Source: Halichondria panicea
Lineage: Eukaryota > Porifera > Demospongiae > Suberitida > Halichondriidae
Reading direction: 5' to 3'
Assembly: GCF_963675165.1 (NCBI RefSeq)
Contig: NC_087390.1
Location: 3,362,001-3,426,000 of the forward strand
DNA: 64,000 nt
This document shows positions 1 to 64,000 of the stretch, piece after piece (position 1 is the stretch's first letter; each line of letters begins with the position of its first letter). Both the position numbers and the translations under genes were made by a program. Under the pieces are notes generated by a model, which was given only the letters and a program-made list of their open reading frames with translations, was not told where the DNA came from and did no database searches.

Positions 1-2
1 AG

Positions 3-3000
3 GCAGCAAAGTACAAAGCTTTCATAGATTGTTACAATGATTTTAAACTGGTGGTCAAGATCTCACCAGAAGACGTCTGTGATCAATTGATTCCTCTTGA
101 ATTACTACCACAAGCAGTGGTAGACTACGTTAGTAATGAGGCTCATGATAGTGGTGAAAAGGCGTCTCGAATATGTAACACTGTGGCAAGCCAAATTAAA
201 ATCAATTCAGATATTGTTTTTTCTTTCACTAGTGCTCTAGAAAAAGCTGGCATGTGGACACGTCCAGCAGTCAACAAATTCAAAAAAGCACTGAAGAACC
301 GCAAGCAAGAAGAGTGCAAACAGAAAATTAACAAGCCACTTCATATACAAGAGAAACGTGAGTTATGGGGATGACTTGAGCTTGAGGGTTAATAATTATC
401 ATTAATTGGTAGTCTGCATAATTATATAGTGAAGACTTCTTTGCTCTTTAGCACAAATCTGGGTGTTGAAATAGTAACTACCGTATATGCTTGATCAGGA
501 GCCGCGGCTACTAAATGTTTATTTTGCTGGCAGAAGAGGCTACAATTTGAGAGAGGCCATTGTTCAAGAGCGGCGTTTATTAGCTCCAGCTAATTCAATT
601 AACCTTAGTTTGTCATCAAAAGTGATGCATAAACTCGAACTCTGCCATGAGAAAGTCTTCGCAAAGCACTAACAAGCTGCTACCTGCACCTAGAGTACCT
701 ACGTACATGTAGCTCGCTGCTAGTATTAATAAATGTAAATGTTTTGGCTGCCACGTGCAGAAATGCTAGAGTCAAAGTTCACTGAGGCTACTATTTGAGC
801 GGCTACTAAAGTTAATGTTTCATTTTGCTTGCCAAAGAAGACTACTATTTGAGAGCGGCCTCTGATCAAGCATATACGGTACATCATAATCAGAGGACGT
901 TGGTCACATATCATGGTAGGAATGTGCCACAACATTTGCTCTAAGTGATGCCGGCCTTAGCTTCCATTAATGCAACATTTTCTATAATTATTGTACAAAA
1001 ATGTGCGCGCATGGATAGAATAATATACAAGGAGAAAAATAGCTTCGCTAGCTAAGCCAAAAAGCTGAAAACGATCTAAATCTCTATCATGTAGTGAAAG
1101 GATGGTACTAACTTTTGGATCAGCGATCCCAGTAGGATCCCGGCTCAATAGCTTGAAATTCACCATCAAACCTTAGTGGTTTTCCCTGTACGTACGTATA
1201 GTGGGTAATTTTCGTGGGGCAAAATATTCGTGGCTTTCGTGGTTGAAGGCCTGATGCCTGACCACGAATATTTTACCCACGAATGAAGCGACCTTGCCTA
1301 CCTTTACCTGCAGTGCAAGTAGCAACCACGAAAATATTACCCACGAAATGTCTCAATATTGCTGAACCACGAATATTTTGTCCCCCGAGAATTACCCGCT
1401 ATACGGTAGGCTACTATGGAGAGCAGTCTAGGGGGGTTAACTCAGGTTAGTTGCCGTCTTTCATACCAGTTTACAATATTCGAGATTACTAGAAAGTGAT
1501 GTGAGCTTGTTAAAGAGCACAGCAGTAGATCTACCACAGGCACCATAGCTACACACTGAAATGTAAGGACAGGTTAAAGGTCAAAAGCCTAACGTAAAAC
1601 ATTTTATGCCACACATTCTATTGCCATGTGACTTATGACACGTGTCCTTCCTCCTCTGACCCATTCTAGCATTTGTCTGAGGAGGTTGTTCACATAGCAA
1701 AATGTTTTACTGAGGAATGTGTGTCCACGGAGACAGAGAAAAGATATACGGAAATTTGCAGAGAAAAGTAGCTGTCCTAGCTAAGCCACAAACGACCGTA
1801 GCCTTTTATATACTAGTACTAATGATGCTAACAAAATACTCATTATGACTAGAAAGTGAATAGCATAGTCATACTCGAATCAATGAGCCAGAATCTTGTG
1901 ATTAGTCACAAACTTCCAGTTGTTGCTGCACTTTCCTTGTTTCTTTGACTCTTGTCTTAAATCTTAATGTAGCAGGTGTAGCAACAATAGTTTTACGATT
2001 CATTAACAGGAGACGTAATACAAGAAAGATAAAACGCTAAAAAATGCAAAAATGAGATAAAGATAAAGTGCTGACTTGTTGGGTTGGGGTTCCTTTTATG
2101 GTTTCGTGCATTTGCTGTAGATTCAGGAATTTGAGGTTACAAGAAGATTAATTATCAATTGTGAACAACCTCCTCTGAGCTTTTGTACTGAACAACTTAT
2201 ATAATTATATATAACACTAATTATTGTTTTACAGGTCGACCAGTTGTGATTGTCCTAGCTGTTTTGCTTGCAGCAGCTTTCATTGGAGGAGCTTGTGTGT
2301 ACATGTACTCTAGTATGTCGAAAAGTCAAGAAGGTAGATTAGAGTTGTACGATGCTCTTTCTCAGCAAAATGTACCCACTATAAATAGCCCCTTTTTTGG
2401 TCGAGCCAAAGAACTAAAAGAACTTAAAGAACTTATTATCTCAAATTCTATTCGCATTATCAATATCAATGGTCCACCTGCTTTTGGAAAATCCAGACTG
2501 GCAAATCAATTGGGTCATGAATTACTGCATCATTCTGATGTCATTCCAAACATTCGATACATAGATACAGCGACTTTTAGGAAGTCATTTTATCTCTGTA
2601 CAATCAGCACTTCACAAAAACAAGAAAGTAACAGATATTCAGATACACATGCTGTAGCTGACACTGAGTCTCTAGAAAATAGTGGTCAAGGTGTATATGA
2701 CGACAATTTTTGTACATGGATTGCATGGCAGAAAAAAAGAACTGTACTGATATTTGATAACTGTGACCCAATCCTGCACAGTAATGATCGAAAGCTGTTT
2801 GTAGATATGCTTCAAACATTTCTATCAATGAATGTCCAGATATTTAATGTGGTAGTTGTATCTCAAGAACAGTTGTCTTTCATAGAGGATGGTTTTTACT
2901 CAATTCATCTGGAAGCACTTTCACCAACGGATTCTCAGGCTATGCTAATGCATTACGTTCAAAACTTAACTACTGCACAAGCCAATGAGCTTCACACTGT

Positions 3001-4765
3001 TGTTGGCGGTTGCCCTCTGGCACTAAAGGTTGTTGCAAAGCTTCTTTGCAAAGGAAAGGGTCTTCAGTGGTTATTAGCAAACCTGAAGCGAAATGTAACA
3101 TTAACATTATCTAAGTCTACAAGAGAAGAGGATCAGTTGCACAGAGTGATTGACATTGCTTTCAAAAATTACATGGACCGTCAGAGTAGGAAATGTGCTC
3201 GTATTCTGAGCCTATTTCCAGGGTCTGTGAGTGAAGAGATGGCAAACAGTGTCTTATCTGAAATTGTAAAAAACCCGTTGTGTATTGAAAATGTCACACG
3301 TTTGTCGTTTTTGGAGGAGTTTTCAATCGAAGAGTTACAAAGATTTTCTATCCACACTGTTATTCAAGGTTACCTTCAATCTGTGCACGTTATCCAGTCT
3401 GATATAAAAGCTTTCAATTCATCGTTTCTCAGTTTCTATTCTGACTATTTGATAATTGCACTGAAGCAGAGATACATGTATGCTGATCCAAACGCAAGCG
3501 ATAAAGACAATTACCTATTAAATGATTTGGAATCTCACAATATGAATCAATTTGTACCAATACTCCTATATACAGACATTGATAAAGAGAACCTTACGTT
3601 ATATTCCGCAATAGCCCTAGGCTTTCTAATCCATGAGAAAAGGATACCTGACACGTACGATTATGAGGTTATGCTAAAAGCATACTACTTATACAGCAAT
3701 TCCTCAATATTTGACAGTCTTTGTGCTTATTCCTCCAAAGAGGTGTGCACGAGCATTTTCTCGAAATCATTTTCGGTTCTTGAAGAACATAATGGATGTA
3801 ATAGCTATTTTTCCTACATTTCGAACTTTTTCTTTTCTCACCCGATATGTTTTCAACTCTACAATTGCTCCAATGGTGCTTCCAGCTATACTTGTAAGTT
3901 ATTAACTAAATTAGAATGGATACAGACTTTTCTAACTCCCACAAAAACTGTTTTACTGTTTATAATATGTTTGGTGCTAATAGTGTATAAGGGGAAATTT
4001 GATAGTTTTGGTCCGGTTTTGCTGCTATTAATACTATCTGCAATTGTGTTCTACTTTCCGTGGACAGTCAACTTTTATGTGTGGGGTCAATTGTTGTCTG
4101 GGTTTGGGTACAACACCTGCATCAGTATTTCATATTATGTTGAGGAATGGCAATGTACTCACCTACCTACTTCCTTCATCAACAACACAATGTCAGACAT
4201 GTGTAACAACACAGCTTCGATTGTCGAGGAACATGGTATGTTTCTTGTAATTATCAGTATGGCAGTTCCCACAGTCGAGACACTATTAATCCATATAATC
4301 TATAGTATGCTTGCTAAACCCATCACCCGCAGTAGTGAAGATTTAATCTCTAAAATTGGTGGTATTTCTTGTATTTTTAATTTGACTATTCCGCTTATGA
4401 TTGCCTGTTTTGCTGTCTCTATATTAATTACCTATCCCACAATTTTTTACGCCATATACATACTTATTAACATGCTACCCCTTTTGTTTGGCTACATTAT
4501 TTACTTCATTATTTACTTCAAAAATAGTTTTGTATATCTATCTCTGCTATCAAACAATCAGGTTCGGATTGAACTATGTAAACTTATTACAATACTTATT
4601 ATGTTATGTTTTGCAATCATGCTTTTACTTCCTGTCTGTGTGGCATATTTTATTTTTATTTGTAATTTGATAAGTTACTGTGCACAATATTTTATTCAAA
4701 TTTTTATTCAGCTTTTTATTCACTCTAATAATGACCAACAAAACAGTCTTATTTTATATTACTGA
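3..4765 (+). CDS. CARD-like / TM / NB-ARC STAND ATPase / multi-pass membrane protein (5' partial)
   Basis: The coding parts are 3-357 (open at the window edge) and 2235-4765, joined by a phase-1 GT-AG intron (donor GTGAGT at 358, acceptor ACAG ending at 2234) that completes an Arg codon; this gives 961 residues. The first exon reads as a CARD-like helical domain (SPEDVCDQLIPLELLP, then ...FTSALEKAG) followed by a basic linker. The second exon starts RRPVV and a hydrophobic helix, then an NTPase with P-loop GPPAFGKSR (about 2471-2497), a Walker-B-like stretch TVLIFDNCDP (about 2738-2770) and GGCPLALKV, the GxP motif of NB-ARC domains. After a helical region come roughly six membrane helices (about 3950-4700), with NNT glycosylation sequons in a loop near 4180-4215. 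By family knowledge, STAND ATPases are switch-like oligomerising sensors, so an innate-immune or cell-death role is inferred. The combination is not one I recognise. The N-terminus lies outside the window. Confidence 0.75.
479..881. mobile_element. MITE-like element with TACCGTATATGCTTGATCAG TIRs
   Basis: A 20-bp terminal repeat at 479-498 is repeated as its perfect reverse complement at 862-881. The interior also carries a diverged direct repeat: a block with GGCTACTAAA, TTTATTTTGCT and a TTTGAGAGAGGCC-like end near 503-562 recurs at about 785-860. There is no transposase frame, so it is a non-autonomous element. Confidence 0.75.
1194..1408. mobile_element. MITE-like element, TACCGTATAGCGGGTAATT family
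   Basis: The ends are TACGTATAGTGGGTAATTTTCG (left) and, in reverse complement, TACCGTATAGCGGGTAATTCTCG (right). The interior contains several copies of a CCACGAATATT/AATATTCGTGG word in both orientations, so the whole element can fold. Related ends occur at 24362, 26945, 52158 and 55681. It is about 215 bp and non-coding. Confidence 0.75.
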
Positions 4766-5136
4766 TATCAGTATTATTGTGCTCATAATACAAAACAAAT
4801 ATATATACCTGAGTGACGGTATATAAATTGATCTTGAATAGTTGTTGCTTGCTTTCATTTGTTTTACCTCATTTGTGTAATGTCACTAATGAACAATAAT
4901 TATGTTTGTGTGTATTTTGTGAATATAATAATTATACTTGGATAGTCAAACTCAACTCCACCGACAATAATACGTACATATAATTGCCATAGCATCGCAA
5001 CAATTATCGTAAAATGACTGCATGCATGCATGCTCAAAATCTTATTAGCTTTGATGCTCCTTATATAACAAATGTAGAAAAGCAAGTATAACACGTACAT
5101 GTACTGTACAAGTAGTGGGAAAATTCTGCAACAATG
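4766..5136. other. intergenic region between convergent genes
   Basis: This 371-bp AT-rich stretch separates the stop codon of the CARD-like/NB-ARC gene from the stop codon of the minus-strand FERM gene. It must hold both 3' UTRs. I found no perfect AATAAA for either gene. It includes runs of the palindromic words GCATGC and ACATGT (around 5020-5105). No further gene is supported. Confidence 0.6.
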
Positions 5137-8100
5137 CTAAACATCAATAACATAATAGTCTTTGCCTGAATACTTAGTTGTTGGGTAACCTGGATTGTTC
5201 GTGGGACCTGTGCTTGAAGTGGGAGTGGCTCGGTTTGTACTTCGTGGATCACCGCCTCCTCCTTGAGCCACTGGAGGTTGAAATTGAGAATTGGGGTAAG
5301 AAAAAGTGTTTGCTCTTCTCTGTACTTGGGAGGCCGGCCTTGTATCAGCAACAGTTGCTCGTCGCTCCATCTCAACACGCCTTTGATCAGCTGCCTGTCT
5401 TGAGTACGGCCGAGAAGGCACACTTCCTCTGTGTCTTTGTTCCATATCGTATCCAGTAGCAGAATGGGAACTGAGTTTAATTCGTTGACGCTCAAACTCT
5501 CGCTGTGTTTCAATCTCTCTCTGTCTCGTTGAATCGGGCTGTCTATTTCCGGACACAGGTATGGAACCACTTCTCTGTACTCCTGTCGGTCTGCCTGATC
5601 CAGGCCTAGAACTAGATCTTGGTTCTTGTGTGTGAGCATTTTCATCAAGGTCATCAATGGAAGCATACACAGGAGCTTGTTTCTGGTACGGCTTTGTAGG
5701 AACAGTCATGTTTGTGTCTTTTTTCATAGGCGGTGCCTTTTCTTGACTGCGTTTTGTTTGTGAATTAGTTGATGACTGTTTCATCCAATCAAGCACTCGC
5801 AATTTACGACTCCCTTTCACCTCCAGTTCCTTGAGATGTTCTTGAAATGATGCGTTTTGGGCCTACAGATAAACAGAATAGAAAAACAGTAACAGTGGTA
5901 CATCTGATAGAATAATAGCCCAGGTGTGAGTGTGTCTAACTGAGGTTAAACTCAAGAGATACTGTTCATGCATGCATGGGAAACATTAACTTAAACACTA
6001 TTCAGTGATGTACACGAAACAAACATGTATATAGTCCTGCATGGTATATAGCAGGTTGAAACTATGTAACAATAACAAACAATAAGGTGACAGCCTGCAA
6101 ATTACGTAACACAGACTGGTTGTAGTAGACTTACAGTAGGTGTCTCAAATTTCATGGCAGTAAGGGGGAATTTTAACCATGCATACAAGACTTGCATGAG
6201 GAGCACAGTGGTATTAAAATAAAGTAATCGTCAATGAAATGTAGAATAGACTCTGGCAGATTAAGGGGAACAGGTTCATAGTCCATTTCTAAAAGCAGCT
6301 AAAGCATTAGGAAATAGATACGTATACCGTATAATTATCTTCTAATTTATCGGACAGCAAAAAATAATTATTTTGGAAATTGTCCGGGTATAATTGGAAC
6401 AGATTTTTATAGAGCATGCGAAGTGTCCGGAATAATTAGAACAAGCAAGCAGCTGCATGCGAGCTAGCTAAGTTTAATAGAACAGGGTACGACTGAAGAG
6501 TTGCACTAGCTATCTAAAACTAGCTAATCAAAGCTATCTAACTGCAGTACTGTAAGTCTTACTTGCCGTCTATGAATGATAACTCAACTTTTCAAGGTAT
6601 TGTCTGGATATTAATTTTAGTAATATTAAAGTACTGGAGTGTCCGTTGTATTAGAACAACGAAAATTGCCCGAAGGAGTGTCCGGGGTAATTAGAAGTGT
6701 CCGATAAATTAGAAGATATACGGCACTAGATTTAGTCACAGCACCATAAACACTGTATCAGGAGCACTCCTAACCTCGAGACCAGACCGATTAAAATACG
6801 GCCTGGTCTCTATTGCATGGGTGATAGTGCACATGGGCGAATTGAGTCACCCAGAATCTGGGTGACTCGTTATACTTTAGTAAACCTTATACCGTAAACT
6901 AGTTTGTTTACTAGTTTCTTTCCGTATTAATTTTAACAAATACTTGTCTCCTGTGAAGTTGTGGCTTATGCTCTCTATTGCGTTGTCGAGAAGACTTGCT
7001 GGCTAGATGTTTTGAACTTGGTTTCTGTACAAATGAGAGCTTCTTCTGGCTTCAGACTAGTGTGCAAGCCTTCTCAACAACACCATAGAGGGCCACAGCT
7101 AGCTAGCTAGGCTATAAAGCTTCATATACATGTACATAGTAGATAGTACGTGGGCGTGTATGGACCACGCCTATGATTAATTACACATGCTAGGCCGTAT
7201 TTTAATCGGCCTGGATTCGAGGCTAGAGCACTCTTGACGCTATGCATAATTACTGTTTGATATACACGTTTTATTATCATTACACACGTACCTGTGTAGC
7301 AGGAGAGGGTGTGTCCCTGTCATCATTAGGATTATTAGTGATGAAATAAGTGGGAGAGTTTGGCAGCGAGTCGTCACTTATTGGTGATATTGTCGGACGT
7401 TGCTCTTCATGTGGATAGCGATTGGACCATCCTGAATCTCGACCGGTACTAAACGTCTGTGTCCTACGAACATCACCTCCTACATGTCCCCCCTGCGATG
7501 GAGGCCTGTAGTTTCGAGACCGTGGATTCGCTTGGTTATAGCTCTTCAGTTGCCCAGTTTCAGGCCGTGTATTTTGCCCCTGTGTAGTACCAGAGCTGGT
7601 AAATGGAGGTGGTTGTTGAAACCGTGTTGATTTTATGACCTCGTGATTCTGTGAAGGAGGCAGGTTAACTCTAGTTGGATAGGTAAATGTATTTGGGGCC
7701 AGATCACTGTGGGTGTGCTGTGACATAGGGGTTAACGGAGTGCTCGGACTGGGAGGGGGGCGGTACGCAGTGGGAGTGGAGCCCAGGAATACGGTAGGTT
7801 CCGTTGAACGTCGCTGCTGTGAACTGGAGTAGCCAACTTGCTTTGTCTCTGGTTCATCAAAATAGTTTGTGTTCCAAGTGTGTGCAAACTGTTTCTGTTC
7901 TTGAAGTGGATCCGCATTTCTTTGCGCGTATTTCAAAAGGCCTGTCGATTTATCATTTTCTATAAATGAAGATCGTTTATTTGGCTCTCGAGTAACGACC
8001 TCAGGGTACACAAGGCTTGTTTGGTACTGCTTGTGAGCTGCTTTTGGTGTGTCGTACACAACTGCATCGGAGCTACTGGTAGTTATGGTAACTGAAGCAT

Positions 8101-11100
8101 CGGAACTGTAATAGTTTGTACTGGCAGTTCCATTGGTTGAAGGGTGCGCGTTAGCAGAACTGACAAACGATGGAGTTTTAATCGACTTTTTCGTTTCTAG
8201 GTGATTATCATCATCTATCCATTGCCTGTGTGTGATATCAGTGCTCTTCAGAGTGTTATTCTTTGAGGATTCCTCTTCATTAAACGTATGCGGACTGACT
8301 TTGATGGTGGGTGACATTTGCATGCGAACAAGCCTGGGTGAATCGTAAGTAGGGGGTACGGCTACTAGTGGAGACAAGGGTCGAGAATTTTGTCTACCTT
8401 CAGTAGAGTTGCTTTGTTGTTTCAAAGTTGATGCCTGATTTACACTGGCTTTTCTTTCACTTGTTTCATCCAGAGGAGGTGAAATAGCTCCGTCCGAACT
8501 GTCAGCTGGTTCTGTAGACGACTGTCGCACCCTGGAGAGGAAACTTGCTATCACCGGAGGCAGTGTTGCCGTAGCACTAGACGGCCGGAAATTGTTCATC
8601 TCAGTTTTATCCGTCACATTGAGATCAATCTTCTGTAAATGTTCCACACTGGCATGAAATGGAGAGCTGTAGGAGGAGACACTAGATGGGGGGAGTAGAC
8701 GCGGGGAGGTGAAGCCAGAGGGAGAAGGACTCCTCAGATCAGACCACTGCAGGAGAGGAATTGCATCATGCCCAGTATTCTATGATTAACATGAGGCAAT
8801 TACAAATATATGGCACAGGTCATTTCCTTTACACTCGTGCAGACTTAAACAATAATACTGTTAAATCCACTATTTTACTGTCGTACTGCCATTTTTACTG
8901 TCGTACTGTCATTCTAGTCCATCATACAGTACAACAAAAACTTCTATGTATGCCTCAAATGTACCTCTGCCTCCATATCCTGTGAGAGTGCTACAAGGTG
9001 GGCCGGGGGTCGGGGTACCATTTCACTCTCCCTTACTTCATCCATTATCTGGGGGATGGGGGGGGAGGTTGGTACAGTACGGAGTTTCATTACAATTACG
9101 GACTATATCAGTCTCCTGGTCAGATTTACTACACAATGAGGTTTCTTTGCTGGGGATTAGATGCTCTAATCAATAATTTTTATTTTTAAAACCACATAAA
9201 CCACAAAATTAAATATACACGTACGTCGTACGTAAACACACTGTTTGACAGAACTTAATGCTCTAGCCTGAAACTCAAGTTATTAAGATGAAATAAATAA
9301 ACATCACTTACAGTTTTGAAGTCGGTGGGTGAGGTCACTCGAGGTGTGTCAGTCCACCCCGACAAGTTCTCCTCTGTGCCCTCCTGTAATTGCGGCTCTG
9401 GAGACTCAACATTCTTATCAAACCAGTTATCAACAAGTGAAGGGGAATTGTCATTAATGACTTGAGATTCATGCTCAGCAATTTGAACGTGTTTTCTTCG
9501 AGGCTCGATGTCATGACTAAACACACCAATGTCACTTTCTCGGTTCTCGGACAACAATTGGTTGACAGCTTTCTGGGAGTTGAGAAGTTTTCTTTCAGAT
9601 GCTCGGCGATTATGCCTTGCTTGTTCAACTTTACTATCGCTTGCTCTACGGAATCGCTCCAACTCAGAGTTAGGTTCATCGCCATGAGATGGGTGCTCCA
9701 GTTTGGAACCTGAAGTGTGTCTTGGATGAACAAAGTGTTCGTTGTTAGCGGTAAGTTCATTTAAAAGGTCATCAACTTCACGGATAGGATCAGTGGTAAT
9801 ATCAGATTGCTTGTAATTGGAGGTTACAATATTAGATTCTCTACTTTGAGTGGGGTAAATTGCCTCGCTTGACTTGTACTGCAGTAATGGACTCTCGGGT
9901 TTTTGAAAAGCATTGTTTCTATTCGGAGAGGTATTGGGAGCTCTCCTGTCTTTCTTTGGTGAGGGTAGTGTCTTTGAGTGTGATGAGATGTGATCATATA
10001 GTTCCGAACTTTCTGGGTAGTAATTTCGTGGTGGTTTAGGTGGACCTTGCATCAACTGTGATGGTTGTGAAGGGCCTTGTGAAGTGAGTGGAGAGGGTGG
10101 TGTAGCGTGCAAAACTCGTAGTTCGGGGGAGGGTTGAAAGTGTTCGAGGTTGCCTCCTATACTGCTGCTACTGGTGCTGTCCTGTGAGCTATGTGATGGT
10201 TGGAATGACCTGCAGAAAAAACTAGAGTGTTACATGTGCGTACAAACGCAAAATACAATCGAGGCTCAGCATGGTGATCCTTTTCCTAACACAAGCTAAC
10301 AAAACAAATAACAGTCACAATTTTTAGTTGTAAGAACTACAACCTATTTTTATGAGCAGATACATATAACATTATTATCTACCTGAGCCGTTGCTCCTGC
10401 ACCCACTGTCTCACAAGTTTTTTCCCATCCTTCTTCTTTTTGTGCTCTCGGCCAGTCGTTTGAGATGACCCAATCTTATGTTGCTCGGTAGGACCGTGCC
10501 TAGGGGCCTCTTCCGCCTTGTACAGGGAAACCCCGGGCTTATGCTTGGGTGAGTGTGTGTGGTCATCCTTGTATGGGGAGCGGTGGTGATGGTGATCCAT
10601 TATTGGGGGAGTGTGCTCGGGAGAGTGGAACGATCTCGGTAAGGTTTGTGAGTTCAGCACAGCAGGTGATTTCTGGAGCTGTAGTACATGTACCACTCAT
10701 CAGACATTACTGTACGTATTTTAATGTTTATGCGCCTTTAATATACTATAGCACTAATCATTTAGTCGTGCAATTTTTCGTATGTGTACAATTTAAATAC
10801 ATGCATGAGGTGTCACCTTACGTATTATAACAAGCAAGTAACTTACACTGCTCGTGGGGTACGGTTCCTCCACGATCCCTCTGTCTGTCTCCCTCCCCTC
10901 GGGCGCCATACTCACAAGCTCCTCCTTCTCATCCCCCAGTTCGTCTGCCAAGTCCAAAAGTGAGCCATCCATATCATCATCCTGAGAAAAGTTGCTACTA
11001 CGACTCGACTTTGAGAGACGAGAACTAGACCCGGACTTTAACCCCTCTCTCCTAGAATTCTCGTCTTGTTGTGGTTCATGTGACCTACTACCCAAACTGT

Positions 11101-12195
11101 CTTGTTGCAGGGCATGTGGAGATTTATCTTCATAGTGATTGGGAATTCCTCGTGTATGCTCATGGCTAGTAGCCAGCCTATGGGGGACTGAGGTTGCATC
11201 ATCTTGATTCAAAATGTGGGGCATGTCAGGCAGGAAAAGCTGCATGTTGTCAACAGTTTGAGGCTCCTTTCGCAGATCTGGACTGTCTGTATCTTCGGAA
11301 TGGTCTGGTTGTTTTGCCAAGCCTCGATGAGACATAGCAGCTATCAGAACTGGATCGTCACTGGGTAACTTTCGGGGTAGGCTTCGAGATTTCTTCAATT
11401 TGGCCCCGTGTGATTCGTCAAGGGAATCTATGGGATATCCAAACATGTCCACGTTGGGAGGTATTGCCACAGGGCTGCGTAGATCAGAAGCTAAAGTGGG
11501 GAGGGGTCAACAGGTAAAGGGTATGAGCCATTTGTTATGCAAGCCTTAGTATCCATTATTTTAATACTAAATTACTATGACAGTTATAAAACAATCGCGA
11601 CACGTGTTATGCTTGTCTGTCACAAATGGTGCAATCTTATTGGTCACTGAAAGAGGTTCATAGAGATCTGTTAGACATTCAGAGGTCTTTTACGAATCTA
11701 TTTTTGATTAAGCCTACATGCCTTGCACATGACCGGAAGATAGTCCATAAAAAGGAGCTCTATAAGCAACAGTCGGTGCGCTACGTTATAGTTAGAACAT
11801 GGGCATGAGGTATCTATGTTATAGTGTCCCAAATCTCGAGTAATAACGGTGCGCTACTGCAAAAATAGAGACTATAGGCTAGCTCCAAAACGGTAGTTAA
11901 GCAACACGTCATCTCCTATAGATGCTCAAAGCTTCCTTGGTACCGTGACGTTATTGCATACTTACAAAGTGTTAGCAATTAGTGGGATATCTGACTAACG
12001 ATTGAACCTCAAAGTTATGCACTGTTTGTAATTAGCAGCTATCTGATATATGAGAGTTCTATCATCTGTACATGTGTCTTGCGCTTAATGTTTGAAGTTG
12101 GACAGTATGGCTAATGGGCTGAAGGTGTAAGTGTATTAATCACTTGTCCATAAAACACACCTTCAGGCTCTTCTTTGCCTCTGTGGTTAGGAGTG
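5137..12195 (-). CDS. disordered C-terminal tail exons (exons 10-15) of the FERM protein
   Basis: Six exons supply about 1,350 residues with no recognised globular domain. Exon 11 is acidic and Ser-rich. Exon 12 has a His cluster (DHHHHRSPY) and a lysine patch (KKKKDGKK). Exon 13 carries the proline-rich PPKPPRNYY stretch. Exon 14 (1,455 nt) is rich in Thr, Ser, Pro and Asn. Exon 15 ends at TAG 5137-5139 after VIDV. The motif SDLRSP occurs at the beginning of both exon 11 and exon 14. Long open exons and phase consistency (0/0 for most) support the model despite the absence of domains. Confidence 0.8.
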
Positions 12196-15100
12196 CTGTA
12201 GAATGAAACACATGCAATTAAAGGTCACATGCCAACAGAGAGATCAAATTTTAACGTTCCTCACTGTTGCATAAACACCTATACAGAGTACTGCATTATA
12301 CAATTCATGTCAGATTAACCAACAATGAAAAACAGTATGCACCCAATAAGTATACATGCATACCGTATCTTGCGAACTTTGCGAGTGCTAATGGCTTTGC
12401 AAAACTAAGATCGCAAAAAAAAACCTATAATTTAGCATGGCATCAGAATCTTTCATCACAAATTGTCAAAATGTCTGCTAACTTGGCTCGTAAAATTGAT
12501 ATAGAGTGGGTAGGTTAAGTGCATGTACGTGGTTAAATGATTTTCTGACCTGTAGAATCCTGCATTCACCACACAGATGTTCCACAGTTCCTTGGTAGCC
12601 TTGCTTGAGTCCTTCTCCAAAACAAGCAATTTCTCAAGGTCCTGTGTCGAGACAAATCCACAGTAATTAATTCTGTCTTAGTCTGTAACACTTTGCCTAA
12701 AGCATGCACCAATTTCAGCATAGGGACATGTAATTACCTTTTCATCTTTGACGATGACCGTTAGTTTCTTGCCTTTGAAGGAGACCTCGACCATTTTCAT
12801 CCAATCGTAATACTCTAGCCGCCGACTGCGCTGGTAAAGGGACAGTCCATTAGGGGAAATCCCTACCCTACAATGTCCATCCTTGTACTTAACATCGTGG
12901 AAGGCTGTACCATAGTTGTCCATATCACGAGCCTTGCGGAGAAACCCACTCACAGACTGCTGCGGATTCGTACCTCTGAAGGTGGTACGAACGATTAATT
13001 GACCAAAAGGAAGGGGTTGTACTTATGTAGTCATATATAAACGTACTCAAAGTGAACAGCATAATATTACACAAACAGTATACTTGTAACATATCTATGA
13101 TGGGATATCTTTTGCAATTCAATTCAGCACGTATATGTGTATTGATTGTAGCACAGTAAAGCAATTACAGAGTGTCATTAGCTGTGCATATAACATAGTG
13201 TTAGACACTAGTTGATAAGATCTACATGGGAAGTACATGGGAAGTACATGGGAAAAGTGCCTCAGAGCAGGTATACTATGGGACTTAGTATACCTGCAAA
13301 TTTACTTAGTATACCTAGTATTCCGTTGTCAAGTAATTGTATTGTAGTCAAGCGGTTTGTGCATGCGCACTAGTATCTAAATGAGTTAGACACTGTTTTG
13401 TCAGTGTCTATGGCCATAGACACCTCCAAAACAGTGTCTAACTATTATGTAATTGATGCAAATACGTAAAAGGATTGCTGTCAATAGCGCACTACAGTAA
13501 TTGAGTGTGAGAGCAGTATTTAGTGTCATCAATAGAAGGAGTGAAAATAAATGGCCACACAGACACAAAATTACGTTACGTACATGCATCCTGCTAATTG
13601 CTATTGTGTTTAATGGGTTAATTATTAAGGACAATGCTCAGAGGTGGGGAGGTGGTGTGGGGCGGTCTATTCACACAGAATTAATGGACAATACAACAAT
13701 ACAGCGGATTAGAGCACCTGTACATTGTAAGATGCTCGCTCACCTGAGCAACTTGTGAGAATGTGAAATCTCCTCTTGCAGCGTGATGTCCTATTATGAT
13801 GTATAAAACAAGATTGTGACTCCCCAAATTCAATACAATGATCATAATTATATCCATTGAATTCAGCCTACGTAGCTCACAACAACATTCACTACTCACT
13901 GTGCACGTGTACAGCCGTACCGTAGACTAAGTTATAATTATATGCAATGGGCTGAAATGTAACATGCTTTCACCTCATTAGAGACCAGTTTCTCGTCACA
14001 CATGTACTCAATGTCAGCGTCCATGCTCTCATAGTCTCCCAGGTCCGCTGTGCGTGCGAGTGGGTGTGGCACATTAATAGTTGTATGTCATAATACACAA
14101 CAGCTAGCAACACACATGCATGACTGTACACTGTACATACATGGTCTAGGCCGGTACAATGCAGACACTTTACCCTTGCATTGTCTTGGGGATAGCTTCT
14201 ATGTTTGAATTGGTATCTAAAACAGCACATACGTACGTACCTCTATACACCCACTCCAAATTTAAGCTAATAAGGAAAATAGCTACACGCATTGTTTGCG
14301 TAGGTATATAATTTATATGCGCCACATAATTATGTAGATTCAGGTGAAATTGGATTAGACGACGCTGCTTTTGTTTTGTTACCCTATCTAGATGAAATAG
14401 GATGATCTGAGAATGCACACAAAAACTAGCCCATAAAATGCATACACACTACTGGCTGTGTTCCTTCCTATGTTTGGGTATACATCAACTACTATAAGGT
14501 TACCAATGTATCTGTTTCAGGCGTGAGTTAAATGATCTGCTTTTTATACACGTACATCAATCTGTATTGTTTGCGTAGGTATAATTTTTTATAATCTATG
14601 TGCGCCACATATGTAGAAATTGGATTAGACGCTTTTGTTTTGTTACCCTATCTAGATGAAATAGGATGATCTGAGAATGCACCCAAAAACTTGCCATAAA
14701 AATGCATACACAAATGCTCACTCGCCCACTACTGGCTGTGTTGCTTCCTATATGTTTGGGTATACATCAACTACTATAAGGTTACCAATGCATCTGTTTC
14801 AGGCGTGATCAGTTAAATGATCCTGCTTTTTACACAATGTTATTGTCTACTGTATATAGCTAGAGTATATAATTATGCAATGCAGTGTAAAATTTCAAGG
14901 CTTGGTATAACAACAAGGTGCAGGGTTCATCTGTTCACATGACTAAAGTTATAATAGTGTACACGTATGCGAAAATAATATTACTACAGTAAAACCTCTC
15001 TCTTAAATATATGATCGCCTACAATTAAGCAGTCATGTATGTATATATGTACTAAAAGTCTCTACGACTGCAGTATGCTATTCTCAGCAGATCAGCTCTT

Positions 15101-18100
15101 ACTATTGAGTACAGTATATAAAATTCTATAATACATGACATTGCAATGACATCTGTGTAATCATTGTGTGCTATAATTTTGGTTGACATCAATTGTTATA
15201 TTAACTCAAATGGAATGCAAGAGTTATATACATTTTATGAAGTAAGTGAACTTTTGAACAAAAGGACAATTCATGCAATTACTGCAACAGCTTATTCATT
15301 AACCCTGAATTGAATTAGTGGCCTATTCCAATAGCAATAGCCAGAATCCACACAAGCTAGCATAATGCAGCTATTGTATGTAGGCACTCGCAGGCTTCAG
15401 GACAGATAGTTTGACGTACTTTACAAACCCTATTCATGCTAAGTGCTGAAACCACCTGTTTGAATAAAGTTAACTACAAGAAAAATGACCGTTTAGATGG
15501 TATCTGTGTTCATAGGTTGTGACTCATAATTGGGACAGATGTCTGTCTATCCACTCAACTAGTATGGCTGTAAAGGGGGATTCAGGTTGTCCTATTAATA
15601 CAATAAAACAGCTGCAATACTTAATCACAACTCGTGTACACCAAAAGAGAATGTTACTTCGTAGATGAATGGATTTAGGAGACCTGATGCTTATAATCAC
15701 ATGTTAACTGATAGATATCAGCACGGTCATGTTACCAAATTAGTCATTATCATGTTTACTGGGTTCCCATGGATATACACTGGCACCTGTTGTGTAATCC
15801 AGCAGTATATAACACAAAAATGAACTTCCATAATTAGGCAAGGAACATCAAAGAGTCAGTGTAATTCCCAACAGGGGCTGTTGCCTAGATACCACTCTCT
15901 CAACTATAACCAATGATCATTAGAATACCAAATGCATGAAATGTGATTTGTATGCACACATTCAAAAGCTCACAGCAACAAAAGCACCTGTTTACAGAAC
16001 TCTCTATGCCCCAAACCATGCACGGTTGGTAGCTGAAGACATGCCATACAAGGAAACAAGGAAAACACAAGAGCCACTGTACTGAGATCATAAGAGTAGC
16101 GTGTAAACATTAGGCCATAATAATTATGCTGAGTTTAGGAGCACGTTGTATTTGCACGAGACAAATAAATGAGATCATAAGCATGTAAACAGGACACTGG
16201 ACCATGCAGGGTTACTACCAAACAGCACTTACAAATCTGTACTGGCGTAATTAAAAGTGCTGGCAAGTGATCACAATGCACACAAAATTGAAAGCACGCC
16301 AGTACATAACTATACAGTGCGCCTAAGATACTAGTTAGCTATGAGTGGAGCCGGTTTGGTATAATTATTATAATTATATGCATTGGTTCTTAATTTAATG
16401 CCTTTGTACATACATTTCTGCAACATATCTCTATGCATGACTATAACTATGTCACTGCATGAGTTACCATACTTGTATACAAGAGCACTGTTGCCATAGC
16501 TAGACAGTTGCTATGGAGAACTCAGAGAATTTCTGAATGGAATGCAGTAAAAATGTTAAATGGACCCTTATGAATAAACTTATATGCTGCCTAAAAAATT
16601 ACACTGACGCAGCAGGTTGAGATGGGTAGGCTAGGTTTAAGAGAATTCACCTGCGACTTGGCCTTATACGTTCCGATTTAGTGGGCATAGATTGACCTTG
16701 ACATTTTTGTGGCTCCATTTGGAAGGCTAACTTATTAAGATACATATGAATACCGATGTCCTAAGCACCCAAAGCAGCTGTTGCAGAGATGTATGATTAT
16801 AAATTATCTTGGGGTAACAACAAAGCATAGTCGACTATGCATGTGTTTATAACACGTCAGCCAGTAAGGCTACATGCATGACTGTTACGTAAATTATGTA
16901 ATGCTAGCTGTTACAATTCTATTACCTGCTAATGCACTTTGGAACACCTTATGTCACGTTCATCCAACCACAACACAACTAAGCTTCCAGCTTGGGCTAA
17001 GAGCAAGAATAAAAGACATCAGTGGAAGTCAACTTTGGTGGGTGCACATCATAATTATCCTGTAACCACGACAACAGGATATTAAAGCCTATAGTTCACT
17101 TCCATAGTGTTACCTCATAAAGGGTTTATCTCTTTGAAGGATGCATGTAAAGAGTAAAGAGTGCTCTGTTTGCATCTGTACCCATTGCCTCAATTTAATA
17201 GTGCAGTATTACGAGTCGTATATTATACCTTTACCGACTGGCACTCTGATTCACTAGCTAGTGCCGTACATACTCTAGTGTATACACTGTCAGATATTAT
17301 AGATTTGCTGGCGTCTCTCCTCATTCAGTAAACAACGTCCCAAAAAGGATTAGCACACACGAAGTAGAGAGGGATGGCTGATTCCCTATTATAAGCTGCT
17401 GTCTTTCACAGGGGGATTTTAGTGTTTGCAACTACCGCGTATATCTTCTAATTTATCGGACACTTCTAATTACCCCGGACACTCTTTTGGGCAATTTTGT
17501 TGTTCTAATACAACGGACACTCCAGTGCTTTAATATTATAAATATCCGGACGATACCCTTGAAAACTTGAGTTACATTCATAGACGTCAAGTAAGACTTA
17601 GAGTGCTGCAGTTAGATAGCTTTGAGTAGCTAGTTTTAGATAGCTAGTGCAACTATTCAGTCGCACACTGTTCTGTTAAACTTAGCTAGCTCGCACGCAG
17701 CTGCTTGCTTGTTCTAATTATTCCGAACACTTCGCATACTCTATAAAAATCTGTTCCAATTATACCCGGACAGTTTCCAAAGTAATTATTTTTTGCTGTC
17801 CGATAAATTAGAAGATATACGGTATAATTGTTGAACACTGCATTATTATACCCACAAAATATTCCCCCGTTTGTTTCATGCCATCACTTGCTTTCCAAGA
17901 AAAGAAACATAATTATCGAAAAATGACTGCCTTTGATTCCTAGTAAAAGCTAGGGAGGATGTGATGCTAAATGAATGCAGTGGGTGTTCTGGCAGACACT
18001 AACTTCCATATCCTAGGGTGTAACACGGTCACAGCGCATCATAATGTGTGCAGGCACGTACATGGCCGAACATTAGTACTTACTTCCTGGTTGATTTTTG

Positions 18101-21100
18101 ACAATTAGGTGTCGAAATGCAGTGACTACATAATTATTTACAACCTCAGCAGGTGGCATAATTTCAAAGGTACAAAGTCGTGCATGAGACAAAGGTACAT
18201 CCCACACGCGCAGCTAGGCAACTTCAGCTGCATGCATGCATGACCTACAAATAATTCACATTCACAAATCACAATTGATCGAGTTACAGCTAGGTGCTTA
18301 ATTGTAAGTACACGCCTGGACGGTTTTCAGTGCTGTTCCCAAAGCACTAGACCAGTCCAAATTCTATATAGCCATGCATGCACACACATTATGTCTTCGC
18401 TACGATGCAGACATGTGTACATGTAAATAGCTGTTACACAAACAAAATGCACTACGTACGGCCTTGTACACAGCTAGATATTTCTGAACGCCAACGTTTG
18501 CACTAGCTAGACAAACACTTCACATCACTTAGTTAATAGGTAGCAGTGCACCAACGCAGCTACATCTCCTCTAAGTAACTGATCCGACATACCTTTTACA
18601 AATGAAACAATACGCACCTATATATTAAAGTGCCTGAATGTATACATTACTAAATTAGGACCTCAAATTTGTATTATAGCTAATCGAGTCAATCTCCATC
18701 CAGAATTATAATTGGAGTATACACAATACAAGACGCTAGCTTGCAATCCAAAGCATAAATATAGCTACTATATAAAGGAATAAGCAATGCAATAGACCAT
18801 AGCTATATATTACACGTACACATCTGTATAAGGTGCAGGGGAGGGAATTAATACCCAGACAACATTTTTGGAGGTATACAATACGCATGTGATGTAAGAT
18901 ATTGACTTATATATAATTATAGTCTCCCAATGAAGCAAATTTGATGGTAATACTGTATTAGTCACCAGAAATGTCCCCTCTAGCTAAGGGCCTACAAACG
19001 TACGTATGTGAGTACAAGTCCCACACATTACACTCAGCCAATTAATTGTGTAAACATCCTCTAAATAAATGCATTCCCAACAAACGTCAGAATGAAAGTT
19101 GTGACCAGCTGGCATAGATAATGAAGTGTGACCGACTGTGTGTGTGTGGCTGGCTATAACACCATGTACAGTTAAACTAAACAATGCTCGTGTACGCTTC
19201 CAGTACAAGCTAGTTGCCATTCTAAAAAATTACAACATGGGAAACTCAATCAGGTCACCATACATCACAAGAACAACAGTGTTTGTACCTAAATGATGTA
19301 ACCTATAAGTTGTAAGCAAATACAATACCAATCACCTTTTAGAAATTGCTTATCTTACACAAATTAGTGTCGAGAATAGTCCTTGTGATTAAACATTGTG
19401 TCGCTCACCTTGTAGAACGTATGAGAGTAGACTAGGGGCAAGTTGGTTCGGGCACCTCAATACTCCATCAATAATGTCCCTCCTCACCTGCTGGTAAAAG
19501 TGAGTCCTGGATGGAAAGAGAAGATGGGTTGTTTAGACAAAGAAGCGCTACTCGCAGGGCACGTTGTTATAGTTACATGTATGTTATGCCAGTTAAGTCA
19601 ACAGAAGAGCTTGCACGTAGTTTGGCTAACAAACTTTGATTAGTGAAGTAGGATTTGATACATTTACACTCTTAGTTGTAACAGGGTGTTAGTTAAGTGC
19701 TACAGTTTAAATCAACATGCAGGTATTTCTTGTCACTGGCTTGCTAGTCAGGTGCTAACTGTAGATGCGCTTGTGTTAAATCACTTGCAGTTTGGTATAA
19801 AGTATAAAGTGAACTTGAATGATCGTAGTGCTAATTAAGTGACTACGTGGAAGATAGAAGCCAGGCCCTATTATTACGTACATACGTACATTATTATGGT
19901 CGAGGGTGTAGCACTTATGTAATTCACTCTTTTACACATATCAGATATAGCTACATTGATGTACATACCTGCTGCTGGGCCTAGAGACCATGGGATCCAG
20001 AGGGTAGTACCTCACCTTGAAAGTTACCCTATATGGAGTGCCTGCAACAAGGAGTTAAGGAACAAGGATACACTTAATTGAGTTACTCATAAGTTCATAA
20101 CTCTGGATACTACGTAATTGGACCCACAATAATTGAATGCAGTTACTGGTGGCAGTTGGCAGGGCAATATGTCTAATTGGTGCAATGGCTGTTATGGAAA
20201 CACAATAAAAGTACAAGCAGACCACCTTAAAGAGTCCTACGAATGCCATACAAAACTACACTATTCTCACAGTACATATGTCTAGGGATGATTTGTGTAT
20301 AATTATAAAAGTGCAACTGTTACGCATTTACAACAGCCAGACCCAACAACTCACGTTTGATCTGCTTCTTTAATGGCTTGGTAAGGTCCAGCCATTGCTG
20401 GAGGGGTGAAAAACAGGTCATGTTGATTAGTATTGTTTGTAAAAACATGCTCTTGAAGAAGGTCACACACATGCATCAACATCACCTTGTGCCTTGAAGA
20501 CGGCTCTAATTATTTACTCGTTGAAAAGTGGTTATGATATACGTACTTGTCCCCATGCGTAGGTTGATGCTATCACAAGTAAATGGTTTTACTTGTACAT
20601 TGACCCTTATGATGAGGCAATTAAAAAATTATAACGAATTATACACACTTTTAATGGCCACGTATTTGCAGTGCGTGTGACGCTATACATAATTATATGT
20701 AAATATACTCACGGAGAACAGTCACATATTGTACATGCGCGTATGTACTGGTAATTCATAGCGTTCTTGTATTACTCGCATGTTTGCGATTCCTAGCATT
20801 ATTTACTGTTCCCAAATTCGGACTGTGTGTACGTATGTAATACGAAGAAGGCTGAGAGACAATTAATATTATTACTAAGCTGCCATGCCATTTGTTGTAA
20901 AACAATTCGTAGCACTACACAGCTACATATGTATTCATTCTGTCAGTCAGTTGAAGCTAAGTTTATTTGTGTCAATCCACAAACAGACTGTGCACTTGTA
21001 TATGGACCCAACAATTAATCGCCCAGATCAAAATTATGCTGAAAACCCTAAGCCTTGATTATGGGTACATGCATGGTGCGGAATGAAATCTAAAATCAAA

Positions 21101-22948
21101 TTGCTCAAGTAGCGAACGAATTAGAAGATGCGCCAGTAGGATATCCCAACTAATTGGCAGGTGGGGTGGACAAATTAAAATATTTCTTACCGGAATTTTG
21201 TGGTCATCTTCAAATTCTAAACCGAAATATTCTTTCTGAGTGATTTCCAGCCTTCGTATGATCTGCTCAAAGAGTGCTTGTCCATCAGCCTTTTTCTGTG
21301 CGTGTGTGTGTGTGTGTGGGTGGGTGTGCGTGGGTGGGTGTATGTATTCACACTAATGAATGCACTAACTAAACAGCTGGCAACAGTCTCAAAAATTAAC
21401 GAGTTCATATCATGTTTAATGTTTAATGTGACACTAGATGCACGTAAAGTCGTATTACGTAGTATAGCTAGCCAGGCTAAAGTACTATGTTAGTACACTG
21501 TGTGAGATATAAACATTTAATACAAGCAGTGCGTAGTTGGTAGAACGGAGAAGCATCACAAAACACTGAAATAGAGTTAGCACTGCAGTTTGTGTAAACA
21601 AGTACTGGCTGGTGTAAACAAGTACTGGCTGGTGTGCTGTTTAAATGGGCCCAACAAACTACAACAAACAACACCATGTACAGCTATTATAATATAATAA
21701 TTTAAATGGGGCTTAACAAGTAGGCATGGCAGCGTTACATGTGTGTGGGAGACTGTGCTGAGGCCAGCCAAGCTCACACTTTTATGATCTAAAGACTCAG
21801 TTATAGTTAGTCCTTAGAAATGAAATTAAAGCATGCGGGAGTTTAGGAGCACAATGAATAGAGAATGCAGATTTTAGTCATTGTCTCCAACATAGCTAGG
21901 TTTTGGTATGCGAACGTCAGGCATGCCTTTTATTCTATTCCCAGGTGAGTTCCAGTGTTTTGTGGGGATAAGGAAGAAATCGCATTTTTGGGTCACTGAC
22001 TGGTACAGCATTTACCACTTACGTAGTTCACAGTCAGCTATTTACACTAGACATTTTAACGCACAGATATTCTAGCTATTGCCACCCCATCTGTGATCAC
22101 CAATGTTGACACCTAATCAGCTACCAGAATATGTAAATATCGAGTGACTACCCACAAATTCCGAGTGTGCTTACATGGTAACATATTGAAGACGATGGTT
22201 CAGTTTCTATGGCAGCTGTTATACCATCACTAGGGGAAAATTGCATACTATGTTTCAAAACCACAATTGGTCCTGGTGAACGAGTACAATGTAGCGTCAA
22301 AAATTATTACAGATCTTACAATAATTGATCGGAGGAACTCTTGATTGGAATAAGTTGTTGTTGTACCGCTACAAGTCAAATACTTCGTCCTGTAATTTTT
22401 GTGAGGACAAGTAGAGGTAGAAGTGCACGTCAGCATAGCCATACGTACAAGAATAGTCCACGCAAGCACTAATTGGAATGGTTTCCATAATATCGCACAT
22501 GTCCTCAGTAATACAAACAACGCTACTTCAGTGCTTAATGGAGTGTACAAAATTCAAAGGTGCCGAGAGAGCTAGTTTTGTACTACACAGGTCGCACGTA
22601 AGCTCATATCTCAGAGTCCCCACAGCTTCCTTCAGCTATGGTTTCTTTAAAGATGTGTTGTGTACACCAAAATCCTCAGGCTAGTGACTGTAGTAAACAA
22701 CTAGTAGTATGTGAGTGCAACCAACGAACAGCATTTCTGCATCGTTTTATGGCGTGGCACGTATGTCTAGATCTGCGCATAATCACTTTATAACAGTTCT
22801 GTGCCTGTGTGTGAACTAGTTCATGCAGTATAAGGCCTGAACTTACTGTGATATCCAGCAAAATGTCTGAACCATCCAACAATCTGACAGTACAGGACTG
22901 AGCCCCTGGGGCAGTGGGCCCCTTTTTAGCTTTCCAGGTAGCTGACAT
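5137..22948 (-). CDS. FERM-domain protein (protein 4.1/EPB41L-like) with very long disordered tail, 1,635 aa
   Basis: Fifteen exons join in consistent phase: 22847-22948, 21191-21295, 20355-20397, 19969-20041, 19409-19506, 14002-14047, 13718-13774, 12738-12975, 12550-12641, 12161-12195, 10847-11490, 10383-10678, 9312-10209, 7292-8746 and 5137-5862. The start is MSATWKAKKGP at 22948. Residues about 18-285 form a FERM domain: CTVRLLDGSD and KEYFGLEF in F1, QWLDLTKPLKKQ and TPYRVTFKVRYYPLDP around the F1/F2 junction, ADLGDYESMDADIEYIGDF in F2, and GISPNGLSLYQR with WMKMVEVSFKGKKL in F3. The best family resemblance I can recall is EPB41L4/EPB41L5, membrane-cytoskeleton adaptors. Residues about 286-1635 are low-complexity, rich in Ser, Pro, Gln and Asn, with a proline-rich PPKPPRNYYPESSELYDH stretch. 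The end DYYVIDV could be a PDZ ligand. The tail is far longer than in the human relatives I know (about 700 aa). The ortholog assignment is uncertain; the FERM call is firm. Confidence 0.85.
6325..6723. mobile_element. MITE-like element F (copy 1), TACCGTATA...CTTCTAATTTATCGGACA
   Basis: The terminal inverted repeats are about 30 bp (TACCGTATAATTATCTTCTAATTTATCGGACA-like at the left, its reverse complement with CCGATAAATTAGAAGATATACGG at the right). Repeated TGTCCGG words occur inside. It lies in the last intron of the FERM gene. A second copy, in opposite orientation, is at 17433-17823 in another intron of the same gene. Confidence 0.8.
6761..7235. mobile_element. inverted-repeat element, CCTCGAGACCAGACCGATTA ends
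   Basis: The left end runs GGAGCACTCCTAACCTCGAG then ACCAGACCGATTAAAATACGGCC. The right end, read in reverse complement, is AAGAGTGCTCTAGCCTCGAATCCAGGCCGATTAAAATACGGCC, so about 43 bp match with a few changes. Just inside the left end, GAGACCAG...CTGGTCTC forms a second small hairpin. It is non-coding and sits in the last FERM-gene intron beside element F. Confidence 0.7.
11766..11850. repeat. dispersed repeat H, copy 1 (GTTAGAACATGGGCATGAGG...)
   Basis: The segment reading GTTAGAACATGGGCATGAGG followed by TATCTATGTTATAGTGTCCC recurs in reverse complement at about 25575-25625 inside the phosphatase gene. This copy has only one arm; the other copy has both arms of a hairpin. It lies in the intron between exons 11 and 10 of the FERM gene. 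Confidence 0.6.
12550..22948 (-). CDS. FERM-domain exons (exons 1-9) of the 1,635-aa protein
   Basis: Nine exons (854 nt) encode the F1, F2 and F3 lobes. The donor of exon 6 is AT|GTGTGACGAG at 14001/14002. It was chosen because it joins EY to I-GDFTF in register with the 4.1-family F2 lobe (pattern Y-h-S/G-D-F), and exon 7 then ends TMY-AG, completing Arg with exon 8. A stronger-looking donor downstream (GAG|GTGAAA, about 13974) gives no compatible phase with the exon 7 acceptor. F2 is shorter than usual between the ends of exons 4 and 8. Confidence 0.75.
13198..13443. repeat. hairpin repeat J, copy 1 (AGTTAGACACTG ends) and flanking short repeats
   Basis: AGTTAGACACTGTTTTG at 13383 pairs with CAAAACAGTGTCTAACT ending near 13442, and the middle has a second palindrome (TGTCTATGGCCATAGACA). 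Upstream are a short AGTACATGGGA triplication (13229-13254) and a TAGTATACCT repeat (13287-13318). Related AGTTAGACACT hairpins occur near 60801 and 61104. It is intronic in the FERM gene. Confidence 0.65.
14291..14836. repeat. tandem segmental duplication, two copies of about 260-275 bp
   Basis: The block starting ATTGTTTGCGTAGGTATA at 14291 and ending GATCTGCTTTTTATACA near 14550 is repeated from 14576 to about 14836. Internal landmarks such as CCCTATCTAGATGAAATAGG and GGTATACATCAACTACTATA are found in both. Small indels separate the copies. It is intronic in the FERM gene, with no coding content. Confidence 0.8.
17433..17823. mobile_element. MITE-like element F (copy 2, inverted relative to copy 1)
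   Basis: It begins ACCGCGTATATCTTCTAATT and ends ATTAGAAGATATACGGTA, and is the reverse complement of the element at 6325-6723 over its whole length with point changes. Shared interior words include TCCGGACGATACCCTTGAAA here against TTTCAAGGTATTGTCTGGAT there. With two near-complete copies, the boundaries are well defined. Confidence 0.8.
21296..21345. repeat. GT-rich microsatellite abutting a splice acceptor
   Basis: A GT/GTGG run directly follows the right edge of FERM exon 2 (ends 21295). On the transcribed minus strand it is a CA-rich tract immediately before the AG acceptor. Confidence 0.75.
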
Positions 22949-23312
22949 CACAGTCGAGGCAATCTTTTACAGTACTATTGCACACAGTCTCCAGCTCTCA
23001 CGTGCAAATCCAGCTAAAAGGAGTGCCCTCGACTCGAACTCAATCCACCCCTTTCTTGGTGTGTTTACACAGATGCTACCCTACATTCCGAAGATGCCAA
23101 TTACCAATAATTATATTCATGATCACGTTGACGCACACATGCTCTGGACTTTCCCTACCATTATTCCAAGAAAATCAATGTTTGTGGTCAACAAATTCTC
23201 CCACATGTCTGGTGTCCGGTTATAAAAAGCCTGCAGTCGCCAAGCTGAACAAAAAAAACTTCAGCAAGCTTTGAATAGTAAAGAATAAAAAACTCATACA
23301 AACAGTATTGAA
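22949..23312. promoter_or_regulatory. divergent promoter region between FERM gene and Rnd-like GTPase
   Basis: Only 364 bp separate the two start codons (22948 minus, 23313 plus), so both promoters and 5' UTRs must lie here unless there are upstream non-coding exons. A TATA-like TATAAAAAG is at 23221-23229, about 85 bp upstream of the GTPase ATG. No equivalent TATA box is evident for the FERM gene. Confidence 0.55.
23221..23229 (+). promoter_or_regulatory. candidate TATA box of the Rnd-like GTPase gene
   Basis: The sequence TATAAAAAG matches the TATA consensus and lies 84 bp before the start codon. That spacing would allow a 5' UTR of roughly 55 nt if transcription starts about 30 bp downstream. 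Confidence 0.4.
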
Positions 23313-23918
23313 ATGGACCGACGAATTGTACTGATTGGAGATGCTGGATGTGGCAAGACCGCATTGGCAATGAAAATGTCTGAAAACATCTTCAATGATT
23401 TCTACCAGCCTACAAGCTTCGAGAACTTCCAAGCTGAGCTCCCCACTAACAAAGGACGTTGCCAAATCACCATTATGGACACATCTGGCTGCCATGAGAA
23501 CACACAGCTACGAAAGCTGGCTTACAAAGAGTGTGATGCTGTGATTGTTTGCTTTGATCTCACTGATGAGGAGACACTCACTAGTGTAGAAAAGAAATGG
23601 ATCCCTGAATTGCGAGAGTATTGCCCACAAGTTCCAGTCTTCATTGCTGGCTGCAAACGTGCTATTATGTGCGAAAATAATTGCTGCTGTGGAAGAAACT
23701 GTTGCATGCAAACTGAAGAGGAGCTGCTGAGAATTGTGAGCAGTACTGGTGCTATGGCCTTCCTTGAGTGCTCAGCAGCTGAGCCCATCTCTGAAGATGG
23801 AGTCGAAAATCTATTCAAGTTTGTTGTTGAGTCTTCTGGCAAGAAAAAGAAAAGCATTCTTACATCTATCAAGAAACGATCTAAGCAGCTCAAACGACGA
23901 CTCTCGATTCACTTCTAA
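23313..23918 (+). CDS. atypical Rho/Rnd-like small GTPase, 201 aa, intronless
   Basis: The protein starts MDRRIVLIGDAGCGKTALA, a normal P-loop, and follows the Rho pattern: an effector region around FYQPTSFENF, switch II with MDTSG in place of DTAGQ, then CDAVIVCFDLTDEETL and KKWIPELREYCPQVPVFIAGCK. DTSG is characteristic of the GTPase-deficient Rnd proteins. The guanine-specifying (N/T)KxD motif reads CKRAIM, lacking the Asp. The Rho insert region is replaced by a Cys-rich segment (CENNCCCGRNCCM, about residues 114-126). The SAK-like motif reads ECSAAE. The C-terminus is strongly basic (KKRSKQLKRRLSIHF) with no CAAX box. The alternative is a degenerating retrocopy, but a full-length frame, a TATA box and conserved structure favour an active gene. 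The likely role is actin or membrane signalling, possibly without GTP hydrolysis; nucleotide binding itself is uncertain. Confidence 0.85.
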   Translation: MDRRIVLIGDAGCGKTALAMKMSENIFNDFYQPTSFENFQAELPTNKGRCQITIMDTSGCHENTQLRKLAYKECDAVIVCFDLTDEETLTSVEKKWIPELREYCPQVPVFIAGCKRAIMCENNCCCGRNCCMQTEEELLRIVSSTGAMAFLECSAAEPISEDGVENLFKFVVESSGKKKKSILTSIKKRSKQLKRRLSIHF

Positions 23919-24361
23919 ACTCGGGTCAAACTGTCAGCTGAACTGCAGCGCGAGCTCGCCTTCTTATAAGATCGAGAGAGAAGCCTTGCCGCTACAGAAC
24001 TATATACGGCCTGCCGAGGCAAAAGAGAATCCAATCCCAAACTTAATTTATACTTATTATGTTTATGTTTTACCTGTACATGTATAAGTAAGATTTTCGT
24101 AAGCAATGTGTTCACTATAAGATATTAACAATCAATTAATACAGTCAATGTAACATTGTAAAGCAGAAAACAAAATGGGCAAAATTATGAACTGGCATAC
24201 CTAGTTATCACAGGTATAATTTATCATGCATGATTATGTTAGTACGTGTTGGATAATTTAATGATGGTCAATTCAAGATTAAGTTACACATATGTGTTTG
24301 TTTCAAATGCTAAAACTGGTTATAACTTTAGGAATTAAGGGATTTATACTAATGACATATC

Positions 24362-24576
24362 TACCGTATAGCGCAAAATTTTCGAGGCACTTATATTTCG
24401 TGGGCCGGGATGGCCTCTAAAAGCATTTCGTTGCACAATGTTCGTGCATGGAAATGTCTGCTTACCAGAAGCCACGCCTTTACTTTGCACGTTATATCAT
24501 ATTTCGTGTAGGATTGCTAATTAATCCACGAAATCAGTGAAAATTAAGCCCCTCGCAAATTTCGCGCTATACGGTA
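24362..24576. mobile_element. MITE-like element C, TACCGTATAGCGCAAAATTTTCG ends
   Basis: The left end TACCGTATAGCGCAAAATTT is matched by the reverse complement of the right end, TACCGTATAGCGCGAAATTT. An inverted copy with the same interior words (AAAGCATTTCGT, GGAAGCCACGCCTTTA-like, GGGCTTAATTTTC) is at about 51943-52158 in a sorcin intron. It is 215 bp and non-coding. Confidence 0.8.
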
Positions 24577-24657
24577 TGAGGGATTTTGCATGTGTAGTAG
24601 ACAATTGTATAACTATAACTCTTTTATAATAGAGTACGTTAATTGCATGCATTAAAT

Positions 24658-24663
24658 TTTATT
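24658..24663 (-). terminator. candidate polyadenylation signal of the PTPN3/4-type gene
   Basis: TTTATT on the plus strand is AATAAA on the minus strand, 174 nt downstream of the phosphatase stop codon. It is the only perfect signal seen in this interval. Confidence 0.5.
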
Positions 24664-24836
24664 GCACGATATTATTCAATATTATTAATGCATGCTTGAC
24701 AATACAAAAAAACTCACTGAATTTTGACAATAGATAATAATAATTATGAGTGTTAATTTCGAAAAAATGACAGATGAAAAAGGGTATAAAATGTGGCACA
24801 CAAAAATTGATTTGAGTTACTGTCCGTTAGTCCTCA

Positions 24837-27800
24837 CTATGTGTAGCTCATAGGAGAGCGGTGAGTGGAGTTCTTCTTTTCTCTCGAGGAAGGGATCTCA
24901 ATTTCAACGTAGTCATCTACGTAAAAAGAAACACATAATTTATACACAGATACATAATAATAATTATTATTATAGTCATAAATTACAGTGTTTACATTTA
25001 GAAGTAGCATGATCACCTTGAGCCTGATTTGATAGCATACATGAAGCGGGTTATAATAACAGGGTGACTATTAAATATTTTGGTTTCACATGCATTTTAT
25101 TACTTTATAAGACAAGTTTTTACAACAAAGTAAAACCATGCAATGGAGCTTACCTTCGTATGCCTTGACTATGCTCTCACAGACAAATTGGAACTGGATC
25201 TGAGAAAGTAGAGTGCAATTTAATCAGAGAAATAATTATTAGAGGTGTTGTACTGGAAGTACTATTAATTAGGCTGATTCAGAAAACAGTAAGCAGCATT
25301 CTTTCACAAGAAGTGCCCGTTATAAAATACCCACCATTCTAAGCATAATTATAATGCTCTCATTGATAGCATTTCCGAACACACTTGAACAACCACACTT
25401 TATAAGTTTATGTACATTTACAGACACACGTGCGAAAGCACCCATTGCATGATTAACTCAAAGTGAGGAAAAGAAGGTATTCCACCTCATGGATCCACTA
25501 AGATTGCATGGTAAAAAATTAATGATTCGGTATCTATGGTTATAGTGTCCCTCATCCCTCAAGCTAAAGCCCTTGAGCTTTGGGACACTATAACACATAG
25601 ATACCTCATGCCCATGTTCTAACTTATAACATAGCTAAAATAGTGATATTTACGGCCATTTTCCTTACAGGAGTTTGTACAAGCATCCCTCGTTGATCTC
25701 TCATGATCCGCACTACGTCTAGAGGGTATATGGGCTCCAACACTTCTATCTTGCACAGGGCTGTCTCCATGAGAATAAACACACCAGTACGACCAATTCC
25801 AGCACTGCAAATGGGTTTACAATATTTGAAACAGACAAAAAAAACTGCGTGTGGATGAAGAGCAAGTGGTACACATATATATAGCTGCCGGTGTCTTGGC
25901 TAATAGAAAACACACTGACCTGCAATGGACAACCACTGGTCCCTTCACTTGTCCCCTCAGTGTCCGCATGCTCTGAACAAACCTCAGGAAGTCCAACTTG
26001 CTACCCGGGATACCTGCATGTGAGCACCAACTATGATATACAGTATATTGTATACAATGTCATGGTAACAACTATTTTTGCGCAGGCACATTTAAGGGAC
26101 ACGCCGCCATTGACTCTGTCGTAGATACATCAGTTGGATAATCCAGTGATGGGACTATAATTTATGATAAACGCTTGAGAGCGGTTGTTTGCCTCAGGCA
26201 ATTAAGCTCACCCACACACAGGTTGTCTGTGGTCAGATGAGCAAGATAGCTGACCTTAATTCAAGTACTCATCACCAATATTTAATTAATATTCAGCCAC
26301 TAACAGTCTCGGTGGACCACAATTCGATTGATGGTTGGGTTCTGTGTGCAAGCAACGCAACCACAGCCAGGGCTTGTAGCCTTACTTCCATATAAGGGTA
26401 CAACTGTAACTGTACAACTGGCATAGTTACAGAAACTTTACAGCACAATCTTTCTCCAAAGCACCTTAAATTTCCCTTTGTCTGGGGTTACCGATGCAAT
26501 TACACCTGTTTATGTCTCGTGTTCTGTGTATTAACCACTCATTGTGCTGGATACAATTACACACCTGCTTATGCCTAGTGTTCTATATATAAACCAACCC
26601 ATTGCGCATGTACAGTTACATGTAGTAGTGCAGTAGTGTTGTTACACATAATTATACTCACCATGGTCTGGCCAGTCGATGTACTGCATGTGAACCACAT
26701 TACGTTCCTCGCCACTCTGTGTGTGAAGAGGGTAGGTGGTGAACAGTTAGTAATTACAGCATTCAAGAATTCACAAACTCTATAATACATTACACTGTCA
26801 TTACAGAAAGAGTAACATGTTGTAAAACCGGTGTTGTTAATACATGTAGCTAGCAGGCAATGAAGTTAAATGAAATTTTTACTCACAAAAATCACCGTGT
26901 TCGAGTTGAACGCATTTTTTACGAAAATTACCCGCTATACGGTAAACATTATAGAGGAAGTGTAGTATTGAGCACTGATCCTATTACTACACGCTCACCG
27001 CGAGGATGGTTATGTAACAGAAAATACGATGAATATTACTTAACACTTAACATAATACGATTATAGTGAACAAGGAAACGTGTATGTGTGCATGTACTAT
27101 GAATTTGAAAAAATGCAGCACATTTTAGCTAATACATGAGCCACAAGCCATGAAAAGGCACCAAACATACCAGCTAATAATTGATGCAGGTGAAGTGTGT
27201 CTGAGGTTACAACTACCATGGTTTCTTATACAGCTGGGCCGTTTAGAGGCTAAAGCTAGTAACATGTGTTTAGAGTAAAATGTTATCTGCTGGCATGTCA
27301 AATGCAAGAGTCTATGCAACGAGTAGAGATTCCATCCAGTAGTTAATTAAGTTTATTTGAAATGCACAAGTCATGTTTTAACAATTCAGTCCGTAGAACT
27401 TTCAAACTGTACATTAAACAGTCACTATAATCACAGAAAGAGTAACATGTTAGTACTGTAGCTATAGTAGAAGTACATGTAGTACTGTTACATAGCTGGA
27501 TGAATCTATGCCTTCGGGTATATCATTATAGAGAAAGTGTTATCGAGCACTGATCCGTATAGTTATGATCCACGCTTACCATGAGAATGATTATGTAACA
27601 GAAATTACGATGCACATTACTTAACACCTAACACCGATGTAATACGATTATAGCGAACAAGGAAACGTGTATGTGTGCATGTACTATGAATTTGAAAAAA
27701 TGCAGTACATTTCTATAAAGGAAACCTTACCCAAACTCAGATTAACTTTAGTAAAAGGTGATTAATTATGGGGGTTGAACATGTTAACGAACAAGGAAAC

Positions 27801-30800
27801 GTGTATGTGATGCATGTACTATGAATTTGACAGTACATTTCTATAAAGGAAACCTGACCCAAACTCAGGTTAACTTTTTATAGTAAAAGGTGATTAATTA
27901 TGGGGGTTGAACATGTGCTTAAGCATACAATGTACGTCATGCAAGCTCGCTGCCAGTTAAACTAGCTGGTGCATGTGCTTATAGTTAAAATTCTATTTCA
28001 GGTTTTTTTTTGCTAGATCAGTTTTATTGGCCATGCATGAGTGTCAGGTGCAAACCAGTATACAATACCACGAACTCCCTAGGGACATCTGAGCAAACCA
28101 CATGCAGGTTGTGGTGTGCCACTAATTGCCTGTGGCCACACAGATACCATTGAAGAGAGCAGACTAGTGGTCTCAAGTGGCAAGCTAGACAGACAGGCTA
28201 AGAATACCAGTCCCTTAGCTGTGTTGCTATTTTTGGAGTCCACCTAATGCAATGATGCAAACATAATGAAGGCTAATCCAATTAAGACAGGCTAATTAGC
28301 ACATCATTATTATCTCGTGCGCATGCAGCAGGGGAAGAGTGAGTGATTGGTGTGTTCGTGTGTGTGCATGCATCAGGGGCGTAGCCAGGATTTGAGAGAG
28401 GGGGGTGCTGGATGAATGAATCGTCGGAATTACCAGTGCGCAGAGTGCATTGGCGGTGTGAAACACGCCCCAACGGGGGGGGGGGTCTGGGGGCACTCCC
28501 CCAGAAAATTTTGGTTGTTACATGCTCTGAGATTGATTCTAACGCAATCTGGCTAAAGAAATGAGGGTACTGCTGCTTTGAGGCCTGGTGGTTAGCCACA
28601 TCTTCATCTGAAGATGTCCTGTACGGCATTGTTTTGAGTTGTGACAATTAAATCAGCTGCTAACCAGGTTCTGCTTGTGAATTAGCAGAACAGGGTGGCA
28701 AACCACTTGCAATTGCAGTGCTGCTCTGTGAACTGGGCTCAACTGAAAATACTCAAAGAGTGACATGATGATGATGGTGATAGCTGCTCTGCAACTCTGT
28801 GGGGGACCTTGGTCTGGCTTTGCGCATGTGCACTGGATGCACTGAATATTTGGAGGTGGAGCTAGCTAGTTGGAGGTGGAGTTTTGAGGTGATCGAGCTC
28901 TTCAGTATATCAACTAGTTAGTAAAAGGAACTTGTGGAGCAGAGTCTGATGCCAGAGGGGGGTGCTGGAGCACCCTCTGCCCCCCTCTGGCTATGCTACT
29001 GTGCATGGGCACAAAAATGAGCTGTTAGATACTTTTATGGATTGCTTTAACTGCATGCTAATGAGACAGTGGTTGAAAAAATAATAGGGTACTTATAGTT
29101 GAAACTTGTAAACGATCTTCAAAGGCGACAAAAAACACTGTTTTTTATACATTCACGATCATTCCACATAATGTTAAGGTCGTTATGGTAAAAATTTATC
29201 GTATCCGTTTTGCCGCTACGCAATGAAGATCAACGAACGGGGTAAATGCTCTACTGAGCTATGCATGCAGCCACATATTCTACATTGTTCAATTTACACA
29301 AAATAAGCTAGATTTGTAAATACGAATCTTCGGTGGCCCAACGACATTCTAAAAGAACAGGAAATAGAATATGAAGGTTAAACTCAACATGTGATTTTCA
29401 ACAAGTTCATCGGCTCCTTCTAACCCAAACTCAACATACTGAGACCAACACAATGCAAATAGTGTAATAAAAGCATACTATACTGTACTCGTGAGCTAGT
29501 GCATGAATACAGTCTGAGTTACGAACCAATCAATAGAACGCAGGCTTAGCCGCTAGGTGTTAAGCAATCCCTAAAACACGCTAGGTGTTGACATTGCTGA
29601 GGGTACAGTTACGATGTAATGTATTGTAAAACTAGAAAGTGTGTGTGATACTTGCAGCCCAAGGGCATGTGGCAACTTCTACAGCATGCGGTACTAAAAA
29701 TGTTAAAAATAAATCTAGATCGATTACTAATCATGGCTGAGAACATAATATTATGACTGTACTTTAGACTGTAATTATAGGCTTAGGTTTCTGCAATCTG
29801 TACACGCAATCATGTGAGTGCAGATATCAATCGGGTGGGTGCTGATTACCATTAATGATATTCATAGTTCTAATGAGGTGTTACTTGAGGAAATTCAGCA
29901 AGGCATGTGAAGGAGCGCTATACATGTACACGTGTTTAAACCCCCTGTGCATGCGCACCTTATTGGTTAACACTTAATAAAGACACAGCAACTAAATTCA
30001 GAGACGCTATTTGGGCGTGCCGATATGCATTCGTACACAAGGAGACATGCATGTAACCAGGGGAAGAGCTAGAAATACAAACCACGTACAACATGTGTGT
30101 CAGCGAAATAATGATGAAAGTCTGATATTGAATTACTAAAATGAATGGAATGAATCTATGACGCACCTACAAATGCATGTAATAAAACAATAATAGACAT
30201 TTAAAGTGCAGTCACATGACTGTATTTGATGAATGTCATTGGCTGCAGGTCACATGATAAGCAATAAGAGCCAATCTATAATGATGAAAGTCTGGTATTG
30301 CATTGCCGCAAGGATAGGAATAGTTTTCTATGCACAGCGGTATCAATCATCGCTCATTCATAAACATGTACAACAAAAATATTACATTGCATGGAAACAT
30401 CAAGTATTGCATGTACAGTGTTACATGTAGAGTCATTTTGTACATGTACAGTGCAAGTGCAATCTCATGTATTAGTAATCTAAGGTACCATTTCATCTCA
30501 TGCATGCAGGCATGTCAGCGTTTGGAACCAAATCATGGGATATTTGATGGATAAACAAATAAATAAACAAATGCAATTACATTCACTATTATGGATAAAT
30601 AAACAAGCGAACTGACAAATACATTCACTGTATGTACATCAAAGAACTAAAATTCAGGGCTACTTAGATGCTGACTGCATGCAAGAGAAAATACCGCTCC
30701 TATAAATAGATATCCCAACTTTGGAAGCAGTGAATATCATGAAGGATTGCCACGGTGATGGTAGGTTAACTATACACTAGTATCATTATGTACAGATACA

Positions 30801-33800
30801 AATTAAGCGTGTACTTCATCTTCAAAGGATATAACTATCATTATAAATGCTGCCATGGTCACCTTCCGTCTAGGAAAGACATAATGTATATTCATTGGAT
30901 AATTAAGGGGAACAAACACTTAAGAAAATGTGCAAGGGATATATAATCACATGACAAGCATTCTCGCACTCATCTACAAGCTACGGCACATTGGAAAGGT
31001 CATCCTGAGAGCTACATGGCACATTAGAAAGGTCATCTTGAAAGCTACATGATGGCACATTGGAAAGGTCATCCTGAGAGCTACATGGCATATTAGAAAG
31101 GTCATCCTGAAAGCTACATGATGGCACATTGGAAAGGTCATCCTGAGAGCTACATGGCATATTAGAAAGGTCATCCTGAAAGCTACATGATGGCACATTG
31201 GAAAGGTCATCCTGAGAGCTACATGATGGCACATTGGAAAGGTCATCCTGAGAGCTACATGATGGCACATTGACCTTTCCAATGTGCCACATGTCAATAT
31301 TGCACCAAGGGCGAGCCTTTGGGGCGTCGATACGCCTTTGGTTGCACACACAATCACTCTGCACAGTTTGTTAAACTGTTGTGTGATGGTTTAAATTGGT
31401 TACAGCTAAACAAAGGACTAAAAAATCTGTATACATAGCTTAAGACCTAGCTGACACAGGCTCATGGAACTTAATTCCCAATCCATGAGCGTTTATATAA
31501 GGTTCTTTACACAGCCTATAGCAATTAATGGGGACGTGAAAAATATGACAGGACCAGCTTAATGGCCTTAGCAACTCTTCAACCACAGCTAGGGTCATGA
31601 CAACAGTGGATCTATATAGCACAATATCAACTCAGTTTAGTACATGTTGTAATTCAAGGAACATTTTCATCGACTACATGCATGTAGATAACAATAAGAA
31701 ATACATCACAGAGAATTTACTATAATTATGGAAAAGCCGATGTGTTGTCCAGCTAACAGCTCTAGTAATGAAAGCACCAGATCCTCAGTGTATGTCTCGC
31801 AATAGACGGCTAAACATTGAATATTTACATAATTACGGGAATGATGGACCTTGGACTGTTGCTCAAAAAGATGTATACAGTTAAACGCCCACAACTATTA
31901 CTTTGAAGATTGCATCATAAGCAGTTAACATGTTTATTTGTGGGCATGGAAAGCAATGAAGGAAAGGGCAACTGTCAGCAAATAATTGTATTCACGATCA
32001 ATGAATCAACTTCGCAGGGCAAGCTCTAGTTGACACTCTCACCCTATTCCATGCTTGAAATAATTCCCCTATAGCAACATTCACACAAGACAATAGGTAA
32101 TCATTTGATCTCTTGTAGCATGATGCATACACACTTTATTTATGCGGCAAGCTTGGGGGATTGCAAGTACACTAAACGTAGACAGTTAACAGACAGTATG
32201 CAAATAGTTGGTTTACAGTCGATTGGGTTTTCACTTAGAAACACTCTAAACACTTAGAATACAATGCACATAGGAACGCTCACACATGCTTAGGTCGATA
32301 GACTGTAATGAGGTCAAATACCTATGAAAATGAACAGATACGCTTGGCTACACTGTGTGGAGTTAGCAGCTTCTTTATGGAAGGGGCTGTGAACTAGAAT
32401 GCATGCTTCAGACAATCCACAATTAACCTTGTGCATTGAAGCGTGCATACCCGCCCTATGAATGTGTGTACATCAAGGGCTGAGATGGCTGCAGTATGTG
32501 CAGTGTAATGCAGCTAGTGTAATATCTCTATTTTGGCCATGCATGTACCCTATCAGCAAGCTAGTCCAATAAAGATGTCCCCTAAGCTTTTTACAGGACA
32601 CCTGTGACTCCCTTTAAGCAGGTTTCACGAATCAATAGTATCAAGATGAGTGCATACCGATCAACCAGGGCCCAATTATAGCAACAGGGTAGGGCCTCCA
32701 AGACGTGGCTTGAGCTTGAGCCAGCATTTCCCATGCACCGGAAATAATTATACCTACGGTTGGCATGCAGATACTGCCATACCAGACATTCTACCCCCAC
32801 TCAATGGTTACCACATGTATCTTACACAAGGCAGATCATTGCAGCATGGTCTTCCTTTTGCTGCTGTAACCACGTTATGTGCACAACACATACAACACTC
32901 AAATACACCCCTACAAGACAAGAGGTTCTCTCTAGAGGGGGGAGGAGGGGATTTCGGGCAGAGTTGAATTTTTTGTGTCAACATGTATCTCCATAAAAGA
33001 CTCTCACCATTCTATTCTTGAGCTTGAGCTGTCTCGTGACAATCACCCTATCGGTCTGTTCCGACAGATTCGTCACACCGTATTTCCCGTATTCCTGTTT
33101 GCAGCCCAGGTCTGGCCAATACTTACAGCACCTCACTTTACCCTCCTCCACAATGCCAGTCAGCATCACCACCAGCGTAGAGTGCTGCTCCCAGACCATC
33201 TGGTGTGTGTGAGGTGTTGTGATGAGTGTGAGGTGTGTGAGGTGTGGGGTAGGAAAACTACACTGGGGCACCCCCATAGAACTGTAGAATGTGAGTTTTT
33301 AAAAATGTATTTACAGAATTGTATCTACACATGCACGTACATGTACAGGGGCAGTGGATATCAATTTTAAAATTACTAATTACCAATTAGACTCCCTTTA
33401 CACAATGCAAAAAATAAATTAAAAAAATCCTTAAACGTGTGTAGGTGGATAAAACACTCGCATTCTGTTCCACGATCCTGATAAATGAACCTCTTTGCTA
33501 CAATTACTCTATACCCACGAAAATAGACAAATTATAGATGCCAGTAACTTGAGCTTGTTATGCCAGACAATTAGGGAGTAAAGGTCTGGGGAACATGGTA
33601 TGCCATGAAATAAATACCACTGTGCATCTCATACAATAGAACACCCACCATGCAGTTTACCATGCTCGCCACCAATTAGTACAATATATACTCACCTGCC
33701 AGAAGTCCTTGCACGTGTGTTGCATGGGGCCCTGAGCCGCTATGTAGTGGTTGATCTGTCCAGTGGTGTAGATCTCCAGGTCTACCTTGTTGGCATTAAC

Positions 33801-34384
33801 GTAGTCAGGTCCCTCGTTCAACTGCACTCGAGTCTCATCATCTGAATGAAGAGAGAGAGTAGAGCATTGAAAGTGTGTGCTACTCATACAGAGGATTTCA
33901 GGTTGGTTGGCAGAAGTGAATTGCAGCCATCCATGACCATCTCATTCACACACAGTGTACAAACATGTTTTACAATTAGTCGTCATGGTTGACTGCTGCA
34001 CTTCAACTTTTAACTTCTGCCAACCAACCAACCTAAAAGCAATTTAATGCTCAGAGAGGACATACAATAACGGCATGCAGGTGTTATGTGCAGCAGGTGT
34101 GAATCTACATGTAGGTATAGAGGACTAATTACTGTATTGGATGCACTTGCCATGTACGTACGATATCAGAATTAATTTTTACATGTACAAAAAAAGATGT
34201 ACAGTTCCAGTTTAGTTACATGTACGTAATCTGGCCTGTTTGGGTGAACGGCCCACTCTCTATATACACACCCGGCTGATACCAAGCACTCACAGGCCGA
34301 GATGTCTCTGTATCTGTTCTTGCTGAGGTTGTGAGGTAGCTTGCTAGCTATGGCCGCCATTCCAGGTTTTCTTCGATACAGTCT
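24837..34384 (-). CDS. catalytic PTP-domain exons (18-25) of the phosphatase
   Basis: The order is [20 protein letters not shown] with [25 protein letters not shown] (substrate-loop region), [46 protein letters not shown] (WPD loop), [15 protein letters not shown] (P-loop, Cys813), [19 protein letters not shown] and [15 protein letters not shown] (Q-loop). All signature residues of an active class I PTP are present. A short tail follows, ending HRSPMSYT. The 6.3-kb intron between exons 20 and 21 carries most of the local repeats. Confidence 0.92.
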
Positions 34385-37300
34385 CTACAGGTGATACAAA
34401 CATTTAGTGCTTACCACACAACAAGAATGGAGTACAGTGGAATATACTCTAAATGTGGACTCAAATATGGACAACGTTTTTAACCAGGACACACAACCAA
34501 GTTTAGAATTGAGTCCATAAATAATGAGAATTTCCCTCCGCATGCGTCTAGACACAACCCAACCCACCCCGCCCCCACACCACACACATCCTCACATCAT
34601 AGTGTAGCAGTGACCTTCCGTTGACCAGACTCTCCTTGAGTATTGTCAGAGACTCCCTGAGCATGTATCCAGGGTCATCGAGCTTCGACTCAGAGAGACT
34701 GGCCGGGGCCGGATTGATTCTGTTCAGGTTACGAGGCTTCACAATTAGGACCAACTCCCTATAAGTACAGGAGGACATATGAGTGATAATTAATACACAA
34801 CTGGTACACAGTTTGCAGTCAACAAACAACAGATACATGTACATGGTTTCCTGGAACACGTACAACAGTCATAATATTGACACATTCAATCCCCAGAAGA
34901 GATGCAGTGAAACCTGTTTTAACCCTACCTACAACTAAGTCTACGTACGCCCAATAATTTCCATTCAACATAATTACTATGCTAGCTATAATAATTATTT
35001 TCAGCCTCTGTCATTTTGCCCACCCAAGGGTGAACGCTAACAACATCTCTATACTGGAATAACCCATTTATAGAATTAAACTTAGCCGACAGTATAATAT
35101 GTACCCTAGGCTATTCTAATGCCCACCTTGAACTCTGTTCCCTACTAGTCGCTATCATAGTAATGAGACGATCGTGGGTCTGCTCTGTCACTGTCTTGCC
35201 GTTGATGTACAGGATCTGGTCACCCTCCTCTAGTGGCGGGTTACATAGGGACGACTGTGGAGGGGGAGGGGGTGGGATTTGGAATAGGTGCATGACACAC
35301 TGCACTACGTATTACGGTATTCGAGCATATACAGTTTGCAATACATTAGGCCTCAAGGACATAATATTATTATTGTTTTGACTTTAATTGGGAGCTCAAA
35401 CGTACACTTATTAATCTATTGACTTACTGCTGATCCCTCTGTAACCTTGGTGACCATAACGGGACCATTTTCATCAACACCACCCTGCGTGGTAAAGATC
35501 ATCGCATTAATAAAGAACAATAGAGTATTTCTAAATAGTAGGTAAAGATCATTTAGTTTAGAAAACTCAATCAAGTGTGTTTATACATCTATGTTCGGTT
35601 AAGATCACCAAACTGGAAAGCTATTATATACATGTACAGTACCTATTAGTGTACAGCAGGTCTATCAGTGCCCAGTGCATGCAACTCACTCTGAAGATGA
35701 ACCCGTATCTGCCCACTGAGTCAGCCAACATCCTGATGAGTAGCAGACCCTCTGACATCAAGTCATCCATGCACACCTACACAAGTATCAGTTAGTCAAT
35801 TATTATTGCAAAATAGATGTATAAATTGAGCCAACAACTACATAACTGGAGCCTCTACCTAAATATTACCAGCTGTCTTTTAGGTTAAAATAACGTACAA
35901 GAATGATGGCCGATCCTAGCTATACCAAGAACTATTGTCGTCGCATTACTAAAGAAAAATAGAGCACTTCTAAAAAATAGGTAAAGATCACTTAGTTTAG
36001 AAAACTCAATCAAGTGTGTACATTGAATGAGGGAAAGAGGATTTACTAGCAACTGCTCAAGATGGGAGACTTATCGCAATAACGGACTCAAACGTATAGA
36101 GACTCACCTGTCCAGCCTCCTCTTCAGCTGCCACTTGCTCGTCGTAGTATTCTGTTGGCTGTGGATCATGCAAGATATCACATGACTTTCACATGACATA
36201 AATATATATATATTGGATCAGAGGAGGTACGACATCCGCGTGTCAAAGGAAACGCGGATGATACGCGGATGTCATACCTCCTCTGATATTGGATACTAGA
36301 ATTATTATTATATAGATCAAAAGCTCACCGCGTTGTCGTTGTTGCTCATACGTCTGTAATTGGAGGTGAAGTTTGGGGAGATGCGTGTATTAGGTTCTGG
36401 TACAAGAGAGAACTGGCCACTGAGGTCGTTAGAAATAGCCACTCCAGGAAAGCCAATACTGCATGGTGTGTGTGAGGGGGAAGGGGGTGAGAGTGAGTAC
36501 CATTTACGTTGATTTACTTATTTCGGAACCGCCAGTGAATTAATTTTAACATTGTGTACAACAGATTTATTTGACCAATCCAAATACTTTCACAGACCTA
36601 TTCAGGATTATAGTTAGAATACAATGCACTCACTCCTCATAGTCCTCGTCATCGGAAGGGGACATCTGTGTTCTCCTGACCACCACAGGCCGACGTGTCT
36701 CACCACGACCCAGACTCTGGGCTCTTCTCACACTACTGCTTTGGACATCTTCAAACTCTGTACATACGTGAGATCGAGCGCATGGAGCAAGTGACAAGGA
36801 AAGTATGCCATTGTGTACGTACTACTACTACTATTGCATGCCTGAGTATACAAGATCTGTGCGAGTCTCACGAGTGTCATGTAAAGGGAAAGCTGAAAAT
36901 AATACCTCAAATTTGGTGCATGGCCACATTCATACACTACCTCCTAAAATGCACCCCACTAATTCTACTAGTCCATGTTTCCACGTATAATATTATATAT
37001 ACATAGCGGAAAAACTATTGCGCGAAAAGAAGGGTGGGTGTTTTGTTTAGGATACTAAAGCAGCTGGTAAAATGAAAGTGCATAAATACGTGCACTGTAG
37101 TGCAATGATTATTAGAGGCTCACCTGCTGGTTGAGGTGACTTCTTTGATAATCTATCCCGTTGCCTGTGATAAAAATAAAAGTGTGTATGTTAGCTAAAG
37201 CATGATGATGCAAGAATCAAAGTGATGAGTGTGGCTATGAACATGGATGGCTATACCAACCTGAACACCCTGAGGCTCTTAGATCGCTCCAGAGCAGTTT

Positions 37301-40300
37301 CCCGTAGTTCGTTCAGTGGGTGTGGCTCCATCCGCTCCCTCAAGAATGTGGGACGACGTAGGAAACTGTATGTGCGGGCAGGGGGCGGGGCACGCACATC
37401 AGATACTCTGTGTGGGAGGGGGGGGACAAAGAGATAAGTATCGTCCATTGATATGAGATATCTGGGCTACATACATGTACATGTACAGCATGCAAACGCT
37501 TTACAATATCATAGTTTGCATATCTTATGACAATGACCTTTACCTAAAAAAGGGTACTTGTAAATTAAACCCAATGTATGAGTGACGACTCTACCATGCA
37601 TGCATGAGCCTGTTAACACAGTAACAATGCACAGCCTAGCTCACCTGAAAAAAGCATTGTACTCAATGCAGCTTTTCCACAATTGTTTGCAGCCGTCATA
37701 ACTGTCCATGTGAAACCCCACTGTGTTGGGCTGGCGGCTCCCATTCTCAGACCGTAACTCAATGTAGAACCTTTTCCTCTTGTATGTGATCTTCTGCACA
37801 TGTAACCTATGCAAAGATTATAAATATGTACTTCAATTCTAAGTCTTGTAATGGGGTACACAAGTATTGCAGTCAAAAACCTCTAGCTTATAGACATAAT
37901 AATTGTATGTGCATGTTATTGTTATTGTATAATTATATGCATTATAATACAGGCTCGGATACTTTTGGTGATACTCTTGTTTGTCACAATTAACACAATA
38001 AAGCAAGTAATACAACCACATACATGTGCATGTAGCAGCTAACTCAAAAAGAAACCTTACGGTGTAAAGTGAGCATGCAAGTGTTTGGTAACGTAACCCA
38101 GATAAAATGACACCTAACAACCTGACCAATTTGCATGCTTGCTATAGTAGGTACATGTAATTCGCTCAACACTTCTCAGAAAGAAACCATTACTCGCCAT
38201 GAACAAAGTGAAGCTGCAAACATTAAAAGCATAGCATACATTCCCCCAAAACCAGTCATTGCATCCTAATTAAAGTTTCTCACTTTGCATGCACAACTAC
38301 ATAAAATTTCACAATACCATAATGCATTATCGATAGAGCGAGCCATTTTTGAGTATTTAATTTACGATCGTAAAAATATGAAGGCCGGCCGTGAGATGAT
38401 GACTTGCTATTAATAGCTAGAGAACAAAACCCATACTGTACAGCAATGAGAATATGCGTGCAACAACAGCTACGCATGTAATTGTCCACAAGCCTGGAGT
38501 ACTCGTGTGTTGAGTAAGTGTTGGGTAATGTAAACCACACAAAATTAACATTTCCTGCCTGCAACCTGACAGTTACTGGTACCACTGTACAAGTACGCAG
38601 ATAGTTCGCTCTTACACTGAATTGTTGCATGCATGTACGAACGAAGTGCTAAGACAACGTAACAATAATAATTAGCATATACATTCCATTCCCAAGCACC
38701 AACAACAACACGTGCATGCAACATTCCTAGGAAACAACAACAAAAGCCTTCTGTGCATAACTATACATTATCAGGAGGGGGAGGGTATGTGTGTCAATAC
38801 TCCAGAAACGTCAGCGCTCATTCATTCACTTTTGTCGGGATTTATGATCGTATACAACTGTGGAAAGGGATATATATACCTTGATCCACGTTCTTTGAGC
38901 TATAAAGTTATATTAACGCAACAACTCTCTGCAAGCCTGCTTTTACAAATTAATAACAATACACAATTATTAAAACAACATAGGGTTGTTGTATCAGAGC
39001 AGGGGTTTATATGTACATGTATTTGCTCCAAGAAGGTCTATAGTTCATGAAGTATGGCGACTTACCAAGAGAAGGTGGTGATGAGAATCCTGCTCTTAAA
39101 GACAGAGAGTCCATTACCAGTGATACCCAGGCCCAAGTCTACTCCGTGATGGTCCTTGGCAGGGAACAACTCAACACCATAGAAATCAAGGCTGCATGAA
39201 GGGAAATAATGAAGAAGTTAAGTACTGTGTGATGGGCGTAGATCGAGTTAGGATACACAAAAACATCATCAAAATGAAACAGTAATATTAATATACTTGT
39301 TATTGTATACACTGATCTTACACACACATTGTTAGAGAGCATGAGGCTACAAACGTTCAATACTGTACTCATGCAGATACGATGTATTTAATACCTTTTG
39401 GAGTAGGATAAGAACATGAACTCTGACTCAGCACTAGTCTTGCCCGCTAGTGATTGGTGAAGCTGTGAAATCCTGTCGTCCATGTCGTGAGTCTGTTTCG
39501 GTATCAGGTGGAAGTCAGCAACGTAGCCAGGAGCATGTTTATCTGGGTCGTAGTCACCCAGTTGAGCTGTGTGTGGGGGGGGGGGGTTGGATGTGTATGC
39601 ATGTGCTAAGTTTCGAAGCCTTTTTAAACAGTGACTCAATCAATGTACGTATGACAGCTAGGGAGTATCTAGTTACTGAGAGGCTTATAAACAGCTCTAA
39701 GCATTCCTACGTATCCAGCCTGACAACAAACATTCAGCACATGGCAAAACATAACAGTAACAAGTGTGCAGATAATTTGGAAATCAAAGCGACCACACAG
39801 GCATAAATTAAATTGATGTATGCTGACCATCACATAACACTTTATGTTTATAACTTCATATTGAGTCTAATGCCACTCATAATGAGCTTTGATACACAAA
39901 ACAAGCAGCTAGCTACACGTTTATGGTAACACTATACATGCAGCCTACTTGGCACAATTAAGACTTACAGTTGTGTTCGGGCAAATGTCATGCTAAAGTG
40001 ACCAGAACAGGTTACCTACACCATTCTACACATACACACTAAAGGCCTATTCATTGTATGTTATAGTCACAATTAGGGACTATGTTCCGCTTGTTAAGAT
40101 CACTCCTGGGTTACCTGCACAACTACACTCAAGGCACTCAAGGCACTCAAGGCACTCAAGGCACTCAAGGCACTAAAGGCGCACTCAAGGCACTAAGGCC
40201 TCTTGCCTATTCAGTTGTAAAATGCTTGCTTCTATTGTGGTCAATTAGGAACTATGTTCCGCTTGTTAAGTCACTCTTGAAAACTGACTTGCTAGCATAC

Positions 40301-41003
40301 TTCACTGAAAATGTAAGTAATAACAGGTTACCTACACCATTCTACACATACACACTAAAGGCCACTTGCCCAGTGCTTGCTTCTATTGTGGTCATAATTA
40401 CTATATATAAAAGAACTATGTTCTGTTTGTTAAGATCACATTACAGCCCTTGAAAACTGACTTGCTAGCATCTGAAGCGCATGCAGACACCTTTAAAGAA
40501 AACTACCGGGTATCTGTGCATAATTATGAAAACAAAGCCACATACGTTACCACAACAACAGCGCCAGTTCAAACACACTCTAGTCAACACAAGTGGGTAG
40601 CTGTTGATTGAATAACAGCTTGGCAGTTTACAATAACAGCTTACACTAATCCCAAATGTGTAATACACGGAAATATTTGTTCAAAAAATACTGGTCACCA
40701 ATGCATACTGAAAATAAACTCAGGCACATCCAAACAGGCTCTGCATGGGTGTCTTGAATAATTATGATAGTTGATGCCAGGTTGATCTTTAACTATAATT
40801 ATTATTGCCTTGCAAGCTTTGATACAGGTACAATTTCAATGTCAGCTAGTCCCTATAGCCAGCATTATGGTATTGATATAACTATACTAACACAAGCTTA
40901 AGGTATTTGGAGTTCAAGATACAATTTTGAGTGTACAGAACAGTTTCTTTACCTTGCATAATGTAGGAGCCCAGTAGGCAGGCACTCTCAAACGAGCAGG
41001 GAA

Positions 41004-41066
<63 letters not shown>

Positions 41067-41072
41067 GTGTGG

Positions 41073-41117
<45 letters not shown>

Positions 41118-43066
41118 TGGGAGTGTGTGTGTGTGCGTGTGTGTGTGTGCGTGTGGCGAAGGGGGGTTGGAAAATTATCAGTTGCAATGACTCAAAGTGT
41201 TCATGCACAGCTGGTCTGTGGTCTAGTGGTATTTAAGGAGAGCTTTATTAAATTAAAAACCAGGCATTCAGCACAGTCACGCAGATCTGTCGGTCCCACA
41301 TGTATAAAGCTCTAGACCTATACTGCATGGACCCACTATAGATCTGTCGGTGACCCACATGTATAAAGCTCTAGACCTATACTGCATGGACCCACTATAC
41401 ATGTAGCAGAGGTTAGACATTTTGGATACTACAACAGAGCACACCTGGCTTCTAAAAGCTATAATAGATCTATACCTCCGAAAACATATGTACATGTATA
41501 TTCGCGGACAGGAACAAGCGCCATACCTTGTAGTGTAGAGATCTTTCTTGACCTGAAGGTAAAACTGGTATCGAGTGACCTCCTCGTGGAGACTGCCCGG
41601 GTCAGGCATGTAGAACTTCACACGGAACTCAACCAACATTGTGTGGACACCTGTGTGTGTGTGGGGGGGGGGGGAGGGGGGTTAGGGTGAGTGGGGATGG
41701 ATTGGTGGTTGGGGACATGTGATAATTAAGGCTGTCATGTGAAAAGGAACTGTCAGAGAAGGTCTGACATGTATTAAAACACAAATCACTACAAGTTCAG
41801 GGAATTGGCCTGGACGTTATCACATGATTGGAAATGAAATTTGCAGGACCAATGCATGGAGCTTGTAGTGATTCGTGCACGCATGTCGATATGATATGAA
41901 CTTATTGATTATATAGCAGCTGATCATAGCTATTAGCAAAAACTTTGTTCACTTTCAACTGTATACGGAGCTAAAAATGATGGGCTTCAAATGATAAGGT
42001 AGCCAAGACAATTTACATACAAATACGGACACAACGCCCCCCCCCCTCCCCCTCATACAGGCCTATACAGGTATATAGCTCTGAACATTTATCCTCAACA
42101 AATGATCAGACAGTAGCAACAAACAGTTCACAGACAAACCCAACATGGCTACCACTGTGCCACCCCACTCATAATCTCCCTGTTTTTGGCACACAACTCC
42201 CGGGTTCCAAGAAGGATACCCTTAAGCAGGGCAATTATTGGCTATAAGCCTTTCAGCTTCAAGAGGCAACATGTGATCCATACAATTGTAGTGAATTTCA
42301 GGCAATTTTTTATGCATGTACAATGCCAGAGTAGCTAACAACAAAAGCTGACTCCTTCATGCAATTAATTTACTTACCATTATGGAACCAGTGCATGTAA
42401 TTGGGTCATGCATTTCTGAAAGAGACTCTTAGGCAGTACCTGTTAGTTAAGGCATCGCATGCAATGCATTGACTTTGTTGTGTGTGTGTGTGCTTCCTGG
42501 TGGGTATAGGAAGGGACAAGCACAGTAAACACAAAACATTATTCCCATCCCAGCTATTAACAAGAGGCGGGCTCAGCCCATCCATCAACAACCTGGCATA
42601 GAGACGATGTGGTAAATATGGTGACGACAATATTGAACACTGGGACCATGCACTGGGGCATACAGTTGTATGTGTTACATGTGGCTCTTGACAACACCAG
42701 GCTAATATAATTAGTTTAGGGTTCCTTTGATGTCATTTGAAAGCCATACATATCATCACGCAGATAGATACAACAGTGTCAGGTAATACATTCTGAGATA
42801 CTATTTCAGTAGCATGTACATATATAAAAAAGCAAATTTGAATGGACTGTCAGTTCCATAATTATACTGATAACGGTACTTTTTTTAGGCATGTAGACAT
42901 TGTAATCTTGAGGAACTACTACCGTAGATCACAAAATACCTGCTGATACCTTGGATTTTAGCTACAAAAGAATCTACAATCTTCTACAAGTGGCAATCAC
43001 AACAGACGATTTCAGAATATGTAGTCCGAGCTACACCGTGCCTGTCGTACCTCCTCTGTACACACA

Positions 43067-43103
<37 letters not shown>

Positions 43104-46100
43104 ACACCCACACACACACACACAGCCATGACTCCAGGCCACTAAGGAATGCTAACACCCGATTAGAGGCCATTAATTTAGTAAACACTAGTACAGACAC
43201 ACACTGTGCTCCCACAAAGAGCACGTTAGGACCGTACTCTTGGTGGACTTAAATCAAACTGAGATTTCATTCAAGCATGATCAAAATGACATGCCATTAA
43301 TAATTGAAGCCCTTCAAAATTGCCACTTAAGTTAATGAAGCACTGTGTACATGAATGATGTGGCTGCAGTTATCAGCTAGTGCCAAGACAAGTCTTTGAT
43401 TTATGCTCTCGTTTACCCTACACATTCTTACAAAGGGCCCCTTCCCCTAGCGAAGAGAGGTAACCAAGGAGACCTAGCTGTGTTTAATTGCCCGGGAACC
43501 TAAGGCACTATAAGTGCACCCTACAACAGGGGCCCTTCCCTAGGAGGTACACCTGTATGGTACGTAACCAATACAAACGTTTTGTCATACCCAGACGTAA
43601 AAACAGGAGCTTGATCTACCAGCTACAAGGCCATAAGAGCACAAAGGCACAAAGGGGCATTTCACATAAAGGACATGATCGAGTCACTGTTGCTAAGTAC
43701 TAACAGGGACTTTGCTGCGCTAATATTCCTATTACTAGGGAAACAGGATCGAGTCACATGCACTTACAAAGCCACAAGTGTGCTAACCAAGTTGTGCAAA
43801 CATACAGTACTGGAAGAGATTGTGGTTTTCATAACCATGGTTTCGTAAATAATGCCTATACAATGAACTACATACACATGACTATCATGACTACCATGAG
43901 AGTAAGTGATTTAAAAAAGGGTATGTACCTGCAATGTATGAAGTACGTTACATGTACTGCACAAGAAACTACATGTACATGTTCAAACTTACCCTTGAAC
44001 TGCTTCTTCAGGAGCTTTGCTGGGTCTACCCATTTCTGTAGAATTATAGATCTATAATGAATCAACACAAGATAGGAGTATTGTTGTTGCTAAAGCCAAT
44101 CTATAGGTATTAGTAAACACATTCTTAGAAGCTGACTGCACAGAGAGAGATGGGTGAACACATTGCAACATAATCAAGGAAGTGTTGTGTACTTGTTATT
44201 AGGGTGGCAAGGGGTATTGGAATGTGTGTAATCTGAACAGAGCTTCAAATTTAACCACAACAAACGGAATCACAATAATTATGTACAATGAAGCTTGTCC
44301 GCATACATGTACATGTATCATTTTTGTGGTTTCCATATCATGATGGTCTCCTAGACCTAGTGAGCATAGCGGGGATAAACTATGTCTTTTGTATGGTCTA
44401 CCTTATGCAACAGGTAGAGGCTATGGCTCATTGAACAGTTGTCTAGCAACACACACACACAGGTGGGCGGCTGATTGGCTCAGCTGTGAGCACTGTTGTG
44501 CCATTGGACATGTGGCACATACATAAAACAGAGGAACATAAAATAATACGTACACTTTGCGTAATTAAGCACTTAATTCAGTCAAAAGAAAGACATAACT
44601 ATTCTACATGTAACATGTTAATAATTAAGAGCCTAATGTACAACAATTAATACTTGTTAGTGCCAATAATCGGCACAGAAACAGTTTGCTTATTGCTGAA
44701 ACAGGTTTTACACAGTCACAACGCCATTGCACATGCAAGCACTCAATAATTCACCTAGGTAGCCAGTGTAATACGTACCACTGAAACATACATTGTAGGT
44801 TCCAAGCCGGTTAGTGTGTATAATTGATAAGTGTATATTAACACTTATCAATTGATCTACATGGAGACTAAATTTGACGAATGACATGCCAAATACACTA
44901 ACACGTTCGTTTCTGTTGCCTAGATACAATGCACAGGTAAAAATTCTGATTAGCAATGAAGGCAAATATTTTGTACATATAATCTATTCCGCACGTGTAA
45001 AGGTCATACTGTAAAGGTCATACTTAGATCATCATGCATGCTTGTGTTCTGCACACACACAATTGAATATAATACCGACATGTACGTGCATGTGCGCACG
45101 ATCTCTGCCTTTGTTATTTGACAATTCAGCAGTTTCCTGTAATAGGGTCGTTTCATATTTACTTTTAATCACTTTTAAGAAGAAATTTTAGGAAGAAATT
45201 CAATATGGGAAATTATCAGTTAACAAGAACTACTTAGATATTGATTTCTAAGTGTGTGGAGGATGATCTACATAATTCCACAACCATAATGCAACCCAGG
45301 GTTGAAGGTAAATTTAAAACCCACTATTAATATTGTTTTCAGTGCCAAAAGCCAAAACAACAAAAAAACTGAAAGAATAGCAATTAAGGGGCTCTCAAAC
45401 GACCTCGATCAGCACTGATTTTGAATTTAAATTTTTTTTTCAAAGACACTACTAGAACTGAAAGCTGGCTACTGTGTAAACACACACAAGCTAGGTACCA
45501 TTAATCAATAATGTTGACTACTACCATTATGACAGAGGCTTTCAGCTTCGGTGCTATATACATGTATGCATATTCAGGACACCGGATAGTTTGAGACAAT
45601 TGAAATGAGACGATATAATTATTACAATCTTAAATGGCAGACAAAACGCGTATGCACACACTTACCATGACATCTGAGTCTTTGTAGGCCACACCGAAGT
45701 AGTCCCTCTCCGCTAGATCGAGGTGTTTGAAGACCTCATCCAGCAGAACATCTCCATGACTCTGTTTCTGTATGTAACAAAACATTATACTTATTTACAA
45801 ATCCTAGGATACACTGTACTACACAAGAAGACTCCTACAATTACAATGTAGGAAATTAATGAAACAAAATTTGGATACTGTTTTCATGGCACAATCTAAT
45901 ATGGATGGCTTTTACAGCAATGTCACTCTTCCAAATGACAGTGTGTTCTTTACTCGGAGGCCCCACTATTTTGTAAGAGTCGTTTTGTAAGGACTCTTTG
46001 TTGGGATTCACAAAAGGAAGACATTAATGACAACTTGTTAATTGGTGAAACTTGTATTAATGTGGTCCGGATGATATATAATGTATGGTATGGGAAATTA

Positions 46101-47681
46101 GGGGAAATGAGAATTTCTGACACTATCAGTTGACCAAGCTGAAGGATTACATCCAATGCCATCTATGCAAGAGGCGCCTACAATGAGCACCTAGGCACAT
46201 TAGATTGCAGATAAAGTACAAGATGTACACTGATAGAACATCAAAGGAAAGTTCAAAGGGCAGATGTCAATGCATTAAGAATTTTCACTGAGTGAAGACA
46301 ATGGTAAATTGATAACCAAAGTGGTATCCATGCAACTGCTACATGGCAATGGGTTGGAGCAGAGCTACAAGTTCACTTGGCAAAAGCTAGTTATCCCAGC
46401 CTAAAATGGACGATGGTGTAGTTTTAAGCAGCAGTTAGAGCTTTTACTATAGTTAATTGAAGCTGATGGACACATAGCAGAATACATAGTCACATGCCGA
46501 CAACTAAGCTAATGTACAGGCGGCTTCACCTTGCAAACAACAAAGAACTCCACCCTTGAACAACACATTAGATAGGACAAATATGGAGCGAAAACTCATA
46601 AATCACTATCCCTTGCAGATTTGCCTACAATTAATTATGTAGCTACAGCAGGCTAAGATAAATTCCGCTTGGAGTACTACAATGAGTGCTTCTACAGGAC
46701 ATCCTTTTGCCTGAGGCAACTTCCTAACCTACATCACCTAAGTGACAGTTTCATCAAAAATGGTCAATGGTGTGTTCACAGTGCACACACAAGGTGCTTT
46801 AGGGAAAACACTTCTCTCTGTCAATAGGACATAAACAAGAGCTATTCAATGGCGAAAAACAAGAACACATTTGCCTCCACGAATATCGCATAATATACTA
46901 TTACTGGTAGTTAACCTATCACTATTGACTAGTAAAGTACCCGTATAACAGAGGTAGATAGATATCAGGCAACATCCGGTGGTAACTGTTCAGCTCAGTT
47001 ATCAAGTGCTTGTAGAAATTATGTACCGTAACGAGCTAAACAACTGCAGTCAATTACCACCAATAATTAACTGAAGAACCACGTGTTAATAACTTTGCCA
47101 ATGCCACTGCATCCTAGGCCATTTACACATTACTTTTTCTGTACATTCAGAATTTTGTAAGACTAGCTGCATACAATACGATTTATCGTTGAGTGGCACT
47201 GTGATTAATACGATGAATATCCGGGCCGTGGAGAACTGTTCACAGCTACATTTTATAGCATGTTTGGACTGAGGTACATGTGCAAGCTATTACAATGCCA
47301 CATCTATTACAATGCCACATGGTGTTTTTAGTGGTTCTGAACTACAGCTATATATCTATATACCAGAAAAGACAGAGTCTTTAATAGCCATCCACCACTC
47401 TTCTACCATCTACAGAGTCTTAGCCATCCACCACTCTACATCTACACACAGTAAACCTGGGCATTACCAACATTGCAAGCTAACTAAATCTACATCTAGT
47501 TTATATACTGCAGCTAGCTAGCACTTACATCCACATCACAGATAAAGTCTGTGTCATCCAGTAGCTTGACATGGCATCGGATCATTCCTTTAGGTCGCTC
47601 AGCATTGTCTGGCTCAGCTCTCCTAGACACTTGGTATGTGTTCTGCCTGTTCAGGCTACTGCTACGCTTCAGAAAAGGCAT
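24837..47681 (-). CDS. PTPN4: FERM-PDZ protein tyrosine phosphatase, PTPN3/PTPN4 type, 900 aa
   Basis: The exons are 47529-47681, 45666-45767, 43993-44035, 41527-41650, 40953-41005, 39395-39566, 39066-39191, 37645-37806, 37261-37407, 37124-37164, 36634-36757, 36329-36458, 36108-36158, 35690-35776, 35428-35484, 35127-35254, 34596-34758, 34294-34384, 33696-33841, 33008-33199, 26662-26716, 25920-26013, 25669-25804, 25154-25199 and 24837-24916. All are GT-AG and in phase; they total 2,703 nt, so 900 aa, against 913 and 926 in human PTPN3 and PTPN4. Domains are FERM (about 33-312), a FERM-adjacent/linker region, PDZ (about 477-580) and PTP (about 605-885). The catalytic features are complete: WPD loop Asp781, and HCSAGIGRT with Cys813 and Arg819. 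The enzyme dephosphorylates phosphotyrosine at the cell cortex, and FERM and PDZ target it. The symbol stands for the PTPN3/PTPN4 class; which vertebrate copy is closer cannot be told. Confidence 0.92.
25523..25640. repeat. dispersed hairpin repeat H, copy 2
   Basis: GGTATCTATGGTTATAGTGTCCC at 25530 pairs with GGGACACTATAACACATAGATACC near 25588-25611, leaving a short loop containing CTCAAGCTAAAGCCCTTGAG. The right flank (CATGCCCATGTTCTAAC) matches copy 1 at 11766-11850 in reverse complement. It ends about 30 bp before phosphatase exon 23. Confidence 0.65.
26796..27915. repeat. local segmental duplications in phosphatase intron 20
   Basis: A block from ACAGAAAGAGTAACATGTT (26803) to CTATGAATTTGAAAAAATGC (27118) is repeated from 27430 to about 27710. 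It shares GAGCACTGATCC and GAACAAGGAAACGTGTATGT. The latter recurs a third time at 27789. A second nested duplication repeats TTTCTATAAAGGAAACCT through GGGGGTTGAACATGT at 27709-27782 and 27834-27915. Confidence 0.75.
26926..26945. repeat. solo end of a TACCGTATAGCGGGTAATT element
   Basis: TTACCCGCTATACGGTA preceded by ACGAAAA is the right-end sequence of the family seen at 1194-1408. No matching left end is found nearby, so this is a remnant. It lies inside copy 1 of the local duplication at 26796-27127. Confidence 0.55.
28371..29007. mobile_element. DNA-transposon remnant with GGGGCGTAGCCAGGATTT-type ends
   Basis: The left end CATCAGGGGCGTAGCCAGGA continues with GAGAGGGGGGTGCTGG. The right end, in reverse complement, reads CATGCACAGTAGCATAGCCAG followed by AGGGGGGCAGAGGGTGCTCC. 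Both ends flank G/C-run tracts and a GGGGGGGTCTGGGGGCA block. CAGGGGCGTAGCCAG ends are widespread in invertebrate non-autonomous DNA transposons. No transposase frame remains. Confidence 0.6.
30976..31290. repeat. 33/36-bp minisatellite, about 8.5 copies
   Basis: The unit GGCACATTGGAAAGGTCATC plus CTGAGAGCTACATGAT alternates between 33- and 36-bp variants, giving a 69-bp higher-order period through the middle. The array ends in a reversed fragment (ACCTTTCCAATGTGCCACATG near 31271-31291), so the last unit can pair with the array. Both unit lengths are multiples of three, which keeps two overlapping minus-strand frames open for 127 codons; I treat these as by-products. Confidence 0.85.
33900..34034. 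repeat. foldback element with AGGTTGGTTGGCAGAAG ends
   Basis: AGGTTGGTTGGCAGAAG at 33900-33916 is matched by CTTCTGCCAACCAACCAACC at 34014-34033, with further imperfect pairing inside (GTGAATTGCAGCCATCCATGAC against GTCATGGTTGACTGCTGCAC). It is 135 bp, in the phosphatase intron 18. Confidence 0.7.
34596..35776 (-). CDS. PDZ-domain exons (14-17) of the phosphatase
   Basis: The reading is [70 protein letters not shown] and [10 protein letters not shown], which follows the PTPN4 PDZ very closely (LVLIRMKPDENGRFGF, EGDQVVLINGR). The carboxylate-binding loop is GFIF. Exon 17 continues into the PDZ-PTP linker, with [20 protein letters not shown] and ending SLLHYD. Confidence 0.9.
36108..37407 (-). 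CDS. FERM-adjacent region and acidic linker exons (9-13) of the phosphatase
   Basis: Exon 9 encodes an Arg-rich FERM-adjacent segment ([28 protein letters not shown]). Exon 10 is a 41-nt micro-exon ([15 protein letters not shown]). Exons 11-13 encode a phosphorylatable, acidic linker ([30 protein letters not shown]). FERM-adjacent regions regulate FERM binding in this family. Confidence 0.85.
36215..36290. repeat. short strong hairpin, ATCAGAGGAGGTACGACATC arms
   Basis: ATCAGAGGAGGTACGACATCCGCGT (from 36217) pairs with ACGCGGATGTCATACCTCCTCTGAT (to about 36288), 24 of 25 bases, with a loop of about 22 nt that carries another ACGCGGATGAT copy. It lies in the 170-bp intron between phosphatase exons 13 and 12. 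It looks like a minimal foldback element. Confidence 0.8.
37645..47681 (-). CDS. FERM-domain exons (1-8) of the PTPN3/4-type phosphatase
   Basis: Eight exons encode [20 protein letters not shown], then F1 ([47 protein letters not shown]), F2 ([51 protein letters not shown]) and F3 ([49 protein letters not shown]). Introns after exons 1, 2, 3 and 5 fall at the same positions and phases as in the FERM gene at 5-23 kb; exon 3 is 43 nt in both. Confidence 0.9.
40008..40475. repeat. tandem repeat region, three diverged copies plus a 10-bp array
   Basis: The sequences GGTTACCTACACCATTCTAC, GGACTATGTTCCGCTTGTTA and GAAAACTGACTTGCTAGCAT recur two to three times between 40008 and 40475. Within the first copy is a run of (AAGGCACTCA)n units (40133-40195). 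It is in phosphatase intron 5. Confidence 0.75.
41006..41160. repeat. long GT/CA microsatellite abutting the exon 5 acceptor
   Basis: About 150 bp of GT repeats with a few TGTGTGGGAG interruptions begin at the base next to phosphatase exon 5 (ends 41005). On the transcript it is a CA tract leading straight into the AG acceptor. Several GT-repeat frames here are spurious. Confidence 0.9.
41280..41400. repeat. 60-bp tandem duplication
   Basis: AGATCTGTCGGT followed by CCCACATGTATAAAGCTCTAG and CCTATACTGCATGGACCCAC occurs at 41283-41340 and again at 41341-41400, differing mainly by an inserted GA. It is intronic. Confidence 0.85.
43058..43126. repeat. CA microsatellite
   Basis: A CA run with CCCACACCCA interruptions lies in phosphatase intron 3, with no nearby exon. 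Confidence 0.85.
44821..44854. repeat. perfect short palindrome
   Basis: AATTGATAAGTGT pairs perfectly with ACACTTATCAATT around a 6-nt ATATTA spacer, in phosphatase intron 2. Confidence 0.7.
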
Positions 47682-47920
47682 GACTAGAACCAGCTAGCTA
47701 ACAAACTTTTAGTACTCAGTATAATAATTGAAGTATCTTTGTGTGTACTGTTTTAGTCTTGGCCTTGTACTTGTAAATTGTTAAAACTTTAGGCTGAATA
47801 AATGGTTGCTGTGGTATTTGCTTTTATTATTATAGAAGAAGCCATTCAAGCTAGTGAAATAATTAGCACCTACAATATTGATGATCATTTCTTACTGTAC
47901 AAAACAAAATAATGTTTGCA
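47682..47920. promoter_or_regulatory. 239-bp spacer between CobW-family gene and phosphatase (same strand)
   Basis: On the minus strand the CobW stop (47921) is followed 239 bp later by the phosphatase start codon. The spacer must hold the CobW 3' UTR (poly(A) signal at 47823-47828) and whatever precedes the phosphatase start codon. No TATA box is evident. A further upstream non-coding exon of the phosphatase is possible. Confidence 0.5.
47823..47828 (-). terminator. candidate polyadenylation signal of the CobW-family gene
   Basis: Plus-strand TTTATT (minus-strand AATAAA) is 92 nt downstream of the stop codon, followed by AT-rich sequence. Confidence 0.5.
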
Positions 47921-49441
47921 TTACATTCCACACTTGCAATATCCAACAGCTTTGTAAAATTGATCTACAAGTCTCTTGGCCACACTACATACAAGTTCCC
48001 AGGCCTCGCTAAAATCGGCATCCTGATCCAGGCCAAATCGACAGACTTGAGTGCCTGAGGGAAGCAGTACAGGAAGTAGGGAGACATGTCCACTGGAACC
48101 GTTAACCTGCCGAACCAACTCTGAGTTCATACGATTAAAGTTGATGCCATGTATGGTAGCAGCCTCCTCAACAGACACTCCGTATTCCACAACACCTGTC
48201 ACACGGAAATCAACACAGCGAGATTTCAATTCAATAAGCTCAAATCGAGGATCAGACAAGATCAGCTTCTTTGTAGACTCGGCACTGAGGGGGTCATTGT
48301 ATGGAATTGCTAATGGTTCTAGGTAAGAATCGAGTTGCCTCTGAATAGCAGCCGTGTCAATGCCACGGCCAATGATCACCAGCTGAACAGAGAACGTTCC
48401 ACTAAGGCTCTTGCTAACACTCGTACAAGGAACAATCTCGTAGCGTTGTCGACCACTCATGTGAAAACTATACAGGCAAGATCGATTCTCATCAAACCAG
48501 AGAGTACCCTTCATTCGAGTGATGCCTTTGGGGAATTTAGAGCCGAGGAAAACTTGAAACAATCCGAGAGAAAAAGGTTTTGAACTCTCAAACACCAACG
48601 AGCTAAATTCATCTTCTGCAATATGGTTTTTGATGTCTTTATCCTTGTTTGACTCCTTGAGACGGTCTTGTCGCACTTTGTTCATCATCCCACCGATGCC
48701 AATCGTGTAGGCAGCACTGGATGCTTCATGAGATACCACAGTCTCCACTTTAGCCACTTCGTCTACTTCCATTATGTAATTCAGGGGAACAGAGCACTTT
48801 ACACAAGCATGGATTCGGGCCCCAGGGACATGATTTCGAATGAATTCCTCAGCAAGCTCAAACTGCGAAGGAGAGATGACATCCCTTTTATTGAGTAAGA
48901 CGATATCTGCACACTGTAACTGACTATCTGCTGCTGCGGACTGCAAAATATTCGGCTCTTTAGCTTCGATTCTTGACACAAGAGCATCAGTATCCACAAC
49001 TGTCACGACGCAGTCCAATCGAATTCGATACATCTTGCCGTAATCTTGCTCGAGCGTAGCAATAGTGGCTTGAGGGTCGGTAACACCACTTGTTTCAATT
49101 AAAAGGTAATCAACTTTGCCGATGTCAACATCTTGGAGAAGATTCCACACTGCGGATTGAAACTCTGAGGATATAGAACAACATAGGCAGCCGTTGGTCA
49201 GCTCTACGACGGAATTGTGCTGTTTGTTGCCTCGTACTATCTGACCGTCTACATTGAGTGATGCAAAGTCATTCACAGCAGCCGCAACCTTTAGATTATG
49301 CTTGTTTGAGAGAACGTAGTTAAGGAGAGTTGTCTTTCCTGCACCTAGGAAGCCAGTCACTAATGTTACAGGGAGGTTTTTCTTCTTTGGGGCCCAAGCA
49401 GCAGCCTCTCTGTGGGCGTACAAGTTACAGATGTTGTCCAT
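47921..49441 (-). CDS. G3E-family GTPase / CobW-domain putative metallochaperone, 506 aa, intronless
   Basis: The start is ATG at 49441 (MDNICNLYAHREAAAWAPKK). The N-terminal half is a G3E GTPase: Walker A GFLGAGKTT (residues 30-38), the metal-binding GCLCC (84-88), ETSGVTDP (116-123) as the Walker-B-like motif, and NKRD (184-187) for guanine. After a 60-residue insertion comes the CobW C-terminal domain (KGTLWFDENRSCLYSFHMSG, then FSVQLVIIGRGID). The end is unusual: FYKAVGYCKCGM adds a CxC pair. By family knowledge, COG0523 proteins use GTP to deliver zinc or cobalt to client enzymes. The motif AVNDFASLNVD with VVELTNGCLCCSI resembles the bacterial and algal branch more than the animal ZNG1/CBWD branch as I recall it. 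The absence of introns, unlike its neighbours, fits either a retrocopy or transfer. The frame is intact throughout. Confidence 0.9.
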   Translation of the reverse strand: MDNICNLYAHREAAAWAPKKKNLPVTLVTGFLGAGKTTLLNYVLSNKHNLKVAAAVNDFASLNVDGQIVRGNKQHNSVVELTNGCLCCSISSEFQSAVWNLLQDVDIGKVDYLLIETSGVTDPQATIATLEQDYGKMYRIRLDCVVTVVDTDALVSRIEAKEPNILQSAAADSQLQCADIVLLNKRDVISPSQFELAEEFIRNHVPGARIHACVKCSVPLNYIMEVDEVAKVETVVSHEASSAAYTIGIGGMMNKVRQDRLKESNKDKDIKNHIAEDEFSSLVFESSKPFSLGLFQVFLGSKFPKGITRMKGTLWFDENRSCLYSFHMSGRQRYEIVPCTSVSKSLSGTFSVQLVIIGRGIDTAAIQRQLDSYLEPLAIPYNDPLSAESTKKLILSDPRFELIELKSRCVDFRVTGVVEYGVSVEEAATIHGINFNRMNSELVRQVNGSSGHVSLLPVLLPSGTQVCRFGLDQDADFSEAWELVCSVAKRLVDQFYKAVGYCKCGM

Positions 49442-50138
49442 TTATGGTAGATAATCTACAGAATGATAAGGATGTTGAAAGTGAAGAGTTATATAGAATA
49501 TTATCACAAACAAAAAGAGATCGTAGTAAGTATAGTACCGTATAAGCTCTTTTTAAGGCGTCACATTAACGCTGGTAAAGGTATATAGCCGTTATTAGGA
49601 GGTTGGAAAAGCTGTTTTTTTACCTCCAATTAGAAGTTGGCCCTCTAAAGACACGCAATCAAAAAGAGCTTATACAGTAGCCTCCAAATACTATTCATAT
49701 TAAGAAGAGAGCGTAATACACGTTTCGATCACTTCTATTATGTCTGTGGCAAACTTTAGTTATTTAAAAGTAAAAAAGTTGGTGATTTAACTCCACCTAA
49801 AAAGTAGATTATTATGTAGATGCCAATAAAGATCGATCTAGTTACAAGCAGAAAATGGCCTGTAAACATGCTGTAAAACACACTGAACAGAGGTCAAACA
49901 CACCTGAAAAAATTTTCTTTTGCTGCTTAGCTAGCTTGTCGAATCCTCTGCAGATAATGATCGTTTGTCTTGTAAGCTAATAATTTTATTCTCATGGGAC
50001 TGACTGACAGACCGGAAGCATAGTCGGAAGTAACTGATCTGCAACCCTAGCCCTGTCGATGTGTCAGAAAACAGAATAAGAACAGCAAGAAGGTAGTTAA
50101 TTCAATAAGATTACAAGACTGAACAAGAGATCAGAGCC
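49442..50138. promoter_or_regulatory. divergent intergenic region between CobW-family gene and sorcin
   Basis: The two genes are transcribed away from each other across 697 bp. A small inverted-repeat element (49536-49679) occupies the CobW side. No TATA box stands out. The rest shows no gene. Confidence 0.5.
49536..49679. mobile_element. MITE-like element K, TACCGTATAAGCTCTTTTT ends
   Basis: TACCGTATAAGCTCTTTTTA at the left is matched by AAAAAGAGCTTATACAGTA at the right in reverse complement. It is 144 bp and non-coding, about 95 bp upstream of the CobW start codon. It shares the TACCGTATA terminus with other elements in the window but not their interiors. Confidence 0.75.
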
Positions 50139-53100
50139 ATGGCATACCCACCACCAGGTCAACCGACTCAAGACCCATTGTGGCCATTTTTTTCCCACGT
50201 TGCTGGAGCTGTAAGTTGAAGTACATGTATGTAGTAGCTCAGTTTACATGTAGACATGCACATCTATCTGCAAGGGCTAACTAGGGGTGTATTACCACTG
50301 CATCACATCACACAGTGTTGACTCTTAAATGTGACCACATTTGTACTTAGAAGTCCTGACTTTAATATAATAATTATGGAGAGCGATGTTGTATAGTTTT
50401 GAAACCTTTTAAACGAAGGTAGCAAGTCCTAGCTAGCTGACCGACCAGACCTTATATGGTTTTTATGCCTCAAAGCGTAAGGAATACAGTAAAGCTGACT
50501 GTGTGCGTGTGTGTGTGTATTCCACTGTAACTGCTCAACGATTGCAATGTGACGAAAGCTAACAGCTTCTATAGGCTTCTAGCCACGTTCTCTTGGATTT
50601 GGATTCGTGGGTTTGCAAACTAAAGCTTTTTTCTCGAGTTATGGCTAGTTTTACTTAATACAGTGAGGCTGTTGTAATCTCTTTAGAATCGTTCGTAGCA
50701 TCATCTGTTTGCACACAAGTCTATTAACGTATGAGATAGCCTTGCACTATAAAGCGTTAGCTATTACTACAAGAGCGAGAAAACTGCAAAGCTGTACACT
50801 CCATGCAGCCATTGTAACTTCCACCTCTTCTGGAGATCCTCCCCTTTTTGATGGAATTTTATTCATTGACAGGAAATGCACTCATTCATCTCTGTGCTTC
50901 TATCCTGCAAGATCATCTGAAGCACTCGGGTACGGGTGCTTGTGGAATTTTTAATATTTAGATACTAAGACAAAAGATTGGCAACGTGGTACCATCCGTG
51001 TATCCCCGCGGTTTTAATCGAGCTAATATAGAAAGCTAAACATGAATAATTGTTTTGCTATCTGTAAAATGTTTATGAATAGTTCTGCTACTGAACATTC
51101 GCTTTCACCTCATGTTTGAGGCCATGTGGCTATACCCCATGTAGCCTTACTTGTACATGTACATGTAACCTTACTTACGTATTACTACTTACTGGATGGG
51201 GTAAAGAAAGAATATGTTAGCTATACAATTATGTATATATGGCCTTACTTACATGTAGTTACACAGGCTTAGGTATTATAATTATGTACACAAACATCTC
51301 TTAAGTGTGAAAAAGTGCTCTGTCCACCTTTAGACAATCAAGAGTATATTTCCAAGTGGTACTCATCACCAGGGAGCATAACTGATTGTTGCGGGGAATG
51401 TATGCATTGGACACAACAATTTAAAGCAAAACACTGATGGTCCCAGAGCCACTCACGTTGAAACATTACTTGAAAACCGTTCTGTTTTGCCAATCCCTCT
51501 CTTTTTATCTATAATCATACTAGCTCTTTACCAGGCCTATAAATCAACCTGGCATTAAAAATAGAGAAAAATCTGCCTGGTGACGAGGCTGTAGAGCTAA
51601 GGTCGGCTTCTTACGCCTTTCATTCACTTTTATCTATTGTTTAACAGGATGGGCAGATTGATGCTGATGAGCTCCAGCGCTGTTTAACACAGTCTGGAAT
51701 ATCGGGCAGTTACCAGCCATTCAGCAAAGAGACCTGTGTGATTATGATCAACATGCTCGATCGTGATTTTTCTGGACAAATGGGATTCACAGAGTTTAAG
51801 GAGCTCTGGGGTGTCCTGAATCAGTGGAAGGTGACTGTTGGCATAAATATAATTATACTTTTATCTTAAGACAGCTGTCTATGATCAGAAGCTATAACAT
51901 TTGATTAGTATCTTACTGTACTGTTGAGACGTAATTATTGTGCCTTGGGTGCGCTGCAACATTTTTGAGGGGCTTAATTTTCGCAGATTTCGTGGGTTAG
52001 CAATCTTACACGGAAATTAAGTCCACGAAAATTGTTTTTTAATTATCTGTTGTAACGTGCAAAGATTTAAAGGCGTGGCTTCCGGTAAGCAACCATTCCG
52101 CGAACGAAATGCTTTTAGAGGCCAATCCACGAGCCTCGAAAATTTCGCACTATACGGTATATGGCAGTGTGTCTGTGTGTACAGCTGCTCAAGGATCAAT
52201 GACATGCAAGTAAGTGTTTCTATAGGCTTCTAGTCACTTCTTCAATTTGTGGGTTTGCAAAATAATACTTTGTTCTCGAGTTATAGCTAGGTTTGCTACA
52301 ATGCGTAGCAAACTTGCCCATGGAGTGTTGCTACTCTATTAGTAATTAGCTCTGCACTAGAACGCTAGTTATTGGTAGCTACAAGAGTGAGAAGAGAGCT
52401 GCAAGGCTCTGCTGATGCAGTATATAGCCATTAATTTTAGACTTTACACTTTTGGCATCCTTTTTAGCAACAATCATCGTCGATTATTTCCCATGCACTC
52501 TTTGAGTTTCCCTGGTCCCCACGCACAGTTCACTTCAAAAGGAGGTAGGAATACCCTGCATGCAGCAAATATAGATACATGTACATCGATATCATGTGTG
52601 TATTTAGTACATAGCTTGTGAATAAAAGCAAAACAAAATCGGTAGAAATTCGCAATCTAGCAAGGATCGTGATGTTATTACAAGTACCGGCATACATGTA
52701 CTTGTAGGTCTTGCGATCTTATTTGTGAAGCCATTACCACTCGCTAAGTTCGCATATAATTATGTGTGGTGCTTGTGTAGTAATAATACGAAGCACACTC
52801 CACCCAAATCAATGTACATGTATTTCCTAGAACTGTGATTCACTGTCCACAGTTCGCTTTACTAAACAGCCCCACACATCCTCTAGGAGGAAGTTGATTC
52901 ATAGTGGTTTCCTAGACCAAAGAAATCATATAGTGATGAATAATAACAGGCCCGAGGCGCGTAGGCGGCATGCTATTACAACATCCCTTACATGCTATTC
53001 AGCCAAAGGTTTAGCACTAAAATGTGAGCATTTGTCCTCTTTTTTTTCAGACGACATTCATGACCTTTGATCGTGATCGTTCTGGCACAGTGGAGCCTCA

Positions 53101-53451
53101 CGAGCTGCAGCAAGCCCTTACAACATTTGGCTACAGACTTTCTCCACAAGCATTGGCGGGCGTCGTACGTCGCTTCTCCACTAACTCTAAAATTGGGTTC
53201 GACCAGTTTGTGGGCCTCTGTGTCAAGCTGAGATTGGCTACTAGTAAGTGTGGGTGTGTACGTGTACAGTCAGTTACATTTCAAAATGGGGTATTACGTC
53301 ACTGATTAACCACACATCGCTCATTCCATACTAATGTGTAATGAACACTATTTTGTCCTCTTCAGCTCAGTTTCAGGCTCGTGACACACAGAGGAATGGT
53401 ACTGCCACTTTCGCGTACGATGACTTCATCCAGGTGGTGATGAGTGCCTAG
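50139..53451 (+). CDS. SRI: sorcin (penta-EF-hand calcium-binding protein), 177 aa, four exons
   Basis: The exons are 50139-50210, 51648-51830, 53051-53243 and 53366-53451, all GT-AG and in phase, totalling 534 nt. The protein starts [20 protein letters not shown], a much shortened Gly/Pro head compared with vertebrate sorcin (198 aa). EF-hand 1 is [22 protein letters not shown]-hand 2 has [22 protein letters not shown]-hand 3 has [20 protein letters not shown]; the later, degenerate hands include [19 protein letters not shown] and [38 protein letters not shown] and YDDFIQ are close to mammalian sorcin. It would bind Ca2+ and translocate to membranes, and in animals it modulates calcium channels. 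The sorcin/grancalcin split cannot be settled here, but sorcin is the better match. Confidence 0.93.
50505..50830. repeat. dispersed intronic repeat, copy 1
   Basis: TTCTATAGGCTTCTAG, GTGGGTTTGCAAA, TTCTCGAGTTATGGCTAG and CTACAAGAGCGAGAAAACTG occur here in sorcin intron 1 and again, diverged, at about 52165-52435 in intron 2 in the same order and orientation. Confidence 0.6.
51943..52158. mobile_element. MITE-like element C, inverted copy in sorcin intron 2
   Basis: GAGGGGCTTAATTTTCGCAG at the left and CGAAAATTTCGCACTATACG at the right match the element at 24362-24576 in reverse orientation, with the same interior (CGTGGCTTCCGGTAAGCA, CGAAATGCTTTTAGAGGCC). The left terminus is degraded. Confidence 0.75.
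52165..52435. repeat. dispersed intronic repeat, copy 2
   Basis: This is the diverged direct copy of 50505-50830. It lies immediately next to the inverted copy of element C and includes a private hairpin (TTTGCTACAATGCGTAGCAAA). Confidence 0.6.
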
Positions 53452-54197
53452 CCCAAGTTCTTACTTTTTATTGAGAACCTTGTAGTATACGTACTTTTAG
53501 TATAGTAGTAGCATGAAGCAATTGTTTTCTGACCCATGCATTACACGTAGACACTATTTTGTGATTGCCTTTCCCTATACATCGTTATAATTATGGCCCG
53601 GATAGTTAGTGTAGTGAATTATAATTATGTATACATTGTCATGGTTCAGTTGTCTGGATGTGTTCTTATTAAGTAAAGTATGCTTCGGTGTGCGCATGCA
53701 TGCGCAGTGAGGTATACGGAAGTGTGTTTTGTGTCTGTCTGTGTATGGAGACTACTACAGCTGCACTCAAGATCAAACGAAGTGTAAGTAAGAGTTTTTA
53801 TAGACCTATCATTGACAATGAAGTCCCTATAAACAAACAACACACATGCTTGCTTGTCATGAACACGTTTGACGACAAGCAACATATGAACCGGCACTAT
53901 ACAGACGCTTTCTATAGATTTACTTACATGCAACAGGCATGCAAACAATAATTATTTTTGTATATTCAATCACATAGGGGAAATCCTACCAACGTCAGAA
54001 AGTCGGTTTTGAGAGACTCGTGGATTCATTGCCCCCTAAGGAATATTGTTGTAAACTACGCACACCATAAAAAGCAATGGAACAGGGATAATTGTACCTT
54101 AGCAACTCTCAGCCGCCTATAACACAAGAATGACAGTGGAAATCAGCTGTGCAGTAGGCCCTAATAACTAGTCTTAAATCTTGAAAATGTGCCTAGA

Positions 54198-55596
54198 CCG
54201 GTGTCATAAAATTTTAGGCCCCCCTATGAGATTGGGCCCCCCGGGCCTAGAATTTTAACATTTTAGGCCCCCTCTTAAAATTTTAGGCCCCCCCATTAAC
54301 AGCACAATAGCGGTAACATTATGTGACAGTGCATTCTCAAAATACACCAATACAGTCTTCTATGGTCTTCACAGTCTATGCATGCAGTGCCAGTTACTGA
54401 ATGCAGCTCTCCTCACACACACACATTTCATGCATGTACAGTAGTACCACTGGTCTCACAGCCATCACACTGCACCACGTCATTCTATGACCTCATGCAG
54501 CACGAAGCACATAGGTGCCAACTGTCCCGAATTGGTCAGGAGACTGTCCAAGATTACCCTTGTCCCGAAAGGAAACTGTTATTCACCTCAGATATCCCGG
54601 ATTTTTGAAGGTTGCTGCTTCTGAGCTGGGTTACTAAGCTCCAAAAGGCTTATCAAGCCTGAAACTACTGCATGCTAGAATCTTCAAACAATGAACAAAA
54701 ACAGCTTTACACAAGAAACTTAGTTTATATAGCAAGGGCATATGAGAGAAGTGCCCTTGTACTATGATACAGCTAATAAGTGGGCAGGGCTCACTTGCTT
54801 GCACTCTTATTACATGTACATGTACTGTGATTCCACCATAGATACAACAGTTTCTCTCTTGACTTCTATATCTATGATTCCACATTACTTGTCGAGAGCT
54901 GAGCCAGTGATGCTATTGGAGCATCCCCACAACAATTTACATCTTCTATGTAGGAAAACATGGAGGAAGATATGAATTGTTGTCTTTGCACTGAAAATTG
55001 TGTGCTTTATTCTTTATAATTATTGTGAATTCACAAAATTTTGCCTCCTTTGGCGGCCAGCCGCTTGGGGATAACGCCGCCATGTTTTGTCCTGAAATTT
55101 GGCTGAGAAAGTAAGCACAATGTTGCAAATATGGCGATAGCTATGACCAACATCGATTGTCTTACAGGCAGATCCAACATTGCAGAGCTGCATCAAAGCA
55201 TTTAACTCTTATAGGTATAAGCATGAGTAACCTGAAAGGTAAATCTTCCTTCACTTTGAATTCCATAGAATAATAATGCAAACAATTTTGCTACTTTGAT
55301 ACAGAGTCTTTGCATGCATGCAGTCTTTGATGCTTTGTAACTAATAGAGCTAACCTTACCATAATTCTTTGACTTTGTTCTATCATAGATAAAGATTTCT
55401 GTTCGTTTATCTATGGTTCTATCGTGCAGAAAAGAGGGGGGCCTAATCTCACAGTGGGAGGCCTAGAATTTTAACAGATTGGACCCCCTGGGGGGCCTAA
55501 ACTGTTAATATTCTAGGCCCGGGGGGCCCAAAATTTTAAAATTCTAGGCCCGGGGGGGCCTAAAACATGGGGGGGCCCAAAATTTTATGACACCGG
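54198..55596. mobile_element. 1.4-kb element with CCGGTGTCATAAAATTTT ends built from poly-G/C motifs
   Basis: The left end CCGGTGTCATAAAATTTTAGG is matched by the reverse complement of the right end, AAAATTTTATGACACCGG. Each end is an array: AAAATTTTAGGCCCCCC-type units at 54208-54300, and GGGGGGCCTAAAATTTT-type units in the opposite sense at 55430-55580. The interior (54300-55430) has no long frame. It is the largest element in the window. The lack of a transposase makes it non-autonomous. Confidence 0.75.
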
Positions 55597-55680
55597 ATTA
55601 TTCTCATGATTATTATTCCCAACCGATTGACTTGTTGCCTTTTGACCTCTCAGATCAAAGGGGAGGATTGCTGTGCCACA

Positions 55681-55836
55681 ACCGTATAGCGGCGGGTAAT
55701 TTTTGTATGAAGTACCCATTTATTTTAAATCAAGACATTGAATCTATTGCGGTAGAATAATTTCGTAGTTTTAATTTTCGTATGCTCTTTAACGAAAATT
55801 AATGTCCACCATACGAAAATAACCAGCTATACGGTA
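55681..55836. mobile_element. MITE-like element, ACCGTATAGCGGCGGGTAAT ends
   Basis: ACCGTATAGCGGCGGGTAATTTT at the left is matched by AAAATAACCAGCTATACGGTA at the right in reverse complement. ATACGAAAAT and ATTTTCGTATG words pair inside. It belongs to the same terminal family as 1194-1408. Confidence 0.7.
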
Positions 55837-56650
55837 TTGAGGGCCAATATAATATGGCATATTACACTGCATGCATGGGGCAAAATGACCTTAGGCTAGC
55901 TTTTGAGACTGATCCCACCCTCCAGCCAAAACAAAAATCTTTGGTTTTATAGGGACACACACTCTAAGGTAGATGTGGTTTCAGGAGTGGTATAACGTAT
56001 GAAGAGTGTATTCATGCATTCCTGTTGTCTTGCAAGGAAACAAAGTAGTGACCTCCTTGTGGCACTCCCAGCGTGTAATAACTATAGACAAAATTAAGAA
56101 GTTGACATAAACGCAGCATACAACTGACACGAGAGTTAGACATAATTATGCACTTGTTTAACTAATGCCCCTCCCCCTTACCGGGGATAGACCAATCACA
56201 TGATCTAATCCCCCACCTTTGATCAATGCCAATTTTCTTTAGACACCTACCGGCCGGATTATTAGCGCTTACTCGACTATAAGCGTATTTTTATTTTAAG
56301 CGCATGTTCAACTGCAGGCTTTTTATACTCGAATTGAAGCGCTTTTCCAATTATGCGAAGGTTATTAGTGAAATTTTCCTGGCAGTTTGCACAAGTGCCA
56401 AAACAAGTGGCCAACCCTAGTTAGTACCGACTATATAGGGAGCAAAATTTACGCAAATCCAGATGAGCTATGATCCCGAACCCCCTCTGGATGAGTTACT
56501 ATACTGTCTTCACTGACAAAGAAATCAACAATTGCATGCATGGGGGAAATGTACAAAAATATTGACAAAACAAATCGCTTAATTATATAAGTAGCTAATA
56601 TAATTTTAAAGCTAATTAGTATAGTCAGGCAGCAGGAGCAAACGATTAAC

Positions 56651-59600
56651 TTATTTGTGATCTTTACCAAATGGGCGATACTCCATACTATTTTCGTCCG
56701 AGTCCGAATCCTCCTCTCTATTGGTGAGCTCAAAATCGTACATGTTGTTCTCACCACTCAACCCAATTGGATCAAGAATACCAACAGTGCGTCTCTTCTT
56801 TATTTTTCTAACGAGGTTCACGATGATGTATGTGATTATGTAAAATAGAGGAATATTCATGACTATAACCAAGAGTGTACTTGTGAAGGGAATTGTGCTG
56901 TCATCACTCGTACCAGTAGTGGGATTAATGTAATCATAGTTGAACCACGAGATCTTGTTAACCACTATCAGGTTAAAGAAAAGCAGACCATCAAGAATAT
57001 TGTGCCAATGCTCACGATAAGGCTGCGCAATGGCATGAAAAAGGAGGAAGGTTGTCAAAAAGACATCTAACATCATATAACGCTGGGTCAGCCTAGGAAA
57101 AATAATTGTTAAAATTATCAGAACTCTGTAAAGAAAATACATGCCAGCAAAAACCCTGCAATGGTCCTTAAAGCAGCTCTGAAAAGAATCCAAGAAAGGC
57201 TTCAGTTTTGCATATGGTACATGAAAGAACACTTTAGCAACCGGATTTGTGTCACTACATCGAAGGATATTCAACACTTTAAAACAGAGCGGATAAATTA
57301 GGAGTAACAATGTAGGAACAGTCATGATAACCATGCACAGAACTGCAACGACTGCATATTTGATATGACCTCCAGAGAATGGTTTTAAATTCCCTTGACG
57401 AAACACAGCGTAACCGTGAAACATGTTTCCTTTACCCATTACATTGCCGATTTCAAGAATCTGACAGCTCACACTGATACATTGAGAGAACACAATCACG
57501 AGTACAGAGGACAAACCGTGGATAATATACGACCTGAACGTTGAGTGGCGAAAGCACTGATACTTCTGTAGGATGTTGCAGTACTTGGTTAGAGCAACTG
57601 TGAGACACACCAGAATGATTACATACACAACAGTCACAAACTTGAAAACTAACAAATCCATGGTTGTAGCTCCTGCCCACAGGCAAAATGAAAGCTTATT
57701 ATGACTAAAGAAATCAAAGTTGAACATATTGTAGATCATTCTTGATATTGTGTACAAGTAGAACACTGGGTCTGGGAATATGACAAATGATTTGCCAGTG
57801 ACAGGAAATGAATGGATTACTTGTGCAAACCATATGAAACCATTGATGGCACCGGACGTAAAACTCACATTGAAGAGAGTTGCTAGAACAAACAGAATCG
57901 TCAGCGGTAAAAGTTCAGAAATTATGTACAAAAACCACCCATAGTCACATGATTCATTGCTACCACAGTGATAACTTGTTCCATGATAAAGAACAGAGAA
58001 ATTCGAAGTACACTCCCCACATAACCTGCCTGTTCGATAGTTACCACATACGACCTGGCTCAAATGTTCCTTGGAGCTAGGTAGCAAAAGTGTCTGATTA
58101 AACGTGTTGGAACAATAACCACTTGGACAATAACCGTATTCAAATGTTTCATTATGAAATCCAAACCAGTATCCTTTTTGTAAAAGAGCACGGAAACTAG
58201 ACCTTTTGCACTCCTTAATTGGTTCAAAGGCTGCTCTAGCAACATAAGAGCTGCACACACATTTATCATTGGCTTTACCATCAATATCAGTATCAACATC
58301 GTCAAAAACATACCCTGGGGGACACTCCAGCAGTTTGACATTCATGTCCAGCATAATCTCACGATAGCCTAGCTTCTGCAGCCTTAGCACACCTTTACTT
58401 CCAGGTTCTCCATGTAGTCGCATTTTTCTGTTTGATATGTACGTGTAAGGTTGGTTGATTCGAATATTTGATTTGTTTCGATTTTCAATTGTGGCATAGT
58501 ACACAGCATTTATTTTTTGGCCGAAATCATTTTGAACAGATATTGGTAGTTCAATTTCTCGTCCAGGATAAAATTTAAAGAACTTCTGATCAATATGACG
58601 TGATTCTCCTAATAAAAATTTTCCTCCAGAAGTAGACACTTGACATTTGATATCAGGACCCTTGAAAATAAATTCTCCAACACACTTGAAGGTGTTCCTT
58701 TGATCACGATGATTTATACAAGTACTGTCACAGTTTAACGAAATGGAAATGCAAGCATGAATACAAGTAAAAAGAGAGGGGGAAAAAATTGCATGTCCAG
58801 ATGCATAGCATTCGGAATGGTTTCTAACAAGATAGCCAGCAAAGTTATCGGTAAACGTAAATGTTACATTCTTTTCACGTTCAGAATCTATGTTGCCATG
58901 GTACTGAATAAAACAGCTTCTGGAGGACACAAAGTTATGCTTGTCAATATTGTAAGCATACAAGGCACCACCCCTTCTTGTAGCGTTGTTTTTGGTGAAG
59001 TGAAATGTATTGTGCTCCATCACAATCAAAGCTGAAAATCCCACAAACGAAATCGCTCCACCTTGGAATCCACTGTTACCAGTAAAATCGCATACACTTT
59101 GTGGTCTTGTAACAATTGTACTGGAAGAGAGGTATATTGCTGTTCCTGAATTATCCCTAAACACGATTGAACCACTAAACGTCACATTGAACTTAGTAAG
59201 CATCATTGCACCTCTACCATTAACGTACTCGGTGTAGCCGTTCCCTGGGAAAAATTCAACTGGACCAGCAGAGTTTGATCTGAATTCACAATTATGAAAT
59301 GTTGGAATGGGTAAAAATCCACTTGACAAAACTTCCCATACATGTGGAGCAATATCAATAGCTGAACCAAATCGTGCTTTGTTACTGATCCACTTACAAT
59401 CCTGAAAGTGAATATTGTTTTGCAAATCAGAATGTGATCTTCGACTAGAATACACTCTCACACCGCCACCATAGGTAGCCTGATTACTCACAAACATACA
59501 GTTGTCGAAGTTCACAGTATTGTTAAGTACCTCAGCAATATTGAAGCCTAAATCGATGCCACCACCACCATAATCAGGACACACATTTTCTTCCACAGTC

Positions 59601-60586
59601 AGATCTTCCAAGAGAATAGTGTTGTGGCTGCTATAGTCTTGAACTACTATGTATACACCGGCACCCCAGTTTGCCTTGTTTTGCCTGAACGTAGAGTTGC
59701 GTACAATGATTGTATTAAATTGTGACTCTCCATTAAGTTGAATAGAGAGACCACCCCCTCTTCCGAGACCCTGGTGATCCAATCTCTTCCTTTCTTTTGT
59801 GTATTGAATAAACTTTGGGCCCCAAAAGAAAGCAGTGTTCTTTTCAAATGTACAATTTACAAAAGTATAGTCATTTCCCTGTGCTCGTGTATTCCCTGTT
59901 TTGTTATCGAAGTCAGTGCAATAGATACCGGGGGTACATACGGTTAGCTCCATATAAATTCCACCACCTCGAAATATCTTGTCATGTTGGATGATATTAT
60001 TTGTGTTATAGTCAAAAATCGAATTAATTACTTTGACACTTCCACTGACATCATACAACACAAGTCCCACTCCAGAACTATTCGTAATGTGAACATTGTC
60101 CATATGGAGGTTACTACAGTTAACAGCATACAATGCACTGCTAAGCCGAGTAGTTTCAAAATGGTTTGAGGACGTTTCATTGTGAGTATACGTAGTGCTG
60201 TCATGTTCAGCACTACATTGCTCGATTTGAAGGTTTTCGATTGTCAACCCATTGACACGTACAAATTCAAGTCCTGCATTCGAATCATTGCATCTCAGCA
60301 CACTTTCAGGTTGTCCAAGAAGGGTAATGTTTGTTAGATTCTTGAAGGAAATGAGTGTAGAGATTTGAATTACACCCGAGCAAAAGCGAATGGTAGAATT
60401 ACTTACAAGGCGTTCTACAACAGCTTTGAAACCGATGGTGCATTGATTACTACAATTTGATGCACTACTAGAATCTCCAATGCAGTGACTTCTGTCATCA
60501 GTAAGCATTGAGTTCGCTAACTGGTTAGCTGCTACTAGTAGTAGTAGCAAACTGAGATACCGTAAATTCATCTTGCAGTCAGCCAT
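56651..60586 (-). CDS. secreted beta-helix ectodomain / multi-pass membrane protein, 1,311 aa, intronless
   Basis: One uninterrupted frame begins MADCKMNLRYLSLLLLL (signal peptide; Met6 could be the true start). Residues about 60-640 are a right-handed beta-helix-like region rich in Asn: recurrent FxxN and GGG(I/V) turns such as FRGGGIYMEL, GRGGGLSIQL, YGGGGIDLGF, TYGGGVRVY, FQGGAISFVG and RRGGALYAY, with many N-x-S/T sites. This resembles polymorphic-outer-membrane-protein-type repeats. A Cys-rich stretch follows (CPPGYVFDD, CVCSSYV, CGNYRTGRLCGECTSNF). From about residue 880 come eight or so hydrophobic helices (GWFLYIISELLPLTILFV to IITYIIVNLV), including REHWHNILDGLLFFNLIVV, then a charged cytosolic tail. 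It is a surface receptor, adhesion or channel-like protein by inference; no enzyme motif is seen. A divergent paralog lies at 61696. Confidence 0.85.
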   Translation of the reverse strand: MADCKMNLRYLSLLLLLVAANQLANSMLTDDRSHCIGDSSSASNCSNQCTIGFKAVVERLVSNSTIRFCSGVIQISTLISFKNLTNITLLGQPESVLRCNDSNAGLEFVRVNGLTIENLQIEQCSAEHDSTTYTHNETSSNHFETTRLSSALYAVNCSNLHMDNVHITNSSGVGLVLYDVSGSVKVINSIFDYNTNNIIQHDKIFRGGGIYMELTVCTPGIYCTDFDNKTGNTRAQGNDYTFVNCTFEKNTAFFWGPKFIQYTKERKRLDHQGLGRGGGLSIQLNGESQFNTIIVRNSTFRQNKANWGAGVYIVVQDYSSHNTILLEDLTVEENVCPDYGGGGIDLGFNIAEVLNNTVNFDNCMFVSNQATYGGGVRVYSSRRSHSDLQNNIHFQDCKWISNKARFGSAIDIAPHVWEVLSSGFLPIPTFHNCEFRSNSAGPVEFFPGNGYTEYVNGRGAMMLTKFNVTFSGSIVFRDNSGTAIYLSSSTIVTRPQSVCDFTGNSGFQGGAISFVGFSALIVMEHNTFHFTKNNATRRGGALYAYNIDKHNFVSSRSCFIQYHGNIDSEREKNVTFTFTDNFAGYLVRNHSECYASGHAIFSPSLFTCIHACISISLNCDSTCINHRDQRNTFKCVGEFIFKGPDIKCQVSTSGGKFLLGESRHIDQKFFKFYPGREIELPISVQNDFGQKINAVYYATIENRNKSNIRINQPYTYISNRKMRLHGEPGSKGVLRLQKLGYREIMLDMNVKLLECPPGYVFDDVDTDIDGKANDKCVCSSYVARAAFEPIKECKRSSFRALLQKGYWFGFHNETFEYGYCPSGYCSNTFNQTLLLPSSKEHLSQVVCGNYRTGRLCGECTSNFSVLYHGTSYHCGSNESCDYGWFLYIISELLPLTILFVLATLFNVSFTSGAINGFIWFAQVIHSFPVTGKSFVIFPDPVFYLYTISRMIYNMFNFDFFSHNKLSFCLWAGATTMDLLVFKFVTVVYVIILVCLTVALTKYCNILQKYQCFRHSTFRSYIIHGLSSVLVIVFSQCISVSCQILEIGNVMGKGNMFHGYAVFRQGNLKPFSGGHIKYAVVAVLCMVIMTVPTLLLLIYPLCFKVLNILRCSDTNPVAKVFFHVPYAKLKPFLDSFQSCFKDHCRVFAGMYFLYRVLIILTIIFPRLTQRYMMLDVFLTTFLLFHAIAQPYREHWHNILDGLLFFNLIVVNKISWFNYDYINPTTGTSDDSTIPFTSTLLVIVMNIPLFYIITYIIVNLVRKIKKRRTVGILDPIGLSGENNMYDFELTNREEDSDSDENSMEYRPFGKDHK

Positions 60587-60800
60587 TGGATCATAAACGT
60601 ACTGGTACAGGACTGTGAGAGTCTAATTATTATACAGCAAAAATATTAATTTCCCAAACAGTGGTGTTTACACAATGCAGGATTTGGGAGAAATAAGACA
60701 AAAAGTTTTGTAAAAACGTTTGATTTTGTGAACAATAACACCTGATAATTATGTGCCATAGCTGCAACATAGCTGCAACATAAGAAATATAATTATAATA

Positions 60801-60881
60801 GTTAGACACTGTTTATGAAGTTTCTACATGATTTAGAAGCCCTCTAAATCACGTGGAAAACTTCCTAAACAGTGTCTAAGC
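60801..60881. repeat. hairpin repeat J, copy 2
   Basis: AGTTAGACACTGTTTATGAAGTTTC pairs with AACTTCCTAAACAGTGTCTAAG, and the centre GATTTAGAAGCCCTCTAAATC forms a second palindrome. The termini match the intronic hairpin at 13383-13443. Confidence 0.7.
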
Positions 60882-61103
60882 ATTTTTAGATCATAGCAAC
60901 CATGATCATGAGTCTCTCTCTATAGCCTATATCCGCAGATTTGAATGTTCTTATCTAATCTTTGCTACATGATTGTCTAAGTAGTATTGTCTACATGATT
61001 GTCGCTCGTAAACATGATGTAACGGTGGTTGGTCTGTCTGTTGCGACATGACATGACATGTTAGATCTAGGCTCTAGCCCCTGCTTTTCTTCTCTCTACA
61101 TAA

Positions 61104-61213
61104 TAGTTAGACACTTAGGAAGGGCTGGTTGTAGTATTCTGAACGTATTAAGGGTTCTACTAGCCCTGAGGGCTTCTAAATCACGTGGAAACTTCCTAAA
61201 CAGTATCTAGCAT
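61104..61213. repeat. hairpin repeat J, copy 3 (diverged)
   Basis: It begins AGTTAGACACTTAGGAAG and ends GGAAACTTCCTAAACAGTAT CTAG-like, sharing GGCTTCTAAATCACGTGGAAA with copy 2. An insertion of about 40 bp separates the arms. Confidence 0.6.
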
Positions 61214-61695
61214 TTTAGATCATTATAAGCAATCATGAGTCTCTATAGCCAATCAGATTTGAATGGTCTTTGCTACATGATTGTCTAAGTAAGTACATGA
61301 TTTTCTAAATTGGAGAGAACGCTTCCTCTAACCAATCTAATTGCAGTATTTATGGCAAACGTGATCTAAATCAGCACAGAGATTCACGCTTGTTTAATCG
61401 TTCACCTGTACTTCAGAGGAAGTTCCACTGGTATGTAAATTCACTCTATAATTATGGTATTATTCATGGATTCCTGGCTATAGCTAGATCTAAAGATTGA
61501 GCTTTTACCATTCAATCGAAACTAATTCCATAGCGTAAACATGTATAGATAACTGTTAAAAATAACAACCTATAAGTAATACTAAACAATGAAAACAAAA
61601 CATATGATTCGGGGAAATTATTACAGCTAGATGCATGGGAACTACTTTCATTGTAATTTGTTACCAAAGTGATACATCTTTAAAGGCTTTGTACA

Positions 61696-64000
61696 ATGGA
61701 AATTTGTTACCTGAGTATACTACTGTCTCTACTAGTATGTGCACATGGAGTGACAGAAAGAAAAGACAAGCAAACAGTTTTTTGTGTTACTACGGATGAA
61801 GACTCAACGAATTCATCGTGTCACACCTTGAGATACTACATGAGAAAAAGCTCATTTTTCTTCAGGAGCAACTCTACATTTATCTTTGAACCAGGTGAAC
61901 ACTTAACCAATTTCAACTCTTCGCTGGTGATTCAGAATGTTTCAGGACTTGTGCTTAGAGGACAGAATGCTACTATACAGTGCAACAAATACCAGAACTA
62001 CTTCAAGTTTAACAATGTTTCAGACCTCTTCATTCATGGATTAAAATTCTGTAAATGTGGTCAGAAATCAACAAACGGAACAAACGGCTATTCAACTCTC
62101 GGGGTTTTAAACAGCACAAATTTAAACATATCTGATGTAACAATTTGTAAATCAGAATACCAAGGAATACTGGTCAGTAATGTACTTGGTTTGACTTCAA
62201 TAGTACATTCATGTATCGTAGAGAGCCGCACAAATCGGTACAACAAGCTCGACAAACACCCAGCAAATGCCATATATTACAGTAATTGTGGCAACAACAA
62301 CTCGTCATTGATTGTTTTAGATACTGTGCTTGAAAAAAATGAAAATTTATCCCCTAGCAAGCATAATAGGATACATCAAGCCATTGAATATCCATTTGCA
62401 GCAGGCTTGACGGTAGTGATTAAGTGTTCGAATGTAGCTGTCAGTTTGGACAATATAACTGCTGACGGGAACATTGGAGGGGATGGTGGTAATCTTGCCA
62501 TTGTATTTCACACACCCGAGTTATTCAGATCGCATCACGTTGTGATAAATAACTCTCATATATCCAACGGTACAGCTATTGAAGGTGGTGGTCTCTTTGT
62601 GTCCATTGTTGAACCACGGGCTCAACGAAACAACAGTCAGATTTTGGAAAACAATCATACCATTCTCTCAATCATAAACACAGAGTTTACAAACAATACT
62701 GCTTTGTATCTGGGTGGTGCAGTTGGGATACGTCAGAAAGGGTCCAACACATCAAATTTCACTGGAAATGTTAGAATAACTAATTGCAAATTTACAGGCA
62801 ATTCTCTAAAAGAGAAAGGGCACGGAGGTATAGCTATAAACTATTTGAACTTCATCGTCACTCAAGTTGATCAGCACATCAGTCCACAATTTAGGGCATT
62901 TGTAACTAACTGTACCTTTCATCAGAATTACGTTAAAAAAAACTCGAGAATGTCAGCTGGAAGTTCAGTGATATTTGTGAAGACAACCTCACATTTTAGA
63001 CTACAAGATATTTTGATCGATTCTAATTTTGCATCAGCCATTCTTGGTTTGCAAAGCAACATTGTTTTAGGAGGAAATGTTACTCTAACCAATAACAGCG
63101 CTCAGAGCGGAGGGGGAATACTTCTTTGCCAGAATGCTGTCTTGTACTTGGAAGATGGGGTGAATGTACTGATTTCTGGCAATAATGCTAATCATGCTGG
63201 TGGGGGGATTGCAGTTGAATCAATTTGTTTGGAGTCGGAACCTATATGTTTCTTTCAATTTGTTTCACCTGAGCCGAGACAATATACTGATATAAAGATT
63301 TATGTACATGATAATCAAGCACATCATGCTGGAGACAATCTATACGGTGGATCTGTGGAATACTGCTATTTGATAGAAAGCTCAACCCACGACCTCCTAG
63401 CTAATCACAGTTTGCCTGTGTTTCAAGAAATCTTCAAAATATACTCTGCAGGGGCTGGTTTGCCTTATGTGACCTCCCCACCTGATCATGTGTGCATTTG
63501 CATCGAAAATGTTCCTGACTGTAACATAACTGAATACATTTCCCCCAAGTTGGTTTACCCTGGTCAACCATTCAATTTGACAGTGATTCTTGCTGGTCAA
63601 TTGGATGGATCTGTTCCAGGCATTATTTCAGCACAGTTGGAAAATGTTCAAGAAGATCAGAATATATCTCTTCTAAATCACTACCAAGTTCAAAATGTGA
63701 AAAAGTCCAATTGCACCACAGTGAAGTATGAGATCTACTCGAGCGAAACTGAAACTAATGTTACCTTGGGACTTGTTGCAGCACAGCAAGGAGACACTAG
63801 TGTGACTGAATATTTACGTCAATATAGAGAGCTTAAAGTAAAGGTACCAATTTCAAAGTGCCCGAAAGGTTTCAATCTTTCAGAAGGAGAAAATGGCTTC
63901 ACTTGTAGTTGCGAAACAATATTCACGCAAGCTAATATACACTGCTACATAAAACACCAGACAATCTGGGTCCCTCGAAACACTTGGATAGGTTACTTCA
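61696..64000 (+). CDS. beta-helix membrane-protein family member, paralog of the 56.6-60.6 kb gene (3' partial)
   Basis: The frame opens at ATG 61696 (MEICYLSILLSLLVCAHGV, signal peptide) and stays open for 768 codons to the window edge. It shows the same design as its divergent neighbour: N-glycosylation-rich beta-helix-like sequence with IEGGGLFVSI, YLGGAVGIRQ, QSGGGILLCQ and HAGGGIAVES turns and NNTA/NNSA loops, then a Cys-rich module CPKGFNLSEGENGFTCSC like the CPPGYVFDD...CVC segment of the other. It ends in HQTIWVPRNTWIGYF, matching the position of LQKGYWFGF there. The membrane domain presumably lies beyond the window. Sequence identity between the two is low, so they are old paralogs. 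The function is unknown; a cell-surface role is inferred. Confidence 0.85.
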   Translation, partial: MEICYLSILLSLLVCAHGVTERKDKQTVFCVTTDEDSTNSSCHTLRYYMRKSSFFFRSNSTFIFEPGEHLTNFNSSLVIQNVSGLVLRGQNATIQCNKYQNYFKFNNVSDLFIHGLKFCKCGQKSTNGTNGYSTLGVLNSTNLNISDVTICKSEYQGILVSNVLGLTSIVHSCIVESRTNRYNKLDKHPANAIYYSNCGNNNSSLIVLDTVLEKNENLSPSKHNRIHQAIEYPFAAGLTVVIKCSNVAVSLDNITADGNIGGDGGNLAIVFHTPELFRSHHVVINNSHISNGTAIEGGGLFVSIVEPRAQRNNSQILENNHTILSIINTEFTNNTALYLGGAVGIRQKGSNTSNFTGNVRITNCKFTGNSLKEKGHGGIAINYLNFIVTQVDQHISPQFRAFVTNCTFHQNYVKKNSRMSAGSSVIFVKTTSHFRLQDILIDSNFASAILGLQSNIVLGGNVTLTNNSAQSGGGILLCQNAVLYLEDGVNVLISGNNANHAGGGIAVESICLESEPICFFQFVSPEPRQYTDIKIYVHDNQAHHAGDNLYGGSVEYCYLIESSTHDLLANHSLPVFQEIFKIYSAGAGLPYVTSPPDHVCICIENVPDCNITEYISPKLVYPGQPFNLTVILAGQLDGSVPGIISAQLENVQEDQNISLLNHYQVQNVKKSNCTTVKYEIYSSETETNVTLGLVAAQQGDTSVTEYLRQYRELKVKVPISKCPKGFNLSEGENGFTCSCETIFTQANIHCYIKHQTIWVPRNTWIGYF

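Follow-up and report, generated by a model that had tools for sequence, protein, structure and literature searches.

The first 4,765 bases of the window (the whole 64,000-nucleotide stretch of Halichondria panicea DNA that was analysed) raise the question of whether a cell-death signalling domain, a membrane helix, an immune-type ATPase and a hydrophobic C-terminus are encoded there in a single protein, and whether such a protein is new. All features of this gene lie on the forward strand. Coding exon 1 (positions 3–357, in a reading frame open over 3–374) ends at the donor AAC|GTGAGT at 358 and is joined across a phase-1 intron (358–2234, GTGAGT...TTTACAG) to coding exon 2 (2235–4765, 2531 bases), whose acceptor is TTGTTTTACAG|GTC at 2235. 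Exon 2 belongs to an open frame of 857 stop-free codons (2192–4765; chance approximately 2e-26 at its own base composition) that closes with the TGA at 4763–4765. An earlier note on this DNA had proposed that the exon at 3–357 is spliced in phase to an 839-codon exon; the join is in phase (phase 1), but exon 2 adds 842 codons past the split codon. Extension in the 5' direction, which the same note had called for, recovered the N-terminus: the start codon lies 21 bases 5' of the exon 1 portion in the window, seven codons thus falling outside it (from C14:3361982), and with this upstream DNA (L012) exon 1 starts MSSIMSEAAKYK and the predicted protein has 968 residues. The sequence supports a two-exon gene encoding a CARD, a membrane helix (TM1), an NB-ARC-type STAND ATPase, a helical domain and a hydrophobic tail.

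Further copies, as the earlier note had wished to see, are present in the genome, in which a search with the exon 2 protein gave 11 matches. Nine genes (the window gene, L013 (81%), L014, L015, L016, L017, L018, L019 and L020) share the front layout of a CARD-like exon, a phase-1 intron and an exon carrying TM1 and the P-loop. Two of them are damaged, L013 by an altered Walker A and a frame broken in the tail and L016 by an in-frame TGA; the ATPase exon of L020 is split over two frames. Of the two remaining matches, C14:4672442 is a stop-containing fragment of 53 residues, and C8 (L022) encodes an NB-ARC protein whose P-loop is preceded by a helix and whose open frame includes no tail. The front end of the nine genes is also found in a CARD-TM-NACHT-LRR gene, C17. 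None of the 15 pattern matches in prokaryote genomes encodes a relative. Phase 1 was the best-scoring splice model at 10 of 10 loci, C17 counted, on a simple consensus of our own; at L013 the top-ranked donor lies inside the CARD and the second-ranked one is equivalent to that of the window, and at L014 and C17 an acceptor upstream of the helix was chosen afterwards. The recurrence of this architecture in several related genes makes an accident of gene modelling an unlikely explanation for it.

The conservation of exons between unrelated introns was likewise counted in favour of a real gene family: L017 and L018 are 41–52% identical in intron bins, 93.5% in the CARD-exon bin and 65–99% in exon 2 bins. 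From base 7000 onwards this pair is 97–100% identical, following 84–94.5% in the preceding ATPase bins, a block which suggests gene conversion. Overall dN/dS is 0.43 for L017/L018 and 0.50 for window/L013. By region, the values for L017/L018 are 0.24 (CARD), 0.71 (TM1 and linker), 0.35 (ATPase), 0.53 (next domain) and 0.41 (tail), the last two based on few changes, and those for window/L013 are 0.97, 0.48, 0.41, 0.39 and 0.58, respectively. The CARD is therefore without visible constraint in window/L013 (0.97), a pair of which L013 is itself damaged. It could be argued from such comparisons that exons 1 and 2 come from different genes or that the tail is untranslated, since the last 400 coding bases of window and L013 are 58–59% identical, like the 3' flank (57–61%), and purifying selection on the tail alone reached a Fisher p of 0.064 with approximate site counts. 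We regard such an artefact as very improbable, given that 10 loci agree in order and in intron phase, that the frame stays free of stops for about 290 further codons (approximately 2e-9 by chance) and that the tail is 49% identical to that of L013 at the protein level across 216 residues (E 1.6e-39).

The CARD-like helical domain that the earlier note had read in exon 1 (positions 9–293) is recognisable through its relatives and not from the window sequence alone. With window exon 1 alone as query, CARD was absent from the Pfam scan and the PDB sequence search; Pfam, NCBIfam and PADLOC scans of the exon returned nothing usable, and phmmer against the PDB returned only ribosomal matches (E 1.4) for exon 1 and none for exon 2. 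Exon 1 does match C1:5338250-5338537 (E 4.7e-11, 32% identity), which overlaps a place above the Pfam CARD cut-off (24.5 bits, cut-off 23.9). A CARD profile of eight family exons, scored against shuffles, gave 53.8 bits with the C17 exon (0 of 5000 shuffles), which itself scores 22.0 bits in Pfam CARD (below cut-off, E 1.7e-4), and 14.6 bits with the Apaf-1-like CARD of L023 (0 of 5000 shuffles), which reaches 41.2 bits in a CARD scan of the genome. The fit to the CARD of L020, which is above the Pfam cut-off (24.7), was poor (2.3 bits, reached by 215 of 5000 shuffles). With hhalign, the family profile aligned to C17, L023 and L020 at E 1e-10, and at E 9.5e-5 (probability 59) with C17 left out; in a leave-one-out comparison, eight of nine members beat all 2000 shuffles, the exception being L020 (84 of 2000 reach its score). 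Searched against the PDB, the first CARD profile, which included L020, placed BCL10 at the top (E 0.0035), the profile without L020 found CARDs at E 0.36–0.62, ranked under SIN3 PAH, and the profile in which C17 replaced L020 found them at E 0.087–0.32 with a SIN3-type protein still first. The BCL10 match was dropped as support, since L020 appears to drive its E value, and the CARD call therefore rests on C17, L023 and C1. The structure prediction recommended by the earlier note (single-sequence AlphaFold of exon 1) yielded six helices, although with a pLDDT of 44.9 it is unreliable. The comparisons with relatives support the assignment of window exon 1 as a divergent CARD; the N-terminal death fold of a bona fide animal NLR is thus reached by transitive and profile tests, with no direct Pfam match in the window. 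In the genome as a whole, 44 of 56 CARD matches lie above cut-off.

The P-loop, Walker B and GxP motifs of an NB-ARC core, claimed before, were all recovered: Walker A GPPAFGKS at 2471–2494 (residue 205 of 968), Walker B VLIFDNCD at 2744–2767 (residue 296) and the GxP-type motif GGCPLA at 3005–3022 (residue 383). In Pfam, the window just passes the ATPase_2 cut-off (33.5 bits, cut-off 33.2) and stays under that of NB-ARC (18.6 bits, cut-off 23.5), which is exceeded in the relatives L019 and C8. All three motifs are kept in six of six models (window and L014–L018, L016 with its in-frame stop), a set to which L013 with its changed Walker A does not belong; L019 gave no match to the Walker B pattern used. 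NACHT has no Pfam match in the window and, among the nine genes, is above cut-off only in L019 (27.8, cut-off 26.7). Searching the PDB with a profile built from six exon 2 reads gave no match at E 0.01. The nucleotide-binding domain of a bona fide animal NLR (NACHT or NB-ARC) is accordingly represented here by the motifs, by ATPase_2 and by NB-ARC in relatives. The C-terminal LRR of such an NLR is found only in C17: neither the window exon nor eight exon 2 reads of other family genes (L016 and L020 as parts of the exon, L019 minus its last 600 bases) matched LRR, and Pfam listed no WD40 for the window or family exon 2 reads. Weak TPR matches occur in L019 and L020, the C6 members. NACHT domains, like CARDs, are numerous in the genome: all 102 of those scored, among 265 candidates, were matches.

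TM1 (residues 129–147, positions 2243–2299) lies between the exon 1 domain and the P-loop as the sole helix there. The earlier note's hydrophobic helix at this place is borne out by a KD value of 2.89 and by its recurrence in 8 of 8 models as well as in L020 and C8, and, as predicted from hydrophobicity, TM1 is the constant membrane feature of the family, unlike the tails. Within 20 residues, all 8 of 8 models have more K+R on the CARD side than on the ATPase side (in the window, 6 against 2), with a margin of 1 in L016 and C17; by the positive-inside rule, this excess favours a cytosolic CARD. As TM1 separates the two domains, the ATPase would then be extracytoplasmic, provided that TM1 spans, a consequence that the earlier note had not pointed out. 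Opposite membrane sides for CARD and ATPase are difficult to reconcile with a switch acting in the cytosol and so count against the explanation preferred below. An inside-out receptor would have a spanning TM1, a cytosolic CARD and the whole ATPase and helical domain either extracellular or in the lumen of the ER or an endosome, where oligomerisation would cluster CARDs across the membrane as in TLR or TNFR. The loops of the window tail, in which K/R alternate 2-0-3-0-3-0, agree with it, placing the ATPase outside (8 K/R against 0 on alternate loops) if all seven segments span, as does a C-x7-C in the helical domain (3722–3748), kept in six of six sequences of alignment A1. We nevertheless consider this topology unlikely: the K+R margin is just 1 in L016 and C17, in net charge (K+R minus D+E) the CARD side exceeds the other in only six of eight models (L014 equal, L016 lower), a dynamic-programming topology score of eight tails favours outside in two and inside in six, the window included, by up to 1.9 units, and STAND ATPases typically act in the cytosol. 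Sequons between TM1 and tail are not enriched (53 found against 47.3 expected in eight models) and were discounted as evidence that the ATPase is luminal.

The C-terminal part of the protein divides into a helical domain (3356–3886), homologous across most of the family, and a hydrophobic tail (residues 691–950, 3929–4708). The multi-segment character of the tail was anticipated by the earlier note, but seven segments rather than about six exceed KD 1.6 within the last 278 residues. A 58-residue loop without K or R (4070–4243) contains Cys and two NNT sequons, and most of it is covered by the 200-base bin 4101–4300, which is 85.5% identical between window and L013, whereas their other tail bins are at 57–59%. 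Between subfamilies, the tails have little or no detectable sequence homology. Fifteen tail pairs from six representatives gave z values of -1.0 to 2.7, near shuffles (the score of the best pair, window/L018, was reached by 2 of 200), against 2.1 to 31 over 10 pairs of the domain just before, where the low values are those of L018 with L015 and L016. Tails beside a homologous preceding domain therefore represent either one extremely fast domain or one gained more than once. In the latter case, each subfamily would have acquired its own tail when a stop codon was lost or the frame was extended into thymine-rich DNA, and the working receptor would consist of CARD, TM, NB-ARC and helical domain. 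Consistent with this, genome searches with three tails found only self, the close pair (two of three) or two stop-bearing fragments at E 0.02, Pfam gave no match up to E 1 for five of six tails (the sixth reaching E 0.18), the T content of the tails exceeds that of the preceding 300 codons in seven of seven cases, and C8 has an open frame with no tail. Thymine-rich DNA has the potential to yield membrane segments (PMC7005711). The tails of the window, L014 and L016, however, exceed composition-matched random frames in segment number (8, 10 and 22 of 1000 reach it), those of L015, L017, L018 and L019 do not, and T is highest at codon position 2 in the same three, so that hydrophobicity seems to be selected at least there; moreover, very fast evolution of a single shared domain would give the same picture. 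Repeated gain, which is compatible with our preferred explanation, is thus a serious but minority possibility. Of the earlier proposal of a STAND protein in which a polytopic tail replaces the LRR, WD40 or TPR sensor, the architecture stands, but a sensor role of the tail is conjectural, given tails with scarcely any detectable homology between subfamilies and a C8 open frame that includes none.

Combining both departures, one could envisage an inside-out STAND class with ATPase and sensor in the lumen or outside, in which these drive the clustering of cytosolic CARDs through one conserved membrane helix, combined with NB-ARC as well as NACHT-LRR modules, and in which each subfamily has acquired its own non-homologous tail, possibly from thymine-rich DNA; we consider this distinctly doubtful.

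Compared with known systems, Apaf-1 and CED-4 also carry a CARD followed by NB-ARC, but both are soluble and Apaf-1 has WD40 after the ATPase, whereas here there is no WD40, a predicted membrane helix lies between CARD and NB-ARC, and further membrane segments are predicted. KAP P-loop NTPases (KIDINS220) likewise place a STAND-like NTPase in a membrane protein, with segments inserted within the NTPase instead of flanking it as here; KAP membership was rejected, there being no segment between Walker A and Walker B of the window protein and no KAP match in Pfam. NB-ARC proteins lacking LRR are also described in corals (mostly with TPR) and placozoans, and the accessible parts of these reports (PMC10236652, PMC6321704) do not mention the membrane segments present here. 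In sponges, PMC12909245 reports membrane-bound NLRs in Dysidea avara and cites them for Amphimedon queenslandica, and in D. avara an NLR for which a transmembrane domain is predicted increased after a microbial challenge (PMC6208332). The family resembles these sponge STAND genes in its membrane segment within a death-fold protein, predicted from hydrophobicity only, and C17 looks like CARD-TM-NACHT-LRR; the sponge genes of those reports are NACHT genes, whereas the family described here is NB-ARC/ATPase_2-like with no LRR and a hydrophobic tail. Sea anemone (actiniarian) NLRs similarly have membrane segments near the N-terminal end, but three to five of them (PMC5094078), in contrast to the single one that separates CARD from ATPase here and the further group at the C-terminus. 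Since membrane-bound NLRs are reported for sponges and sea anemones, the 'undescribed system' of the earlier note is too strong, and the CARD-TM-NB-ARC-tail protein is a variant. No description of such proteins was found in the accessible sponge and invertebrate NLR literature, which does not prove that none exists.

Open frames, splice sites and their phase, family membership, the divergent CARD, the ATPase motifs and the hydrophobic segments were read from sequence; the receptor cycle set out here is inferred. We favour, with a probability of roughly 60%, a membrane-anchored STAND receptor with a cytosolic CARD, one TM helix, an NB-ARC-type ATPase with a winged-helix-like part, the helical domain and the tail. 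By analogy with Apaf-1 and NLRs, the resting state would be ADP-bound. ATP exchange would follow when the helical domain, the tail or the surrounding membrane senses a disturbance; the ATPase domains would oligomerise in the membrane, and the tethered CARDs would cluster and may bring in a caspase or a CARD adaptor. The membrane anchor would set the place at which the signal starts, as in a receptor.

In summary, the members of this small family appear to unite, within one membrane protein, a domain for cell-death signalling and an ATPase switch of the immune type, whereas such receptors are usually soluble. Most descriptions of NLR and Apaf-1 type switches place them in the cytosol. A constant helix dividing CARD from ATPase would give CARD signalling a receptor-like, membrane-fixed start, and if the ATPase did lie outside the cytoplasm, this STAND switch would be a rare luminal one. 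Sister genes with undetectably related tails at the same place offer a testable case for membrane-domain gain, and surveys restricted to NACHT and LRR genes would overlook such a family.

Within the family of nine genes that share the front layout of the window gene, the closely related pair L017 and L018 is 97-100% identical over the last third of the gene and the 3' flank, with greater divergence elsewhere. On sequence comparison, this near-identical 3' portion suggests a recent conversion or recombination event. The CARD exon of the window gene has 93 matches in its own genome, 20 of which lie within a 250-kb cluster (G000:C12:5871854-6117750), with E values of 1.2e-14 or better and identities of 38-51%; three of these 20 contain a stop. 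NACHT matches occur at G000:C14:3251631 and 3259692, less than 25 kb from the 81% paralogue L013.

The window also encodes a Ras-family GTPase (23289-23918, + strand; 94.4 bits) and a CobW-type GTPase (47921-49441, - strand; 148.8 bits), and carries a tandem array of a 69-base unit (30985-31272; 4.1 copies, 96% matches). Towards its end lie two large, beta-helix-like proteins with a multi-pass end, one at 56651-60622 (- strand) with weak Pfam support and one at 61684-63999 (+ strand), recognised by eye and truncated at the window edge, whose part inside the window gave no Pfam match. A third such protein, also recognised by eye (L016 1-3606), has the family's C11 member as a neighbour at a distance of about 1 kb; the likeness among the three was judged by eye.

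On C8, an NB-ARC protein (L022 5238-8060) has a predicted membrane helix immediately N-terminal of the P-loop and lacks C-terminal membrane segments; long HT repeats lie upstream in its frame. On C17, the L060 gene (G000:C17:1264900-1274200) has a CARD exon, a phase-1 intron, and then a predicted membrane helix, NACHT and LRR. It appears to encode a membrane-bound NLR that shares its front end with the window gene.
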